In this document: positions 1 through 64,000 of the stretch, piece after piece
Layout: each line of letters starts with the position of its first letter
Numbering within the stretch: the stretch's first letter is position 1
NCBI GenBank assembly: GCA_021775965.1
Contig: JAJFGV010000064.1
Location: 62,001 to 126,000, forward strand
Source of the DNA: Alphaproteobacteria bacterium
GTDB lineage: Bacteria; Pseudomonadota; Alphaproteobacteria; Micavibrionales; Micavibrionaceae
Direction: 5' to 3'
DNA length: 64,000 nt
Made by a program: the position numbers and the translations under genes
The notes under the pieces: generated by a model
Database searches by the model: none
Told to the model about the DNA's origin: nothing
Seen by the model: only the letters and a program-made list of their open reading frames with translations

Positions 1-104
1 TGGCGGCACGGCTGTGCACAACGGTTTGTGGTGTTGATGAATCGGTTATGCAGTTTACCAGCTGGCCGCGCGAGGAAACGCTTTTGGCGGTTGCTGCTGA
101 GTAA
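1..104 (+). CDS. C-terminal end of an unrecognised protein (partial)
   Basis: The window opens inside a reading frame, in register from base 3, that ends at TAA 102-104 and leaves 34 residues. Two cysteines sit at fragment residues 5 and 9. I recognise no family in so short a piece. A terminator hairpin 26 bases downstream supports a genuine gene end here. Confidence 0.5.
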   Translation, partial: AARLCTTVCGVDESVMQFTSWPREETLLAVAAE

Positions 105-129
105 ATTTTTTCATTTTATCTCTGGAGAA

Positions 130-157
130 GGGCGCCCTTATGCAGGGTGCCCTTTTT
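130..157 (+). terminator. Rho-independent terminator after the partial gene
   Basis: An 8-bp GC-rich stem with one G-U pair (130-137 with 145-152) encloses a 7-base loop and is followed by five T residues. It ends the partial upstream gene and separates it from the pilus locus. Confidence 0.85.
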
Positions 158-247
158 CTATTAAAATCAATAAATTAGAAAACTTTGTGAATGCTGGGCC
201 TTAGTTTATTCAGGGCGGGTTTTGTGGTAATCTCTATAGGTGTGCTA

Positions 248-276
248 TTCTTAAAGTTATGAAAATCCAATATAAT
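248..276 (+). promoter_or_regulatory. Candidate sigma-70-type promoter of the pilus operon
   Basis: A perfect TATAAT lies at 271-276. A weak -35 (TTCTTA, 248-253) sits 17 bases upstream. Transcription from here would give a leader of about 95 bases before pilB. The -10 is convincing and the -35 is poor. Confidence 0.4.
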
Positions 277-378
277 CAATTTGTTAACCTTTATCGCGTA
301 AAAATAACTTTGAGCAAAAGATCCTAAATTTCACTGTGTATCTCAAGATCATATTAATCATCAGGTTAAGAGCAAAAC

Positions 379-2313
379 ATGAGTAAAGATGAAGTAAGCA
401 ACATGGGTGAATCTCCAGACGGTAAGCTGGAGAAGGGCGATTTTGTATCGCAGGATATGAGCGCGTTGGATATTGATATGGAAGGTGAAGACATCAAGCC
501 TGAACAGGACGGTGGTCAACTTCCCGTTAAATATAAAAAACCCAAAGCATCCAAAGATCGTGGCGCGATTCAAAAAGCCTATACCGATATACAGGCAAAA
601 GCCGGCGCCGGCGATGAAAGTGAAGACGGACGCCATAAGGGACGTATTGGTGATCGTCTGGTTTCGATGGGCATTATTACAGAAGACCAGTTAAACGTCG
701 CCATTCAGGAAAAGAAAATTTCCGGCAAGATGCTAGGAACCGTTATGGTCGATCTTGGTTTTATTGATCAGGAAACTCTGACGGCATTTTTGGCTGAATC
801 TTCAGGCTTTGATGTATTCGATCCCAAACACACGATTGTTGATGGTGATGCCCTAAACCTTCTTGAGAAGGACGTGGCAATTAAACATCAGGTTCTTCCG
901 ATTTCTGTGACGGATGAAGAAGTTCGTGTGGCAATGGAAGATCCTTATGATGTGGTGGCGCTTGATATATTGCGCCGTTATTTCCCCAAAGGCGCTCAGA
1001 TTACACCCCTTGTTACAACGTCTAAAGTTTTGGCGGATGCGATTGATGCCGCTTATGGTTATGCCAGTTCTATCAATGCGATATTGAAAGAACTTGAAGA
1101 AAACAAAGAGCAAGTGGATATTGCCACGCTGGATGAAAACAAGGCGTTTACACATCCTATTGTTCGTCTTGTGAATGCTCTCGTTTTTGATGCTGTGAAA
1201 ATCGGTGCGTCCGATCTTCACTTTGAACCGGAGGATAATTTTGTTCGCGTGCGTTATCGTCTGGATGGTGTTCTTTTTACAGCCCAAATTTTGCACAAAC
1301 AGCACTGGAGTGGCGTTTCTCAGCGCATAAAAATTATGTCGGAGATGAATATTGCTGACAAACTGACGGCGCAAGATGGTCGTTTTAGTATGAATGTCGG
1401 TGGCCGTGAGGCTGATTTCCGTGTGTCTTCACTGCCGACTGTTCACGGCGAAAATATTGTTCTGCGGGTGTTGGATAAAAGCGCCAGTATTATGCCGCTC
1501 GAAAAGCTGGGCTTTAGCGAGACCAATATGACGCTCATCAGGACAGCGCAAAGCACACCTGAGGGAAATATTATCGTGACGGGTCCGCCGGGTAGCGGTA
1601 AGACCACATCGCTTTATTCGATGCTCAATGAAATTAACGATGTCGAAGTTAACATCCAGACCCTGGAAGATCCGGTTGAATATTCTCTGCCAATGATCCG
1701 CCAGACGCATGTGCGCGAGGGTGTTTTAGAATTCGCTGACGGTATCAAGGCGTTGTTACGTCAGGATCCGGATATCATCTTTATTGGTGAGATTCGTGAC
1801 AAAACCACGGCTGAAATGGCACTAAAGGCTGCGATGACGGGTCACCAGGTCTATACAACACTACACACCAATGATTCTTTCGGTGCTATTCCGCGTTTGC
1901 TTGATCTTGGTTTGAAGCCGGGCATGATTGCCGGGGCCATTGTTTCTGTTTTTGCGCAACGTTTGACGCGGGTTTTGTGCCCCAACTGTAAAGAAGAATA
2001 TCGCCCTGATGCTCAGGACTGTGAAATTCTGGGTGTTAGCCCGGATAACGCGCCTGCTATTTACCGGGCAAAACAGGGCGGCTGCGAAATGTGCGCCGGC
2101 CAGGGATATAAGGGGCGTGTGGCCGTTGCCGAGATTCTTAGCTTCGATGAAGAAATGGACGATATTATTGCCAAAAACGAAACAAAGGCCGATCTAAAAG
2201 ATGCTGCCATAAAAAAAGGCTTCAAAAGTATGAAAGACGATGGCATTCTTAAGGTGCTTGAAGGAGTCACAAGCCTTGAGGCCCTCGCCAAAGTCGTCGA
2301 CGTCAAAAAGTAG
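379..2313 (+). CDS. pilB: Type IV pilus assembly ATPase PilB/MshE
   Basis: Hexameric motor ATPase that drives pilus extension at the cytoplasmic face of the inner membrane. The first 85 or so residues are charged linker. Residues 89-142 hold two tandem MshEN-type motifs (R-I-G-x-x-L then M-L-G-x-x-M-V, each followed by a conserved Gly), the domain that binds cyclic di-GMP in MshE. The ATPase core follows: Walker A GPPGSGKT at 402-409, Walker B with IGEIRD at about 466-474, and a zinc site formed by C534/C537 and C569/C572. At 644 residues it is long for the family because of the N-terminal extension. It is first in the operon and its frame is the same as that of pilC. Confidence 0.95.
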   Translation: MSKDEVSNMGESPDGKLEKGDFVSQDMSALDIDMEGEDIKPEQDGGQLPVKYKKPKASKDRGAIQKAYTDIQAKAGAGDESEDGRHKGRIGDRLVSMGIITEDQLNVAIQEKKISGKMLGTVMVDLGFIDQETLTAFLAESSGFDVFDPKHTIVDGDALNLLEKDVAIKHQVLPISVTDEEVRVAMEDPYDVVALDILRRYFPKGAQITPLVTTSKVLADAIDAAYGYASSINAILKELEENKEQVDIATLDENKAFTHPIVRLVNALVFDAVKIGASDLHFEPEDNFVRVRYRLDGVLFTAQILHKQHWSGVSQRIKIMSEMNIADKLTAQDGRFSMNVGGREADFRVSSLPTVHGENIVLRVLDKSASIMPLEKLGFSETNMTLIRTAQSTPEGNIIVTGPPGSGKTTSLYSMLNEINDVEVNIQTLEDPVEYSLPMIRQTHVREGVLEFADGIKALLRQDPDIIFIGEIRDKTTAEMALKAAMTGHQVYTTLHTNDSFGAIPRLLDLGLKPGMIAGAIVSVFAQRLTRVLCPNCKEEYRPDAQDCEILGVSPDNAPAIYRAKQGGCEMCAGQGYKGRVAVAEILSFDEEMDDIIAKNETKADLKDAAIKKGFKSMKDDGILKVLEGVTSLEALAKVVDVKK

Positions 2314-2358
2314 TCTGGAAAAAGTAGTCTAAAAAATAGTCTTTAGGGGTTTTTCACC

Positions 2359-3573
2359 ATCGAACGTTATAAGTACAGAGCTATTAACACCAAGGGTCGG
2401 CCTATACGCGGCACAGTTTCTGCTGCCAACGAGGTGGATCTTTACAATCAGTTGCAATCGGCTGGGCTGGAGCTTATCAACTGTACACTCCTTAGCAAGA
2501 CGACGGGTGGGCGTTTTTCTATCAAATTAAAAAGGATCAAGATCCGTGATCTGATCCAGTTTTTTATTCACATGGAGCAAATGCAGGGGGCTGGCGTGCC
2601 TTTGCTCGATGGTTTGGCCGATATCAGGGATACGACTGATAATGACCAGATGCGCGACATTATGTCGGAAGTTTATCGTGACGTTTCGGAAGGGAGCTCG
2701 CTTTCCGAAGGCATGGAGAAACACCCCAAGGTTTTTAATAATCTTTATATTTCGTTGATTAAGGCTGGTGAAGACACTGGTGACCTTACGGCATCGTACC
2801 GGCAGCTTGTGAAGTATTTGAAGTGGGTTGATGCCATGCAATCCATGATCCGTAAGGCAACGCGTTATCCGATCGTTGTGACTGTTGTTGTTCTTCTGAC
2901 TGTTGTCGTGATGATGGGTTTTGTTGTGCCCGAAATTGTTGGTTTTATAGAGAATCTCGATCAGGAGTTGCCGTTTTATACGACCTCTCTGGTGGCAACT
3001 TCGAATTTTTTCAGGAGTTATTGGTGGGCAGTTTTGGCTGCTCCTATTGTTATTTTCATCGTTCTTAAAATTCTCATGAATCTTTCTGATGAATTTGCTT
3101 ATCGTGTGGATTTGGCGCTGTTGAGTACGCCTGTTGCGGGCCCGTTGATTCGAAAAATCACCATTGCGCGCTACGCACAGACTTTTAGTGCGCTCTTTGC
3201 CGCCGGTATTGACGTTATCAACAGTTTAAAGTCGGCGCGGAACACAGTGAACAATCGAGCGCTGATTGATGCGCTGGAAAGCGTTGAAAACTATGTGCAG
3301 GCGGGGAGTCCGCTTTCCGAGTCATTTAATGCTTGTGGTGAGTTTCCCAGCATGGTTGTTAGAATGCTCAAGATCGGTGAAGAGACGGGGAATCTCTCGG
3401 TTGTTCTCGATCAGGTTTCTGAATTTTACACCCGAGATGTTGATGAGGCCGTGCAGGGGCTTATTGCCATGATTGAACCAGCGCTAACAGGTTTGCTCGG
3501 AGGTATGATATTATGGATTGCAGTGGCGGTCTTCGGGCCGATCTATTCAAGTTTTGAAAATATTGATTTCTAG
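2359..3573 (+). CDS. pilC: Type IV pilus inner-membrane platform protein PilC/MshG, apparent ATC start
   Basis: GspF-family platform protein linking the PilB/PilT motors to the growing pilus. Two T2SSF repeats are separated by membrane segments near residues 172-195, 219-239 and 375-397, numbered from 2359. The first ATG/GTG/TTG in frame is GTG 2434, which would remove the first 25 residues, including the family-typical opening E-R-Y-K-Y-R-A. The frame is open only from an in-frame TAG at 2344-2346, and the codons from there to 2434 include no standard start. ATC at 2359 sits 9 bases after AGGGG (2345-2349) and gives 404 residues, the usual family length. I infer an ATC start, with a sequencing error as the main alternative. 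It lies 45 bases after pilB. Confidence 0.9.
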   Translation: MERYKYRAINTKGRPIRGTVSAANEVDLYNQLQSAGLELINCTLLSKTTGGRFSIKLKRIKIRDLIQFFIHMEQMQGAGVPLLDGLADIRDTTDNDQMRDIMSEVYRDVSEGSSLSEGMEKHPKVFNNLYISLIKAGEDTGDLTASYRQLVKYLKWVDAMQSMIRKATRYPIVVTVVVLLTVVVMMGFVVPEIVGFIENLDQELPFYTTSLVATSNFFRSYWWAVLAAPIVIFIVLKILMNLSDEFAYRVDLALLSTPVAGPLIRKITIARYAQTFSALFAAGIDVINSLKSARNTVNNRALIDALESVENYVQAGSPLSESFNACGEFPSMVVRMLKIGEETGNLSVVLDQVSEFYTRDVDEAVQGLIAMIEPALTGLLGGMILWIAVAVFGPIYSSFENIDF

Positions 3574-3582
3574 GGTTCTCAG

Positions 3583-5178
3583 ATGTCTCTTTCGTTTTTC
3601 ACACCGACCCAGACCGTTTTGCTCATAGCTGATGAGGCTTTGTACATATACGCCACCAGCTACAAGGGTGTTCGTCTTGTGGAAACTGTTCCATGGGCGG
3701 CAGAGAATTTTGAAAAGAATGTATCCACTATTCTAACCAAGGATTGTGGTAACAAGCCGGTTGTGATTGTCAACGACATGGTGGAACAGCATTATCGTAA
3801 GGAACGCGTTCCTGTTGTTAGTGCGATGGACAAGGCCAATGTTTTACAAAGAAAACTGGTTGTTGCCTTTCCAAATTACCCCATCAGAGCGGCTTTGCCT
3901 CTCAAGGAAAAAGTAGCAAAGACGGATAAGGGGGGCGCTGCCTCTATTTATATTTTTGCGGCTGTCCCCAATTCTGAGCCTTTTGTGAAAACAATGGGTG
4001 CGGCGCGTGCAGCTTTGGTTCCGATTGTGGGTTTTGGTCTTTTGCCTGTAGAGGCATCGGATATGGTCAAGGTTCTGGCGGCCAAAATTTCAAGAAAAGC
4101 AAAAAGTAAATCTACGTGGACGGTTTTTATTGGCCAGCATCACAATGGCGGTCTTCGTCAAATCGTCACAAGGAACGGTGAAATTGCCCTGACGCGTATG
4201 ACTCCTATTGTTGATAAAGATGTGGACCCTGAACAGTGGGTTGGCGAAGTTAACCAGGAATTTAAAGCGACGATGAGTTATCTCTCCCGCTTTGGTTATG
4301 CCGAAGATGACGGTCTGGATGTCATTGCTGTGACCAATCCGGCGACTGGTGAATTGCTTGAAAATACAATTGATACGCCTTGTAACTTTAAGGCGCTGAC
4401 CGTTGTTGAGGCGGCGCAGCTTCTTGGTATTCCACTGGGCAGGCAGGATGATTTGCGCCATGCTGATATTCTCCATGCTGCTTGGGTAGGTCGCAAGAGA
4501 GCGATGCTTTTGCCAATGAAGGCAAAGGAAATTGATGCGATATCACGGCCCCGGCGGGCAGCCGTTGCGGCCTCGGCACTTCTTATACTGGGAGCAGGCT
4601 TTTTGGGCTATCAGATGCTGGATCAATATCAGGATGTGAGCATGCTTCATGAGGATCTTGATGAAGCAAATCAGAGAAAAGCTCAGTTGGACGTTCAGTA
4701 CCAAATTGAAATTAAACGCAAGGAAGAACTCGGTTTTGACGTGAGGCTTGTTCAAAGTTCCCTGTCGGTACATGAGGAGCTTGAAAAGGAAAATATAAAA
4801 ACTTTGTCCCTGTTTAACGGGATCGGACATGCTTTGGGCAGAGATCTTCGTCTCGATCAAATTATCGTAACGAAAGACAAACCGGATCTGGCGGAAAAAA
4901 TTCTTAACCCGGCTGAGATGTTTTCTCAATCTCTCTATCAGGCCAAGATGCATATGACGTATCCGAGCACAACAAATATTGACAAAGGAAATCAGGAAGT
5001 CCGGGATCTCAGGGATCGTCTTCAGGTGACGTTTCCTGCTCATACGATCGAGGTTACAAAGTTTTTGAAAGATTACGAGTATACGGAGCAAATTGTGGTT
5101 GAGACTGGCGATCTGGGTAAAAATGATGTTGCGCAGGATTTTGTTGCTGAAGTTTCTATCAAAGGTCCCCAGCTATGA
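3583..5178 (+). CDS. PilM-PilN-like (GspL-type) fused pilus assembly protein
   Basis: Inner-membrane assembly subunit. About 320 cytoplasmic residues look like the actin-like (ASKHA) fold of PilM or GspL. One hydrophobic segment follows at about 325-345, then a coiled-coil-prone stretch and a periplasmic domain resembling PilN. In standard loci pilM and pilN are separate genes; here position and layout suggest one polypeptide does both jobs. The assignment rests on operon position between pilC and a PilO-like gene and on topology, since similarity by eye is low. The stop codon overlaps the next start by 4 bases (ATGA). Confidence 0.7.
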   Translation: MSLSFFTPTQTVLLIADEALYIYATSYKGVRLVETVPWAAENFEKNVSTILTKDCGNKPVVIVNDMVEQHYRKERVPVVSAMDKANVLQRKLVVAFPNYPIRAALPLKEKVAKTDKGGAASIYIFAAVPNSEPFVKTMGAARAALVPIVGFGLLPVEASDMVKVLAAKISRKAKSKSTWTVFIGQHHNGGLRQIVTRNGEIALTRMTPIVDKDVDPEQWVGEVNQEFKATMSYLSRFGYAEDDGLDVIAVTNPATGELLENTIDTPCNFKALTVVEAAQLLGIPLGRQDDLRHADILHAAWVGRKRAMLLPMKAKEIDAISRPRRAAVAASALLILGAGFLGYQMLDQYQDVSMLHEDLDEANQRKAQLDVQYQIEIKRKEELGFDVRLVQSSLSVHEELEKENIKTLSLFNGIGHALGRDLRLDQIIVTKDKPDLAEKILNPAEMFSQSLYQAKMHMTYPSTTNIDKGNQEVRDLRDRLQVTFPAHTIEVTKFLKDYEYTEQIVVETGDLGKNDVAQDFVAEVSIKGPQL

Positions 5179-5816
5179 TTAAGATTTTAGGTGTAAAACG
5201 TGTGTTATTGTTGGTGGCTTTGGTTGCTGTGAACGCTTTGTTTGCCGCGGCGGTCTATGGCTACATGATGCCTGAGAAGATAAAGGGTGAGCGGAATTTA
5301 CGTGCCTTAAGGGGGCAGATTTCTACAGTTCAGGAAGACATTGAGCGTTTTCAGGTGGAGTTTGAACAGCTTGAGGAGCAGCAGGCGCGTTATCAGGCGT
5401 TGGAAAAAGATGGTTTCTTTCGTTTGCAAAGCCGGCGAGCTGCACAGGATTTATTTGAGCGTATTCAAAATAGTTCCAAAGTGGTTTCTGCTGCTGCCCT
5501 TATCAAGTCAGGGAAAATTGAAAATCATGTGGAAGCACAAAAGGCTGCGCATAAATTGTTGGTTAGTCCGGTTGAGCTTAGAATTGAAGCCCTCAGCGAT
5601 ACGGAAGTTTTTCGCTACCTTTATTTGCTCGAAAAAACATTTCCAGGGCATATTTCTGTTAATGAGATTGATTTGAAACGCACGCAGAATTTGAACGCCG
5701 CTGTTTTGCGTTCAATTGCGACGGGCATTAACCCGCCTTTGGTTGAGGCTAATATTAATTTAGTGTGGCGGACCATGATACCGGAATCGCAAGTCCGTGC
5801 AATAAGTGAACCGTGA
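5175..5816 (+). CDS. PilO-like pilus alignment protein
   Basis: A 213-residue bitopic protein: a short cytoplasmic tail, a membrane segment at about 9-31, a coiled coil (about 40-75, rich in E, Q and L) and a small periplasmic domain. This is the PilO/GspM layout, which pairs with PilN to form the periplasmic alignment ring. It overlaps the fused PilM-N gene by ATGA and the next gene by GTGA, so all three are translationally coupled. Assignment is by topology and order. Confidence 0.65.
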   Translation: MIKILGVKRVLLLVALVAVNALFAAAVYGYMMPEKIKGERNLRALRGQISTVQEDIERFQVEFEQLEEQQARYQALEKDGFFRLQSRRAAQDLFERIQNSSKVVSAAALIKSGKIENHVEAQKAAHKLLVSPVELRIEALSDTEVFRYLYLLEKTFPGHISVNEIDLKRTQNLNAAVLRSIATGINPPLVEANINLVWRTMIPESQVRAISEP

Positions 5817-6457
5817 GTATATTTAGAATGAACGTAAACGTAGATAGCAAAAAGATGGCAATGGAATTTACAAGTAGGGCTTTGGAAAGATTTTTCTATG
5901 CCGGCTGTTCTGTTTTGGTTGCCGTGGTTCTGGCCGTCGTGGTTTTACCTGTTAGTGTTTATGCGCAGAAAGAGGTTCAGGCAGAGGTCGCGGGCACTTC
6001 AGCTATGGAAGGTGAGCAGGCAGGCGAGGCAGAGGTTAAAAAGGACAAAAGGGGACCGACTGAGATTAAGCCGAATGAAATGCCTTCGTTGCTTTTTACT
6101 TATTGGGAGCATACGGCCATTGAAGAAGCAAAAAGGGCGCGTGGTACCGTTCGCCCACCAACGGATGCCGAGCTGAATGCGGCCATGCCTGATGAAGAAG
6201 GCAGGCCCAAGCCACCGCCCGAGGAAAGAGAGCTCAGGTTGGCCGGTATTGTGTATGTCGCCAATGATGACTGGACGATCTGGCTGAATGAAAAGCGTGT
6301 GACGCCGACGGCTGTTCCACCAGAAGCAATTGACCTTGAGGTCTATAAGGAATTTATTGAACTCAAATGGCATGATGACTATACAAATCAGATTTTCCCC
6401 ATCCGTTTGCGCCCTCATCAGCGTTTTAATCTTGATGCGCGCATATTCCTTCCCTGA
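5813..6457 (+). CDS. PilP-like periplasmic pilus protein
   Basis: A 214-residue protein starting at GTG 5813, overlapping the PilO-like gene by 4 bases. A hydrophobic segment (about residues 33-52) ends in V-Y-A-Q, which could be a signal-peptidase site or an anchor. An Ala/Glu/Lys-rich linker follows, then a compact C-terminal domain with a G-I-V-Y-V strand and W-T-I-W-L-N-E, typical of PilP/MshK/GspC-like modules that bind the secretin. Two later ATGs (5828, 5855) are possible starts. No lipobox is visible, unlike classical PilP. Confidence 0.6.
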   Translation: MSIFRMNVNVDSKKMAMEFTSRALERFFYAGCSVLVAVVLAVVVLPVSVYAQKEVQAEVAGTSAMEGEQAGEAEVKKDKRGPTEIKPNEMPSLLFTYWEHTAIEEAKRARGTVRPPTDAELNAAMPDEEGRPKPPPEERELRLAGIVYVANDDWTIWLNEKRVTPTAVPPEAIDLEVYKEFIELKWHDDYTNQIFPIRLRPHQRFNLDARIFLP

Positions 6458-6481
6458 TTTAATAGACAGTTAGAAGATAAG

Positions 6482-7219
6482 ATGAGTACAAAGGACAGCA
6501 CGCTTGTCATTGATAACGTCAATGTTTCTTACGGAGCGGAGCCGGTCATCCGTGATATTTCATTGCAGGTTAAGGCTGGTGAATCTTTTGGTCTTATGGG
6601 GCTTAACGGCGCCGGAAAAACAACACTGATAAAATCCGTGCTCGGTTTGCGTGAGCAGGATAGCGGTGAGATCAGCATTTATGGCGCGCCCTGTACCAGC
6701 CGTGAAAGCAAGGCCCGGCTTGCCTATTTGCCCGAGCGTTTTGAGCCGCCATGGTTTTTGAGCGGGTTTGAATTTTTACGTTTTTCACTGAGGCTGTATG
6801 GCCAGGAATTTGATAAGGATCAGGTCGCGGAGGCGGCAGAAAAACTGGCGTTGGACAAGGATGCTTTGAAGCGGCGCGTCCAGACCTACTCGAAAGGTAT
6901 GCGGCAGAAGCTGGGATTGTTGGGTACAATTTTAACCAATTGTTCGTTGCTGATACTTGATGAGCCGATGAGCGGGCTTGATCCGCGAGCTCGTTCTCTG
7001 GTCAAGGATATGCTTGCAGAGGCTCAGACCAAAGATCGTACGATTTTTTTGAGTTCTCACATTCTTGCTGATATGGAGGAGATATGTGACAGGGTGGCCG
7101 TGTTGCACGATAGTGTTATTATGTACACTGGAACGCCTGCTGAACTGAAGAAAAAGACAGATTCAAAAAATCTTGAGCGCGCCTTCTTACATTTCATTGA
7201 GAAAAAGGATGTAGCGTGA
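6482..7219 (+). CDS. ABC transporter ATP-binding protein in the pilus locus
   Basis: A 245-residue ABC ATPase with Walker A GLNGAGKTT at about 39-47, signature Y-S-K-G-M-R-Q-K near 139-146, Walker B LLILDEP at about 156-162 and a switch His in the S-S-H motif. The likely partner permease lies 6.4 kb downstream at 13668. In Myxococcus xanthus the PilG/H/I ABC proteins are encoded in the pilus cluster and needed for pili; a similar role here is inference. It follows the PilP-like gene by 24 bases. Confidence 0.85.
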   Translation: MSTKDSTLVIDNVNVSYGAEPVIRDISLQVKAGESFGLMGLNGAGKTTLIKSVLGLREQDSGEISIYGAPCTSRESKARLAYLPERFEPPWFLSGFEFLRFSLRLYGQEFDKDQVAEAAEKLALDKDALKRRVQTYSKGMRQKLGLLGTILTNCSLLILDEPMSGLDPRARSLVKDMLAEAQTKDRTIFLSSHILADMEEICDRVAVLHDSVIMYTGTPAELKKKTDSKNLERAFLHFIEKKDVA

Positions 7220-7279
7220 TAGAATCATTCAATGTTCTGCGCCGATTCGCGAGCGCATCATAAATCAAAGGGTCCCTAA

Positions 7280-8311
7280 ATGTTATCACCAGATTTTTTT
7301 CGGCAATTCTTTTTAAGGCCCAAAAGCGGTTCTGTTTTTAATCGAGTTGTGTATATGGCCCTTGGCACAGTGGCGGCGGGAGTGCTTTTGATTGCCACGG
7401 CAACACATATGGCCAGTGCACAAGAACAGGTTATTAAAGATTTGTTGATTGAGGGGGAGCCTAAAGGCGAGCTCATGCTAGAGGAAGTTGGGGAGGGAAT
7501 ATCTGCTCCGAGCGCAAACTCTTTGGAGAGCCCACTTGATCAAAATTCTCCTGAGCAGAGTAGCGAGGCTATTGATATGCCATCTATAGAAGCGCCGGAC
7601 GATGTTGACGATAACGTATTTTTCGATGCCGAAGCTCTTGTGCCCACCGGTGAGATGAGGTCGAGCACGCCACGGAAAGTGAACCCAAGATTGCAGCCGG
7701 CTTCCAAGTTGGTCGTTGTCACAAAAAATGCCGGCTCAAGCAGCAGGAAGGCGCAACTTGTTGCCGCTTCCAGAGCAATGAAGCTTGGTCGTTATGAAGC
7801 CGCACTTGATATGTATGACAGGCTGTACGAGAAGAGCAAACGCGATCCGCGCATATTGATGGGGCGTGCTGTTTCCCTCCAGCATTTGGGGCGTTTCGAT
7901 GCAGCCATTGGTACCTATGAACAATTGTCGGAAGTTGATCCGCATAATGTCGAGGCCAAAATTAATATGCTGGGTCTTTTGGGGACGAAATATCCTTCCG
8001 TAGCGCTGCGCCGTTTGCTGGATTTAAGGGATGAGAATTCAAGCAACCCAGGCATTGCCGCGCAGATTGCGGTTGTCCAGGCCAAGCTTGGTAACTTTCA
8101 GGAAGCGATTCATTATCTGGGCATTGCCGCGAGCATGGAGCCGGATAATGCCGGTCATGTTTATAATATGGCTGTCATTGCCGATCGTGCCGGCTCTAAA
8201 AAGCAGGCCGTTAAATATTACGAGCAGGCACTTGAACTTGATTCCATATATGGGCGCGGGGAAACAATCCCGCGTGAATCCGTATATGAAAGACTTGCCA
8301 ACATCCGTTAG
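7280..8311 (+). CDS. Anchored TPR protein of the pilus locus
   Basis: A 343-residue protein with a hydrophobic segment at about 23-45 ending A-S-A-Q (signal peptide or anchor), an acidic low-complexity linker to about residue 125, and a C-terminal half of TPR helices (about 150-340) with typical A-x-x-x-Y-E/D spacing. Position and layout resemble MshN-type or PilF-like TPR proteins that help secretin or pilus assembly. That role is inferred from context. Confidence 0.65.
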   Translation: MLSPDFFRQFFLRPKSGSVFNRVVYMALGTVAAGVLLIATATHMASAQEQVIKDLLIEGEPKGELMLEEVGEGISAPSANSLESPLDQNSPEQSSEAIDMPSIEAPDDVDDNVFFDAEALVPTGEMRSSTPRKVNPRLQPASKLVVVTKNAGSSSRKAQLVAASRAMKLGRYEAALDMYDRLYEKSKRDPRILMGRAVSLQHLGRFDAAIGTYEQLSEVDPHNVEAKINMLGLLGTKYPSVALRRLLDLRDENSSNPGIAAQIAVVQAKLGNFQEAIHYLGIAASMEPDNAGHVYNMAVIADRAGSKKQAVKYYEQALELDSIYGRGETIPRESVYERLANIR

Positions 8312-8347
8312 CAGCCGTTAACAAATTTTGATAAATGGTCTGCCTAT

Positions 8348-9151
8348 ATGAACTTTCTTCCTATGGAACTGTTGATCGTTATTGCAGCCGGGCTGGCTTT
8401 GGGCAGTTTTGCGACAGCTATAATTTACCGTGTGCCGCGGAATATTCCATGGGCCTTTGGCGCTTCTAAAAAAGGAGAGCCAACGGCTGATCGCTCCGTG
8501 TGCCCCTCCTGTAAGTCTATTCTTTCGCCGTTGGATTTGTTTCCTGTTTTTTCCTGGCTTTTTTTGAGAGGAAAATGTCGCCAGTGTGAGGTGCCTATAC
8601 CCGCGCGTTACCCGCTAACGGAGCTTGGTGTGGTTTTGGCGTGTCTGGGTGCGTATGCCGTTTTTGGTTTTAATATCCAATTGGTTTTCATTATGGCGGC
8701 GGTTCCTTTTCTGGCGGCGCTGCTGGTTATTGATCTCGATCATATGATTTTACCCAATCAGCTTGTTTTTATTACAGGTGCAATTGGTTTGGCGCGGCTT
8801 CTTTTCGTTTTTTTTCAGGATCATTTTACATCAGCTAGCGTTGAGTTTGTGGCCATGCATATCGCTGCGGCATTTTTTTATGCTGCATTGTCATGGTTTC
8901 TGGGGTGGTTCTTAACCAAAATGCTCAAAAAAGATTCATTGGGGTTCGGGGATGTTAAATTTTTTGCTGTAGCGGGGCTATGGCTTGGGTTTTCAAATAT
9001 CGCCTCATTTTTAATTTTGTCGGGTTTATTGGGAATTGTTTTTTCTGTGATCTGGCAAAAAGTTAAAAAAGAAGCTGTTTTTCCCTTCGGCCCGGCCTTA
9101 ATTACATCACTTTACGTCGTTTTGCTTCTTCAAGGTTCTCTTTTGCTCTAA
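8348..9151 (+). CDS. pilD: Prepilin peptidase / N-methyltransferase
   Basis: Aspartic protease of family A24 that cleaves the prepilin leader and methylates the new N-terminus. The 267-residue polytopic protein has the cytoplasmic tetracysteine zinc site (C52/C55 and C77/C80) and both catalytic aspartates: D129 or D131 in the I-D-L-D-H loop and D202 in the G-F-G-D motif. Its substrate is probably the prepilin at 16443. Confidence 0.95.
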   Translation: MNFLPMELLIVIAAGLALGSFATAIIYRVPRNIPWAFGASKKGEPTADRSVCPSCKSILSPLDLFPVFSWLFLRGKCRQCEVPIPARYPLTELGVVLACLGAYAVFGFNIQLVFIMAAVPFLAALLVIDLDHMILPNQLVFITGAIGLARLLFVFFQDHFTSASVEFVAMHIAAAFFYAALSWFLGWFLTKMLKKDSLGFGDVKFFAVAGLWLGFSNIASFLILSGLLGIVFSVIWQKVKKEAVFPFGPALITSLYVVLLLQGSLLL

Positions 9152-9170
9152 AAACCAGTAAAATCAATAC

Positions 9171-9191
9171 AAGGTAACGGTTCTTTACCTT
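9171..9191 (+). other. AT-rich hairpin between pilD and pilT
   Basis: A perfect 7-bp inverted repeat, AAGGTAA (9171-9177) with TTACCTT (9185-9191), has a 7-base loop. It is not followed by a clear T run, so it may be a weak terminator, a pause site or an operator. Confidence 0.3.
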
Positions 9192-9252
9192 CCCTTTATA
9201 AAATTGCGTTAATACTAGTACTTAGGCACTTACTTCAAAAAGGATATGACTC

Positions 9253-10419
9253 GTGGATCTGACACAGCTTCTTGCTTTTACCATGCAAAACAACGCCTCT
9301 GACTTGCACTTAAGTGCGGGCAGTCCGGCTATTATTCGCGTCGATGGATTAATGAAACGGGTTAAGGGTGATTCGCTTAGCAGTGATGACATCAGGACCA
9401 TGCTTTATTCGGTGATGTCGGAAGACCAGCGTTCAGAGTATGAGAAAAATATGGAGCTCGACTTTGCTATAGCTCTTGGTGAGAAGGCCAGATTTCGTGT
9501 AAACGGCTTTACTACGCGTTTGGGTTCTTCTGCTGTTTTTAGAACAATTCCTTCCGTGGTTCCAACGATGGATGAGCTGGAGCTTCCGGCTGTTATGAGC
9601 CGGTTTGCCGAACTTGAAAAAGGTATTATTTTGATTACTGGTCCAACCGGTAGTGGTAAGTCGACAACTCTGGCTTCAATGGTGAATCATATAAATCTTC
9701 ATCACTCGAAGCATATTTTGACTATTGAAGATCCGGTTGAATTTTTTCACAGTTCCAAGAAAAGCCTTGTCAATCACCGGGAGGTTGGCACGGATACAAA
9801 TTCCTTTGCCCGCGCGTTGAAAAGCGCCTTGCGTGAGGATCCTGATGTGATTCTCGTTGGTGAGATGCGCGATTACGAAACGATTTCTTTGGCGCTGACG
9901 GCGGCCGAAACAGGTCACCTCGTCTTTGCCACTTTGCATGCTAGTTCTGCTGCCAAGACCATTGACCGTGTTATTGACGTGTTCCCGAGTGGAGACAAGG
10001 AAATGGTGCGGGCAATGCTTGCCAGTTCAATACAAGGCGTTGTTGCGCAAACCCTTTTGCGCCGCGTTGATGGCGGGCGCGTTGGAGCATTTGAAATTCT
10101 GGTTGGAACCAATGCTGTCAGAAACCTGATCCGTGAAAACCAGATCGCCCAGATGTATTCTATGATGCAGACCGGTTCGCGCTATGGAATGATTACAATG
10201 GAGGAGGCTGTCTCCAACTTGCTTGAAGGCGGCGTGATCGATAAGGACGAAGCTCGGCGGACACTTCTTAGAACATCCGATGAAAGTGACGGGGAGGACG
10301 ACGAATATGCATCGGCCTCTCTTGGTGGCGCGAAGATGGGGGATGATGACATGGGTAGTGTTGATATGGATGGAGGAAGCAGTAAAAAAGGTTCCGGTGG
10401 CGAAGGATACTCGTTTTGA
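9253..10419 (+). CDS. pilT: Pilus retraction ATPase PilT
   Basis: Retraction motor for twitching. Walker A GPTGSGKS is at 130-137, Walker B with VGEMRD at 199-207, and a His box H-L-V-F-A-T-L-H follows; a conserved A-V-R-N-L-I-R-E element lies near residue 290. The start is GTG at 9253 after AAAAAGGA. The last 35 residues form a Gly/Ser/Asp/Met-rich tail beyond the usual PilT end. Its stop overlaps the pilU start (TTGA). Confidence 0.95.
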   Translation: MDLTQLLAFTMQNNASDLHLSAGSPAIIRVDGLMKRVKGDSLSSDDIRTMLYSVMSEDQRSEYEKNMELDFAIALGEKARFRVNGFTTRLGSSAVFRTIPSVVPTMDELELPAVMSRFAELEKGIILITGPTGSGKSTTLASMVNHINLHHSKHILTIEDPVEFFHSSKKSLVNHREVGTDTNSFARALKSALREDPDVILVGEMRDYETISLALTAAETGHLVFATLHASSAAKTIDRVIDVFPSGDKEMVRAMLASSIQGVVAQTLLRRVDGGRVGAFEILVGTNAVRNLIRENQIAQMYSMMQTGSRYGMITMEEAVSNLLEGGVIDKDEARRTLLRTSDESDGEDDEYASASLGGAKMGDDDMGSVDMDGGSSKKGSGGEGYSF

Positions 10420-11555
10420 CCGCCCCAATTATTTTCACATATCTTAATGCAATGAACGAACATAAGGCCAGTGACCTTTACCTTACGGTTGGTCACGCGC
10501 CCTGTCTGCGTACGGATAATGATATGGTCAACATTACCGATACGGCGCTTACTCCCGAAAGTATAGAAGAGTTACTGAATTCCATGCTGACCACGCGTCA
10601 AAGGCGGGATTTCGATGCGCATATGGAGCTCAACACAGCTCTGGATATGGGGCAGTATGGCCGTTTTCGTGTCAATGTTATGCGTCAGCGGCAATTCCCG
10701 GCTCTGGTCATCAGACGAATTGTTTCGCAGATTCCCAGCTTTTCTGATCTGAAGCTTCCTAAAATCCTGGAAAAACTTGCGATGGAAAGGCGGGGACTCA
10801 TTCTGGTGACCGGGATGACAGGGTCAGGAAAATCAACAACCCTGGCGGCGATGATTGACAATAGAAATATGAAAGAAAAGGGTCACATCATTACGATTGA
10901 AGATCCGATTGAATATTTTCATGAGCATAAAAAATCTGTTGTCACACAAAGAGAAGTTGGCGTCGATACAGAAAGTTTTGCCCTGGCCATGAAAAACTCA
11001 TTGCGGCAACGTCCGGATGTTATTCTGGTCGGAGAAATTCGTGACAGAGAGGTGATGGAGCAGGCGCTTACGATTGCAGAAACAGGGCATTTATGTCTTG
11101 CCACGATTCATACCAACAATTCCTATCAGGCGATTGAGCGTATTGTGAACATGTTCCCGGAAGACTATCATAACCAGATACGGCTTAATCTCTCGATGAA
11201 TTTAAGGGGTATTATTTCTCAGCGCTTGTTGCCTTCTCTTGAGGGCGGAATGGCGCCGGTCATTGAAATTATGCTGAACCAGGGCCTTGTGAGGGAGCTT
11301 ATCCTCACCGGCAAAATTTCGAAAATTGCCGATGTTATGGAGGCAAACAATCCCCTGGGCATGTGCACCTTCGATCAGTCTCTTTTACGGTTATATATAG
11401 ATGGTTTGATTTCAGAAGACGCCGCTGTCAGCAATTCTGATAAACCCTCTGATATGAAGATGAAGCTCCAGCAAGCCAAGCTCTCTGGTGAAGCTGGCGG
11501 GGCGAGTGATACATTACAGGCCGTTGATACATCGCTTTTGTCTTTTTCTGATTAA
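10416..11555 (+). CDS. pilU: PilT-paralogous ATPase PilU
   Basis: PilT-dependent accessory retraction ATPase of 379 residues. Walker A is GMTGSGKS and Walker B lies in V-I-L-V-G-E-I-R-D; the Asp box and H-L-C-L-A-T-I-H are intact. It starts at TTG, overlapping the pilT stop by 4 bases, after an AAGGA about 10 bases upstream, so translation is coupled to pilT. Confidence 0.93.
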   Translation: MTAPIIFTYLNAMNEHKASDLYLTVGHAPCLRTDNDMVNITDTALTPESIEELLNSMLTTRQRRDFDAHMELNTALDMGQYGRFRVNVMRQRQFPALVIRRIVSQIPSFSDLKLPKILEKLAMERRGLILVTGMTGSGKSTTLAAMIDNRNMKEKGHIITIEDPIEYFHEHKKSVVTQREVGVDTESFALAMKNSLRQRPDVILVGEIRDREVMEQALTIAETGHLCLATIHTNNSYQAIERIVNMFPEDYHNQIRLNLSMNLRGIISQRLLPSLEGGMAPVIEIMLNQGLVRELILTGKISKIADVMEANNPLGMCTFDQSLLRLYIDGLISEDAAVSNSDKPSDMKMKLQQAKLSGEAGGASDTLQAVDTSLLSFSD

Positions 11556-11732
11556 TTCTCTGGCTATCTCGCGCCAGGCCATTTCTTTCTAAATAATGCA
11601 GGGGCTTATTTCATAAGGCGTCTATCTGCTATTGCCTGAAAGGGGTTGTTATGGTGTAATAGTACCAGTGAAACCATTCACTGATTCGCGGCTGTCCATG
11701 CCACAATTCTACATTTCCGGAGTGTTGTTCCA

Positions 11733-13640
11733 ATGTCTAAGCATCAAGTTCTCAAAACTTTGAAATCAGGTGGGGTTTTAAACCTGTGTTGTCTTGTGGT
11801 CGTGGGGTTGTCTGTTGCAAGCTGCGATTTGGCAACCAATTATTTGAAGCCAGACCGCGGCGCCAATATGGAGATACAGGATTATCGGGACGGTCTTGCT
11901 GAACGCCTGCCGGCTGTAGATGACGACGAAAGTGGCGGCTCAATACCATCTTTGCAGCCTTATATTTCTTCTGTGCCGGATAATCTGAAACCTATGCCGT
12001 TGGTTTCTGTTTCTGTGAACCAGTCTGTTCCTGTACGCGACGTGTTGTTTGAGTTGGCGGAGCAGGCGGAATACGATTTGGAGCTTGATCCACGCATACG
12101 CGGCTCTGTTATTTTTACGGCGCGGAACAAACCATTTGATTTGGTTGTGCAGCGTATTTCAGAAATTGCCGGTCTACGGTATCAGTTTAAAGATGATATT
12201 CTCCGGGTTGAGGTGGATACGCCGTATAACAAGACCTATAAAATCGATTACCTTAGCTATGTTCGTACCAATTCCGGCAATGTCAGAAACAACATCGGTG
12301 TTGTCTCTGGAGAGGGTACTGACACAGGTTCAAGTTTTGAGGCGACGTCCGCGAGTGAGGCAAATTTCTGGGGTGAGGTTGAGGTTAGCCTGCAGCAGTT
12401 ATTGGGTAGGGGTACTCAGGCAAGCGCTCTTAAAACGTCAAGGGATCCCAGGATTGTTGCGACAGAACAAAATCCGGAAGCGACAACACTTATGCCGGAG
12501 GCTGTTGAAGGCGAGGATGGCGAGACAACAATTAATGCCGCGCCACCACCGGATGTTGTTCTAAATGTTGAATCTCTTCCTTTGGATGATGAAGAGGACC
12601 CTTTCTCTGGTGAGGGGTCTGATGGTAATGCTGCGACTTTCAGTATGAACAAGCAGGCTGGTATTATTAATGTTTTTGCCAACGAGAAATCCCAAAAAGA
12701 GGTTAATGATTTTCTTAATCTTTTGCGACGCTCGGTCACGGCTCAGGTTCTCATCGAGGCCAAGATTCTTGAGGTCACGCTTAATGATGAATATATTGCC
12801 GGGATTGACTGGCGCTATCTAGGAGGTTTGGGTGGACAGGGGAGTATTAGTTTCCTCTCGGATGGATTTGGAACCCTAGACACGCTTAATGCGGGAGGAT
12901 TTCCTGCGCCGGCGCCAATAGGAGAGTCAATTGTAGCCAATAATTCTAACTTCGTTCTCGGTTTTGCGGGCGACGATGTTCAGAGTTTTATTCAAGCAGT
13001 TTCAGGCTTTGGTACGGTGCGCGCACTGGCCAGTCCGCGTTTGACGGTTCTGAATAACCAGTCGGCTGTGTTGAATGTGGCAACAAACAGAGTTTTCTTT
13101 GAAGTTGATATTGATGTTACGACTGATACTGGCGTGACCCAAACGGATATCGATAGTGATATCAGGAATGTGCCGGAAGGTGTGCTGGTTAACGTTCAGC
13201 CTTCGATTAACCTGGATAACGGCACGATTTCTATGGCTGTGCGGCCGACGATCACCAATATTGTTAATCAGGTGCCTGATCCGGCTATTCAGTTTGTTAC
13301 GGCTTCTGCGACACCGCCAATTACGGGCGTGGTGTCTAATATTCCCGAAGTGAATGTGCAGGAAATTGATTCTGTTATCCAGGTGCGAACAGGTCAGCCT
13401 ATCGTAATGGGTGGCTTGTTACAGGATCGGGCTGTGGCCACAAATAGCGGCGTTCCAGGTCTTGGCGAGGTGCCTATGATGGGATCATTGTTCCGCAAAC
13501 AGTCTGATTTGATTCAAAAGACTGAGCTGGTTATCTTTCTGAAAGCCACTATTCTTGAAGCTCCTGGTGATACGATTCACGATACCGATCGGGATCTGTA
13601 CAGAATGTTCTCTGGCGATCGTCGTCCCCTGAAGCTTTAA
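11733..13640 (+). CDS. pilQ: Outer-membrane secretin (PilQ/MshL type)
   Basis: Forms the outer-membrane pore for the pilus. The 635-residue protein has a lipoprotein-type signal ending V-A-S-C with C31, an STN/N0-like domain at about 85-160, an acidic low-complexity insert at about 235-300, an N1-type ring and the secretin core. The core includes V-R-A-L-A-S-P-R-L at about 428-436 and the closing G-Q-P-I-V-M-G-G-L plus V-P-x-L-G-x-V-P blocks at about 552-590. The single STN and short periplasmic part make it closer to MshL than to classical PilQ. The 177 bases before it hold no gene. Confidence 0.9.
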   Translation: MSKHQVLKTLKSGGVLNLCCLVVVGLSVASCDLATNYLKPDRGANMEIQDYRDGLAERLPAVDDDESGGSIPSLQPYISSVPDNLKPMPLVSVSVNQSVPVRDVLFELAEQAEYDLELDPRIRGSVIFTARNKPFDLVVQRISEIAGLRYQFKDDILRVEVDTPYNKTYKIDYLSYVRTNSGNVRNNIGVVSGEGTDTGSSFEATSASEANFWGEVEVSLQQLLGRGTQASALKTSRDPRIVATEQNPEATTLMPEAVEGEDGETTINAAPPPDVVLNVESLPLDDEEDPFSGEGSDGNAATFSMNKQAGIINVFANEKSQKEVNDFLNLLRRSVTAQVLIEAKILEVTLNDEYIAGIDWRYLGGLGGQGSISFLSDGFGTLDTLNAGGFPAPAPIGESIVANNSNFVLGFAGDDVQSFIQAVSGFGTVRALASPRLTVLNNQSAVLNVATNRVFFEVDIDVTTDTGVTQTDIDSDIRNVPEGVLVNVQPSINLDNGTISMAVRPTITNIVNQVPDPAIQFVTASATPPITGVVSNIPEVNVQEIDSVIQVRTGQPIVMGGLLQDRAVATNSGVPGLGEVPMMGSLFRKQSDLIQKTELVIFLKATILEAPGDTIHDTDRDLYRMFSGDRRPLKL

Positions 13641-13667
13641 ATGTTAAAGAGGCTTTAAGATAAAGAA

Positions 13668-14429
13668 ATGTCCTGGCCTCTCATCACATATGTTCTGACC
13701 GCGGCGTTGCGGGACAGACTTTTGCTTTCTCTTATCATTCTATTGGTTCTGGGTGCCAGTCTATCCGTTTTCATGGGCTCTTCTGCCGTTGTTGAGCAGG
13801 ACAGGTTTGCGGTTGTCTTCGCTGGTGGCGGTTTGCGTCTGGCGAGTGTTTTGGGGCTTGTGCTTTTTGTCGTGTTTTTCGTGCGGCGTTCTTTTGAGAG
13901 CAAGGATGTGGAATTTCTTCTTTCCCGTCCGGTCAGTCGCGTTCAATTTCTTTTATCTTTTTCTGCTGCCTTTTCTCTGCTGGGGATATTGATGGGTGCC
14001 GCCGTTGGGGCCACGTTATATGCTCTTGGCCCGCATTTATTCGGTGAAGGACATATTCTCTGGGTGGTGAGCTTGATGGTCGAGAATGTGATCATGGTCA
14101 ATGCGGCTTTATTTTTCTCGATGTTCTTATCAAGCGCGGCCACGGCGTCAATGGTGGCGTTTACATTTTATGTGCTGGCAAGAATGATGGGGCAGATTTT
14201 GGGTATTATTGATGCCGGTGGTCGGCTTTTTGAATTTGGGCCTATGTCTGTCGCTATACAGATGATATCTGCTGTCACGCCGCGGCTGGATCTTATGGCC
14301 CAGACGTCATGGCTGGTTTATGGTGCGGGCGATGAGGTCGGCTTTTCCTATATTATTATACAGGGGCTTGTCTTTAGCATTTTGATTATTCTGGCTTCGC
14401 TTCTTGATCTGGTGTTCAGAAAATTCTGA
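13668..14429 (+). CDS. ABC-2-type membrane permease in the pilus locus
   Basis: A 253-residue protein with about six hydrophobic segments in an ABC-2-like layout, including the L-L-S-R-P-V-S-R amphipathic segment (near residues 84-91) seen in such permeases. It probably pairs with the ABC ATPase at 6482. It follows the secretin by 27 bases, and its TGA shares one base with the next ATG. It resembles PilI-like permeases in position only. Confidence 0.7.
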   Translation: MSWPLITYVLTAALRDRLLLSLIILLVLGASLSVFMGSSAVVEQDRFAVVFAGGGLRLASVLGLVLFVVFFVRRSFESKDVEFLLSRPVSRVQFLLSFSAAFSLLGILMGAAVGATLYALGPHLFGEGHILWVVSLMVENVIMVNAALFFSMFLSSAATASMVAFTFYVLARMMGQILGIIDAGGRLFEFGPMSVAIQMISAVTPRLDLMAQTSWLVYGAGDEVGFSYIIIQGLVFSILIILASLLDLVFRKF

Positions 14430-15175
14430 TGTCTCAGTCTATACGCAAAGAAAAAATAATAAAAATTATGTTGGGTGTTGCCGTTTTGGTTAATACGCTG
14501 ACCTGGTTTTATGCGCGCGACGTTCAGGCGCGCTGGGCCAATGTTCCGCCAGTGCCAGATGAAATTGGTGCGACGAGTTTTGCGCTTGGTGACAAACAGT
14601 TTGCGTATCGCACTTTGGGGCTCATGTTGCAAAATATGGGTGATGCCGGTGGGCGTAGCACACCTTTGCAAGACTATGATTATGATGAGCTAACAAAGTG
14701 GTTGTTTTTGATGGATCGGCTGGATCCCAAATCAGATCATATTCCCTATCTTGCGTCCTATTATTTTGGTGGTGTGCAAAAGCCGGAAATGTTACGCCCG
14801 ATGATGGATTACTTTGTTGCGGTTGGAAATACGTCTTACGGAGAAAAATGGCGTTGGCTGGCGCAAGGCGCATATTTGGCGCGGTTTCGTATGAATGATC
14901 TCGATAAGGCTCTGGAGATGGCAAATACATTGGCAAAAATTGAAAAAGATGACATGCCTTTTTGGGCCCGGCAGATGCCAGCTTTTATTTTAACGGCCAA
15001 GGGTGAAAAAGAAGCCGCCTATGCGATTATGCTGGAGACCTTGAAAAGTAGCGCTGAAAAACTTCATCCCAATGAGGTGAATGCGATGCGGGCCTATATT
15101 TGCACGCGGATATTGGATATAACGGAGGCGCGGGCCAATCCTTTGTGTGAAGATATTTCCGAGGTACAACAATAG
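14429..15175 (+). CDS. Single-pass helical-repeat protein of the pilus locus
   Basis: Family not recognised. The 248-residue protein has an N-terminal membrane segment at about 11-28, then an extracytoplasmic helical region with TPR/SEL-like spacing (Y-L-A-S-Y-Y, G-A-Y-L-A-R-F, A-L-E-M-A-N-T-L-A). Its start overlaps the ABC permease stop by one base, so the two are probably translated together. It may be the third part of a PilG/H/I-like ABC module, which is inference. Confidence 0.55.
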   Translation: MSQSIRKEKIIKIMLGVAVLVNTLTWFYARDVQARWANVPPVPDEIGATSFALGDKQFAYRTLGLMLQNMGDAGGRSTPLQDYDYDELTKWLFLMDRLDPKSDHIPYLASYYFGGVQKPEMLRPMMDYFVAVGNTSYGEKWRWLAQGAYLARFRMNDLDKALEMANTLAKIEKDDMPFWARQMPAFILTAKGEKEAAYAIMLETLKSSAEKLHPNEVNAMRAYICTRILDITEARANPLCEDISEVQQ

Positions 15176-15178
15176 AGC

Positions 15179-16249
15179 ATGGATAAATTAACGTTCACAG
15201 TGCCCGAAATTGTTTCGCTGATTGGCGTGGTCCAGTGCGTGTATATACTTGTCTATATCCTGTTCCGCTCAGGTCGCCTGTCGCATGCGGGTTTGCCGTT
15301 TTTATATTTTCTGGTTTTGGGCACGGCTTTCTTTCTGGATTTAGGCCGCGCTTATATCGCAGACATTACCCCCCATTACGATATGATCCAGTGGTTTATG
15401 TGGTTTTCTGGCCCGCCGCTGAGTGCTCTTTTGGTGATACAGGTCGTGCAAATCACAAAATTACCGGCATTACATCATTATTGGGTGTTGTTTTTAGTAC
15501 CCGTGGCGTTGGGCGCTTCTGTTTTTCTATCAACCACATATGGCGGTTGTGAAGCCGTCTCAGTTGATGCCTGTTCATCGCTCAGAGAATGGCTGATTGT
15601 GTGTGGTTTGGTTGCGGGCGCGATAAGTTTGCTTGTGATATGGGCGCAGCGTGGGTTGTTTGATGCTCTGTTTGCACAAAAAACCGGTAAGGATCGTTAC
15701 TGGCTGATTTTGGCGCTGATTTTTGCCAATATTTTCTTTTTAGGGGCGATGTTTGTGAGCTTAACCCCAGCCATATCGCCAGCGGATATTGGCTTGATCC
15801 GTAGCGTTTTGGGTTTGGCCTTTGTTTATCTGGTGACCACCAGCCTGTTTCGTATCTATCCGCAGGCTGTGCGGGTGGTCCCCCGTGGTGATCGGGATGA
15901 TATTTTGTCGCATAAGGAGCTGGATGTGGCCCTACAGATCGAAAAACTGATGGAGCTGGACAAGGTTTATCACGAAACAGGGTATTCCCGGACGGATTTG
16001 GCCCGCGAATTAGACCAATCAGAGACTGCAATTTCAAAGATTATTAACCTTCATTTTGGCAAGTCCTTTCCGCAGCTGGTGAATGAGCGTCGGATAGAGG
16101 ATGCGAAGCGATTATTGGCCGAAACGGACGCTTCTGTGAAGGTTGTCGCAGAGGAAGTCGGGTTTAACTCTCTGGCCTCTTTTAACCGTGTTTTCAAGGA
16201 TTTAGCTGGTGAAGCGCCGAGCACGTACAGGAAAAACCAAATTGCCTGA
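15179..16249 (+). CDS. Membrane-anchored AraC-family regulator
   Basis: A 356-residue protein with roughly seven hydrophobic segments in the first 225 residues and a C-terminal AraC/XylS double helix-turn-helix (about 265-352) with V-A-x-E-V-G-F-N-S-L-A-S-F-N-R-V-F-K. A membrane sensor with a cytoplasmic DNA-binding domain fits a regulator of the adjacent prepilin or pilus genes. It lies 3 bases after the preceding gene and directly upstream of the prepilin. Confidence 0.85.
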   Translation: MDKLTFTVPEIVSLIGVVQCVYILVYILFRSGRLSHAGLPFLYFLVLGTAFFLDLGRAYIADITPHYDMIQWFMWFSGPPLSALLVIQVVQITKLPALHHYWVLFLVPVALGASVFLSTTYGGCEAVSVDACSSLREWLIVCGLVAGAISLLVIWAQRGLFDALFAQKTGKDRYWLILALIFANIFFLGAMFVSLTPAISPADIGLIRSVLGLAFVYLVTTSLFRIYPQAVRVVPRGDRDDILSHKELDVALQIEKLMELDKVYHETGYSRTDLARELDQSETAISKIINLHFGKSFPQLVNERRIEDAKRLLAETDASVKVVAEEVGFNSLASFNRVFKDLAGEAPSTYRKNQIA

Positions 16250-16356
16250 CTCCTCAATTTGTTATTGTGAGTAATCACCCTGTCAGAACGCCCAAAACCG
16301 GGTGAAATTTTAAGGACTTGTTTAGAAAAATAGCCCATGATTAAACAACTAGGGAC

Positions 16357-16385
16357 TGTTTTTAACGGGCAAAAATGTGTATACT
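16357..16385 (+). promoter_or_regulatory. Possible prepilin promoter
   Basis: TATACT at 16380-16385 matches the -10 consensus in five of six bases. The -35 candidate 17 bases upstream (TGTTTT) is weak. It would give a leader of about 50 bases containing the hairpin at 16404. Confidence 0.3.
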
Positions 16386-16403
16386 TTTCATGCTTGTCTA
16401 AAT

Positions 16404-16424
16404 CACGGGTTCCCGTGTTTTTTT
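16404..16424 (+). terminator. Terminator-like hairpin in the prepilin leader
   Basis: CACGG (16404-16408) pairs with CCGTG (16413-16417) around a 4-base loop, followed by seven T residues. It ends only 8 bases before the AAAGGAG ribosome site of the prepilin. It either stops read-through from the AraC-type gene or attenuates prepilin mRNA. Confidence 0.55.
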
Positions 16425-16442
16425 ATTTTAAAGGAGATACCA

Positions 16443-17201
16443 ATGTATACGAATGAAACCAAAATTCGTAAGGGAGAAAAGGGTTTTACCCTGGTCGAAC
16501 TTGCGATTGTGATGATCATTATCGGCCTGCTGATCACAGGAATTCTTAAAGGGCAGGAAATGATTGCGAATGCTCAAATTACAGCAACAATTTCAGGTAT
16601 GAAGGGTCTTGATGCTGCAGCCAATACATTCAGGGACAGCTATAACTCATTCCCTGGCGATATGGCGAATGCTAGTGGCGCTAATGCGCGTTTGCCAAAC
16701 TGTCTGGCACCTTGTGGCAATGGTGATGGTGATGGTCGTCTTGATACAAACCCCGGTGCTTTACCGGTTGCAGGTGGTGAAATGGTCTTTTTCTTCACCC
16801 AGCTTAGTGCCGCAGATTTGATCTCGGGCCTAACTGCTGATGGTTCTGGTGGTGGTGGTGTTGAATTTGGAGATGAACTGCCAACGGCACCAATTGGTGG
16901 CGGCTTTTCTGCCGGACATACAAACCCTAACGGTGGTCCAACCGCTGCAACGGGCTTTAATGCTGCTACTTTACGCACGGGGCATTATTTGACTCTTAAT
17001 GGAGCGGTTGCCGCTGTAGGAGCAACCACGGGTTCCTTATCGCCAACACAGGCGGCGCGCATCGATCGTAAGATGGATGATGGTGTGCCCGGAGCCGGTA
17101 GTATTCAGGGTAGCGCTGGCGGTACTTGTATAGCTGGTGGGCTTTATGCTGAAGGCGATTCAGATGCCTTGTGCGCTATCATGTCGCGTATCGGTGGCTA
17201 A
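16443..17201 (+). CDS. Type IV prepilin (pilin-like major subunit candidate)
   Basis: A 252-residue prepilin with a 14-residue basic leader, cleavage G14|F15, then F-T-L-V-E with the key Glu at mature position 5, and a hydrophobic assembly helix. An F-P-G-D-M motif follows the helix, as in many GspG-like pilins. Cysteine pairs C87/C91 and C229/C244 could form disulfides, and a D-G-D-G-R-L-D loop at 95-101 resembles a calcium-binding turn. The start at 16443 is chosen for the AAAGGAG upstream and the leader length. It is the only prepilin seen and has its own terminator, which fits a strongly expressed subunit. Confidence 0.92.
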   Translation: MYTNETKIRKGEKGFTLVELAIVMIIIGLLITGILKGQEMIANAQITATISGMKGLDAAANTFRDSYNSFPGDMANASGANARLPNCLAPCGNGDGDGRLDTNPGALPVAGGEMVFFFTQLSAADLISGLTADGSGGGGVEFGDELPTAPIGGGFSAGHTNPNGGPTAATGFNAATLRTGHYLTLNGAVAAVGATTGSLSPTQAARIDRKMDDGVPGAGSIQGSAGGTCIAGGLYAEGDSDALCAIMSRIGG

Positions 17202-17228
17202 TCTGATTTAGTCTTTATAATCGAATTC

Positions 17229-17257
17229 AAAAGGGCCCTTCGCGGGGCCCTTTTTTT
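17229..17257 (+). terminator. Rho-independent terminator of the prepilin gene
   Basis: AAAAGGGCCC and GGGCCCTTTT form a 10-bp stem around a 6-base loop, followed by a run of seven T residues. It lies 28 bases after the prepilin stop. Confidence 0.92.
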
Positions 17258-17266
17258 GTTGCCTGC

Positions 17267-17351
17267 CGTCATTGCGAGCGCCAGCGAAGCAATCCAGTAA
17301 CTGTAAGAAAGATTCTGGATTGCCGCGTCGCTACCGCTCCTCGCAATGACG
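17267..17351. repeat. Dispersed palindromic repeat, copy A
   Basis: An 85-base imperfect inverted repeat opening CGTCATTGCGAG and closing CTCGCAATGACG, with internal GCAATCCAG/CTGGATTGC arms. It belongs to the same family as the copies at 40069, 49693 and 53356. It lies between the prepilin terminator and the slipin stop. Confidence 0.9.
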
Positions 17352-17369
17352 ACGATGGGAGAAGAGGCG

Positions 17370-18116
17370 CTAAGCCGCTTTCTTACCCAGAGCCGCCGCC
17401 AGCAGATCCATCGGCATGGGCAGGACGATTGTGGAGGCTTTGGAGTTGGTGAACTCGCCCAGCGTGCCCAGATAACGTAGCTGCATTGTCTCGGGACGTT
17501 TGGCCAAAATAGCGGCGGCTTCATCGAGTTTCTGTGCGGCCTGTAATTCGCCTTCGGCGTTGATGACTTTGGCGCGGCGTTCGCGTTCGGCTTCGGCCTG
17601 CTTGGCAATGGCGCGGACCATGGTCGGGTCGATATCGACATGCTTGATCTCGACATTGGCGACCTTAACGCCCCAGCCATCGGTGCGGCTGTCGAGAATA
17701 TCTTGAACATCTTTGTTCAGCTGATCACGTTTGGAGAGCATATCATCGAGGTCATGTTTGCCGAGCACAGAACGCAACGTTGTTTGTGCGAGTTGTGATG
17801 TGGCGTTGCGGAAATCCTCCACACGGTTGATGGCATGGGAGGGCTCAACAATGCGGTAATAAACCACTGCGTTTACTTTCACCGAGACATTATCCTTTGA
17901 AATCACATCCTGCGTCGGGATGTCTTCGGTACGAATGCGCATATCGACCTGCACCATTTGCTGGATGCCGGGAATAACAAGCTGTAGCCCGGGGTTGCGG
18001 GTGCCGGAATATTTCCCGAAGGTATAAACAATGCCGCGGTCATATTCCTTGATGATGCGCACCGAGGCAAAAACAAGCACCAGAATGGCAACAAGTATAG
18101 GGGCAAAAAATGTCAT
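17370..18116 (-). CDS. Slipin / stomatin-like SPFH protein
   Basis: Membrane-anchored SPFH (band 7) scaffold. An N-terminal hydrophobic segment (about residues 4-22) precedes the SPFH domain with the E-Y-D-R-G-I-V-Y/F-G-K motif; a charged coiled coil (A-E-A-E-R-E-R-R-A-K) follows near residue 170. Its 248 residues match the slipin family. It is 13 bases downstream of an NfeD gene, the classic prokaryotic stomatin operon pairing. The role is probably membrane-domain organisation or quality control. Confidence 0.92.
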   Translation of the reverse strand: MTFFAPILVAILVLVFASVRIIKEYDRGIVYTFGKYSGTRNPGLQLVIPGIQQMVQVDMRIRTEDIPTQDVISKDNVSVKVNAVVYYRIVEPSHAINRVEDFRNATSQLAQTTLRSVLGKHDLDDMLSKRDQLNKDVQDILDSRTDGWGVKVANVEIKHVDIDPTMVRAIAKQAEAERERRAKVINAEGELQAAQKLDEAAAILAKRPETMQLRYLGTLGEFTNSKASTIVLPMPMDLLAAALGKKAA

Positions 18117-18129
18117 GGTATTTTCTCCT

Positions 18130-18615
18130 TTAAACTTTCACTTTGAGTGTTAAATTATCGACAGCATCTACTGTAACTTTTTCGTCTTTTTTAAGGTCCA
18201 TTTCCTTATCGGATTCTGCTTGCCAGGTTTCACCCTGAATTTGTACGCGGCCGTTTTGGCCTTTCCATTCAATAACGACAGCTTTTTGTCCGATCATGCT
18301 TTCGGTGCCGGTGCTGACGCCGTGGCGACGATAACGGATAATCAGGAAGATGGCGGCGATCAGGATGGCGAGCTCAACAAATGAAATGCCAAAGAACAGC
18401 CCCCAATCGATATCAATGCCAAAAATTTCATTGGTGCCCGAGCGAATGGCATAACCAACAACCAATGCAATGAGGCCATTGAAAGCCAAAATGCCGACAC
18501 CAAGAAGGAGTTCGGAGGCAATCAGCAGCCCGCCGGTTACAAACAGGAAGGTTGCGGCGCTTTCGGCATCAACGATACCAAAGAGATAAAGCCCAAGGAT
18601 AATACTGGCGATCAT
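18130..18615 (-). CDS. NfeD-family membrane protein
   Basis: A 161-residue protein with about four membrane segments in residues 1-95 and a C-terminal OB-fold domain (G-Q-K-A-V-V-I-E-W, G-R-V-Q-I-Q-G-E-T-W). This is the short NfeD type that partners slipins. It is first in a two-gene operon with the slipin. Confidence 0.9.
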   Translation of the reverse strand: MIASIILGLYLFGIVDAESAATFLFVTGGLLIASELLLGVGILAFNGLIALVVGYAIRSGTNEIFGIDIDWGLFFGISFVELAILIAAIFLIIRYRRHGVSTGTESMIGQKAVVIEWKGQNGRVQIQGETWQAESDKEMDLKKDEKVTVDAVDNLTLKVKV

Positions 18616-18635
18616 GTCTAGTCATCCATCTATTC

Positions 18636-18702
18636 ATCTGGACTGCGTTATTCGTTCCTAGCGTATGTCTATACGCGTCGGTCACTCATGCCTTGTCCAG
18701 AT
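18636..18702. other. Nested inverted repeats between nfeD and leuB
   Basis: Outer arms ATCTGGAC (18636-18643) and GTCCAGAT (18695-18702) are perfect complements. They enclose an inner hairpin GCGTAT/ATACGC (18661-18676). There is no T run. It could be a structured leader, an operator or a mobile-repeat relic. Confidence 0.35.
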
Positions 18703-18716
18703 AAAGATATGAATGA

Positions 18717-19808
18717 CTATAAAGTTTTCTCTAATGCCCTGATTAAAGCATCACCCATGGCTGATGTCGAGACTTCGCTGCATCCCGGTGCCATAATGTC
18801 AGGGGTGCGCGTGCCGTTATTTAATACACCCTGGACAGCTTGTTCCAGCTGGTTTGCAGTTTGGCCTTCATTTAAGGAGTATCTGAGCGCCATGGCCAAA
18901 CTCAAAATTGTGGCCAGTGGGTTGGCTTTGCCTTGCCCGGCAATATCAGGGGCGGAGCCGTGCACAGGCTCGTACAGGCCTGGAGAGCCAGGATTGCCTA
19001 AAGAGGCCGATGGCAGCATGCCCAGCGAGCCGGTCAGCATTGCAGCTTCATCAGACAAGATATCACCGAATAAATTATCGGTGACGATGACATCGAATTG
19101 CGAAGGATTGCGCAGGAGCTGCATAGCGCAGTTATCTGCATACATATGTTCGAGTTCGACATCACTGAATTCGGCTTTGTGCAGCGCGGTTATTTCCTCT
19201 CGCCAGAGTTTGCCGCTTTCCATGACGTTGGCTTTTTCGCAGGATGTCACTTTATTATCCCGCTTGCGTGCGAGGTCAAAGGCCACACGGCCGACGCGTT
19301 GGATTTCAGATGTGGTGTAGGTTTGCGTATTGAATCCGCGGCGCTGGCCATTGCCTAAATCTTCAATTCCGCGTGGTTCCCCGAAATAAACGCCGCCGGT
19401 GAGTTCGCGTACGATCAGGATATCCAGTCCCTTGACGATTTCCGGCTTCAAAGAAGACGCATCGACCAGAGCATCGAACACGATGGCTGGGCGTAAGTTT
19501 GCAAAGAGGTCGAGTTCCTTGCGTAGCTTGAGCAAGCCTGCCTCGGGGCGGATATTGTAGTCAACATCGGCCCATTTCGGGCCGCCGACAGCGCCGAGTA
19601 AAATCGCATCGGCTTTGCGGCATTGGTCCAGCGTATCATCGGTGAGAGGATCATTGTGTGCATCAATCGAAGCACCGCCGATCAGGCCATCCTCAATTTC
19701 AAAAGCGATCCCAGCGTCATTTTCCAGCCAGCTTAAAACCTTGCGGACTTCCGCCATGACCTCCGGGCCGATACCGTCGCCGGGCAATATCATTAATTTA
19801 TGTGTCAT
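18717..19808 (-). CDS. leuB: 3-isopropylmalate dehydrogenase
   Basis: NAD-dependent oxidative decarboxylation of 3-isopropylmalate in leucine biosynthesis. The 363-residue protein has the family N-terminus G-D-G-I-G-P-E-V, the [10 protein letters not shown] block, the V-R-E-L-T-G-G-x-Y-F-G motif and the [11 protein letters not shown] metal and substrate site. The start overlaps the leuD stop by 4 bases. Confidence 0.97.
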
Positions 19809-20428
19809 GACTTCGTCCCACTCATCAGCCAGGGTTTATCTGTGTTCATCTTGCCCTCATAAGTATCAATGTGATTTCCTTTTTCCATCGTCAGGCCGAT
19901 ATCGTCCAGCCCGCCCAGTAGGCAATGTTTGCGGAATGGATCAATATCAAAGCTGAAAGAAAACTTGTTCCCGCGCGTGATTGTTTGTTTTTCAAGGTCA
20001 ATCTCGAGAAGGGCGTCGGGGTTTTCCTGCGCTTCTTTCATGAGTTCATCAACTTGGCCCTGCGGTAACTGCACGGGTAAAATGCCGTTCTTGAAACAGT
20101 TGTTATAGAAGATATCGGCAAAGCTTGGCCCGATAACACAGCGCAGTCCCATATCCAGCAAAGCCCAGGGTGCGTGCTCTCGCGAAGAGCCACAGCCGAA
20201 ATTTTCGCCGGTGATTAAAATCTCTGCGTTTTTATAGTCGTCCTTGTTTAGGATAAAGTCAGGGTTTTCACTGCCGTCTTCATTATAGCGAATATCATGG
20301 AAGGCATGCACGCCCAGCCCTGTGCGCTTGATGGTACGCAGGAATTGCTTGGGGATGATCACATCTGTATCGACATTGATCATCGGCAGGGGGGCGGCTA
20401 TTGCGCTTAGTTTGGTAAAAGGTTCCAT
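19805..20428 (-). CDS. leuD: 3-isopropylmalate dehydratase small subunit
   Basis: A 207-residue small subunit of isopropylmalate isomerase. It shows [13 protein letters not shown] and the G-C-G-S-S-R-E-H-A signature. It works with LeuC (22227). The two are separated here by an HD-GYP-like gene and two opposite-strand genes. Its stop overlaps the leuB start by 4 bases. Confidence 0.97.
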
Positions 20429-20437
20429 TGTCTTGTC

Positions 20438-21115
20438 CTATTCCTTCAAGCCGCTGTTATACGCATTCATTTTCATTTCTGCAAAGGATTCGAACAGCTC
20501 CATATCAAAGATATCCGGGCCTTTTTCCTCGCGCATACGGGTGAGGACGCCGGGAATGGAAATATCGCGGTCACCGTAATGGGGTCGCCAGATGCGCCAG
20601 CCGTCATAGGCCTCGACAATCGCGACCAGTCGCACGGGTTTTGATAGCTGCGCGCCGGACAGGCCCTGATAGCCGCCACCATCCATCTGTTCGTGGTGGT
20701 TCAACATGATGTCAGTCATGAGGTCTATAAAGGGGTGGGCGAGATCGTTCAGTTTTTCTTTCACGATTTCAGCACCTAAATCCGTGTGACTACGGCGTCT
20801 TTGTTTTAATTCATCAGTCGGCTGTTCGACTCTGTCCCATATCGTGGCGGGTAGTTTACGTTTGCCGATATCATGGGGCAGGGTGGCCCAGTACATATTC
20901 TCGGCGACCAGATCACCAAGCCCTATATGTAAGCATGTCTTTTTGATGTTCTGTGCGACGCGATCGGCATGTTCATGGAAGATGTATTTTGAATCGGAGG
21001 GGCGTTGCTCGCCATAGGTTTTGAGCTTTGCCATTTCATCTGTGATAAAGGCATGAATCTTTTCGCCGATGTCCGGCGTTTCACGCAAATCAAACTCGTC
21101 CGGCCACGCATTCAT
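20438..21115 (-). CDS. HD-GYP-like domain protein
   Basis: A 225-residue stand-alone HD hydrolase. Ligand motifs are visible: H47/H49, H81-D82 in H-D-I-G-K, H110 and H140-H141 in H-H-E-x-x-D-G-G-G-Y. The GYP tripeptide itself reads G-Y-Q. HD-GYP proteins degrade cyclic di-GMP; the substrate here is inferred. It has no sensor domain. It lies 9 bases upstream of leuD and probably shares its transcript. Confidence 0.75.
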   Translation of the reverse strand: MNAWPDEFDLRETPDIGEKIHAFITDEMAKLKTYGEQRPSDSKYIFHEHADRVAQNIKKTCLHIGLGDLVAENMYWATLPHDIGKRKLPATIWDRVEQPTDELKQRRRSHTDLGAEIVKEKLNDLAHPFIDLMTDIMLNHHEQMDGGGYQGLSGAQLSKPVRLVAIVEAYDGWRIWRPHYGDRDISIPGVLTRMREEKGPDIFDMELFESFAEMKMNAYNSGLKE

Positions 21116-21213
21116 TTTATTGCCATAATCATTTCATAAAATTTTATCTATCCTGTATTACTATAGGTATCGAGAAGCACAAAAAAGAAACGACCATAAA
21201 TGGGAGATAGAGG

Positions 21214-21570
21214 ATGTGTAAGAAGCTTATAGCGAGCTTTGTGGCGGTGGCGTTGTGCCCTATGGCGGGTCCCTCGATAGACGCGCAGGAGCTAACGGGC
21301 TATCACGAAGCGGCAAATATTGAAGGTAATGCATTGCTTTATGATGTTGATTATCTTTTTCAGCCTGATTTCTTTGAAAACGATAGTGATGTTTATAGCA
21401 TTAATGATGGGCGCGGTTTTGCCTATAGACTGGCGCAATCGCGCGAAGGGGCCTCTCTGGGCTTGTTTGTGAAGAATAGCGCCTCGGAATCCTTTGATAT
21501 TACAGGCGCTGAGCTGAACGCCATTGCCCCGGCGGCAGGCATCCAGCTGACCTTTGATTTGAGCCTGTAG
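21214..21570 (+). CDS. Small exported protein of unknown function
   Basis: A 118-residue protein with a likely signal peptide (basic C-K-K start, hydrophobic core to about residue 20, A-Q-E near 25). The mature part is acidic and short. It is preceded by a purine-rich GGGAGATAGAGG ribosome site. No family recognised. It lies on the plus strand inside the minus-strand leu region. Confidence 0.65.
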   Translation: MCKKLIASFVAVALCPMAGPSIDAQELTGYHEAANIEGNALLYDVDYLFQPDFFENDSDVYSINDGRGFAYRLAQSREGASLGLFVKNSASESFDITGAELNAIAPAAGIQLTFDLSL

Positions 21571-21682
21571 CTATAAAATATAGAATTTTCTACCAAATAT
21601 ATTAAAAAAGCTTGCAAAAGGCTTTTTATTGTCATATAACGATCTCCTGATTTTAAATAATACGATTAAGGAGAATATTGAT

Positions 21683-22180
21683 ATGAGTTCTGATTTAACA
21701 ACCATGTTTGGTAAAAATAAAGGCACCACACTTGCAACTTCAGTTTTGGGTCTGGTCCTGCTGACACAGTCAGGATGTGGCATGTTCGGTGGCGGTGGTA
21801 CAAATGTTTTGGACATGTTGCCAGCGGTCGAAACTGTTAAGAGTAAGTTCAGACATCCGACACAGGATCGGACTAAGGAGTTAATGGAGGTCTTAAAACA
21901 ATGCGGATATACGGATGACGACGGGAATTTTCCTTATTCTGTTGTTAATCTGATGAATCCTTCGGTGGAGCAGGCTTGTCGCAATTTTTATGAGGATCAT
22001 GGAGGTGAGGTGGCCAATGGTATCAAGAAAGATGCAGAGGGCAAATATATATATAATACTGATAGCTCAATTAGAAACATAAAGACTGCAATTGAGGCAA
22101 AAAACTGTTTTGTTGAAATACACAGCCCAGCTACTCCAGGCCCAGTTGTTCCAGGTCCAACTGCTCCAGGCAAAAATTAA
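21683..22180 (+). CDS. Putative small lipoprotein of unknown function
   Basis: The 165-residue protein begins at ATG 21683, which follows AAGGAG by 9 bases. A hydrophobic stretch (about residues 17-28) is followed by Q-S-G-C with C32, an imperfect lipobox, and a Gly-rich segment. The mature domain has several cysteines, and the C-terminus is a short P-G-P repeat. Base composition is AT-rich relative to the leu genes. No family recognised. Confidence 0.65.
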   Translation: MSSDLTTMFGKNKGTTLATSVLGLVLLTQSGCGMFGGGGTNVLDMLPAVETVKSKFRHPTQDRTKELMEVLKQCGYTDDDGNFPYSVVNLMNPSVEQACRNFYEDHGGEVANGIKKDAEGKYIYNTDSSIRNIKTAIEAKNCFVEIHSPATPGPVVPGPTAPGKN

Positions 22181-22198
22181 AACAAACAATAAATTTAG

Positions 22199-22228
22199 AA
22201 AAACCGGGCCTAGTGTCCGGTTTTTTTT
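22199..22228. terminator. Bidirectional terminator between the lipoprotein gene and leuC
   Basis: An 8-bp stem including one G-U pair (AACCGGGC with GTCCGGTT) has a 5-base loop. It is flanked by an A run on one side and eight T residues on the other, so it can serve both converging genes. Confidence 0.85.
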
Positions 22229-23633
22229 ATGAGAGATCGCGCACATCGGTCAGGCGGCCTGTGATGGCGGCGGCGGCGGCCATGGCGGGGCTCAGAAGAT
22301 GCGTGCGGCCACCGCGGCCCTGACGGCCTTCGAAATTGCGATTGGAGGTTGAGGCGCAGCGCTCTCCGGGCTCCAATTTATCGGCATTCATGGCCAGGCA
22401 CATAGAGCAACCGGGTTCGCGCCATTCAAAACCGGACTCCAGAAAGATTTTATCAAGCCCTTCGTCTTCGGCCTGTGCTTTTACGAGGCCGGAGCCGGGG
22501 ACGATTAATGCGCGGATATTGTTAGCGACTTTTTTGCCTTCGGCGACTTTGGCGGCTTCGCGTAAATCTTCGATCCGTGAATTGGTACAGGAGCCGATAA
22601 AGACGGCGTCAATTTCAATGTCCTGCATTTTTGTGCCGGGTTTGAGATCCATATAATTCAGAGCGCGTTCAATTGCAGCTTTGCGGTTTGCGTCATTATA
22701 ATCGGCCGGATTGGGAACAACGCCGGTAATCGGCACGATGTCTTGTGGCGATGTGCCCCAGGTAACAATTGGTGGAATGTCGTCGCCGTTAATCGTGATT
22801 TCTTTATCGTAGCTCGCGCCATCATCGGAAGGGAGTGTTTGCCAATAGGCCACGGCCTTTTCCCAGTTATCGTTTTGGGGGGCCATCGGGCGGCCTTTGA
22901 TATAGGCGAATGTCGTTTCATCCGGTGCGACCAGCCCGGCGCGTGCACCGGCCTCGATCGACATGTTACAGACGCTCATGCGGCCTTCCATGCTCATATT
23001 GTTGAAAACATCACCGGCATATTCGATGACATACCCCGTCCCGCCAGCGGTGCCGATTTCACCGATGATGGTGAGTGCTACGTCTTTGGGCGTGATGCCA
23101 ATGCCGAGTTCACCATTCACAGTGATGCGCATTGATTTTGCCGGTTTTTGAATGAGCGTTTGTGTCGCCAGCACATGTTCGACTTCTGACGTGCCGATGC
23201 CGAACGCGAGTGCACCGAAAGCGCCGTGGGTGGATGTATGGCTGTCGCCGCAGACAATTGTCATGCCGGGTTGGGTGAAACCTTGCTCGGGTCCGATAAC
23301 ATGAACAATGCCCTGACGTTTGTCATCCATATCAAATAGCGTCACGCCAAACTCATCACAGTTCTTGCGCAGGGTTTCGACCTGGATGCGGCTGTCTTCT
23401 TCCTTGATGCCGGCGGAGCGGTCGGTGGTGGGGACGTTGTGATCGGCCACGGCCAGGGTGGCGTCTGTGCGCCGTACATCGCGTTTTGAAAGCCGCAAGC
23501 CTTCAAAAGCCTGCGGTGAGGTCACCTCGTGCACCAGATGGCGGTCGATATATATCAGGCAGGTGCCGTCATCCTGTTTATGGACGACATGCTGGTTCCA
23601 GATTTTTTCAAATAATGTGCGTGGTTTGGTCAT
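22227..23633 (-). CDS. leuC: 3-isopropylmalate dehydratase large subunit
   Basis: A 468-residue aconitase-family subunit that isomerises 2- and 3-isopropylmalate with LeuD. The [4Fe-4S] cysteines are visible in G-S-C-T-N-S-R and [16 protein letters not shown] and the early D-R-H-L-V-H-E motif are also present. It is transcribed from its own strong promoter (23688) and separated from leuD by about 1.8 kb of other genes. Confidence 0.97.
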
Positions 23634-23687
23634 GTTTCTTAATAAAATATTAATATTTACGGAATATCCTACAATAGCAGAATTGGC

Positions 23688-23716
23688 ATTAAACAGATAA
23701 CAAAAAACACAGTCAA
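23688..23716 (-). promoter_or_regulatory. leuC promoter
   Basis: On the minus strand TTGACT (23711-23716) and TTTAAT (23688-23693) are separated by exactly 17 bases, a near-consensus sigma-70 promoter. Transcription would start near 23681, giving a leader of about 48 bases, with no room for a leader peptide plus attenuator. Confidence 0.7.
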
Positions 23717-23747
23717 TTCAAGAGGTAATAAAAAAGAGGGTGTAGTT

Positions 23748-24410
23748 ATGGCTGATGAGTTAAATCTAGAGTTCAATAGTGCTGGTGTATGTGATGAGGC
23801 TTGTCTTGTTGCTGCAGAAATTGTTGTTCCTTTAAAGCATGGCAGGCACCAATATGCTTATGTAGGAAATAATGGACAGGGTAGAATTGTACCAGTTTAT
23901 AAAGATGATCTTGACGCAGCACGTAAGAATCCTGATGCCAGCATTGTTGAGAGTGGTAATATGCATGAGGGTTACTTTATGGATTATGATGAGAAACAGA
24001 CAGTGATTGCCGTAGGTTTTTATTCTAAAGTTCTTGAAGAAGCAAAGGTACTTAACCTTGATGCATCGGGAGAAAAAAAGCCTCTGGAGCATGACCATAC
24101 AAAATGGACAAAGGGTGAGATGCCTAATTCTTCAGAAGTCAGAAAGTCTCTTGAGGAGCTCTTTAATATATTCGACAAAGCACTCATAGGCAAAGATTCG
24201 AAAGACAAAGATTATTCCAGTATAGAAGAGCATAAAGAGCGGACAGGGGTCATGATCAAAAAACTGGATCTATCTCTAGACTCAACAACTTACCATTTTG
24301 ATCTGAGAAATAAGAGGCCTGCTTTTGAAGACAACCCCCCAAAGCCTTTAATTCCCCCGGTAATTGCTAGCGTTGAAACTATTGATGTTGAGATACCTAA
24401 AATCTCATAA
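23748..24410 (+). CDS. Unrecognised acidic protein
   Basis: A 220-residue soluble protein without a signal peptide. The N-terminal half contains two close cysteines (C15, C19) and a G-R-H-Q-Y-A-Y-V-G-N-N-G motif. The C-terminal half is charged and helical and ends in a Pro-rich tail. No family recognised. It has an AT-rich composition and lies between leuC and rplS, which usually neighbour each other in related bacteria. A small gene follows 76 bases downstream. Confidence 0.6.
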   Translation: MADELNLEFNSAGVCDEACLVAAEIVVPLKHGRHQYAYVGNNGQGRIVPVYKDDLDAARKNPDASIVESGNMHEGYFMDYDEKQTVIAVGFYSKVLEEAKVLNLDASGEKKPLEHDHTKWTKGEMPNSSEVRKSLEELFNIFDKALIGKDSKDKDYSSIEEHKERTGVMIKKLDLSLDSTTYHFDLRNKRPAFEDNPPKPLIPPVIASVETIDVEIPKIS

Positions 24411-24486
24411 GAGGTAAAAGGAATGCCTGTTAACGCTTTGGCAATCTTTGAGAGATATACTTATTGCAGTGCAATAGGAGGAATTT

Positions 24487-24621
24487 ATGGCTAAGTCACC
24501 TTTGAATGATTTTAAGATAGTAAGTGTCGGCGGCGTTAACCCTATAGCGGGTTCTCCTGGCGGCTGTGTTGTGTGCCCAGATGTGATCCACATGGGCAAG
24601 CCAGAGACTTCGCAACCTTAA
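24487..24621 (+). CDS. Overlooked 44-residue small protein
   Basis: ATG 24487 follows a near-perfect AGGAGGA by 4 bases; the frame runs 44 codons to TAA 24619-24621. The peptide has a G-G-C-V-V-C-P motif (CxxC) and P-G-G turns, with no hydrophobic segment. It follows the 23748 gene and converges on rplS. The ribosome site is the strongest argument that it is translated. No family recognised. Confidence 0.55.
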   Translation: MAKSPLNDFKIVSVGGVNPIAGSPGGCVVCPDVIHMGKPETSQP

Positions 24622-24627
24622 AGCGTT

Positions 24628-25128
24628 TTATTTATCAGGTTTATCTTTTTTCGCGGCAGTCTTTTTGGCTGCTGTTTTCTTTGCTGGTTTTTCAGTAGCA
24701 TCAGCCGGTTTGGCTTTTGCCTTCTTAGACTCTTTTTTCGGCTTGGCTTCTCTGGCTTCGATGTCATGGCCTGTGGTGCGTTCGGAAATACGCGCTTTTT
24801 TACCACGGAGATCACGAAGGTAGTAAAGCTTGGCACGACGAACAGAACCGCGTCTTACCAGCTCAATTGAATCAATCCGTGAACTCCAAAGAGGGAACAC
24901 ACGTTCAACACCTTCGCCGGCGCTGATTTTACGAACGGTAAAGTTTTCATTGATGCCGCCACCTTCGCGGGAGATGCAAACGCCTTCATAGGCCTGGATA
25001 CGTTCACGCGTTCCTTCCTTCACACGGACATTTACTTTGACGGTATCACCGGCCCCGAAGCTGGGAACCTGTTTGGCTTCCTGAAGTTTTTCGAGCTGTT
25101 TGGCTTCGAATTTCTGTACTGTATTCAT
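24628..25128 (-). CDS. rplS: 50S ribosomal protein L19 with Lys/Ala-rich tail
   Basis: Structural protein at the 30S-50S interface. The 166-residue protein has the L19 core in residues 1-120 ([33 protein letters not shown]). About 45 extra C-terminal residues are made mostly of Lys and Ala. Confidence 0.97.
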
Positions 25129-25255
25129 CGTTTTCTTCCCTTATCAGGTCCCGATATCAGGCATAAACCCGGCGGACCATTTGTGTTTTTGTGGGTTTTT
25201 ATTCAAATTCTGGGCGTTTTATACCGCCTAAAGCCGCAAAAAACAAGAAAATACG

Positions 25256-25951
25256 TCACTTTTTCTGTGATAAATCAGGACGGCGTTTTTGGGTGATTTC
25301 CTGGGCTTGTTCCTGCCGCCAGGATTTGATCTTGCCATGGTCGCCAGATTGTAGGATTTCGGGCACATCATAGGTTTTTCCGCTCGAGGCGCTCCAGCTG
25401 GCGGGCTTGGTATAATGCGGGTATTCCAGCAGGTTAGGGTCCGAAAAGCTTTCTTCTGTCGGGGTTTCCGCGTTACCGAGCACGCCGGGCAGCAGGCGGA
25501 TACAGGCGTCCATCAGGGTCAATGCCGCTGGCTCACCGCCCGAGAGCACATAATCGCCGATAGAGACTTCCTCGAAGTCATGAGCATCCAATATGCGCTG
25601 GTCTACGCCTTCATAGCGACCACAGAGGAGGGTGATTGCGGGTGTTTGTGACAAGGTTTGGGCCATTTCCTGGTCCAGAACCCGGCCTGTGGGGCTGAGG
25701 AATATCTTTTTGCCCGGGTTTTCGATGGATAGCAGGGCTTTTTCGATGATGTCGGCGCGCATTACCATGCCTGCGCCGCCGCCATAAGGCGTATCATCGA
25801 CGGATTTGTGCACGCCCTCGGCGAAATCGCGAATATTGATGGCTTCGTATGACCATATATTTTTGTCCAGTGCTTTGCCACTGAGCGATTGCCCAAGGCT
25901 GCCGGGGAACATATCGGGGAAGAGGGTGAGGATGTTGATGTGCCAGCTCAT
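25256..25951 (-). CDS. trmD: tRNA (guanine37-N1)-methyltransferase
   Basis: SPOUT methyltransferase forming m1G37. The 231-residue protein shows the N-terminus I-L-T-L-F-P-D-M-F, P-Y-G-G-G-A-G-M-V-M, the knot segment L-C-G-R-Y-E-G-V-D-Q-R, and I-G-D-Y-V-L-S-G-G-E. It overlaps the rimM stop by 4 bases. Confidence 0.97.
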   Translation of the reverse strand: MSWHINILTLFPDMFPGSLGQSLSGKALDKNIWSYEAINIRDFAEGVHKSVDDTPYGGGAGMVMRADIIEKALLSIENPGKKIFLSPTGRVLDQEMAQTLSQTPAITLLCGRYEGVDQRILDAHDFEEVSIGDYVLSGGEPAALTLMDACIRLLPGVLGNAETPTEESFSDPNLLEYPHYTKPASWSASSGKTYDVPEILQSGDHGKIKSWRQEQAQEITQKRRPDLSQKK

Positions 25952-26502
25952 GGCATTTCTTCTTTAATCTCTGGCGGTAAATTGACGGTGATAGTGCCCG
26001 CTTCGATATTAACGTCGGTTACGTTTTCTTTTGTGAAGATCAGGAAAAAGCTTTCGCCACCTTCTTGTGGTTTTATTTCCAGCAAATCACCCGCGCCAAA
26101 ATTTTGAACGGACGTGACGGTGCCAATTTTATTGCCCTCTTTGTCTTCGGCTTTGAGGCCGGCAAGGTCTTCGATATAAAATTCGCCGTCTTCCGGTTCA
26201 GGGAGTTTGTTTCGCTCAAGCCAGAGTTCGGTGCCGTTTAGGGCGTCGGCTTTTGTTTTGTCATCGATGCCGTCAATTTCCGCCAGCCAGTTTTTACCGA
26301 CAATATTTTTAAGCTTAATAGAAATTTGATCCGAGCCGGTATCGGATGTGTAAAGCGGCCCGTATTGCTCGAGCGCCTTCGGGTCTTCACCAAAACAGAA
26401 GACTTTGACCAGACCCTTTACACCGTGCGCGCCGTTGATTTTCCCAAGGCATACACGTTTCGGGGTCTGGTCATTATCCTGAAATGACGTAGTGGAGGAC
26501 AT
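25948..26502 (-). CDS. rimM: 16S rRNA processing protein RimM
   Basis: 30S maturation factor that binds S19 and acts on the 16S head. The 184-residue protein has the N-terminal G-K-I-N-G-A-H-G-V-K-G RimM motif and a C-terminal PRC-barrel (Y-I-E-D-L-A-G, G-A-G-D-L-L-E-I). It starts directly after the rpsP stop and overlaps trmD, in the conserved rpsP-rimM-trmD-rplS order. Confidence 0.95.
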   Translation of the reverse strand: MSSTTSFQDNDQTPKRVCLGKINGAHGVKGLVKVFCFGEDPKALEQYGPLYTSDTGSDQISIKLKNIVGKNWLAEIDGIDDKTKADALNGTELWLERNKLPEPEDGEFYIEDLAGLKAEDKEGNKIGTVTSVQNFGAGDLLEIKPQEGGESFFLIFTKENVTDVNIEAGTITVNLPPEIKEEMP

Positions 26503-27084
26503 TTAGTCCTCTTTCTTTTCTTCTTCTTTAGGCTCTTCAGCCGGAGCGTCCTCAGCTTTAGCTTCCTCAGCAGGTTTTTCCTCAGCAGGAGCAGTTTCTT
26601 CTGCTTTAGGTTCCTCTTTGGCTTCCTCGGCCGGTTTCTCTTCAGCGGCGGGAGCTTCTTCAGCGGGTGCTTCAGCTTCAGCCGGAGCCTCTTCTGCAGG
26701 TGCTTCAGGTTCTGGTGCCGGTGCTGCGGTTGCGGCCTCAGCTGCTTTGGCTAGTCTCTCCTTTTTGTCCTCAATACGCTGCACTGTTTTTTCACTTGGT
26801 TTGGCTTTGTTTGGACGGTTTGGCTGCGCAGGCACTTCTGCAAGGCCGGCTTTGCCAAGAAAGATTGCGACGCGCTCGGATGGTTTTGCGCCCTGGCTGA
26901 GCCAGTATTTGATGCGGTCTTCCACGAGTTTTACGCGTTCCTGATCATCAGGGAGCAGGGGATTATAAGTCCCAAGTCTTTCGATGTAGCGCCCGTCGCG
27001 CGGCATGCGTTTATCCGCAACCACGATGCGGTAGAACGGACGGTTTCTCCGCCCCTGTCTTGATAGTCTGATTGATAGTGCCAT
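26503..27084 (-). CDS. rpsP: 30S ribosomal protein S16 with long acidic Ala/Glu/Pro tail
   Basis: The S16 core occupies about the first 85 residues ([20 protein letters not shown]). The remaining 100 or so are low-complexity A-P-E-E-A/K repeats ending in E/K/D, doubling the usual length of about 80-90. An AAGGAGACT ribosome site precedes the ATG. Confidence 0.96.
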
Positions 27085-27116
27085 TTCAGTAGTCTCCTTT
27101 TGGTTTCAGTTAAAGT

Positions 27117-28667
27117 TTATCGCTTTTTCTTTTTGCGATTTTTTTTCTTGCCGCCGTGTGGCTGGCTAGAATTTCCGAGTAAGTTTTCTAAATCACCGGG
27201 CATGGCGTTTCCAGCCAGGGCACCGCTGGGCGCGAAGGGGTTGGGGCCTAAGCCACCATCATCGATACCCGCCATATCTTCAGCGAGGCCCTCAGGGGTC
27301 ATGGCATCAGCCATTCCCGCCATATCGCCGCCCATCATATCTTTCATCATGCCCATCATTTTGCCGGTGCCCATTTTCTTCATGCGCTTCATCATGGTTT
27401 GCATTTGTTTGAGCTGCTTCACGATCTGATTAATCTCCTGCACGGTTGTACCCGAACCGGCGGCGATGCGTTTTTTGCGTGAGGCGTTCAGCAGGTCCGG
27501 TTTTTCGCGCTCTTTATTCGTCATCGAGTAAATAATGGCTTCCTGTTTTTTTGTCATCGAGTCATCAACGCCGGCTTCGTCCAGTTGCGAGGCCATCTTT
27601 CCAAGGCCGGGCATCATTTTCATCATCGCGCCCATGCCGCCCATTTTTTTCATCTGTTGCATCTGGGACAGAAGATCGTTGAAATCAAATTTGCCCTTTT
27701 TGAATTTAGCGGCCATCTTCTTGGCTTCGTCCTGGTCGACAGTTTCCACCGCCTTTTCAACCAGAGAGACCACATCGCCCATACCAAGGATGCGTCCGGC
27801 GATCCGGTCGGGATGGAATGCCTCGAGCGCATCTATTTTTTCGCCGGTTCCAAGCAATTTGATCGGTTTGCCGGTTACGGCTCTCATGCTCATCGCCGCG
27901 CCACCACGGGCGTCACCATCTATGCGAGTCAGCATGATACCGCTGATATCAACGCTGGCATCAAAGGCCGTGGCGGTTTGCACGGCGTCTTGTCCGGTCA
28001 TCGCATCGGCGACGAGGAGGGTTTCTGTCGGGCTTGTGGCTTTCTTGATTGTAGCAATTTCATCCATGAGGGCTTCGTCAATGGACAGGCGACCGGCGGT
28101 ATCGAGGATTACAACGTCATAGCCTTCCTTGCGTCCCATTTCCATGGCGCGCTTGGCAATATCAAGTGGTTTTTGTTTCTCAACGATAGGCAGCGTTGCA
28201 ATGTCGGTTTGTTCACCGAGTTGTCTCAATTGTTCCTGTGCCGCCGGGCGATAAACATCGAGGCTGGCCATCAGGACTTTTTTATTGTGTTTGCCGGTGA
28301 GGTGTTTGGCGATTTTGGCGGTTGAGGTTGTTTTACCCGAGCCCTGCAGCCCAACCATAAGATAGGCACAAGGAGGCGTTCCAAATTGCATAGGATCTTT
28401 TTCAGAGCCCAAAAGTTCAATGATTGCGTCATGGACGATTTTGATGACTTGCTGGCCAGGATTGACGCCTTTGACGATTTCCTGGCCGGTGGCCTTTTGT
28501 TTGATCGTTTCGATGAAGTCTTTAACGACGGGCAGGGCGACATCGGCCTCAAGCAGCGCCACGCGGATTTCCCGCGCTGCGGCCATGACATCGTTTTCCG
28601 ACAGGGTGCCTTTGCCCCTCAGACTATCGAATACACCACCAAGCTTTTCACTCAAAGATTCAAACAT
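27117..28667 (-). CDS. ffh: Signal recognition particle protein Ffh
   Basis: SRP GTPase that targets nascent membrane proteins. The 516-residue protein has the N domain (1-95), the G domain with G-L-Q-G-S-G-K-T-T, D-V-Y-R-P-A-A and D-T-A-G-R, and a Met-rich M domain (about 320-460) for signal sequences and 4.5S RNA. A basic Lys/Asn/Arg tail ends the protein. It leads the rpsP cluster, 32 bases upstream of S16; its receptor ftsY lies 2.3 kb away on the other strand. No 4.5S RNA gene was found nearby. Confidence 0.97.
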   Translation of the reverse strand: MFESLSEKLGGVFDSLRGKGTLSENDVMAAAREIRVALLEADVALPVVKDFIETIKQKATGQEIVKGVNPGQQVIKIVHDAIIELLGSEKDPMQFGTPPCAYLMVGLQGSGKTTSTAKIAKHLTGKHNKKVLMASLDVYRPAAQEQLRQLGEQTDIATLPIVEKQKPLDIAKRAMEMGRKEGYDVVILDTAGRLSIDEALMDEIATIKKATSPTETLLVADAMTGQDAVQTATAFDASVDISGIMLTRIDGDARGGAAMSMRAVTGKPIKLLGTGEKIDALEAFHPDRIAGRILGMGDVVSLVEKAVETVDQDEAKKMAAKFKKGKFDFNDLLSQMQQMKKMGGMGAMMKMMPGLGKMASQLDEAGVDDSMTKKQEAIIYSMTNKEREKPDLLNASRKKRIAAGSGTTVQEINQIVKQLKQMQTMMKRMKKMGTGKMMGMMKDMMGGDMAGMADAMTPEGLAEDMAGIDDGGLGPNPFAPSGALAGNAMPGDLENLLGNSSQPHGGKKKNRKKKKR

Positions 28668-28697
28668 TTAAAGCCTTTTGTTCACAAAGCATTTCAG

Positions 28698-28727
28698 CCC
28701 CGGTGAGCGTCAATTCGCCGACCGGGG
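28698..28727. other. GC-rich hairpin in the ffh leader
   Basis: CCCCGGT (28698-28704) pairs with ACCGGGG (28721-28727) about 30 bases upstream of the ffh start. There is no T run on either strand. It may be an mRNA structure limiting ffh translation. Confidence 0.3.
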
Positions 28728-28870
28728 GGTACCTGGTATTTATTACCTTGGGCACTAACATTTAGTCATGTCAGTGAAATTTGAAGGAAAACTACGGTGA
28801 AACTGGTTTAATGTCAAGAAAATGGTATATAACTTGCTCTTCTGAAGCTGTGTTTATGAAGGTTTAGGCA

Positions 28871-29686
28871 ATGAATTTTATAAAAATGCATGGATTGGGC
28901 AATGATTTTGTCATTCTCGATCACCGGAGCAAGGCTGATGATCTAAGCCCTGAGCTGATCCGCCACATCGCGGATCGGCAATTTGGCGTGGGCTGTGACC
29001 AGCTTATCGTGCTGGAGCCGACCAATGAGGCCGATTTGTTCATGCGTATTTTTAATCCCGATGGTGGTGAGGCTGAGAGCTGCGGCAATGCGACAAGATG
29101 TGTGGCTGACCTTTATATGCGGGAAAAAGACGTACAGGAATGTGTTATTGAGACAAAAGCGGGGCTTTTGCCGTGCCGGATGGTGCAAAACGGCACGCTG
29201 GTTGAGGTTGATATGGGCCCGCCGCAGACGGAGTGGGCCGATATCCCGCTTAGCAAAGAAAAAGACACGCTGCATCTGGGGATCGGACAGGGCGCGGCGC
29301 GTGATCCGGTGGCGGTGGGTATGGGCAATCCGCATTGTGTGTTCTTTGTGGAAAACCTTGAGAGTATCTCTGTGGAAGATATGGGGCCAATTTTTGAAAA
29401 CCATGAGCTGTACCCGGAGCGCGCCAATGTCGAATTTGCGCAAGTATTAGGGGATAACCAGATTAGATTGCGGGTTTGGGAGCGCGGCGCAGGGATTACG
29501 CTGGCTTGTGGCTCCGGGGCCTGTGCAACGGCTGTGGCGGCGGTGCAGCGAGGGTTAACCGGGCGCAATGTCGAGATTATCATGGATGGCGGGTCACTGA
29601 TGCTCGAATGGCGTGAGGAAGACGACCGTGTCCTGATGACCGGGCCTGTATCTTATGTATTTGACGGTACTCTGAAAGAGCTGTAA
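28871..29686 (+). CDS. dapF: Diaminopimelate epimerase
   Basis: Converts LL- to meso-diaminopimelate for lysine and peptidoglycan. The 271-residue protein shows M-H-G-L-G-N-D-F and both catalytic cysteines: C71 in the C-G-N-A-T-R-C motif and C213 in the C-G-S-G-A-C motif. It begins a dapF-mtaB-ftsY run typical of alphaproteobacteria. Confidence 0.97.
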   Translation: MNFIKMHGLGNDFVILDHRSKADDLSPELIRHIADRQFGVGCDQLIVLEPTNEADLFMRIFNPDGGEAESCGNATRCVADLYMREKDVQECVIETKAGLLPCRMVQNGTLVEVDMGPPQTEWADIPLSKEKDTLHLGIGQGAARDPVAVGMGNPHCVFFVENLESISVEDMGPIFENHELYPERANVEFAQVLGDNQIRLRVWERGAGITLACGSGACATAVAAVQRGLTGRNVEIIMDGGSLMLEWREEDDRVLMTGPVSYVFDGTLKEL

Positions 29687-29695
29687 AACCGCGCC

Positions 29696-30955
29696 ATGAG
29701 CAAAGAACCCAACATTGTGACCTTTGGCTGCCGCCTCAACACCTATGAGTCGGAAGTGATGCGCGACCATGCCAAGGGAGCGGGGCTGGAGGATGCTATT
29801 ATCTTCAATACCTGCGCCGTGACCAAGGAAGCCGAGCGTCAGGCGCGTCAGGCTATTCGGAAGGCGCGGCGCGATAATCCACAGGCTGAAATCATTGTGA
29901 CCGGCTGTAGCGCACAGATTGATCCCCAGAAGTACGCACAGATGGAGGAGGTCGATCGTGTGATCGGTAATGATCTCAAATTAAAGGCTGAAACCTGGCA
30001 TGGGCTGAACGGTGAGAAGGTTCTGGTCAATGACATTATGTCGGTCAAGGAAACCGCCAGCCATATGCTGGAGGGTTTTGAAGAGCGGGCGCGGGCAATT
30101 TTACAGGTCCAGCAGGGCTGCGATCACCGCTGTACGTTTTGTATCATCCCCTATGGCCGTGGCAATGCGCGCTCTGTGCCGATTGGGGTGATCGCCGAGC
30201 AGGTGAAGAAGCTGGTGGAAGGCGGATATAACGAGATTGTCTTTACCGGCGTTGATATTACTTCTTATGGGCCCGATTTGCCCGGTACGCCGAGTTTGGG
30301 TCAAATGATCCGCCGGGTTTTGGCGTTGGTGCCAGAGTTGAAGCGTTTGCGCCTATCTTCACTCGATCCGGTGGAAATTGATGATGACATGTGGGAGCTG
30401 ATTAAAAATGAACCGCGCTTGATGCCGTATTTACATTTATCGCTGCAATCGGGCGATGACATGATCCTAAAACGGATGAAAAGACGGCATTTACGGCAAG
30501 ATGTGATTGATATGTGCCACAAAGCGCGTGAATATCGCCCGGATATATCCTTTGGTGCCGATATTATCGCTGGGTTCCCGACTGAAACCGAGGAAATGTT
30601 CCAAAATACTATGAATATCGTCGAAGAATGCGATTTGACGTTCCTGCATGTGTTTCCTTATTCAGAGCGCGAGGGTACACCCGCAGCGAGAATGCCGCAG
30701 GTTGATAAGGTTGTTCGTAAGGAAAGGGCGGCGCGTTTGCGGGCTCTGGGCGAAAAACAGACTAAAAAGTTTCTCAATAATAATATCAACAAAGAAATGG
30801 AAGTCATTGTTGAAAAAGGAAATATTGGACGCACAGAAAACTTTGCTGCTGTGCAGTTGGATCAGGAATTACCGGTAGGCTCCCTGACACAAATTAAAAC
30901 CATCGGAGTTGCTAACAATCAGCTTTTAGGGCAGTCTCTCCTCCAAGCAGCCTAG
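29696..30955 (+). CDS. mtaB: tRNA t6A37 methylthiotransferase MtaB
   Basis: Radical-SAM enzyme making ms2t6A37 in ANN-decoding tRNAs. The UPF0004 cluster cysteines are C12, C40 and C71; the radical-SAM C-x3-C-x2-C is C142/C146/C149. The closing segment is short and TRAM-like. Its 419 residues fit the MtaB subgroup better than MiaB or RimO. It follows dapF by 9 bases. Confidence 0.93.
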   Translation: MSKEPNIVTFGCRLNTYESEVMRDHAKGAGLEDAIIFNTCAVTKEAERQARQAIRKARRDNPQAEIIVTGCSAQIDPQKYAQMEEVDRVIGNDLKLKAETWHGLNGEKVLVNDIMSVKETASHMLEGFEERARAILQVQQGCDHRCTFCIIPYGRGNARSVPIGVIAEQVKKLVEGGYNEIVFTGVDITSYGPDLPGTPSLGQMIRRVLALVPELKRLRLSSLDPVEIDDDMWELIKNEPRLMPYLHLSLQSGDDMILKRMKRRHLRQDVIDMCHKAREYRPDISFGADIIAGFPTETEEMFQNTMNIVEECDLTFLHVFPYSEREGTPAARMPQVDKVVRKERAARLRALGEKQTKKFLNNNINKEMEVIVEKGNIGRTENFAAVQLDQELPVGSLTQIKTIGVANNQLLGQSLLQAA

Positions 30956-30965
30956 GAGAAATTTA

Positions 30966-32150
30966 ATGGTTTTCTGGCGTAAGAAAAAGAACATCGCCGA
31001 ACAGGATAAGCAGGATCATGATGATCGGTTTATCCATCGTCCCAGCGATCCGGCGCTTGAGCCGCCGACTGAATATGATCCCGAAATAGGTCCTGAATTA
31101 AAACATGAGATCGAAGATCCGGTTGCTGATATTGATGAGCTGGAGGAAACTCCGGTGCCCGAGCATACGCCCGAAGATGATGCCAAAGAGTCTGAGGATT
31201 TAAGCGATCACACGGAAGAGGGCGGTTGGCTTTCGCGTTTGACCAAAGGTCTGGCCAAATCAACCAACAAAATCTCGCAAGGCATTACCGATGTCCTGAC
31301 CAAGAAAAAGCTGGATCAGGATATGCTGGATAGCCTTGAGGAGGTGCTGATTGGTGCCGATCTTGGGCCGAAGACGGCGGCGGCTTTGGTGGCGGATTTT
31401 GCCAAGGATCGTTTTGGTAAGGATATAAGCGAAGACGAGGTCAAAGAGGCACTGGCGGGCAGTATTTCCGCCATGCTGGCCCCGGTGGCTCAGCCGCTTG
31501 AGATTACGCCGCCGGCCAATGGTGGTCCTTACGTTATTCTGGTTTGCGGGGTGAATGGCGTTGGTAAAACTACGACGATTGGTAAGCTGGCTCAGCATTT
31601 AAAACAAAAAGAGGGGCGCAGCGTTATGATGGCCGCCGGTGATACGTTCCGTGCGGCGGCGATTGAACAGCTTCAGATTTGGGCCGAGCGTACGGGTTCG
31701 CCGCTGGTAACCAAGGAAGTTGGTGCCGATGCCGCGGCTGTGGCGTATGAGGCTTACGAGAAAGCCAAAGAAGCGGGCAGTGATGTCTTGTTGATCGATA
31801 CGGCCGGGCGGTTGCAGAACAAGGCCAATTTGATGGCCGAGCTGGAAAAGATTGTCCGTGTGCTCAAGAAACAGGATGAAAGCCTGCCGCATGCGACGTT
31901 GCTGGTGCTTGATGCTACCACCGGGCAAAATGCCTATTCGCAGCTCGAGAGCTTTAAATCGATGGTTAATGTTACTGGTCTGGTGGTCACCAAGCTTGAT
32001 GGTTCAGCCAAAGGTGGCGTGTTGGTGGGTCTTGCCGATCAGTTCGGCGTGCCGGTTCATGCGATTGGAATTGGCGAGAAGATGGAGGATATGCAGCCTT
32101 TTAATGCCGATGAATATGCAAGGTCACTAACGGGATTGAATGCGGCCTGA
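30966..32150 (+). CDS. ftsY: SRP receptor GTPase FtsY
   Basis: Membrane-associated receptor for Ffh. The 394-residue protein has an acidic N-terminal A region (about 1-85, rich in D/E/P), then the N domain, then the G domain with [24 protein letters not shown] and [10 protein letters not shown]. It lies 10 bases after mtaB and ends 19 bases before the preferred amn start. Confidence 0.97.
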
Positions 32151-32169
32151 GCCGTGTTATGATGTTTCA

Positions 32170-33585
32170 ATGTCAAAGCCACCCAAATCATTCAAGCCCC
32201 GACAATTCAAAGATCCTGAAAAGGCTCTTGCGGCCATACAGGAAATCTACAACACGCATACCGAATATCTGCAGGATAGCTTTCGTCAGTTTGGCGACGG
32301 TACGTTAAAGGCAGAAAAAATTTCGGCCTGCTATCCGTATATTTCACTAACAACAGAAATGGCACGGCGTTCAGATTCGCGGCTTTCGTATGGTTTTGCG
32401 CCAAGGCCTGGTACTTATAGTACGACATTAACGCGGCCGGATATTTTTGATCGTTATTACCACAAGCAAATTGAACTGTTGATCCATAACCATGATGTGC
32501 CGGTTGAAATTGGTGTCAGTGACACAGCCATTCCTATTCATTTTGCGCTGGGTGAAAACTTTCATCTTGAGCGGGATTTAAGTCCTGAGCAAATACAGGA
32601 TATGCCGCAATATTTTGATGTGCCCAATCTGGATATCATGGATGACGAGATTTCCAATTCGACGTTCATACAGGAAGAAGGCAAGCCGGGGCCGCTTTCC
32701 TTGTTCCCGGCGCCGCGCGCCGATCTTAGTTTGCAGCGTTTAAAGCATTATTGTGGCAGTGATGCTCATCACTTTCAAAATTATGTAATTTTTACCAACT
32801 ATCAATTTTATATTGATGAATTCATTACGATCGGCCGGACCAAGGCCAAGAAATCAGACTATACGGGTTTTGTTGAGCCGAGCGAAAAGCGTACACCACA
32901 GATGCCGGCTTATCATCTACAACGGGAGGATGGCTCGGGCATTACTATGATTAATATTGGCGTGGGACCGTCGAATGCCAAAACTATTACAGATCATATC
33001 GCAGTGCTGCGGCCACATGCTTGGTTGATGTTGGGCCACTGCGCGGGTCTGCGCAGCTCACAGAATTTGGGTGACTATGTTCTGGCGCACGGTTATCTGC
33101 GTGAAGATAATATCCTGGATCAGGATTTGCCGCCGAGCATTCCTATTCCGGCGCTGGCTGAAATTCAGGTGGCACTGGAAGATGCGGTGGCGCAGGTGAC
33201 GGGTGAAAGTGGCTACGATCTTAAAAAAGTGATGCGCACGGGAACCGTGGCAACGACGGATGACCGGAACTGGGAGTTGCGCTCTTCCATTAGGCAGAAC
33301 AAAAGATTGTCGCAAAGCCGCGCCATTGCTATGGATATGGAATCAGGCACAATTGCAGCCAATGGTTTTCGTTTCCGTGTGCCTTACGGGACGCTTTTAT
33401 GTGTGTCGGATAAACCGCTCCACGGGAATTTGAAGCTTCCCGGCATGGCCGATAGTTTTTATCGTGAGCGGGTCGAGCAGCATTTAAAGATTGGTTTGCT
33501 GACGATGGAAATGCTGCGAGATCTTTCGCCAGAGAAGCTCCACAGTCGAAAACTTAGAAGTTTTAATGAAGCGGCGTTCCAATAG
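32170..33585 (+). CDS. amn: AMP nucleosidase
   Basis: Hydrolyses AMP to adenine and ribose 5-phosphate. The 471-residue protein has the Amn N-terminal domain and the PNP/UDP phosphorylase-fold C-terminal domain, with L-G-H-C-A-G-L-R and the M-D-M-E-S-G-T-I-A-A-N-G-F-R catalytic region. I chose ATG 32170 over ATG 32140, which would overlap ftsY, because the former matches the usual family opening. Confidence 0.93.
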   Translation: MSKPPKSFKPRQFKDPEKALAAIQEIYNTHTEYLQDSFRQFGDGTLKAEKISACYPYISLTTEMARRSDSRLSYGFAPRPGTYSTTLTRPDIFDRYYHKQIELLIHNHDVPVEIGVSDTAIPIHFALGENFHLERDLSPEQIQDMPQYFDVPNLDIMDDEISNSTFIQEEGKPGPLSLFPAPRADLSLQRLKHYCGSDAHHFQNYVIFTNYQFYIDEFITIGRTKAKKSDYTGFVEPSEKRTPQMPAYHLQREDGSGITMINIGVGPSNAKTITDHIAVLRPHAWLMLGHCAGLRSSQNLGDYVLAHGYLREDNILDQDLPPSIPIPALAEIQVALEDAVAQVTGESGYDLKKVMRTGTVATTDDRNWELRSSIRQNKRLSQSRAIAMDMESGTIAANGFRFRVPYGTLLCVSDKPLHGNLKLPGMADSFYRERVEQHLKIGLLTMEMLRDLSPEKLHSRKLRSFNEAAFQ

Positions 33586-33591
33586 GTCATT

Positions 33592-33622
33592 AAAAAAGGC
33601 GCCACAAGGCGCCTGATTTTTT
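33592..33622. terminator. Bidirectional terminator after amn
   Basis: GGCGCC (33598-33603) and GGCGCC (33608-33613) form a GC-rich stem with a 4-base loop. It is flanked by six A residues on the left and six T residues on the right, so it serves amn and the converging gene at 33639. Confidence 0.88.
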
Positions 33623-33638
33623 AGATATAAAATCCTTT

Positions 33639-33932
33639 TTAAACGACAATATCAACCAGCGAGCCAGGCCGTTCTGCTTCACTGCCATCGTCTATGTTGA
33701 AAGCTTCTTCGCGTAGTGCCTGCAAGGATGGATCAGCATTGTTCTCTGTTTCTGGCGCTTGTGTCTCTACTGTGGATTCAGTGGTGCGCGTTCCTTCGGC
33801 AGAAGCAACGTTGTTTTCTTCCGGCTCGTTCTCGTTGCTTTCACGTAATTGATCATTGCCGGAATTTTGTTGCAATGACTGTGTCAGAGGAACTTGTTGT
33901 TGTACGCCTATACCACTAATTGGTCCTGCCAT
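33639..33932 (-). CDS. Small disordered protein of unknown function
   Basis: A 97-residue protein low in hydrophobics and rich in Glu, Asn, Thr and Gln, probably disordered. The C-terminus is E-R-P-G-S-L-V-D-I-V-V, which looks like a conserved short tail. It converges with amn at a shared terminator. No family recognised. Confidence 0.55.
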   Translation of the reverse strand: MAGPISGIGVQQQVPLTQSLQQNSGNDQLRESNENEPEENNVASAEGTRTTESTVETQAPETENNADPSLQALREEAFNIDDGSEAERPGSLVDIVV

Positions 33933-34265
33933 GATTTTTATCCCTTAATAATAAACCCGTGTCTTTATAGTTTACTACCAAAGACTTAACAAAAGCTTTC
34001 GACGCACATCCTGTGCTACAGTATTCATACAGTAAATCGAGTTTTTTCGCAAACGCATCATAAAAAATGTATACAATTTTAACTTAATTTAAATAAATTG
34101 CGGTGTATAAGCATAGGCAGGGTGGGGAAATACTGCGTAAAACAACACTTCAATACATGTTTTCGTGTTTTTTCATCTAGATAATAAGATGATCCAAAAA
34201 ACGTCAATAATAAGACGTTAAGGGTTTTAAGGGTAAAATAAAAAAGAGTATGCGGGGATTCTATA
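33933..34265. other. AT-rich intergenic region between divergent genes
   Basis: This 333-base stretch holds no convincing gene. It must carry the promoters for both the 33639 (minus) and 34266 (plus) genes. A 6-bp inverted repeat AACGTC/GACGTT (34200-34219) with an 8-base loop lies about 45 bases before the plus-strand gene and could be an operator. Confidence 0.4.
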
Positions 34266-35411
34266 ATGGATTTAGGTTTTTTAGACAAATCATCTGATGT
34301 GACACCGCTTCTGGTGCGCTTATATGACAGCAGTAAATTGTACTCACTCGCCAAAGACGGACAACCTCTGGCACGCGCCGAGCTGACATCTGCGGTCAGT
34401 GAATTGCTGGAGCTTGATGTTTCACCAAAAGAAAATGAATTGATTGCCGATGTGTTGATTGAGCTGATGCGTCAGGCTGAAACTGATTTGCGTCAGGCTG
34501 TGGCCGAGCGCGTGTCTGTCATGGATAATGCACCGTTGCGTTTGGTACTTCAGATGTCGAACGATGACATTGAAGTATCTGATCCAGTTCTACGCCATTC
34601 ATTGGTTTTAAAGGACCTTGATCTTATTTACATCGTTAAATCCCAGAGCCCCGAGCATTGGCAGGCGATAGCTTCACGCAAGGTTTTGAGCGATCAGGTC
34701 ATGAATATCCTGGCCGATACCGGTGATTTTGGTACGGCCTCAGCTCTGGCCGAAAATATGAATATTAAGCTGAGCAAACATACGGTGGTTACACTTTCCG
34801 ATCTGGCCCAGCAAAGCGAGAAAGTGGCAAGGCCGCTTTTGCGTCGTGAAGAGGTTTCACATGATATAGCCGCCATAATTTATCAATTTGTCGGCGAAGA
34901 GCTAAAGCAATATATCGTCAAGAATTACGAAGTTGATTCAGATATTCTTATCGACTCCGTTGATGGGGTTATTCTTGAGTTTGTGGACGCTGAAGACAGT
35001 GAGTTTACACCAACGGCGACTATGCTCAGTGCTGCGGATCGGTTTAAAGAAAAAGGGCTGCTAACAATAAAGCTAATGCTTGGGACTTTAAGGCGCGGGC
35101 AGATACAATCCTTTGTTGCTCAGTTTTCAAGATTTACAGATTTGGATCCTAAGACCATTGAAGAGATTCTGGTGCAGCCAAATGGTCAGGGATTGGCGGT
35201 TGCGTGCCGTGCCTTTGATGTGGTGAAAGCAGATTTCGTTTCCATTTTCCTGCTGACGAACAGGGTGCGGGCGCAAGGTCGGATGGTTGACCTTAAGGAT
35301 ATGACCAAGGCCATTAACTACTTTAACCGTATCAAGCCCGATGTTGCCAGAAACATCATGCAAAGCTCGATCACAAACGAATTTAATCCTTCTCAAGTTG
35401 ATATAGATTAG
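34266..35411 (+). CDS. DUF2336 protein
   Basis: A 381-residue all-helical soluble protein with the layout of alphaproteobacterial DUF2336 proteins: HEAT-like helical pairs, a V-A-R-P-L-L-R-R-E-E-V-S segment near residue 190, and a C-terminal helical domain. The function is unknown; family members are often linked to stress or surface behaviours. A GGGG sequence 8 bases before the ATG supports the start. It ends convergently, overlapping the pgk stop by 4 bases. Confidence 0.75.
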   Translation: MDLGFLDKSSDVTPLLVRLYDSSKLYSLAKDGQPLARAELTSAVSELLELDVSPKENELIADVLIELMRQAETDLRQAVAERVSVMDNAPLRLVLQMSNDDIEVSDPVLRHSLVLKDLDLIYIVKSQSPEHWQAIASRKVLSDQVMNILADTGDFGTASALAENMNIKLSKHTVVTLSDLAQQSEKVARPLLRREEVSHDIAAIIYQFVGEELKQYIVKNYEVDSDILIDSVDGVILEFVDAEDSEFTPTATMLSAADRFKEKGLLTIKLMLGTLRRGQIQSFVAQFSRFTDLDPKTIEEILVQPNGQGLAVACRAFDVVKADFVSIFLLTNRVRAQGRMVDLKDMTKAINYFNRIKPDVARNIMQSSITNEFNPSQVDID

Positions 35412-36613
35412 GCAGCTTTGCTGTTTGCGTTTAAGGCGGCAATGCCAGGCAGAGCTTTGCCTTCCAGCCATTCTAAAAACGCGCCGCCGGCCGTTGAGAT
35501 GTAGCTGAAATCACTGGCTACGCCTGCGTTTTCAAGGGCTGCGACGGTGTCACCGCCACCGGCAACACTTACAATTTCACCGGCTTTTGTTTTCTCTGTA
35601 ACCGCTTTGGCCAACGCATTCGTGCTTTCGTCAAAAGGTCTAATTTCAAAAACACCCATCGGTCCGTTCCAGACAATGGTTTTGCAATTTTCAATTTCGC
35701 TCATGATATGTTTGATGGTTTCCGGCCCGGCGTCTACGGCCATCGCATCGGCCGGGATGTTGTCTATAGACACAGTTTTATAATCGGCGTTTTCGTGTAG
35801 ATCGGTTACGGTCACAAGATCAACAGGCAGAATAATTTTGCAGCCTGACTTTTTGGCATGCGCCATAATTTTTTGGGCTTCATCGGCCATGTCTTTTTCG
35901 CAGAGTGATTTGCCGATATCGATCCCCTTCGCATGCAAAAACGTATTGGCCATGCCGCCGCCAAGAATGAGGAAATCCACGCGCTCTGATAAATTGTAAA
36001 GAACACTGAGCTTGGTTGATATTTTAGAACCGCCAGCCACCGCAGCCAGCGGTTTTTGCGGGTTTTCAAGGGCGGAATCGAGGGCGTTTAATTCTTCTTC
36101 CATCAATAGCCCCGCAGCCGTAGGGAGTAAGTGGGCCAAGCCTTCGGTCGAGGCATGGGCGCGGTGTGAGCAGGAAAACGCATCGTTGACGTAGATGTCG
36201 CCAAGCTTTGCTAGCGATGCTACGAATTCTGGATTGTTTTCTTTTTCACCTTTGTGGAAGCGTAAATTTTCTAGCAAACCGATTTCACCGTCCTGGAGAT
36301 TGGCGGCAAAAGTTTCAGCCTGTTCCCCGATTGTGCTCTGGCAGAATTTTACATCGGCGCCCCATTGTTGTTGCAAAGCAGGGACAAGAAAGGCGAGCGA
36401 CAGGCCGGAATTGTTTTCACCATCGGGACGGCCAAAATGCGACAGGATTAAAATTTTAGCGCCAGCCTTGCGCAAATAATCAATGCTCGATTTGAGGCGG
36501 TCAATGCGGGTGGTGTCGGTGACCTTGCCGCTTTCGGTGGGAACGTTAAGATCGGCGCGCAGCAGGACTGTTTTGCCTTTAACGTCTATATCTTTAATTG
36601 ATTTGAAATTCAT
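35408..36613 (-). CDS. pgk: Phosphoglycerate kinase
   Basis: Glycolytic and gluconeogenic kinase. The 401-residue protein has V-L-L-R-A-D-L-N-V-P near the N-terminus, S-H-F-G-R-P, the hinge region G-G-S-K-I-S-T-K, and the C-terminal nucleotide site V-S-x-A-G-G-G-D-T-V-A-A. Flanking genes are unrelated; gapA is not in the window. Confidence 0.97.
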   Translation of the reverse strand: MNFKSIKDIDVKGKTVLLRADLNVPTESGKVTDTTRIDRLKSSIDYLRKAGAKILILSHFGRPDGENNSGLSLAFLVPALQQQWGADVKFCQSTIGEQAETFAANLQDGEIGLLENLRFHKGEKENNPEFVASLAKLGDIYVNDAFSCSHRAHASTEGLAHLLPTAAGLLMEEELNALDSALENPQKPLAAVAGGSKISTKLSVLYNLSERVDFLILGGGMANTFLHAKGIDIGKSLCEKDMADEAQKIMAHAKKSGCKIILPVDLVTVTDLHENADYKTVSIDNIPADAMAVDAGPETIKHIMSEIENCKTIVWNGPMGVFEIRPFDESTNALAKAVTEKTKAGEIVSVAGGGDTVAALENAGVASDFSYISTAGGAFLEWLEGKALPGIAALNANSKAA

Positions 36614-36624
36614 TGTCGCTCCTT

Positions 36625-37632
36625 TTAGTGAATGTTCTTTGCGTTTTCTAAAGCCTGTATCAATTGCGATCTGATTGGTGGATCGAGGGCAGAATGTCCG
36701 GCATCGGGTACGACGATATAATCGGCTTCGGGCCAGAGGTGGTGTAGTTTATAGGCGCTGCGGATCGGGCAGATAATATCGTAGCGGCCCTGAATGATGG
36801 ATGTAGGAATTTTTTTAAGTTTGTCTATTTGACTCAAAATCGATTTTCCCGGCGGGAGAAGTTCATGTTTAAAATAATGGGCCTCGATGCGGGCAAGTGC
36901 CAGTGCATGTTGTTTTTGTTCTGTTGTTGTGATGGTTTCGTAATTGGGTAAAAGCGAAGAGCAGGCGCCTTCATAAAGGCTCCAGCGGATAGCGGCTTCC
37001 AGTTGTGTGGCCGGGTCGTCGTCGGTGAGGCGGCGGTAATAGCCGTTTAGCAAGTCGCTTTGTTCATCTTCGGGTAAAAACCCGGCGAATTGTTCCCAGG
37101 CTTCGGGGAAGACGGTTTTCATGCCATAGAGAAACCAGTCAATCTCTTCCTGTTCGCACAAAAATATTCCGCGCAGGATGAGGCTGATGCATTGTGCAGG
37201 GTAGCGAATGGCATAAAGCATGGCCAAAGTGCTGCCCCAGGAGCCACCAAAAAGATGCCAGCGATTGACATGTAAATGTTTGCGCAAGAATTCTATGTCG
37301 CGAATAAGGTTTTCAGTGTTGTTGTTTTTAAGTTCGCCGAGTGGCGTGGAGCGCCCGGCACCGCGCTGATCGACAATAATGATGCGGTAATGATCCGGAT
37401 CAAAAAACCGGCGATGGGTTGGTGTGGCACCCGCACCGGGACCGCCATGAAGCAGAAGTATAGGGATGCCATCGGGATTACCGCTTTGTTCCCAATATAG
37501 ATTATGCACGTCATCAACGGCCAAAAAACCGCTGGAATAGGGGGGCAGGGCTGGGAAAAGGTCAAGAAGAGGCTGGCGCCGCGATGCGCTTTTATCTTTT
37601 GTAGCTTGAGTGGCGAGGTCTTTTTTGAGCAT
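36625..37632 (-). CDS. pip: Proline iminopeptidase
   Basis: Alpha/beta-hydrolase (S33) releasing N-terminal proline from peptides. The oxyanion motif H-G-G-P-G-A-G is visible, along with the family motif D-Q-R-G-A-G-R-S, the nucleophile elbow G-G-S-W-G-S and a terminal D-A-G-H-S with the catalytic His. I use ATG 37632 (335 residues); GTG 37647 is also possible, as neither has a good ribosome site. It lies between pgk and the nuclease gene. Confidence 0.9.
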   Translation of the reverse strand: MLKKDLATQATKDKSASRRQPLLDLFPALPPYSSGFLAVDDVHNLYWEQSGNPDGIPILLLHGGPGAGATPTHRRFFDPDHYRIIIVDQRGAGRSTPLGELKNNNTENLIRDIEFLRKHLHVNRWHLFGGSWGSTLAMLYAIRYPAQCISLILRGIFLCEQEEIDWFLYGMKTVFPEAWEQFAGFLPEDEQSDLLNGYYRRLTDDDPATQLEAAIRWSLYEGACSSLLPNYETITTTEQKQHALALARIEAHYFKHELLPPGKSILSQIDKLKKIPTSIIQGRYDIICPIRSAYKLHHLWPEADYIVVPDAGHSALDPPIRSQLIQALENAKNIH

Positions 37633-37658
37633 GGCTGGCAAAACCACTGGTTAAAATA

Positions 37659-38564
37659 TTAAGGATTGGGTTCAATTGTCCTCACCATAGGGGGTTCAGG
37701 TGGCTCTGGCAATGTTTGGTCTTCAGCTGCTTTTTCTGCGGGGTTGCGGGCGGTTATTTCAACCGCGCGCGGGTGATTGATCTCCATATAGGCGCCATTA
37801 TAGGATTCAAGCCAGCCGCGGACTCTGATGGTTTTGCCATTCCATTGCAGCGGATCAAGGCCTTCTTTTGTGAAGCTGCGCTTGTCGGTGGGCGCAATCG
37901 AGACGGTAAAATCGTCACGCCAGTTCTTGCCGAAATTCAGATAGATGCGGTTTTTTCTAAGTGCTGCGCTTTCTATGGTGCCTTCGACGATCTGAAAACT
38001 GCCGATATGGTTTTCAGTGTCTTCGGGCATGAGAATGCCGAATCCTTCTGCCGCCCACAGCCCTAGTTTTTCTGCGCGCGCTTTTGTCTCCAGAGCATAC
38101 AAGGCCGCGGCCATTTCCGGGTTGCGCTTTGTGGTGCGTACGCGGGCCAGTCCAAGGGATACGAGGCTGCCCTGTATCCATGCGCCATCATCTTTACGTT
38201 CCAGATGCGCAATGTGGTGGCCCATACGGTTCAGGCGGCCGGAATCTTTCTTTTTGGTCTGGTGGGTATTGACGCTCTGGCCCTCCAACATATCGCGCAG
38301 GATTTTGACTGCCGTGAGCGAAACATCGCCGGGCTCGTGCGTTTTGTAATCTGGAAAATCTATGCCAGTGAGGCGTATCAGCCGGCCATCTTCAAGCTGA
38401 ATCGTATGTGGATCAATGACTTGCAGGACGGCTGATGTGCCTGTTTGTTTGAGTTCGGCGAAATCAGCTTGCGGAAGACTCTTGTCTTGAGCACTGGCAG
38501 GCGCTACATAAAGACAGACAACCAGACTGGCGATAATAAGGAAAGAAAAGAAGGTTTTTATCAT
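37659..38564 (-). CDS. Exported thermonuclease-like (SNase) protein
   Basis: A 301-residue protein from ATG 38564 with a clear signal peptide ending A-S-A-Q near residue 26. The SNase domain (about 40-165) shows I-R-L-T-G-I-D-F-P-D and a D-x-G-R-L segment. A second beta-rich domain follows, then a Pro/Glu-rich tail. Starting upstream would place 29 non-signal-like residues first, so I chose 38564. Its start codon overlaps the plus-strand CATG, where the M48 gene could also begin. Confidence 0.8.
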   Translation of the reverse strand: MIKTFFSFLIIASLVVCLYVAPASAQDKSLPQADFAELKQTGTSAVLQVIDPHTIQLEDGRLIRLTGIDFPDYKTHEPGDVSLTAVKILRDMLEGQSVNTHQTKKKDSGRLNRMGHHIAHLERKDDGAWIQGSLVSLGLARVRTTKRNPEMAAALYALETKARAEKLGLWAAEGFGILMPEDTENHIGSFQIVEGTIESAALRKNRIYLNFGKNWRDDFTVSIAPTDKRSFTKEGLDPLQWNGKTIRVRGWLESYNGAYMEINHPRAVEITARNPAEKAAEDQTLPEPPEPPMVRTIEPNP

Positions 38565-38589
38565 GGCATTACATTGGACAGATTCACGC

Positions 38590-40032
38590 ATGAATTTCAA
38601 GAGCTTGTTTGTGGTTCTTGTCTTGCCACTTATGGCGGCATGCAGCACCAACCCGGCGACGGGCGAACAACAATTCGCGGCGCTGATGTCACCACAGCAG
38701 GAAGTGAAAGTCGGCGCGCAGGAACATCAAAATGTGGTCAAGCAATTTGGTATCTACGACAATCCGGCTTTGACCGGCTATGTGAACCAGGTTGGGCAGA
38801 AGGTTGCGCAATATACCGAGCGCCCGGATGTTAAGTATCAGTTCTTTGTTGTTGATTCACCGATCACCAATGCGTTTGCTTTGCCGGGTGGATATATATA
38901 TGTCTCGCGCGGCTTGTTATCGTTGGCCAATAGCGAGGCAGAATTGGCGGCGGTTTTGGGTCATGAAGCTGGGCATATCACCGGGCGTCATTCGGCCGAG
39001 CGTTATTCGACCGGTGTTGTGACGTCATTGGGCGCGGCGGTATTGGCTGCGGCACTTGGTAATGACAGTGCGTCGCAGGCTTTGGGTGTCGGTTCTGATT
39101 TGTTGTTGAAATCCTATTCACGCGGGCAAGAGCATGAGGCCGACAGTCTCGGCATTCGTTATCTGGCGCGCTCAGGCTATGACACCAAAGCGATGACATG
39201 GTTTTTAAGCAATTTGCAGGCTGACTCGGCGTTGCAGGGCAAATTGGCCGGACGGGATTCACAAGGGGCGGGTTATTTCTCGACCCACCCGGCAACATCA
39301 GAACGCATTGCGAAGACTGTTTCGGAAGCAAACAGGCATCAGGGGCAGGGACGCGTGAACCGTGATGGCTATCTTAAAATGATTAAAGGAATGCCTTTTG
39401 GTGATAGCGAGGCGCAGGGTTTTGTGCGCGGGCAGGATTTTTACCACACGAAAATGGGTTTTACTTTCAAAGTGCCCGATGGGTTTAACCTGGTGAACCA
39501 GCCCAATGCTGTTGTGGCGACATCAAAATCTGGCGCGGTTGTTCTGTTTGATATGGCGGGCAACAAGGGGGGCGTTGATGCGGCGACCTATCTGGGTCAG
39601 ACATGGATGAAGGACCAGCCGATCAACGGGATCGAACGCGTTAAGATCGGTGGCATGAACGCTGCGTCTGCCGGGTTTCAGGGCCGGGTGAACGGTCAGC
39701 CGATGAATATTCGTCTGGTGGCGATTGAATGGAAGCCCGATACGATTGCGCGGTTCCAGATTGCCATGCCAGCCAATGCATCGCAGCCGCTGGTTGAAGG
39801 TCTGAAACGCACGACGTATAGCTTCCGCAATTTGAGTGCGAGCGAGCGGCAATCGATCCAGCCGTATAAGGTGCGGATTGTGACGGCAGCGGTCAGTGAT
39901 AGTGTGGCTTCACTTGCGCGTAAGATGCCGTTTGATGATTATCAGGAAGAACGTTTCCGTGTTTTGAATGGTTTGAATCCCAATGAAGGTGTGCAGCCCG
40001 GACGGCAATATAAGATTGTTTCGAGCAGGTAG
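38590..40032 (+). CDS. M48-family lipoprotein metallopeptidase with LysM-like end
   Basis: A 480-residue protein with a lipoprotein signal and lipobox M-A-A-C (C18). The zinc site is H-E-A-G-H at 125-129 with third ligand E183 in the E-H-E-A-D motif. The last 60 residues resemble a LysM module (D-S-V-A-S-L-A, L-N-G-L-N, P-G-x-x-Y-K-I-V). This fits periplasmic quality-control proteases such as the BepA type, but with a wall-binding domain. ATG 38590 is chosen over 38563 because the signal peptide starts cleanly there. Confidence 0.88.
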   Translation: MNFKSLFVVLVLPLMAACSTNPATGEQQFAALMSPQQEVKVGAQEHQNVVKQFGIYDNPALTGYVNQVGQKVAQYTERPDVKYQFFVVDSPITNAFALPGGYIYVSRGLLSLANSEAELAAVLGHEAGHITGRHSAERYSTGVVTSLGAAVLAAALGNDSASQALGVGSDLLLKSYSRGQEHEADSLGIRYLARSGYDTKAMTWFLSNLQADSALQGKLAGRDSQGAGYFSTHPATSERIAKTVSEANRHQGQGRVNRDGYLKMIKGMPFGDSEAQGFVRGQDFYHTKMGFTFKVPDGFNLVNQPNAVVATSKSGAVVLFDMAGNKGGVDAATYLGQTWMKDQPINGIERVKIGGMNAASAGFQGRVNGQPMNIRLVAIEWKPDTIARFQIAMPANASQPLVEGLKRTTYSFRNLSASERQSIQPYKVRIVTAAVSDSVASLARKMPFDDYQEERFRVLNGLNPNEGVQPGRQYKIVSSR

Positions 40033-40068
40033 GTTTTTAACCGCGGATCAACGCCGATTGCCGCAGAT

Positions 40069-40153
40069 CGTCATTGCGAGGAGCGATAGCGACGTGGCAA
40101 TCCAGAGGATACAGCGGTAAGACTGGATTGCTTCGCTGACGCTCGCAATGACG
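40069..40153. repeat. Dispersed palindromic repeat, copy B
   Basis: An 85-base imperfect palindrome with the same CGTCATTGCGAG and CTCGCAATGACG ends as copy A. About 29 bases just upstream (40040-40068) share a periodic CCGCGGAT/CCGCAGAT unit with the matching stretch before copy D. Confidence 0.9.
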
Positions 40154-40232
40154 GAGTAGGGGAAGTTTTCCCTTGTGCCCACCTAAAAGTTATGGCAAGA
40201 GTGTGTAACTCTGAGTAAAGAAAGGTAAGAAA

Positions 40233-40631
40233 ATGGGACAAGGTATAAAGACATTCATGGGGTCAGGTGACGGCAGCAAACTGATGCTAGTTCCCCAAGA
40301 TAAATTAGCCGAGGACTTAGAAGAAGAATCTTATCAAAAGCTGGTTCGATTAAATCGTGCCATTTTCATGGTGTACGATACTATGTTCGACTTTTATCGA
40401 TATTTGCAGAAACCTTGGTCAGCTGAAAGAGCAGGGTTGGTTCAGTCTTCTATGGATGACTTTGCAGGAGCTGTTGAAGCTGCCGAAGTTCTTTTTGAAA
40501 ACCCCGAAGAATATGCGGAGCTCAATAGATTAGTGCAAGAAATGAAGGATTGTGGCGCTTGGGATGAGGTTAAGCAACTGGTTGAAGAAGGCTTAACCCT
40601 AAAGGCAACGCCTGATCCAATGCCTGCCTAA
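40233..40631 (+). CDS. Small helical protein of unknown function
   Basis: A 132-residue acidic, mostly helical soluble protein preceded by AAAGGTAAG. There is no signal peptide. No family recognised. Its stop overlaps the converging rpoH stop by 4 bases. Composition is AT-richer than rpoH. Confidence 0.6.
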   Translation: MGQGIKTFMGSGDGSKLMLVPQDKLAEDLEEESYQKLVRLNRAIFMVYDTMFDFYRYLQKPWSAERAGLVQSSMDDFAGAVEAAEVLFENPEEYAELNRLVQEMKDCGAWDEVKQLVEEGLTLKATPDPMPA

Positions 40632-41509
40632 CCCTCCAAAAACAAATCGCCTTTGTCTTCGACCATATCGTTGATGGATGTTTTTAGTTTGTCGAGCGCG
40701 CGGGCTTCTAACTGACGCACGCGTTCCTTGCTGATGCCAAGACCTTTGCCCAGCGTTTCCAGCGTTACGACTTCATCGCCAAGATGACGTTCACGGATAA
40801 TGGTTTGCTCCCGATCGCTAAGGCTACCGAGGGCCTGGTTCAGCCAGGCTGAGCGTGTTTGTGCGTCTTTGGTGCCGACGACGACTTCTTCGGGGTTGGG
40901 GCGCTCGTCTGCCAGAAAGCTCTGCCATTCTTCATCGCCCTCTTCACTGAGGCGGGCATTGAGGGAGCTGTCGCCACCGGACAAGCGCCGTTCCATCGCT
41001 TCGACCTCTTTGGTTTTAACGCCGAGGTCATTGGCAATAAATTCCCGGCCTTCATCGTTGAGGCTTTGGCCGTTCTTTTCGATCTGCGCGCGGAGGCGGC
41101 GCAGGTTGAAAAAGAGCGATTTCTGGGCTGCGGTTGTACCGGTCCTTACAATCGACCAGTTGCGCAGCACGTAATCCTGGATTGCGGCGCGGATCCACCA
41201 TGATGCATAGGTTGAAAAGCGCAGATCGCGTTCGGGATCGAAGCGCTCGGCGGCCTGCATCAGGCCGATATTGCCTTCCTGGATCAGGTCGCCCAAGGGC
41301 AGGCCGTAATTTCTGAATTTCGAGGCCATGGCTATAACCAGCCGTGTGTAAGAGCTTACCATCTCATGCAGGGCTTTTTCGTCGCGCTCATCACGCCAGC
41401 GCCGGGCCAGGTCCAGCTCGTGATGTTTTTCCAGCATGGGGGCATCCATCGCCGTTTTGATATAGGCGGTGTTGGCTCTTTGGGTCTGTGGGTCGTCAAT
41501 ATGTGCCAT
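40628..41509 (-). CDS. rpoH: RNA polymerase sigma-32 factor
   Basis: Heat-shock sigma factor of 293 residues. Region 2 shows D-L-I-Q-E-G-N-I-G-L-M, F-S-T-Y-A-S-W-W-I-R and D-Y-V-L-R-N-W; the RpoH box is Q-K-S-L-F-F-N-L-R-R. Region 4 has L-G-I-S-K-E-R-V-R-Q-L-E. AAAGGAG precedes the start. Upstream sequence (41520-41600) contains several TTG-like -35 candidates but no clear single promoter. Confidence 0.96.
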   Translation of the reverse strand: MAHIDDPQTQRANTAYIKTAMDAPMLEKHHELDLARRWRDERDEKALHEMVSSYTRLVIAMASKFRNYGLPLGDLIQEGNIGLMQAAERFDPERDLRFSTYASWWIRAAIQDYVLRNWSIVRTGTTAAQKSLFFNLRRLRAQIEKNGQSLNDEGREFIANDLGVKTKEVEAMERRLSGGDSSLNARLSEEGDEEWQSFLADERPNPEEVVVGTKDAQTRSAWLNQALGSLSDREQTIIRERHLGDEVVTLETLGKGLGISKERVRQLEARALDKLKTSINDMVEDKGDLFLEG

Positions 41510-41669
41510 GTCAATTCTCCTTTTCGACTCGATACTGTACTGATTGGTACAACACTAGCTTATTCGTAGCGAGAATGCAAATTGGTTACAAAGTTCTAAA
41601 ATTTATACGTGTCATAGCGACAATCCCTGCGAAAACAGAGGGGGCGGTTATAGAAAATATTGGAGTGTT

Positions 41670-42488
41670 CTAAGCTTCGAGCATTTCGAAGGTTTCGCCG
41701 GCGCTGTCAAAACCGGCACAGACGAGCGGGCCGCCAAAGCCGCAGCCGCCATCTATCGTGGCGGTGACGCAGTTCATTTTAATGCCGTTATGATCGGGGT
41801 CGTATCCGCGCACGACTTTTTCAAAAGGCGCGTAGGGCGCATCGATGGCTTCAAATTCTTTGCCGGCCCACCAGAAATTGTCATTTTGGTCGCCGAGGCT
41901 TTTTTGTCCGTCAATGCCGGCATGCACGAACAGCATCGGGTAGTTTGCTCCTTCGTCCGTATGGGCGGCGCGCAGCAGCTGGGTGCCGAATATTTCGTGT
42001 CCGGGGTGGTTTCTGACGGTTTCGCGGATTTTCCCTGTCCATTTGGTCAGGCCCATCACCCCGGCGCGGCAGGCCTCAATCCCGTCATGTGGCGATAGGC
42101 CATAGGCATAGAGCGTGCTGGATAGGCCGTTGCCGAGCATCCACAGCAAGACATCGGCGGGGTTGGGGGCGAATTGTATCTGGAGCAGTTTTTGCCACAT
42201 TTCTTCCTGTGTGCCGCGCAGGTAAATGAGGTCATGGGCCATCATGCCCGGCCCGGCCAGAACCAGCCGCCGGAAGGCCAGAATTTCATCAATGCTTTCA
42301 ACAGCGCTTTCGCCATAGCCTATGTAATTGCCGAGATAGACGATTTTATCGCCGGGCTTTATATGTTCGAGCAGGGTGTCATGAAGGGCGGTCAGCCGCT
42401 CGACGTCACCATGAATAGCCGATATGGCCCATATCCGTTCGGGAGAGCCAAGGGTGGTAAAGCGGTTGTCTTTAATGGTTTTGCACAC
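41670..42488 (-). CDS. PPP/calcineurin-fold protein lacking metal ligands (pseudophosphatase candidate)
   Basis: A 272-residue protein with the outline of Ser/Thr-phosphatase or ApaH-type metallophosphoesterases. The usual ligand motifs are changed: D-x-H-G reads A-I-H-G near residue 25, G-D-x-x-D-R-G reads G-N-Y-I-G-Y-G near residues 53-59, and G-N-H-E reads G-T-Q-E near residue 92. V-H-A-G-I is kept at about 190. So most metal-binding residues are missing while the fold seems kept. A binding or regulatory role is more likely than catalysis. The identity rests on motif spacing. Confidence 0.6.
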   Translation of the reverse strand: MCKTIKDNRFTTLGSPERIWAISAIHGDVERLTALHDTLLEHIKPGDKIVYLGNYIGYGESAVESIDEILAFRRLVLAGPGMMAHDLIYLRGTQEEMWQKLLQIQFAPNPADVLLWMLGNGLSSTLYAYGLSPHDGIEACRAGVMGLTKWTGKIRETVRNHPGHEIFGTQLLRAAHTDEGANYPMLFVHAGIDGQKSLGDQNDNFWWAGKEFEAIDAPYAPFEKVVRGYDPDHNGIKMNCVTATIDGGCGFGGPLVCAGFDSAGETFEMLEA

Positions 42489-42579
42489 TGTGGATATTGG
42501 GTTTCAATAAAGGGGCAAAAAATAAGAGGTAGGAGACTCTGGAAAGAATAGTTGCCAGAATCATATCAAGTGTACAATA

Positions 42580-42615
42580 AAATCAGGCGCATAGAAACCC
42601 CTATGCGCCTGATTT
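42580..42615 (-). terminator. Long hairpin downstream of carD
   Basis: A 15-bp perfect stem (42580-42594 with 42601-42615) encloses a 6-base loop. It is followed on the minus strand by only a weak TATT. It probably ends carD transcription. Confidence 0.6.
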
Positions 42616-42645
42616 GGAATAATAGTCGTAATATCTTAGAGAGAA

Positions 42646-43170
42646 TTAAGCCGCTTGTTTGGCCTTCACTTCCTTCTGGAGCATTTTTTCCAGACGCTCT
42701 GTGGCTTTTTCGTCCGTGATTTTTTCAACGGCTGCCACTTCGCGGGCCAGTCTTTCCAGTGCGGACTGGTAAATCTGGCGTTCTGAATAGGATTGCTCTG
42801 TGTCGTCATTGCTGCGTTTAAGGTCACGAAGAACCTCGGCAATTGATACAGGGTCACCTGAATTGATCTTTGTTTCGTATTCCTGAGCACGGCGGCTCCA
42901 CATGGTGCGGCGGATGCGGGAGCGGCCCTTGAGTGTTGTAAGGGCATCTTTCAGGCGGTCTGTGGTGCTGAGCTTGCGTAAACCTGAGGATTCAGCCTTC
43001 ATCACAGGAATTTTGAGGCGCATACGCTCTTTTTCAAAGCTGACAACATAAAGGTTAACGTTCATACCGGCGATGGTTTGTGTTTCCAAGCCTTCGATTT
43101 GTCCGACCCCATGGGCCGCATAAACAACATAGTCACCTTTTGAGAAATCAATATTATCATTGTCAGCCAT
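42646..43170 (-). CDS. carD: CarD/CdnL-family transcription regulator
   Basis: RNA-polymerase-binding factor that stabilises promoter open complexes. The 174-residue protein has an N-terminal RID/Tudor-like domain (F-S-K-G-D-Y-V-V-Y-A-A-H-G-V-G) and a helical C-terminal DNA-binding domain containing a conserved basic S-R-I-R-R-T-M-W-S-R-R-A motif. The C-terminal Lys/Ala-rich tail is short. Confidence 0.93.
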   Translation of the reverse strand: MADNDNIDFSKGDYVVYAAHGVGQIEGLETQTIAGMNVNLYVVSFEKERMRLKIPVMKAESSGLRKLSTTDRLKDALTTLKGRSRIRRTMWSRRAQEYETKINSGDPVSIAEVLRDLKRSNDDTEQSYSERQIYQSALERLAREVAAVEKITDEKATERLEKMLQKEVKAKQAA

Positions 43171-43204
43171 GTTTTTTCACCTTTGTTCGTTAGAGTTTTT
43201 ATTA

Positions 43205-43233
43205 AGCGCCGGGATCATAATACGGCGCCGGTT
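43205..43233. other. Hairpin with T run in the carD leader region
   Basis: GCGCCG (43205-43210) pairs with CGGCGC around an 11-base loop, and a T run follows on the plus strand. On the carD strand no T run follows, so it would terminate antisense rather than carD transcription. It lies about 35 bases before the carD start. Confidence 0.35.
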
Positions 43234-43333
43234 TTTTTAATCCCGTAAAACGAAGTAAGCAATGCCTGTGCCATATCCTGAGGATAGTGGCAGCGCCGCT
43301 TAAAACCGTTGATAATTGGGCTTACGGGAAGGG

Positions 43334-43362
43334 AGTGTACTCGAAATTTCGTAAAATTTCAA
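43334..43362 (-). promoter_or_regulatory. carD promoter
   Basis: On the minus strand TTGAAA (43357-43362) and TACACT (43334-43339) are separated by exactly 17 bases. The transcript would have a leader of about 155 bases, including the GC-rich hairpin near 43205. Confidence 0.6.
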
Positions 43363-43423
43363 CAAATAAGTGCAGGGGGACCGAATCTTATCCTTTTAGT
43401 CCTTTAAGCCTAGAGGGCAAGCC

Positions 43424-44131
43424 CTAATCTTTATGCCTGTTTTTAATCTCTTCGGCGCTTTCCCTGATACCCCCTAGTTTGTGGATGGGAATGAAGCTTT
43501 TATCAAGAATGCGCGATGTTGTGGATAATTTGAAAGAGGCACCCAGTAGATTATGTGCGGTGCGGCGGTGATTTCCTCCAAACTCCAGCGCAATCAAATC
43601 CTGGACAATTTTTTCAGACAAATGGGTTAGCACATCGGCAAGGCTTGCGCCGTCTGCAGAAACAGCATTTCCGCGTTTTGTTTTTACAAAGCCCTTGAAC
43701 AATTCGGTATCAGGGCCCTGTTTGTGCAGGTTGTCGATATAAACCTCTTCGAGTGAGCAGCTTTCTCTAAAGCCACGGGAAAAACGGTGAAAATGATGCT
43801 GTTCAAGATTGAGGGCATAACCGGCAAAAATAGCCGCACTCCTGACGATCGCTGTCAGTTTTTGTGTGTCGAATGTTTCGGTTAAATCAATCGTGGTACA
43901 GCCACTAAACATCAGCGCTTTGATCTGTGTGGTTTTTTCAAGATGTGTTGTATAGGCCAGTGCATCGCCGGAAAAGCCGTCCAGATCGACGCTCAGAAGC
44001 CGAGCATCTTCCTTCGTTCGGATGATACTCAGTTTGTTCGTGCAGGCATCGTATTTGTAACTAAAACCAGTGCCCCACGCATCGAAACTGCCCAGTGGGC
44101 CCGTTTCATGGTGCAGTAATGTAAAACTCAT
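43424..44131 (-). CDS. Unrecognised soluble protein
   Basis: A 235-residue protein with no signal peptide or membrane segment. It looks alpha/beta in the first 120 residues and helical after, with a conserved-looking R-R-T-A-H-N-L-L-G motif near residue 190. No family recognised. It stands alone between carD and ldcA. Confidence 0.6.
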   Translation of the reverse strand: MSFTLLHHETGPLGSFDAWGTGFSYKYDACTNKLSIIRTKEDARLLSVDLDGFSGDALAYTTHLEKTTQIKALMFSGCTTIDLTETFDTQKLTAIVRSAAIFAGYALNLEQHHFHRFSRGFRESCSLEEVYIDNLHKQGPDTELFKGFVKTKRGNAVSADGASLADVLTHLSEKIVQDLIALEFGGNHRRTAHNLLGASFKLSTTSRILDKSFIPIHKLGGIRESAEEIKNRHKD

Positions 44132-44243
44132 AACCCCGATACTTTTTTATTTGATTGGCCCAGTGTACCACAGGCATATATGTACTCGTCAAATTTCTAC
44201 ATTAGATCGTTGTAAAGTAAGGGAGTTTTGAGTCCGGGGTTTG

Positions 44244-45152
44244 TTATGTCTGAACAGCGGAGTCGAGCAGTTCTAATGAAATAGAATTATTTTGTGCTTT
44301 TAGTGCCGCTTTTGTGCCGATAGGGAAGGTGTAGAGCGTTTTTCCGTGGCCGAAAGGGGCGTTCATGATGACGGGAATGTTTAAATCCTGGGTATGTTCC
44401 CTGATTATATTCTCGAGCGTGAAGCCAAATGGTGTACCGCTGTCCTGGGTTTTGTGGAAGTCGCCGAGGATGAGGCCGGTGATTTTTTCAAAAATTCCGA
44501 GGCGTTTTAAGTGAAGAAACATTCTATCAAAACGACTGAGTTCTTCGTGGCAGTCTTCGAGAAACAGGATTGCGCCGTCAGTGAAATCATCGGGTAAGGT
44601 TTGTGGAAGGTATTGGAAGACGCTGAGATTGCCGCCGACCAGTGGCCCTTGCGCTTCGCCTTCATTGAGGATGGTGACTTTGTCCATGGGGTAGTCGGCG
44701 GGTTGGCCGGTTAGTAGGCCATTTAGGTGATCGAATTCCTTATATTTATGCAGGCTCTTAAACACCGGACCGTGGAAGGTGGTGAGGCCGGTATGGGCGT
44801 AGACAGTATTCAGTAAGCTTGTGACGTCACTAAAGCCGATGAAGATTTTTGGTTTCTCCTTCAGAGCGTCATAGTTGATCGAGTCTATGATATGCAGGCT
44901 GCGATTGCCGCCGCCAGCCGCCCAGATGGCCTGGATGTCATCGCGTTGCCAGAGGCCTTGTAGCGCCAAAGTTTTTTGGAGGTGTGTGCCAGCGGATTGG
45001 TTTTCGCGCTCATAAGTTTGCGGGTGGACAAAAACTTTGTAGCCTTTGCCTTCCAGAAATGCCGTCGATTTTTCGATGTCTGCTTTTTCGACGACACTGG
45101 ATGGGGCCATCACGCCGATGGTATCGCCGGGTTTTAGAGGAGGTGGTTTCAT
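44244..45152 (-). CDS. ldcA: LD-carboxypeptidase (muramoyltetrapeptide carboxypeptidase)
   Basis: Serine peptidase of family S66 that removes the terminal D-Ala from muropeptide tetrapeptides in recycling. P-G-D-T-I-G-V-M-A-P-S-S opens the protein and G-F-S-D-V-T-S-L carries the nucleophile Ser; A-A-G-G-G-N precedes it. ATG 45152 gives 302 residues and the family start; TTG 45188 is an alternative. Neither has a clear ribosome site. No signal peptide, so cytoplasmic. Confidence 0.9.
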   Translation of the reverse strand: MKPPPLKPGDTIGVMAPSSVVEKADIEKSTAFLEGKGYKVFVHPQTYERENQSAGTHLQKTLALQGLWQRDDIQAIWAAGGGNRSLHIIDSINYDALKEKPKIFIGFSDVTSLLNTVYAHTGLTTFHGPVFKSLHKYKEFDHLNGLLTGQPADYPMDKVTILNEGEAQGPLVGGNLSVFQYLPQTLPDDFTDGAILFLEDCHEELSRFDRMFLHLKRLGIFEKITGLILGDFHKTQDSGTPFGFTLENIIREHTQDLNIPVIMNAPFGHGKTLYTFPIGTKAALKAQNNSISLELLDSAVQT

Positions 45153-45207
45153 GAGGTTTAGTTTAGGTGGCTTTCTGCCTGTTTTCAAATACTACGTGTA
45201 TGCTTGT

Positions 45208-46116
45208 TTAATTAAGGTCGTTTTCCGGAATTTTTTCGCTCCAACGAGTTGGTTCTTTGCCTTGGTATAGAGGCTCGTCACCATGAAAGCTCATAACGCC
45301 GCTTTCAAGTGAGATGCGCATCCCTTTATTTTTGGCATATTCGGCAACTGCATGTGTCGTCCATGTGCTTCCCCATTGATCCCATTCTTTGGCCGTTCCA
45401 CTTACCATTAGCTCTGCCCACGGTTTTGAGGTTTTCATGACATGGTGCCCGACGCTTTCAGAGTGTTCTGCGGAAACTTTTTCCATTTCAAATTCTAACC
45501 CATCAGCCGTAAGCGGAAGTATGCATGCTTCAGGCTGTAGCGGACCTTTAGGGTGAGGGACGTGCGGTCTTTGGGCTTTGAAATGTTCTGCAACGTTTTC
45601 GTCATCTGTGATATGGGCGTGCGGATATGGCTGCGGAGCAACGATATGAGAAGAATCTTTCATTCTGATATTTATGATGATAACCGCTCTATTTAAAGAC
45701 AGTCCTGTTTTGTTCATTCCCTGGGCAATGGCATTGAAGAAATCTTTGATCTTTGCACCGGAACCGGAGGCCTTTTGAAAAAATTCAAAGCTTAAGATTT
45801 TCTGATCAAGGGCCGAAGCAATAAGGGCGCTTTTGCCGTCTTTCGCAATTTCCTTTGCATTGGCGTGAGGGACAACAACAGCAACATCATTTTCAAACGT
45901 AATAGGTTGTTGCGCTCTTAAATCAAGAAGATCTTCTGGAAAGCAGCAGTCAAGGTAGTCAGCAAGAGAAAAGGGGGCAGCAAGTTTTTGCAGTTTATCG
46001 ACAGGCAGTCGAATGGCATTAACGGTAACGGTTTCCTTGCGGCTTGGTAGCTGTTCTACCGTAACAGTTTTCCGGCCGCCTTTAATCGTGACGGTGATAT
46101 TATCTTTCGAGTCCAT
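45208..46116 (-). CDS. Unrecognised 302-residue protein
   Basis: A soluble protein without signal peptide or membrane segment. There is a P-H-A-N-A-K-E-I-A-K block near residue 83 and a His/Pro-rich middle with P-H-A-H and P-H-V-P-H near residues 168-190, which might bind metal. No family recognised. Base composition is slightly AT-rich. It follows the DHH gene on the same strand by 61 bases. Confidence 0.6.
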   Translation of the reverse strand: MDSKDNITVTIKGGRKTVTVEQLPSRKETVTVNAIRLPVDKLQKLAAPFSLADYLDCCFPEDLLDLRAQQPITFENDVAVVVPHANAKEIAKDGKSALIASALDQKILSFEFFQKASGSGAKIKDFFNAIAQGMNKTGLSLNRAVIIINIRMKDSSHIVAPQPYPHAHITDDENVAEHFKAQRPHVPHPKGPLQPEACILPLTADGLEFEMEKVSAEHSESVGHHVMKTSKPWAELMVSGTAKEWDQWGSTWTTHAVAEYAKNKGMRISLESGVMSFHGDEPLYQGKEPTRWSEKIPENDLN

Positions 46117-46177
46117 AACTCAGTCCTCCTTGGTGTAAGGAGAGAATTAATAAACGAATTGTATGATTATGTCAAGT

Positions 46178-47140
46178 TTAGCCGTCTTTGGTGATCTGCT
46201 CGATCAATTCCTGTAGCACTTCTTCGGCCTTGAGGTTTTCGATTTGGCAGGTTCCCGCCGCTGCGTGCCCGCCGCCGCCATATTTTAGAGCCAAATCACC
46301 GATATTGGTTTTGCTGGTGCGGTTGAGGATTGATTTTCCCATGGCAAGAACAGTGTTTTGCTTGTTTTTCCCCCAGAGGACATGGGTAGAAATATTGGCC
46401 TGTGGGAAGAGGGCGTAAATGATAAAGCGATTGGCGGCCCAGATGGTTTCTTCCTTGCGCAAATCAAGAACAACCAGATTTTTGTGTATGCTGGCGCAAC
46501 GCTCGATCTGTTCGCGTGATTTCATTTGATGTTCAAAGTATAAATCAGCGCGCTCTTTCACATCGGTAAGCTCAAGAATTTCTTTGATGTCATGATGTTC
46601 GCGGCAAAAATCAATCAGCTTCATCATGAGTTGATAGTTTGAGATGTTGAAATCACGAAAACGGCCAAGGCCTGTGCGAGCATCCATGATAAAGCTCAGT
46701 AGAACCCAGTCTGCAGGATTTAAAATTTCTTCTTTGGTAAAATCGGCGGAATCCGCTTTGTCGACAGCGTCCATCATATCATCAGAAATATTGGGAAATT
46801 CTACAGCGCCGCCGAAATAGTGATAAACAACGCGGGCGGCAGAAGGCGCATCCGGGTCAATCACGTGATTGTAGGGGCAGTCATCCAGGCGTGTGACTTC
46901 GCTGGAGTGGTGGTCGAAAGCGAGGTAGACGCCTTCAACGTAAGGTAAATTGGTTGTGATATCGTCCGGGCCTACTTCGATCAGGCCGTCCTGCATGTCT
47001 TTGGGGTGGGCGAAGGTAATGTCTTCGATTAGGCCCATTTCCTTTAGAAGAATACCGCAAACAAGGCCGTCCATATCGCTGCGTGTAATAAGGCGGTACT
47101 TCTTGCCGCTTTCGGGCATAATTTTGGCTTCTTGTGACAT
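46178..47140 (-). CDS. DHH-family phosphoesterase
   Basis: A 320-residue DHH/DHHA1 phosphoesterase. The DHH domain shows S-D-M-D-G-L-V and D-H-H-S-S-E; the C-terminal DHHA1 substrate domain has G-G-G-G-H-A-A-A-G. Relatives hydrolyse oligoribonucleotides, pAp or polyphosphate; the substrate cannot be told here. ATG 47140 follows GAGGAG by 11 bases; GTG 47152 touches that site and is unlikely. Confidence 0.85.
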   Translation of the reverse strand: MSQEAKIMPESGKKYRLITRSDMDGLVCGILLKEMGLIEDITFAHPKDMQDGLIEVGPDDITTNLPYVEGVYLAFDHHSSEVTRLDDCPYNHVIDPDAPSAARVVYHYFGGAVEFPNISDDMMDAVDKADSADFTKEEILNPADWVLLSFIMDARTGLGRFRDFNISNYQLMMKLIDFCREHHDIKEILELTDVKERADLYFEHQMKSREQIERCASIHKNLVVLDLRKEETIWAANRFIIYALFPQANISTHVLWGKNKQNTVLAMGKSILNRTSKTNIGDLALKYGGGGHAAAGTCQIENLKAEEVLQELIEQITKDG

Positions 47141-47204
47141 GATGTGTTTCACTCCTCGTATTTTAAGTATGTACCGGGATGATGTCCGGCTCCAGAGTTA
47201 CAGA

Positions 47205-48503
47205 TTATTTTGCGGCGGCTTCTTTATCTTTACCTTTGTCCTTTGCTTTGGCGGATTTCTTCTTCTTGTCAGAAAACACATAGACCGGGGTTTTGCTGTC
47301 ATTCACCGTATCGCCATTCACGACGACTTCCTCTATGTCTTCCATATCAGGGAGCTCGAACATTGTATCCAGAAGCAGTCCTTCGAGGATGGAGCGCAGA
47401 CCGCGCGCACCGGTTTTGCGCTCGATCGCTTTTTGGGCGATGGCCGTAAGGGCGTCATCGGTAAAGTTCAGATCGGCGCCTTCCATCTCAAAAAGTTTGT
47501 GGTATTGCTTGACCAGCGCGTTTTTCGGCTGGGTCAGGATGGTCACCAGCGCATCTTCGTCGAGATTTTCCAGCGACGCGATGACCGGCAGGCGACCGAC
47601 AAATTCAGGGATTAGCCCGTATTTCAAAAGATCCTCAGGTTCAACTTCCTGGAAGACTTCGCCAACGCTTCTGTCTTCAACGGTTTTAATGTCAGCGCCG
47701 AAGCCGATTGTTGTGCCTTTACCGCGATTGGAAATAATTTTTTCGAGGCCGGCAAACGCGCCGCCACAGATAAAGAGAATGTCACTGGTGTCGACTTGTA
47801 AGAATTCCTGTTGCGGATGTTTACGGCCGCCTTGTGGGGGAACGCTGGCAACGGTTCCTTCCATCAGTTTTAGCAAGGCTTGCTGAACACCTTCGCCGGA
47901 TACATCGCGGGTGATGGAGGGGTTATCAGATTTGCGACTGATTTTATCAATCTCATCAATATAGACGATACCCTTTTGCGCGCGTTCGACGTTGTAATCG
48001 GAGGCCTGCAGCAGTTTCAGGACGATATTTTCAACATCTTCACCAACATAACCGGCTTCGGTCAGGGTCGTGGCATCAGCCATGGTAAAGGGAACATCAA
48101 TAATGCGGGCCAGAGTTTGTGCCAGCAGCGTTTTACCGCAACCGGTTGGGCCGATCAGCATGATGTTCGATTTGGCCAGTTCGATATCGTTGTTGTTCGC
48201 GCTGTGCTCTAGTCGTTTATAATGGTTGTGAACAGCCACAGATAGAACGCGCTTGGCGCTTTCCTGGCCAATCACGTAATCATCAAGAACCGCTTTGATT
48301 TCACTTGGTGGCGGGACGCCTTCGCCGGGACGGACAAGCTGCGTCTTGTCTTCTTCACGGATAATATCCATGCAAAGCTCGACGCATTCATTGCAGATAA
48401 ACACATTGGGGCCGGCAATCAGCTTGCGCACTTCATGCTGGCTCTTTCCGCAGAAGGAGCAGTACAGAGTATTTTTTGAATCGCCGCTTCCCGATTTGCT
48501 CAT
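47205..48503 (-). CDS. clpX: ClpX ATPase subunit of ClpXP
   Basis: AAA+ unfoldase that feeds proteins to ClpP. The N-terminal zinc-binding domain has C15/C18 and C37/C40. Walker A is G-P-T-G-C-G-K-T, and the I-G-F pore-binding loop for ClpP is visible in T-I-G-F-G-A. The ATG start 48503 gives 432 residues; an upstream TTG would add nine. The Lys/Ala-rich C-terminal tail is slightly extended. clpP, the usual upstream neighbour, is not present here. Confidence 0.96.
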
Positions 48504-48691
48504 TTTTTTTGACTTTCCCGTCCGTTTCAAAAGTATTACTTACTTCAATCTGCCAACTGCCACCACACTGCGCAAGCCCCTATCTTAACTTTCGTACCAA
48601 TAAACAAGCTTTTATTCACAGATAGGTCTATTGCCCTACATCACCATTATAATATAAGAAGAGTATTCAAGACCTTAATGGAGTATGGTAA

Positions 48692-49105
48692 ATGGATCTA
48701 CAGAGCAGTATAGAAGAGATGACGGAGAATTTTTCCCTGTTTGATGACTGGGAGGAACGCTATCGGTATTTGATTGATCTGGGTCGGGAACTGCCTGCCA
48801 TGGACGAATCCCTGAAGACGGAAAAGAATTTTGTACAAGGCTGCACATCACGCGTATGGATGCAGGCGGATGTAAAAGATGATGTGTTTCACTTTGTCGC
48901 CGATAGCGATGCGCATATTGTGCGGGGGTTGATTGCTCTGTTGGTGATTGCTTATCAGGGCAAAAAGCTGGCGGAGATTCCGGCTATTGATATTGAGGGT
49001 ATGTTTAAAGAGATTGGGTTGGATCAGCATTTAAGTCCCAATCGTCGCAGCGGATTTTTTGCGATGGTCGAGCGGATTAAATCTCTGGCTGGTAAAAAAC
49101 TCTAA
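48692..49105 (+). CDS. sufE: Cysteine desulfuration protein SufE
   Basis: Accepts sulfane sulfur from SufS for Fe-S cluster assembly. The 137-residue protein has the acceptor C51 in Q-G-C-T-S-R-V-W and the conserved G-L-I-A-L-L region. Other suf genes are not in the window. It converges with the 49102 gene with a 4-base overlap. Confidence 0.95.
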   Translation: MDLQSSIEEMTENFSLFDDWEERYRYLIDLGRELPAMDESLKTEKNFVQGCTSRVWMQADVKDDVFHFVADSDAHIVRGLIALLVIAYQGKKLAEIPAIDIEGMFKEIGLDQHLSPNRRSGFFAMVERIKSLAGKKL

Positions 49106-49791
49106 TCGTTTCCTATTTTCTTAGGCTCTTTAGGTTCCGCAGGTTTTTCTTCTTCAGCGGCCGCAGCCTCTTCCCTCGCTTTTCTTTCTTCTTCGGTGAC
49201 AAAGCGCACGCTCTTAAGGACGGAGCCAAATAATGTATCGGCGGTTTCGTCTGCCTCGCCGATCAGCTCGGCTTCGACGGATAAAATCGAATTGTGTCCG
49301 ATCCAGAGCTGGGCGATGTATATGGTTGGCGTGACGCCAACTTTGCCTTCGCCGACCAGGCCGGCCTGTTTGTAGCCTTCTTCCTCACGAAAGGAAGTAT
49401 CAAAGGTTTTGACAACGCTGCGCTTGGTCATCGCTTTCAATGTCGATTCCATCACCTTGCCGCTATATTGGCTAAAAAGATCCTCGCCGGAGGGGTTGCA
49501 GATAACGCGGAAATTGACGGTTGAAGATAGTTGTTGGACTTGTGTGTAGGTCGCCAAATCATAGCAGCGATCTTTGCTGTCATCTTCGCAGCGCTGCTTG
49601 ACGGAAGGCTCTTCCGGGAAGTCCACCGCGAATTCGCAATGCTCGGGTGAATAGGTGACGGGCTCTTCTGCTATGGCCAGAGAAGGGAGCATCGTCATTG
49701 CGAGGAATGAAATGACGAAGCAATCCAAAGCAACCAGCATAAAGGTTGGATTGCTTCGCTGCGCTCGCAATGACGGGTTAGTTTTATTCAT
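49102..49791 (-). CDS. Exported protein with a repeat-derived signal peptide
   Basis: The 229-residue protein starts at ATG 49791, 8 bases inside the end of hisS. Residues 6-33 are encoded by palindromic repeat copy C, and they supply the basic n-region and hydrophobic core of a signal peptide with cleavage after L-A-I-A (about residue 41). The mature domain has four cysteines and a C-terminal Glu/Ala/Lys/Pro-rich tail. No family recognised. An internal ATG at residue 18 is a possible alternative start and would still use the repeat-encoded core. Confidence 0.7.
   Translation of the reverse strand: MNKTNPSLRAQRSNPTFMLVALDCFVISFLAMTMLPSLAIAEEPVTYSPEHCEFAVDFPEEPSVKQRCEDDSKDRCYDLATYTQVQQLSSTVNFRVICNPSGEDLFSQYSGKVMESTLKAMTKRSVVKTFDTSFREEEGYKQAGLVGEGKVGVTPTIYIAQLWIGHNSILSVEAELIGEADETADTLFGSVLKSVRFVTEEERKAREEAAAAEEEKPAEPKEPKKIGND
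49693..49775. repeat. Dispersed palindromic repeat, copy C (inside a gene)
   Basis: An 83-base palindrome, CGTCATTGCGAG to CTCGCAATGACG, located within the coding sequence of the 49102 exported protein. It is read in frame as residues 6-33. Confidence 0.9.
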
Positions 49792-51163
49792 CTGTTGTCC
49801 AGTTTTCAGGGTCGGCTTTTGATTGCTCGCCGCTCTCCATACATTTTACCTCATGTTCACTGTTGTCTTCAAATGGCGGGAACCAGACATAGGGAATTTT
49901 CTTCTTTTCGGCATAGGCCATCTGGCGTTTTAATTTCGAGCCGCTGTGGAAAAGTTCGACTTTAAACCCGCGTTTGCGCAGGGTTTGGGCTGTTTGCGTG
50001 GCGACTTCGCGGCGCTCGTCACTGGGCAGAACCATGAGGATATCGGCGGGCGATTTTGGTCCAACGGGGAGTTTTCCTTGTTCGTGCAGGCGGGCGAAGA
50101 GGCGTGAAAAGCCAATCGAGATGCCGACACCGGGCAGGGCTTTGTTGATGTAGGAGCTAGCGAGATCATCATAACGCCCGCCCGCGCAAATCGTGCCATA
50201 GCCGGGGTCATCAACGAATGTGGTTTCATAGACCGTGCCGGTGTAGTAATCGAGCCCGCGAACGATAGAGAGGTCGGCGACGACAGCACCAACAGGTAAG
50301 TGCTTTAAAGATTCTAAAACTATGCAGAGATCCCGCAAGCCTTCAATTGTAAGGGGGTTTCTTTCTGCCTGCTCTATAAGTGCGTACAAAACCTTAAGCT
50401 GGGTGTCTATGCTCTCGTCGCTCAAGTTTTTTAGACGCGCTAAAAGCTCAACAAATCGTTCTATTTGTTTTGGCAGACAGTTTGGGTTATGCGCCAGAAT
50501 TTCGTTGTTTAGATTTTTTAAAAATTCTTCAAGTTCCACTTTTTCAAGTTTATCAACAATCCTAAATATATTAGCAACACCATCATCATCAGGAATTTCT
50601 AGTTCATTTTGTATTACGCCCATCAAAATCTTCCGGTTGCTAATCCGTATCTGAATCTTTTCATTCTCCATGCCGGGCAGGGAGGAGAGCGTTTCCCAGA
50701 TGATCGCCGGCATTTCGGCGTCAAAATGCAGCGGCAATGTATCTTGTGCGATCACGTCGATATCGCATTGCGTGAATTCGCGGAAGCGTCCGGCTTGTGG
50801 CCTCTCACCACGCCAGACGCGTTGCATCTGGTAGCGTTTGAAGGGGAAGACCAGATCGTTGAAGTGCTGGGCGACGTAGCGCGCCAGCGGCACGGTTTGG
50901 TCGAAATGCAGGGCTAAACGTGCTTCTTTGCCGCCGTCTTCTTTGTGCAGGCGCTCGAGCACATAGATTTCCTTGTCGACTTCGCCTTTGGCGGTGATGA
51001 CGTCGAGCTCTTCCACGGACGGGGTTTCGATTGAGCAAAAGCCGTAGGATTCAAACACCTTGCGGATATGATCCAGCCATTGCTGCTCAACCAGCCGTGT
51101 TTCGGGCAGCCATTCGGGAAAGCCGCTAATCGCCTTTGGTTTGTATATTTTATTACCGCTCAT
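49784..51163 (-). CDS. hisS: Histidyl-tRNA synthetase
   Basis: Class II synthetase charging tRNA-His. Motif 2 reads R-G-E-R-P-Q-A-G-R-F-R-E-F, the histidine-binding motif includes R-G-L-D-Y-Y-T-G, and motif 3 is G-I-S-I-G-F-S-R-L. The 459-residue protein carries an insert with V-D-K-L-E-K, like the eukaryote-type HisRS branch found in some alphaproteobacteria, rather than the E. coli type. Bases about 50300-50660, covering the insert, are visibly AT-richer than the rest. Confidence 0.95.
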   Translation of the reverse strand: MSGNKIYKPKAISGFPEWLPETRLVEQQWLDHIRKVFESYGFCSIETPSVEELDVITAKGEVDKEIYVLERLHKEDGGKEARLALHFDQTVPLARYVAQHFNDLVFPFKRYQMQRVWRGERPQAGRFREFTQCDIDVIAQDTLPLHFDAEMPAIIWETLSSLPGMENEKIQIRISNRKILMGVIQNELEIPDDDGVANIFRIVDKLEKVELEEFLKNLNNEILAHNPNCLPKQIERFVELLARLKNLSDESIDTQLKVLYALIEQAERNPLTIEGLRDLCIVLESLKHLPVGAVVADLSIVRGLDYYTGTVYETTFVDDPGYGTICAGGRYDDLASSYINKALPGVGISIGFSRLFARLHEQGKLPVGPKSPADILMVLPSDERREVATQTAQTLRKRGFKVELFHSGSKLKRQMAYAEKKKIPYVWFPPFEDNSEHEVKCMESGEQSKADPENWTTDE

Positions 51164-51290
51164 GGGCTTGTTTTAGGGGATTGCGCGCGGCAGGACAAGA
51201 AATTTCCCATTCTGGCGTTGCTTGACTTATGAATAAAAACGCCTTAATCACAAAGGCGCGTTTTAAACCCCGATCATGAAGGAGATATCC

Positions 51291-51494
51291 ATGTCTATTG
51301 CAAAAGTAACCGAGATTATTAGCGCTTCCCCGAAAAGCTTTGATGATGCTATCGAGCAGGGCATCAAGCGTGCCAATGAAACGCTGAAGAACGTTTCCGG
51401 CGCCTGGGTCAAGGATCAGAATGTTGTGATTGAGGGCGGTTCTATTAAAGAATACCGCGTTGCTCTGAAGATTACTTTCGTTTTGACGGATTAG
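51291..51494 (+). CDS. Dodecin-family flavin-binding protein
   Basis: A 67-residue dodecin that binds or stores flavins as a dodecamer. The S-P-K-S-F-D-D-A-I opening and G-A-W-V-K-D-Q with the flavin-stacking Trp are present. AAGGAG precedes ATG 51291. The gene converges with cobT, and the coding ends overlap by 23 bases. Confidence 0.92.
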
Positions 51495-53316
51495 AATCTT
51501 CTTCGAACAAATCAGCCAGTTGTGAGGCGAGGGCGTTGGCCAGCTCGTCCGCGTCCGCGATTGTTAGCGCTTTGCGGTAGTAGCGGGTGACGTCATGGCC
51601 GATGCCGATGGCGGTGAGCTCGACGTCTGAGGCGGTTTCAATCCATTCAATTACATTGCGAAGATCAAGCTCCAAGATATTGGAAGGATTGACGGAAAGT
51701 GTTGAGTCGTCCACCGGCGCGCCATCGGAAATCACCAGCAGGATTTTGCGGGCTTCGGGGCGTTTGGCGAGGCGGTTGTGGGCCCAGACCAGGGCTTCGC
51801 CGTCGATATTTTCCTTTAGAATGCCCTCTTTGAGCATAAGCCCCAAATTACGGCGCGTGCGGCGCATCGGCGCATCGGCGGCTTTATATATGATGTGGCG
51901 CACATCATTGAGACGGCCCGGATGAAGTGTGCGTCCGTTTTCCATCCAGTGATCGCGGGCGCGGCCACCTTTCCAGGCGCGGGTGGTGAAGCCGAGGATT
52001 TCACTTTTAACGCCGCAGCGTTCCAATGTGCGGGCGACAATATCGGTGGCCATGGCCGCGATTGCGATAGGGCGTCCGCGCATCGAGCCGGAATTATCAA
52101 TCAGGATTGTCACAATCGTATCGCGGAACTCGGTGGATTTTTCCTGCTTGAAGCTCAGCGGCACATTTGGGTTGGCAATCATGCTGGCGAGGCGGGCGGT
52201 GTTTAGGATTCCTTCTTCAGTATCGAATTGCCAGCTGCGTTGTTGTTGCGCCATCAGTTTTCGCTGCAAACGGTTGGCAAGCTTGGTGATGATGGTTTGA
52301 TGGTTGAAAAGTTGTTTGTCGAGCATGGAGCGCAGGCGGGTGAGCTCTTCGGGGTCGGCGAGATCGGTGGCGTTGACCTCTTCGTCAAACGCATCGGTGT
52401 AAATCTTATAGGAGCCATCGGGGCCGGGGATAAAACCTTCGGGGCGGTTGCTCATGGGGTTGGTGGGCATGTCGCCTTCGCCTTCGCTTTGCATGTCGTC
52501 TAGCGCGTCGTCGCTGCCGGTTTCCATGTCGCCGCCTTCGCCATCGTCAAAACCGTCCATGTCCGGGGCCGTGTCGTTGTCGGTTTGTTGGTCGTCGCTT
52601 TCGGTGGTGTCGTCGGTTTCCTGTTGCTCGCTTTCGTCTTCGCCGTGGTCCGTTTCATCGGAGCTGCGCGTTTCCATGTCGAGCGCTTCGATGAGTTTAC
52701 GGACCATGTCGGCGTAGGATTTTTGGTCGTTGATAAGCGGTTTGAGATCGTCAAAGCCGAGGGTTTTCAGTTTTTTATCCAGCCATGGCTGCCAGAGTTT
52801 TGTGAGTTTTTTGGCGGCTTTCGGCGGGGTTTTTCCGGTGAGGGCGCAGCGGGTAAGAATGTGTAGCGCGTCGGCAAGATGCGCGTCCTCGCGCTCTGAA
52901 ATGTCAGTCAGACCCTGACGGGTGTAGCGCTCGGCCAGCACCGCATCGAGATTGCTGGCGACGCCATGCATGGCTGTGACACCGAGGGCTTCGCAGCGTG
53001 CCTGTTCGAGCGCATCAAAAACGGCGAGTGCTTCGGACGCGCGGGGGCGGGCGGCGGCGTGGAGCTTTTTATTATGGTGGGCGATGAACAGCGCATGCGC
53101 ATCGGCGCAGCCACGGATTAAGCGGCGGCTTTTTTGGTTCATATTGTGTTCGGGAACGGGCAAACGCGGGTTTGTTTCGGATGTGACTTTGCCGATCGGT
53201 GGTTCGGCGGCGGAGAAGGTGACCTCGAGTTCCTTGCGGCCGGCGATGGTGCGCAAAGTGACAGCGGTGGTGTTTTTGAATTCTTCTATGTTTCGATTGG
53301 GGGAATCTTTGTTCAT
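51472..53316 (-). CDS. cobT: Cobaltochelatase subunit CobT
   Basis: Partner of the AAA+ protein CobS in cobalt insertion by the aerobic B12 pathway. The 614-residue protein has an N-terminal helical domain, a long acidic D/E/T/Q/M-rich linker (about 215-310) and a C-terminal von Willebrand A domain with MIDAS D-N-S-G-S-M near residue 406. ATG 53316 is chosen; 29 further open codons upstream are encoded by palindromic repeat D and nearby sequence and are not family-like. No cobN or other B12 genes are present. Confidence 0.93.
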
Positions 53317-53355
53317 AAAATTTTTTACCACAGATGAACACAGATAAACACAGAT

Positions 53356-53443
53356 CGTCATTGCGAGGAATGAAATGACGCGGCAATCCAGAGGCAAAAG
53401 CAAAAAGACTGGATTGCTTCAGCCTAAAGGCTTCGCAATGACG
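53356..53443. repeat. Dispersed palindromic repeat, copy D
   Basis: An 88-base member of the family, opening CGTCATTGCGAG and closing TTCGCAATGACG, 40 bases upstream of cobT. The 29 bases before it (53327-53355) carry three near-repeats of ACACAGAT, matching the equivalent position of copy B. Confidence 0.9.
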
Positions 53444-53661
53444 GAAAGGGAGAAATTTGGGAAGTAAGCATCTGATTTAATGAATAAATCACGATCCTTC
53501 TTTTCGTTCCGCAGAAAACGTATTTCCGTAACGTTTTTAGCTAAAAATTTGCAGTTATTTCAGTATGTTAATAGCACACAATCATGGGTTTTGCAAGTTA
53601 TTTGACATTATTTACATATTGTTATATGTTTTGCGTCAGATCAAGGATTAGGAGCAATAAA

Positions 53662-54030
53662 ATGAGTCAATCTATGGATGATGCCACAACACTTTCGCAG
53701 CGTTTTGAAAACGGCCTTGAGCGCAGGGCCAATGATTTTGAGAGGATAATTTTTAAGCATCCTTATATTTCCGGATATATATATTCAATGCTTTGCATAG
53801 GTGGTGCGGCTTATTGGTTTTCTCCATCTCCGGGTAATGTTACGCAACTTGATATAGCAGCAGGGCAGGAAAAAGCCGTAATCCGGCCACTTGCTAATCA
53901 AAATTTATGTAACGAGTATATCAAAGTTAAAGACGGTGTTGCCGCCAAGGTTGTACCGATGGACTTCCCCGATGGCAGCAAAGGCTGTGAGGTTCATATT
54001 GCGGAGCCACCAGCACCGTTAGTGCCTTAA
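53662..54030 (+). CDS. Small single-pass membrane protein, PDGSxxC type
   Basis: A 122-residue protein starting at ATG 53662 after AAGGATTAGGAG. A cytoplasmic helix precedes one membrane segment (about 36-54), then an extracytoplasmic domain with C83 and P-D-G-S-K-G-C ending at C109, and a Pro-rich end. The C-terminal motif matches the 54621 protein, so the two look like diverged paralogues. No family recognised. Confidence 0.62.
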   Translation: MSQSMDDATTLSQRFENGLERRANDFERIIFKHPYISGYIYSMLCIGGAAYWFSPSPGNVTQLDIAAGQEKAVIRPLANQNLCNEYIKVKDGVAAKVVPMDFPDGSKGCEVHIAEPPAPLVP

Positions 54031-54125
54031 TTAAAAGTCTCCACAGAGCTTCACAAAAGTTTGCACGTGAATCCCGAAATGTGGTAAGTTTCCATAGTTT
54101 TTAACACATTAGAAAGATTAGAGAT

Positions 54126-54521
54126 ATGAGTAGTTTTGGACAGGGCTTTGGCTGGGTAACCGGTGGGGGGTTGGCATATAAGTTTTGGCAAACAACGCTG
54201 GGCGCTTTAAGTGTTGTGGCGCTGACGGGTGCCCTTCGTGCCGGATGGGTGGAATTTGAGGAGTGGCAGGGTGCTAGAGAAGATGGCATAAATCTGCCCT
54301 ATAGCGTTCTTCATTATAGTGGGAAGAACATTAGTTATGTTTGGGAGCGTGCTGCTTATGTGATCGAAATTACAAAAGATAGCGTGCCAGGTAATAACGG
54401 GATATCTGGGGATTATAACGCCCTCTCAGATGCAGAAAAAGAGTGCTTGCGGCTATATAAAAAACAAGACAATGGCGTGTTAACAAATGCTGAATCTCTA
54501 AAACTTTATGATTGCCCTTGA
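54126..54521 (+). CDS. Small membrane protein of unknown function
   Basis: A 131-residue protein with a Gly-rich N-terminus, a hydrophobic segment at about 19-41 and a polar domain carrying C107 and C130 near its end. Layout resembles its two neighbours (one membrane segment, two C-terminal cysteines) but without the PDGSxxC motif. No family recognised. Confidence 0.58.
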   Translation: MSSFGQGFGWVTGGGLAYKFWQTTLGALSVVALTGALRAGWVEFEEWQGAREDGINLPYSVLHYSGKNISYVWERAAYVIEITKDSVPGNNGISGDYNALSDAEKECLRLYKKQDNGVLTNAESLKLYDCP

Positions 54522-54620
54522 TCCACTCCGCCGCGCGGGATTGTTTTTACAAAGCGCTTGCCTTGATTTTCATATCGTATAATAGTGCAGCCTCAATGAA
54601 TTTGACGAGGAGTTATAAAG

Positions 54621-55007
54621 ATGGATTTTAAGGACCGTATTGGCGATATGGTTAGTGGCTTGAGTGGTAAAAAGATTCTTTTTAGAGGAGGGCCAGCTGT
54701 TATATGCCTTTTTCTTGTGGCCGTTGGAGTTTTTAATGGGTTTTTTGGCCCAGAGGAAAAAGAAGAAAAGACAGAAACGGAAGACGTCCTTGAACAGGTC
54801 GCAATCCCTGCGCCAGCAAAGCAAATTTTATGTAGTGAGGAGGCTTTGCTTGCAGGGCCGTTTCAAGAGAAGCAAGAGCTAGGGAAGGAATTCCTGAAGG
54901 GCGTTACTCCCGATCAGATCAAACTGGTAAAACTCCCTGATGGTAGCCAGGAGTGTCATCTGGGCAATGTTAAAATTATCGTGCCAACACCTCTGGAATT
55001 TCATTAG
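54621..55007 (+). CDS. Small single-pass membrane protein, PDGSxxC type (paralogue)
   Basis: A 128-residue protein: basic N-terminus, membrane segment at about 22-42, an acidic Glu/Lys/Thr linker, then C71 and P-D-G-S-Q-E-C ending at C112. It shares the C-terminal pattern and topology with the 53662 protein. A purine-rich GAGGAG precedes the start. No family recognised. Confidence 0.62.
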   Translation: MDFKDRIGDMVSGLSGKKILFRGGPAVICLFLVAVGVFNGFFGPEEKEEKTETEDVLEQVAIPAPAKQILCSEEALLAGPFQEKQELGKEFLKGVTPDQIKLVKLPDGSQECHLGNVKIIVPTPLEFH

Positions 55008-55016
55008 TTTAGTATT

Positions 55017-56072
55017 TTACTCCGCCGCGATGGCTTGTTTGCGGATCGCGCTTTCGGGGAGTTCGACGTCGAAGCAGCGCTGGTAATATTCGGCGATAAT
55101 CGGACGCTCGGTTTCATCACATTTGTTGAGGAATGAAAGCTGGAACGCGACTTCGCGGTTGTTAAAGATCATCATGTTTTCAATCCAGGTCATCACTGTG
55201 CGCGGGGACATTAATGTTGAAAGATCGCCATTGATGAATCCTTCGCGGGTGAGATCGGCGAGGCGTACCATTTTGTCGATATTGTCTTTGCCTTCGTCGT
55301 CCGTCATCTCCGGGAATTTGGCGAACATGATATTCATTTCATCGATGTGCGAAAGATAGTTCAGCGTCACGACGATGTTCCATCTGTCCATTTGGCCCTG
55401 ATTGATGGCTTGGGTGCCGTGGTATAGCCCTGTGGTGTCGCCAAGGCCGATGGTGTTGGTGGTGGAGAACAAACGAAAAGCCGGGTGCGGGCGGATGATC
55501 ATGTTTTGATCGAGCAGGGTCAGGCGGCCCTCGGATTCCAGCACGCGTTGAATGACGAACATCACATCGGGGCGGCCGGCATCATATTCATCGAAGACCA
55601 GCGCCACCGGGTTTTGAATCGCCCAGGGCAGGAGGCCTTCCTGCCATTTGGTGATTTGTTTGCCTTCTTGCAGCGTGATGACGTCCTTGCCGACGAGATC
55701 GACGCGGCTGACATGGCTGTCGAGATTGATGCGCACACAGGGCCAGTTGAGGCGCGCGGCGACTTGTTCGATATGGGTGGATTTACCGGTGCCGTGATAA
55801 CCCTGGACCATCACGCGGCGGTTATGCGCAAAGCCGGCGAGGATCGCCATCGTTGTGTCGTGATCGAATTGATAGGTCTTGTCGACTTCCGGCACGTTGG
55901 GATGATCGTCAACAAAGCCCGGCACTTCCCAGTCGACATCCAGCCCGAAGGTTTCGCGTACATTATATTTGGTGTCGGGAATGGAGGTGTATTTGCCGCT
56001 ATTGGGTGTGAGCGAGGTGACGTCAAAAGACATCGCCATTGGTTCTTTGTTTCTGTCTATATCCTCGGGCAT
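55017..56072 (-). CDS. cobS: Cobaltochelatase subunit CobS
   Basis: AAA+ ATPase that powers cobalt chelation with CobT and CobN. The 351-residue protein has Walker A G-Y-H-G-T-G-K-S, Walker [10 protein letters not shown] and a sensor region F-S-T-T-N-T. It starts directly after the J-domain gene stop. cobT, usually adjacent, lies 1.7 kb away across three opposite-strand genes. Confidence 0.95.
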
Positions 56073-56684
56073 TTAATTCCGTTCCGGCAATTGTGCGAAC
56101 TGCTCATAAGCGAGCTTTAGAATGGTATAAGCCATATTAATGTGCTTGAGAAGCTCTTCCGACTTTTCACAGCCCATATTCAGATCCGGGTGATGTTTTT
56201 TGGCCAGCTCCTTGTAGCGTTTTTTGACCACTTCAAGGGTGACAGGCGGCTCCAGCCCCATCAGCGCCATGGCCTCGAATTCGGGGGTGTTTTGTTTTGC
56301 GGCAAAACCGTTTGTTTTTCCGTTGTTGGCGTTTTCATGTGGCGGGCCTTCGTCGCTACCGCTGTAGCTTTGCCAGATTCTGTCTCGTAATTTGTCTTCC
56401 GCATCGCCTTCGACGCCGTATTTCCACGTGGGGCGATCGCCGTAAATGCTGCTCATCATATGATCTTCAACTTCCTTGCCGGACATGCCGGAAAAGAAAT
56501 CCCAGGCTCGATTGTATTCGCGCACATGATCGACACAGAATCGGTAATAATCATCGAGCCCTCTATGCTTGGGGGCTTTGTGTTCGGCAAGTGATTCGCA
56601 GCCGGGCATCTCACAATGATGGATTTGCGGCTTTTTTTTCTCTTCAAATTCAGGAGATTTTGGTTTTAGCTTAATTCTAGGCAT
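56073..56684 (-). CDS. J-domain protein
   Basis: A 203-residue DnaJ-like co-chaperone with the J domain at the C-terminus (about 130-195) and the H-P-D motif in K-K-H-H-P-D-L-N. The N-terminal part has C-E-M-P-G-C and further cysteines, a possible metal site. This gene is a regular neighbour of cobS in alphaproteobacteria, so it may help remodel the CobS/CobT complex. Confidence 0.88.
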   Translation of the reverse strand: MPRIKLKPKSPEFEEKKKPQIHHCEMPGCESLAEHKAPKHRGLDDYYRFCVDHVREYNRAWDFFSGMSGKEVEDHMMSSIYGDRPTWKYGVEGDAEDKLRDRIWQSYSGSDEGPPHENANNGKTNGFAAKQNTPEFEAMALMGLEPPVTLEVVKKRYKELAKKHHPDLNMGCEKSEELLKHINMAYTILKLAYEQFAQLPERN

Positions 56685-56725
56685 AACTTACATTATAAAC
56701 GATTCTAATAGGAGGGGGCTAAATT

Positions 56726-57004
56726 ATGTCTTTGGCAGAACAAATCAAGCAGAAATTAGAGGACGCGTTAGCACCGGAATTCCTTGAGATTATCAATGAA
56801 AGTGATATGCACAAAGGACATGCTGGCCATGATGGCAGCGGAGAGAGTCACTATAGACTAAAGATAGTATCCCATGAATTTACAACCTGTGGACGAATTG
56901 AGCGTCAGAGGATGGTTTATAAAATTTTAGATCATGAAATCAAAGAGTTAATACATGCTTTGTCGATTGAGGCTCTCGCGCCTGATGAGTTTTACAGCCT
57001 TTAA
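56726..57004 (+). CDS. bolA: BolA-family protein
   Basis: A 92-residue BolA/IbaG-like protein acting with monothiol glutaredoxins in Fe-S trafficking or as a regulator. It shows G-H-D-G-S-G-E-S-H-Y-R-L-K-I-V-S and the C-terminal V-Y-K-I-L segment. An AGGAGGGG site precedes the start. It is divergent from the J-domain gene. Confidence 0.9.
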   Translation: MSLAEQIKQKLEDALAPEFLEIINESDMHKGHAGHDGSGESHYRLKIVSHEFTTCGRIERQRMVYKILDHEIKELIHALSIEALAPDEFYSL

Positions 57005-57121
57005 TTTATTTTTTTACAACGCTATAGTTGAATCTAAAGCCTGTGTACCATAGGGTGTTTTTAATACGAGAACACAATTTATAGTTGTATGTAAATAAAG
57101 TAACTTCATTGGAGGATCACA

Positions 57122-57556
57122 ATGAGCAATACACAAGAACGTGAAGTAGAGTTACTGTCTGAAGATATTAAAAGTACACTGGTGAGTAGAAATATTACAG
57201 TTTTTGGCCGCCGAACTTCGGTCAGGTTGGAGCCTGAAATGTGGATGGCGCTGCGTGAAATTGCAAAACGAGAGGAATGCAGTATCCATGATATTTGTTC
57301 CTTGATCGGTGTTCGCAAAAACGAAAACACGTCTTTGACCGCCGCTATTCGTGTCTTTTTGATGTTGTATTTTCGTTCAGCAACGACAGAAATTGGTCAT
57401 CGCAATGCCGGACATGGCAGCTTTGAAAACATGAAGAAAAGAGCGCGTATTCCGAGCGAGTATTTAGGCTTTTTTAAACCCGGGAAAGAAACACAGGATC
57501 TTCTGAACGGGGAAGGCGTATTCGAGCAGAGTAACGTGATGCACGGAATTCAATAA
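57122..57556 (+). CDS. Ribbon-helix-helix domain protein (RHH_4 type)
   Basis: A 144-residue protein with an RHH-like domain at about 30-100 (R-R-T-S-V-R-L-E-P-E-M-W, followed by E-C-S-I-H-D-I-C and L-T-A-A-I-R-V-F-L). This alphaproteobacterial family is thought to bind DNA as a dimer. GGAGGATCAC precedes the start. It converges with accA. Confidence 0.78.
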   Translation: MSNTQEREVELLSEDIKSTLVSRNITVFGRRTSVRLEPEMWMALREIAKREECSIHDICSLIGVRKNENTSLTAAIRVFLMLYFRSATTEIGHRNAGHGSFENMKKRARIPSEYLGFFKPGKETQDLLNGEGVFEQSNVMHGIQ

Positions 57557-57558
57557 AG

Positions 57559-58503
57559 TTATAGATTTCGACTTTGAGCGATAAATTTGGTGCGGCGGCT
57601 TTGGATTAGGCTGGCGCGGTCCCATGGGGTGATTTCGCCCAGCGCTTTTTCGATCTGGCGGGAAACATTTTCCATTGTTTCTTCTTTTTTGCGGTGAGCA
57701 CCGCCGATAGGCTCGTCAATAATACCGTCGATAATGCCGAGCTTTTCTAAATCCTGAGCAGTGAGTTTGAGAGCCGTGGCGGCTTCTTCGGCGTGTGCGC
57801 CATTGCGCCATAAAATAGAGGCGCAGCCTTCGGGTGAAATCACGGAATAGATTGAATGCTCCAGCATATAAATGCGGTCGGCCACGGCAATGGCAATCGC
57901 GCCGCCGGAGCCGCCTTCACCGATGACGACGGAGATAATTGGCACCTCTGTGCGTAGACAGGTCTCGATGGATTTTGCGATGGCTTCTGACTGGCCGCGC
58001 TCTTCGGCACCAACGCCGGGATAGGCACCGGCTGTATCGATGAGTGTGATAACGGGTAGTTGGAATTGTTGTGCCATTTTCATCAGGCGTTGTGACTTGC
58101 GGTAGCCTTCGGGGCGCGCCATGCCGAAATTGTGATAGACGCGCGTTTCGGTGTCATGGCCTTTTTCATGGCCGATAATGACGCAAGGTTCACCCTTGAA
58201 GCGTCCCAGACCGCCAATGAGGGCATGGTCCTCGGCAAAATTGCGGTCGCCAGCCAGCGGCGTAAAATCCTCTATAAGGTAATTGATGTAGTCGAGGAAA
58301 TGCGGGCGCTCCTGATGGCGAGCGACCTGGACTTTTTGGGCCGGGGTGAGCTTGCCATAGGTTTGGACCAGCAGCTTATCCGCTTTGATCTGCATGCGGG
58401 TGATTTCGGAGGCGATATTGACGCGGCTGTCGCTGGTAACATTGCGCAGCTCGGCAATCTTGCCTTCGAGTTCTATGATTGGTTTTTCGAATTCCAGGCT
58501 CAT
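57559..58503 (-). CDS. accA: Acetyl-CoA carboxylase carboxyltransferase subunit alpha
   Basis: Transfers carboxyl groups to acetyl-CoA at the first step of fatty-acid synthesis. The 314-residue protein shows [28 protein letters not shown] and G-G-S-G-G-A-I-A-I. accD is not in the window. A 65-residue gene lies 9 bases upstream. Confidence 0.97.
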
Positions 58504-58512
58504 TATATGTCC

Positions 58513-58710
58513 TTAGGGTGTAAGCTCATCCAAGCCTTCATTAGTTGGACTTTTCTTGACAGTAGTAAATGTAGAATCCTGAAAGTCACTGGGCTTGCAG
58601 CCAACTATCCTAGCTAAGTCTTGTTTAAATTCTTGCTCTTCTTTGGGTGTCAGTGGGCCACGATTCATTCTAATGAAAATGCTTGCCATTTCAGGCTCTT
58701 CTTCAGACAT
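58513..58710 (-). CDS. Small unrecognised protein upstream of accA
   Basis: A 65-residue acidic protein starting after AGGGGAAATTA. No signal peptide, no cysteine cluster other than one Cys. It is tightly spaced with accA (9 bases), suggesting co-translation. No family recognised. Confidence 0.55.
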   Translation of the reverse strand: MSEEEPEMASIFIRMNRGPLTPKEEQEFKQDLARIVGCKPSDFQDSTFTTVKKSPTNEGLDELTP

Positions 58711-58742
58711 ATTAATTTCCCCTTTTGGCCTTAAATAACAAA

Positions 58743-58776
58743 TCAGGCAGACATGTTTAACACAGTGTCTGCCTGA
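58743..58776 (-). terminator. Terminator-like hairpin downstream of xerD
   Basis: An 11-bp perfect stem TCAGGCAGACA/TGTCTGCCTGA has a 12-base loop. On the xerD strand it is followed by a short T-rich stretch. It separates xerD from the accA pair. Confidence 0.6.
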
Positions 58777-58802
58777 CTTTAATCTTATTTATAGGTTTTA
58801 AA

Positions 58803-59795
58803 CTAGCCTTCAGTTCCGGTTTTTGACAAAGGGTGCTTGTCTTTAACCGTTTTCTTGGCCATATCACCAACGATATGCGTATAGATTTGCGTCGTTGCGA
58901 TGTCAGCATGACCGAGCATTTTCTGGACAGAGCGCAGATCAGCGCCATGGCTCAGAAGATGCGTTGCAAAAGCGTGACGAAGGATATGCGGGCTAACGCG
59001 GTCTTCATCGATTACTGCTGCACGGGCCAGATCTTTCAGAAGCTGGGCAAAACGTTGACGGGTCAGGTGACCACTATCGGATGTTCTTGAAGGGAACAAC
59101 CATTGTGCTTGTAAACCTGAATCATCGGAAGCAATAAACTGCTTGCGCAGATCCGTGTAGTTTTTCATAGCTTTCTGTGCTGGATCAGACAACGGAACCA
59201 TACGCTCGCGTCCGGCTTTGCCGGCAATCATCAGGAACTGGTTGTCTTCACCAATTGCGGACATTGGCAGACCAACAAGTTCAGAAACGCGCAGGCCAGT
59301 GGCGTAGAGCATTTCAAGCAGACAAACGAGACGAACGCTTTCGCCGCTGGTGCCTAGACCAGCTGTTTTGATCAGCGCACTAACTTCAGCTTCACTCAAA
59401 GTTTTTGGAAGCGTACGGCCTTGCTTAGGGCTTTCAATCGTTGATGTCGGATCATCCTGACGGACATTTTCCGATACAAGGTAGCGATAGAACTGACGCA
59501 AAGCAGACAAACGACGGGCAACCGTACGGACAGCAATCTTGCCTTTGTGGTTTCCTTTGATGTGCACTTTTTCACTGAGATCTTTGAGGTACGATTTAAT
59601 CTCATCTGTCGTTGCTTTATCAACATCAGTTGATTTTTTGCTACGCAGGTAAAGGCTAACATCAGCCAGATCACGCCAATAGGCATGTCTTGTGTTCATG
59701 GCTGCGCCACGCTCTGTTGTTAACATATCTAGAAATGAATCCACGAGCGGATTCAGATCCGGTTTCGGCATTGCTGGGCGACCTGGACGTGCCAT
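58803..59795 (-). CDS. xerD: Chromosome-dimer tyrosine recombinase XerD
   Basis: Resolves chromosome dimers at dif. The 330-residue protein has a core-binding N domain and catalytic residues R169, K193, H270, R273, H296 and Y305 in order. AAGGAG precedes the start. The location near accA and aroK/aroB matches housekeeping XerD, not a phage or integron integrase. A helical exported protein lies directly upstream. Confidence 0.93.
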   Translation of the reverse strand: MARPGRPAMPKPDLNPLVDSFLDMLTTERGAAMNTRHAYWRDLADVSLYLRSKKSTDVDKATTDEIKSYLKDLSEKVHIKGNHKGKIAVRTVARRLSALRQFYRYLVSENVRQDDPTSTIESPKQGRTLPKTLSEAEVSALIKTAGLGTSGESVRLVCLLEMLYATGLRVSELVGLPMSAIGEDNQFLMIAGKAGRERMVPLSDPAQKAMKNYTDLRKQFIASDDSGLQAQWLFPSRTSDSGHLTRQRFAQLLKDLARAAVIDEDRVSPHILRHAFATHLLSHGADLRSVQKMLGHADIATTQIYTHIVGDMAKKTVKDKHPLSKTGTEG

Positions 59796-59809
59796 AGTTT
59801 TTCTCCTTG

Positions 59810-61498
59810 TTATATTCCCAGAAGGGTCTCTATGACCATCTCCCTGGAAATGTTTGTTAATCCCACAGTATTAAAACTCATTAGTACGTTCTGCACGACG
59901 CCTGGATAAAATTCCTCCATAGCGGCGCCCTGCAGTGCGAATGTGCTTAACAGGATCGTTTCACCAATATTGCGATTTCGACTTACCAGAACTAATCGAT
60001 CCCACACATCCACAGAAGGCATTACATAATCTTCAGCCGATGTCAAGTCAAAATCATTTTCATAAACTTTAGCGGCATTATGGTCATCTTCGTATGACTT
60101 GTCAAGATTTTCTATAATGTTTTTTAAAAAAACTGTGTATGACGATTTTTTCTGGTTTAAAAAGGCCTGGAGCCTTTCCTTTTCAATATCGGATCTCCGG
60201 TACTCAGTTTTTAGTAAAAAGGTGCTTAAATACAAGCGCTTATACTCTTTTGAGGTAGCCATATTTTTGCTGTAAAGCGCGTCTAAAACCTCGCTCCAAT
60301 AGGGTGAAACGGGCAAATTTGCGACATATAAAATTCTTAAAACATGCCCGATATCGGACAGGTTTGGGGCTTCCGGTTTCAATTTTTGAATAATTTCGGC
60401 AAAAGGCACCAAAGCAGCGGCCCCATATTTATTTTGCATAGGGAAAACATTTCGACTCAAAATATTCCATTTTTCAGCATCTTTTTTGGCGTTTTTCACT
60501 TTGTAGAGGAAATGAGCCGGTTTTTGCCATTCTGCCAGGGATTCAAACGGTTTTTCACCGGCATCGGAGAGCGCGTACAGTTTGTCGAGGTCTTCTGCTT
60601 CGAGAATATTTTTATCGACGGCCTGAATGCTGAGTAAAGTTTTTTGGCTTTCTGTAATTTTTTCACTGCCAAGCAGCAACGCAAGATGCCGTGCCGGGAT
60701 ATCACTAAATTTCATTGTGCCGAGGCTGCCAAGCCCCAGACTTTTTTCAGCAACCAACACAGCTTGTTCAAGTTGTGAAAGCTTTTCAAATTTCTTAGGC
60801 GCGTATGTAAAATTATAACGGCCCCCGGCGGCGAGAGTCTGGAACATTTTTTTACCAGAAGACTTAAGAATTTCTATATCTCTTTTGTCCGGTTTGTCAG
60901 ACAAAGAGTGGTTGCAGTAGGCTTGGAACTCCTGCCAGAAAATTTCGTCGGTAAATCTGTTGCCGAAAGTGTTGGCCTCCAAACAGGCCAGTGGTTTTTC
61001 ACGGTTGTAAAGCATCGCCAGAACGCCAGCCCGGGCCAGTCTTTCGTGATAGGGTTCTTTGTTTAAAAGGCCGTAGAGTTCAAAGGCCTCGGCGTATAGG
61101 CCCATGTCGAGGAGCTTTTCGATTCTGACCGTTAGCAAATCGTGGCCGGGTTCAATTTCGATATCGTTCTGAATTAAACGTGAATTGGTTTCGGAAAGCA
61201 GTGCACGTTTGATGAGCCTGCGAAATGTTCTGGATGACATATAAGAGGGCAGACGTTCGATCAAACCGATGAGGTAGGAGCGTTGCGTGCCATCCCATAA
61301 ATCTTTGCCGAGGCTGCCTTCGCGGGCATTGGAATAAAGGCCTGCCGATTCAATGTTGCCGTAATTCACTTCGAGGGTTGAAGGACGTCTGTTTTCTTCT
61401 TCCGGTTCCTGCGCATATATGTTTCCAGAAAGAAACAGACTTATGCAGGCCACAGTTAAGAACAGTGTCAGGGTGAGGGAGAATTTTTTATTTTTCAT
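59810..61498 (-). CDS. Large exported helical protein of unknown function
   Basis: A 562-residue protein from ATG 61498 with a signal peptide ending near Y-A-Q (about residue 30). The rest is helical and Leu/Lys-rich with TPR/SEL-like pairs (A-E-A-F-E-L-Y-G-L-L-N). No family recognised. It overlaps the 47-residue gene upstream by 11 bases and is followed by xerD 14 bases downstream, so these three genes are probably co-transcribed. Confidence 0.7.
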   Translation of the reverse strand: MKNKKFSLTLTLFLTVACISLFLSGNIYAQEPEEENRRPSTLEVNYGNIESAGLYSNAREGSLGKDLWDGTQRSYLIGLIERLPSYMSSRTFRRLIKRALLSETNSRLIQNDIEIEPGHDLLTVRIEKLLDMGLYAEAFELYGLLNKEPYHERLARAGVLAMLYNREKPLACLEANTFGNRFTDEIFWQEFQAYCNHSLSDKPDKRDIEILKSSGKKMFQTLAAGGRYNFTYAPKKFEKLSQLEQAVLVAEKSLGLGSLGTMKFSDIPARHLALLLGSEKITESQKTLLSIQAVDKNILEAEDLDKLYALSDAGEKPFESLAEWQKPAHFLYKVKNAKKDAEKWNILSRNVFPMQNKYGAAALVPFAEIIQKLKPEAPNLSDIGHVLRILYVANLPVSPYWSEVLDALYSKNMATSKEYKRLYLSTFLLKTEYRRSDIEKERLQAFLNQKKSSYTVFLKNIIENLDKSYEDDHNAAKVYENDFDLTSAEDYVMPSVDVWDRLVLVSRNRNIGETILLSTFALQGAAMEEFYPGVVQNVLMSFNTVGLTNISREMVIETLLGI

Positions 61499-61631
61499 TG
61501 AAAAAGCGCTCGTTCGGAATGGTGATAATGACTTCGCTTTGCGGCGCCGGAACATCGGTTATGGCGAAATAACCAAAGCCGCCAACAAGGATAAGAGCCG
61601 CAAGGCCGAAAATAATCTTGAATAACTTCAT
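61488..61631 (-). CDS. Overlooked 47-residue single-pass membrane peptide
   Basis: ATG 61629-61631 follows AAGGA by about 10 bases and the frame runs 47 codons. Residues 5-24 form a membrane segment, followed by a short polar tail. Its stop overlaps the start of the 59810 gene by 11 bases, as in translational coupling. No family recognised. Confidence 0.6.
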   Translation of the reverse strand: MKLFKIIFGLAALILVGGFGYFAITDVPAPQSEVIITIPNERFFNEK

Positions 61632-61712
61632 GTTAAGGGCAATCCTTAGAGTTCTTAATGGTGCTGAAAAAATATCTTTTTCGTAACCTGCGCACCATAT
61701 ACAAAGCTTATT

Positions 61713-62300
61713 ATGATTTCAACGTCTAAAGATTTGGAAGCTATGGCAAAAGCCGTAAAAGACAGGCTGGACAGGCCGGTGGTGCTGGTCGGCATGATGG
61801 GCTGTGGCAAAAGCCATGCCGGGTATTTGCTGGCGAAGGCTTTGGAGCTGAAATTCGTTGATTCTGACAAAAAGATAGAGGAAGCGGCGGGTTGCAGCGT
61901 TCAGGAGGTTTTTGCGCGCGATGGTGAGGAAAAGTTCCGTACTTCCGAAAAAAGGATTATTGCCGAGCTTTTGGGGTTTGGAGTCGTGGTTATGGCCACT
62001 GGTGGAGGCGCGATTATGAATGCAGACACTGCAGCTTTTATAAAGGATAAGGCGGTATCAATATGGATTGATGCCCCTGTTGATGAGCTGCTTGAAAGGA
62101 TAGAGCATAAGGGCGACAGGCCGCTTTTGGCAAAAGGCGACCCTGGGCAGATATTGGAAGATTTGCTGGTGCAAAGACGGCCAGCCTACGAAACGGCCGA
62201 TATTACGGTGAGTGGTGGCGGGCTTTCCGTTGCGGAGCTTGTTGATTCTATGGTAGATGCATTGCACCAATTCTTATGTGGGGATGAGAACGACATTTAA
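61713..62300 (+). CDS. aroK: Shikimate kinase
   Basis: Phosphorylates shikimate in aromatic amino-acid synthesis. The 195-residue protein has Walker A G-M-M-G-C-G-K-S at 27-34, the substrate aspartate in F-V-D-S-D (about 50-52), F-R-T-S-E and the G-G-G motif near 95. Its stop shares one base with the aroB start, so the two are coupled. Confidence 0.95.
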   Translation: MISTSKDLEAMAKAVKDRLDRPVVLVGMMGCGKSHAGYLLAKALELKFVDSDKKIEEAAGCSVQEVFARDGEEKFRTSEKRIIAELLGFGVVVMATGGGAIMNADTAAFIKDKAVSIWIDAPVDELLERIEHKGDRPLLAKGDPGQILEDLLVQRRPAYETADITVSGGGLSVAELVDSMVDALHQFLCGDENDI

Positions 62301-63502
62301 TGGAAACCAAGATTGTTACAATTGATCTCGATACGCGCGGTTATGATATTTATATCGGGCCGGGGCTTTTGTATCGCCTGTCCGAATTTGTGCCGGTGGA
62401 AGTTGAAGGCCGTGCGATTTTTATTGTCACCGATGAAAATGTAAAATCTTACGCAAAGGCCGTGCAAAATATTATGCTTGAAGCGGGTGCGCCGCGTTGT
62501 GAAATGCTGGTTCTGCCGCCGGGTGAAAAAACCAAATCATTTAGAAAACTGGAAGAGGTTTGTGGATGGCTGCTCGATAACGGCGTGCATCGTAACTCTA
62601 TTGTGATGGCGGTTGGTGGCGGTGTTATCGGTGATCTGGCAGGATTTGCGGCATCGACCATTATGCGCGGCGTATCATATATTCAGATACCAACAACTCT
62701 GTTGGCGCAGGTTGACAGCTCTGTTGGTGGTAAAACCGGAATTAATACGGCGCAGGGAAAAAATCTTGTTGGTGCGTTTTACCAGCCGATTTCTGTGGTG
62801 GCCGATATTGAAACGCTCAAGACTTTGCCGCGGCGTGAATTGCTGGCCGGTTATGCGGAAGTGGTTAAATACGGATTGATTAACGATCTCGGTTTTTTTC
62901 AGTGGCTGGAAGATAACGGCAATGACGTTTGTAATTTGAAACCAGAAGATGTCGTTTATGCTATCGAAAAAAGCGCGAAGGCCAAAGCCGAGATTGTACA
63001 GGCCGATGAAAAGGAATCCGGTCGGCGCGGGCTGTTGAATTTAGGCCATACATTTGGTCATGCGCTGGAGGCGGCGGCCAAGTATGACGGGCGGTTGTTG
63101 CATGGTGAAGCGGTGGCGATCGGCACGATGATGGCTTTTGATTTATCGGTGCGTCTTGGTCATTGCAGCCGGGAAGATTATGAGCGCGTTGAAACGCATT
63201 TTTCATCTGTCGGGTTGCCAACAAGCGTGTCCTTTATTGAGCCGGGCCTAAAAACCAGCATTGAGGCGCTGATGGAGATCATGAAAAAAGACAAGAAGGC
63301 CGCCGGTGATAAAATGACCTTTGTTGTGTCGTCTGGAATTGGTGAAGCGTTTTTAACGCAGGATGTGCCGGAGAGTGTTGTGCGCGACGTTCTGAAAGAT
63401 GCGCTGGGCAAGTCAACAACGACGAAAGACGGTTTTAACAAACAAGGTAGAAAGAAGGGCATTAAAGGCTTATGGAAGTCGGCATTCTCATCCCAGTCAT
63501 AG
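62300..63502 (+). CDS. aroB: 3-dehydroquinate synthase
   Basis: Cyclises DAHP in the shikimate pathway using NAD and a divalent metal. The 400-residue protein shows G-G-G-V-I-G-D-L-A-G-F, P-T-T-L-L-A-Q-V-D-S-S-V-G-G-K-T, the metal-ligand segment N-L-G-H-T-F-G-H-A, and L-L-H-G-E-A-V-A. The last 30 residues are a basic extension that overlaps the next gene by 31 bases. Confidence 0.96.
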   Translation: METKIVTIDLDTRGYDIYIGPGLLYRLSEFVPVEVEGRAIFIVTDENVKSYAKAVQNIMLEAGAPRCEMLVLPPGEKTKSFRKLEEVCGWLLDNGVHRNSIVMAVGGGVIGDLAGFAASTIMRGVSYIQIPTTLLAQVDSSVGGKTGINTAQGKNLVGAFYQPISVVADIETLKTLPRRELLAGYAEVVKYGLINDLGFFQWLEDNGNDVCNLKPEDVVYAIEKSAKAKAEIVQADEKESGRRGLLNLGHTFGHALEAAAKYDGRLLHGEAVAIGTMMAFDLSVRLGHCSREDYERVETHFSSVGLPTSVSFIEPGLKTSIEALMEIMKKDKKAAGDKMTFVVSSGIGEAFLTQDVPESVVRDVLKDALGKSTTTKDGFNKQGRKKGIKGLWKSAFSSQS

Positions 63503-64000
63503 CGATTGCTATATTGATTGTTCTTTCGGCGTTTTTTTCCGGCTCGGAAACGGCGTTGACGGCGGTCTCAAAAGCGCGTCTGCATGCGCAGGAAAAAGAG
63601 GGCAATCAGCGCGCAAAGCTAGTGAATGATATCCGTGATAAAAAGGACCGGATGATCGGCGCACTTTTGCTTGGTAACAATCTCGTGAATATTTTGGCGT
63701 CGGCCATGGCGACCAGTTTGATGATTAAGCTGTTCGGTCCCAGCGGTGTGGTTTATGCGACATTGGTGATGACCATGCTGGTTCTGGTTTTTGCCGAAGT
63801 GCTACCGAAAACATATGCCTTGCATCATGCCGAAACTATGTCGATGCGCATTGCGCCGATCATCAGGGTGGTGATTATCGTGTTTGCGCCGGTGACCGAG
63901 ATGGTGACCTGGATTGTGCGCGGTGTTTTAAAACTTTTTGGTGTGGATATTTCAAAGGTAGGGGCCGGGTCGCATCTGGAGCTTTTGCGCGGGGCGATTG
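63472..64000 (+). CDS. CNNM/CorC-type membrane protein (truncated by window end)
   Basis: The first 176 codons of a DUF21/CNNM transmembrane domain protein: an N-terminal membrane helix, then F-F-S-G-S-E-T-A-L-T-A-V-S and L-L-L-G-N-N-L-V-N-I, signatures of the HlyC/CorC family linked to Mg/Co efflux. The CBS and CorC domains would lie beyond the window. It starts inside aroB, overlapping 31 bases. Confidence 0.88.
   Translation, partial: MEVGILIPVIAIAILIVLSAFFSGSETALTAVSKARLHAQEKEGNQRAKLVNDIRDKKDRMIGALLLGNNLVNILASAMATSLMIKLFGPSGVVYATLVMTMLVLVFAEVLPKTYALHHAETMSMRIAPIIRVVIIVFAPVTEMVTWIVRGVLKLFGVDISKVGAGSHLELLRGAI

Follow-up and report, generated by a model that had tools for sequence, protein, structure and literature searches.

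A dimer of palindromic repeats very probably replaced the leader of a predicted Sec-exported protein encoded in the window, the whole 64,000-nucleotide stretch of Micavibrionaceae DNA analysed here, and was presumably retained through its hydrophobic exit frame. The features that bear on this reading are the following.

49102–49791, minus strand: gene for a predicted exported protein of 229 amino acids, directly 3' of hisS (open reading frame and orthologues)
49784–51163, minus strand: hisS, with its stop codon at 49784–49786
49669–49791, minus strand: predicted signal peptide, residues 1–41, with cleavage after A-I-A and a hydropathy of 2.62
49693–49775, minus strand: head-to-head dimer of CGTC-tagged palindromic repeats, in frame, encoding residues 6–33
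49747–49775, minus strand: first repeat unit, SLRAQRSNP, forming the n-region (nhmmer, 19.9 bits, E 1.6e-5)
49693–49727, minus strand: second, inverted unit, forming most of the h-region (nhmmer, 37.4 bits, E 5.1e-11)
49669–49692, minus strand: kept end of the ancestral signal peptide, MLPSLAIA (DNA alignment; ALPSLAMA in orthologue L003)
53356–53390, plus strand: repeat unit sharing GGAATGAAATGACG with the signal-peptide copy, its variable part identical to that of the second arm
40069–40104, plus strand: another unit of the same repeat family (genome pattern search)
17316–17351, minus strand: another unit of the same repeat family (genome pattern search)

The open reading frame at 49102–49791 begins with an ATG at 49791 and overlaps hisS by 8 nt, spanning the hisS stop codon, in agreement with a sequence-only reading of this DNA that had placed its start inside the hisS stop region. 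The 229-residue product, although well conserved, has no relative among Pfam, NCBIfam or PDB profiles, and an AlphaFold model built from two sequences was too poor to use (pLDDT 50.7). In the orthologue alignment the mature part carries four invariant cysteines along with invariant Trp and Pro columns, and the cysteines would fit an oxidising compartment and a periplasmic disulfide protein. Sec export of the protein, with cleavage after AIA, is predicted from its sequence.

We searched for the repeat with an nhmmer model of the unit that was built from copies outside gene 49102–49791, the window copy being left out. Both arms match this model, compared with 4.5 bits for the best shuffled region, which bears out the earlier observation that this copy lies in frame within the gene and encodes residues 6–33. 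The element had been drawn as reaching 49791; its extent is 49693–49775, and the remaining 49776–49791 comprise the native start codon and first codons. Read in the sense of the gene, the palindrome opens at 49775 with CGTCATTGCGAG and closes at 49693 with CTCGCAATGACG, a plus-oriented unit preceding a minus-oriented one, and the first unit reads GCAATCCAA at the position of the CCA tail. The whole is predicted to form one long RNA hairpin (-41.1 kcal/mol, z -5.8), and a structure of this strength so close to the start of the coding sequence might reduce translation of the mRNA. The palindrome score alone was rejected as a detector, as it catches fresh dimers and misses decayed ones, including the window copy (z 2.7); the repeat-unit HMM was used in its place for leaders.

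Pattern searches of the 2.93-Mb genome recovered 35 exact copies of the CGTCATTGCGAG arm and none of the reversed control, together with 18 full repeat units, four of them in the window. All 18 follow the pattern CGTCATTGCGAG...GCAATCCA, in which the CGTC end is followed by AT and the stem, and the unit ends in an unpaired CCA-type tail, GCAATCCA. The same CGTC end with adjoining AT, short stem, CCA tail and mostly head-to-head dimers define the CGTC-tagged repeats of Di Nocera et al. 2013 (PMC3733652), which are common in alphaproteobacteria, are recorded in Micavibrio aeruginosavorus (CGTC-1), have no known transposase and sit mostly downstream of coding regions, with some in frame inside genes, as here. 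Unlike the present analysis, that survey reports no signal peptides made from repeats. Dimers in the window genome are mostly located between ORFs. The variable core of the second arm, GGAATGAAATGACG, is common only to the copy at 53356–53390, and this identity suggests that the repeat arrived in the leader fairly recently. No clear target-site duplication was found in the L059/L060 and L001/L003 alignments, where the flanks have diverged.

Further copies touch other genes of this genome. A second repeat, of the ACCACAGATGAACACAGAT type, adjoins two of the window CGTC repeats at 40034–40082 and 53321–53369, giving composite arrays. The longest ORF reading of cobT (51472–53403) begins within the neighbouring repeat copy; the true cobT start is probably further in, and automatic annotation may assign the gene a false leader. 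Repeats also lie in frame inside tilS (L093, G000:C17:128501) and panC (L098, G000:C50:17042). These two resemble the Rickettsia palindromic elements (Ogata et al. 2000), which, in the account given in PMC2229807, are palindromes retained in frame in numerous protein genes; they are described as having neutral or slightly harmful effects within proteins, not as export signals.

To divide the leader between repeat and native sequence, signal peptides were judged by their best 11-residue hydropathy and by AxA motifs, both taken as proxies. The basic n-region of the window leader contains K3, R9 and R12 and no acidic residue before D23. Its h-region reaches 2.62, compared with a mean of 2.65 for repeat-free orthologues and 0.55–1.52 for five cytosolic proteins of the window, and the post-repeat remnant MLPSLAIA reaches 0.6, too little for a signal peptide by itself. 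The AxA motif stands where repeat-free orthologues have it, with AIA/EEP of the window protein aligning with AMA/AEP of L003 (the slash marks predicted cleavage). As had been proposed, the repeat does encode the n-region with its basic residues and the greater part of the hydrophobic core; the c-region, LPSLAIA/EE, is ancestral.

Orthologues of the protein were identified in 90 of the 104 family genomes, nearly all straight after hisS. The closest, at 77–79% identity, belongs to Micavibrio sp. DHS20C02 (BQJE01000001.1), which is also the nearest named relative found for the window genome. This orthologue (L003/L091; 77% identity across the matched region) shows a plain leader without a repeat, MKWLSLIIFLALPSLAMA/AEPVTYSP. 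The DNA of the two aligns on either side of the insertion and LPSLAxA is common to both, so the repeat took the place of the older n- and h-regions, and the older cleavage region stayed. Some 60 repeat-free orthologues begin at the same site with an ordinary signal peptide. The earlier idea that the repeat "created" an export signal is thus not borne out; rather, the repeat replaced one that already existed. Mean leader hydropathy is 2.43 in repeat-bearing orthologues, slightly below that of the repeat-free ones, so the exchange of leaders may bring no benefit and simply be tolerated.

The window copy is one of many at this site. Among the 87 orthologues with a readable leader, 24 carry a palindromic repeat there: 11 are of CGTC-a, the window type (L001, L005, L015, L020, L053, L055, L056, L057, L070, L078 and L090), eight of CGTC-1 (L004, L009, L011, L012, L025, L036, L059 and L084), and five are other palindromes (L006, L007, L013, L054 and L038). 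Shuffled leaders gave nothing below E 1 with the repeat-unit HMM, and the inverted-repeat scores of L006, L007, L013 and L054 lie at least 5 SD above shuffles, that of L038 being weak. A tree of the mature part calls for at least 17 presence/absence changes, or 20 with repeat type counted; these totals count gains and losses together, support is weak on several branches, and L001 and L005 may share one insertion. The clearest pair is L059/L060, of the sister, strain-like Micavibrio aeruginosavorus genomes G039 and G038: their mature parts are 92% identical and they share an ATG 14 nt ahead of the end of the hisS stop, but a CGTC-1 repeat is present in one only. Start codon and hisS stop are no more than ~20 nt apart, whether or not a repeat is present. 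Arm matches number 33 in 12,958 bp of signal-peptide region versus 14 in 186,772 bp of flank, a density ~34 times higher, and the ~535 dimers of the family would, as a rough estimate that assumes an even spread, give less than one insertion per gene junction. Two leaders have unusual structures: in that of L007 one palindrome, NHRGHR...SSVRSVV, is set inside another of a different type, VIPSAAKDL...SFAALRMT, both being in frame, and in L015 the hisS gene takes its own 3' end from the first arm of the repeat, the second arm encoding the leader of the gene that follows.

The mechanism differs between the two main repeat types. In nine of the 11 CGTC-a orthologues, what follows the repeat is of insufficient length or hydrophobicity for a core, and whole-leader hydropathy is 1.8–2.8. 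Of the eight CGTC-1 orthologues, seven have their core downstream of the repeat, which lengthens the n-region or may precede the true start, and these orthologues were rejected as cases of repeat-made cores. A signal lying downstream of the repeat, which the sequence-only reading had named as part of the evidence against itself, is therefore untrue of the window copy and true of most CGTC-1 orthologues. The same evidence bears on the proposal that the repeat is only a 5' leader, with translation starting from an ATG at its 3' end (codon 32 or 34). Every repeat ends in ATGAC, giving a start codon in the used frame, the post-repeat parts of CGTC-1 orthologues L036, L011 and L004 have a full core (3.55, 2.64 and 2.32, respectively), and many repeats at the 5' ends of ORFs may fall outside the true gene (PMC3733652). 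However, such a start would leave the window copy with MTMLPSLAIA, ten residues with a hydropathy of ~1.2, and would leave MTTVAYA in L015 and MTANA in L020, while a start at codon 18 would still draw the core from the repeat. As the ATG beside the hisS stop is, moreover, equally placed with and without repeats, we regard a start beyond the repeat as improbable.

The frame in which the repeat is read also favours a coding role for it. All 11 CGTC-a leaders exit the repeat in the AMT phase, and all three entry frames (SLRA, RHCE and VIAR) are used. Of 84 dimers outside these genes, 63 can be read through in the AMT phase, 25 of them with a hydropathy like that of an h-region; 57 can be read through in the RND phase, which is hydrophobic in none, and the third phase contains a stop in every dimer. 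With the two open phases nearly equal, exit in AMT only has a P of ~0.02 for six independent insertions and ~0.001 for eleven, from which we infer selection on the reading frame of repeat leaders. We dropped antisense hydropathy as the cause of the basic-then-hydrophobic order, the arms not being in complementary codon register in the used frame. Repeats within other genes exit differently: that in tilS of the window genome exits as RND, and the cytosolic HisS of six genera (L006, L009, L031, L045, L052 and L078) contains a nearly identical, in-frame, tail-to-tail CGTC dimer of 69 bp, at one site ~600–650 nt before the hisS stop, which is read GLLRDFIARNDVIARS...AIQ in the hydrophilic phase. 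L040 has a CGTC-1 unit at this HisS position, which is a second recurrent intragenic repeat site.

In-frame repeat leaders, also predicted to be signal peptides, occur in other genes of the family. An EnvC-like M23 protein (L113, L118) has one in genomes G097/G098, and its orthologue in G096, at 92% identity, is free of the repeat, its plain leader reading MQRYLLLFLATAAFLPQPVMA; similarly, a family-5 solute-binding protein (L187) has one in G010 and G012, and its 85% identical orthologue in G007 has the repeat-free leader MRYFLLFSFILLLTNTAHA. Others were found in a LysM-M23 lipoprotein with the lipobox VASC (L121), in a secreted protein of G001 (L186) and in a G014 protein (L190) that has two repeat types in a row and that, judged solely by sequence, we would assign to the outer membrane. 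The query that detected these cases was a peptide in the hydrophobic frame, which makes them unusable for testing the frame. Repeats upstream of an ordinary start, as in leuB (L191, L193 and L202) and the window cobT, were excluded from the repeat-derived leaders. Matches from a class-wide search, a sample made with one query, were set aside (G461 and others), since they fall in small ORFs or, in GC-rich genomes, in long spurious frames, and show no clear signal peptide.

These other genes weigh against a slightly less probable alternative, namely that the insertion damaged the leader and that the protein is no longer exported in the window strain, as in a decaying gene. The window leader is indeed atypical: its n-region is 22 residues long and includes Asp23, next to the core. 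Yet the mature part preserves every conserved column and is 77–79% identical to that of its nearest relative, and the same construction persists in five or more genera that differ widely in depth, as well as in the EnvC-like and solute-binding proteins, which act outside the cytoplasm. An assembly artefact or chance resemblance is most unlikely of all: the window does come from a 122-contig draft, and assemblies break at repeats, but same-spot dimers with differing internal sequences and one frame are present in 11 separately assembled genomes, with scores far above shuffles.

Replacement of the leader by the repeat, the reading we prefer, draws on what can be read in the DNA: the presence and frame of the dimer, its multi-copy status, the native start, the repeat-free orthologues, and the recurrence in lineages and genes. 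A CGTC-repeat dimer would have landed a few nucleotides past the hisS stop codon and, because the next gene starts inside that stop, would have hit the signal peptide a few codons in, displacing its n- and h-regions. Translation would still begin at the native ATG overlapping hisS and would pass through the first arm, giving the basic n-region SLRAQRSNP, then the inverted arm, giving the hydrophobic core, and then native LPSLAIA/EE; the insertion would have been kept because it is read in the one hydrophobic exit frame. In 16 orthologues the complete first arm starts 6–19 nt past the hisS stop, and four of the other repeat-leader genes begin on or beside an upstream stop, with the repeat 10–18 nt past it. 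This spacing suggests a preference for insertion just after stop codons, against which speaks the finding that most copies in the window genome are not close to one. The repeat may simply go to its usual place just past a stop, with overlapping genes converting that into a leader insertion. A broader proposal, towards which we remain somewhat doubtful, is that CGTC dimers act as mobile signal-peptide cassettes that repeatedly swap leaders, with tolerance of export helping to decide which coding insertions survive. They could take this role because, in one exit frame, the dimer encodes a basic arm and then a hydrophobic one, and because it is able to insert just past the stop of an overlapping upstream gene.

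One signal peptide derived from a mobile repeat is already known. In Yersinia YPO1552, an RU-2/YPAL element forms part of a single predicted signal peptide, and relatives have unrelated signal peptides (Delihas 2007, PMC2759123); the case concerns one gene in one species complex and a different element, without recurrence, a repeat-free close orthologue or a frame rule. Whole signal peptides are gained and lost by N-terminal insertion and deletion between orthologues in Enterobacterales, as they are here, and an ISEScan search near N-termini for transposable elements found none (Hoenigschmid et al. 2018, PMC5952966, the most extensive bacterial survey that we came across); unlike the targets of ISEScan, repeats of the present size are not insertion sequences. 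In a search of literature outside subscription papers, we found no description of recurrent leader replacement by several repeat types, or in several genes, across one bacterial family.

Collectively, these data suggest that small repeats overlooked by insertion-sequence finders recurrently supply predicted bacterial export signals. How signal peptides are gained or replaced is poorly known, and three gene families now offer before-and-after pairs of close relatives. Which insertions work, how fast they are refined and whether swaps alter the level of export thereby become directly testable questions. There is also a warning for annotation, in that such leaders resemble the translation of junk repeats and risk being wrongly trimmed or having the gene start moved.
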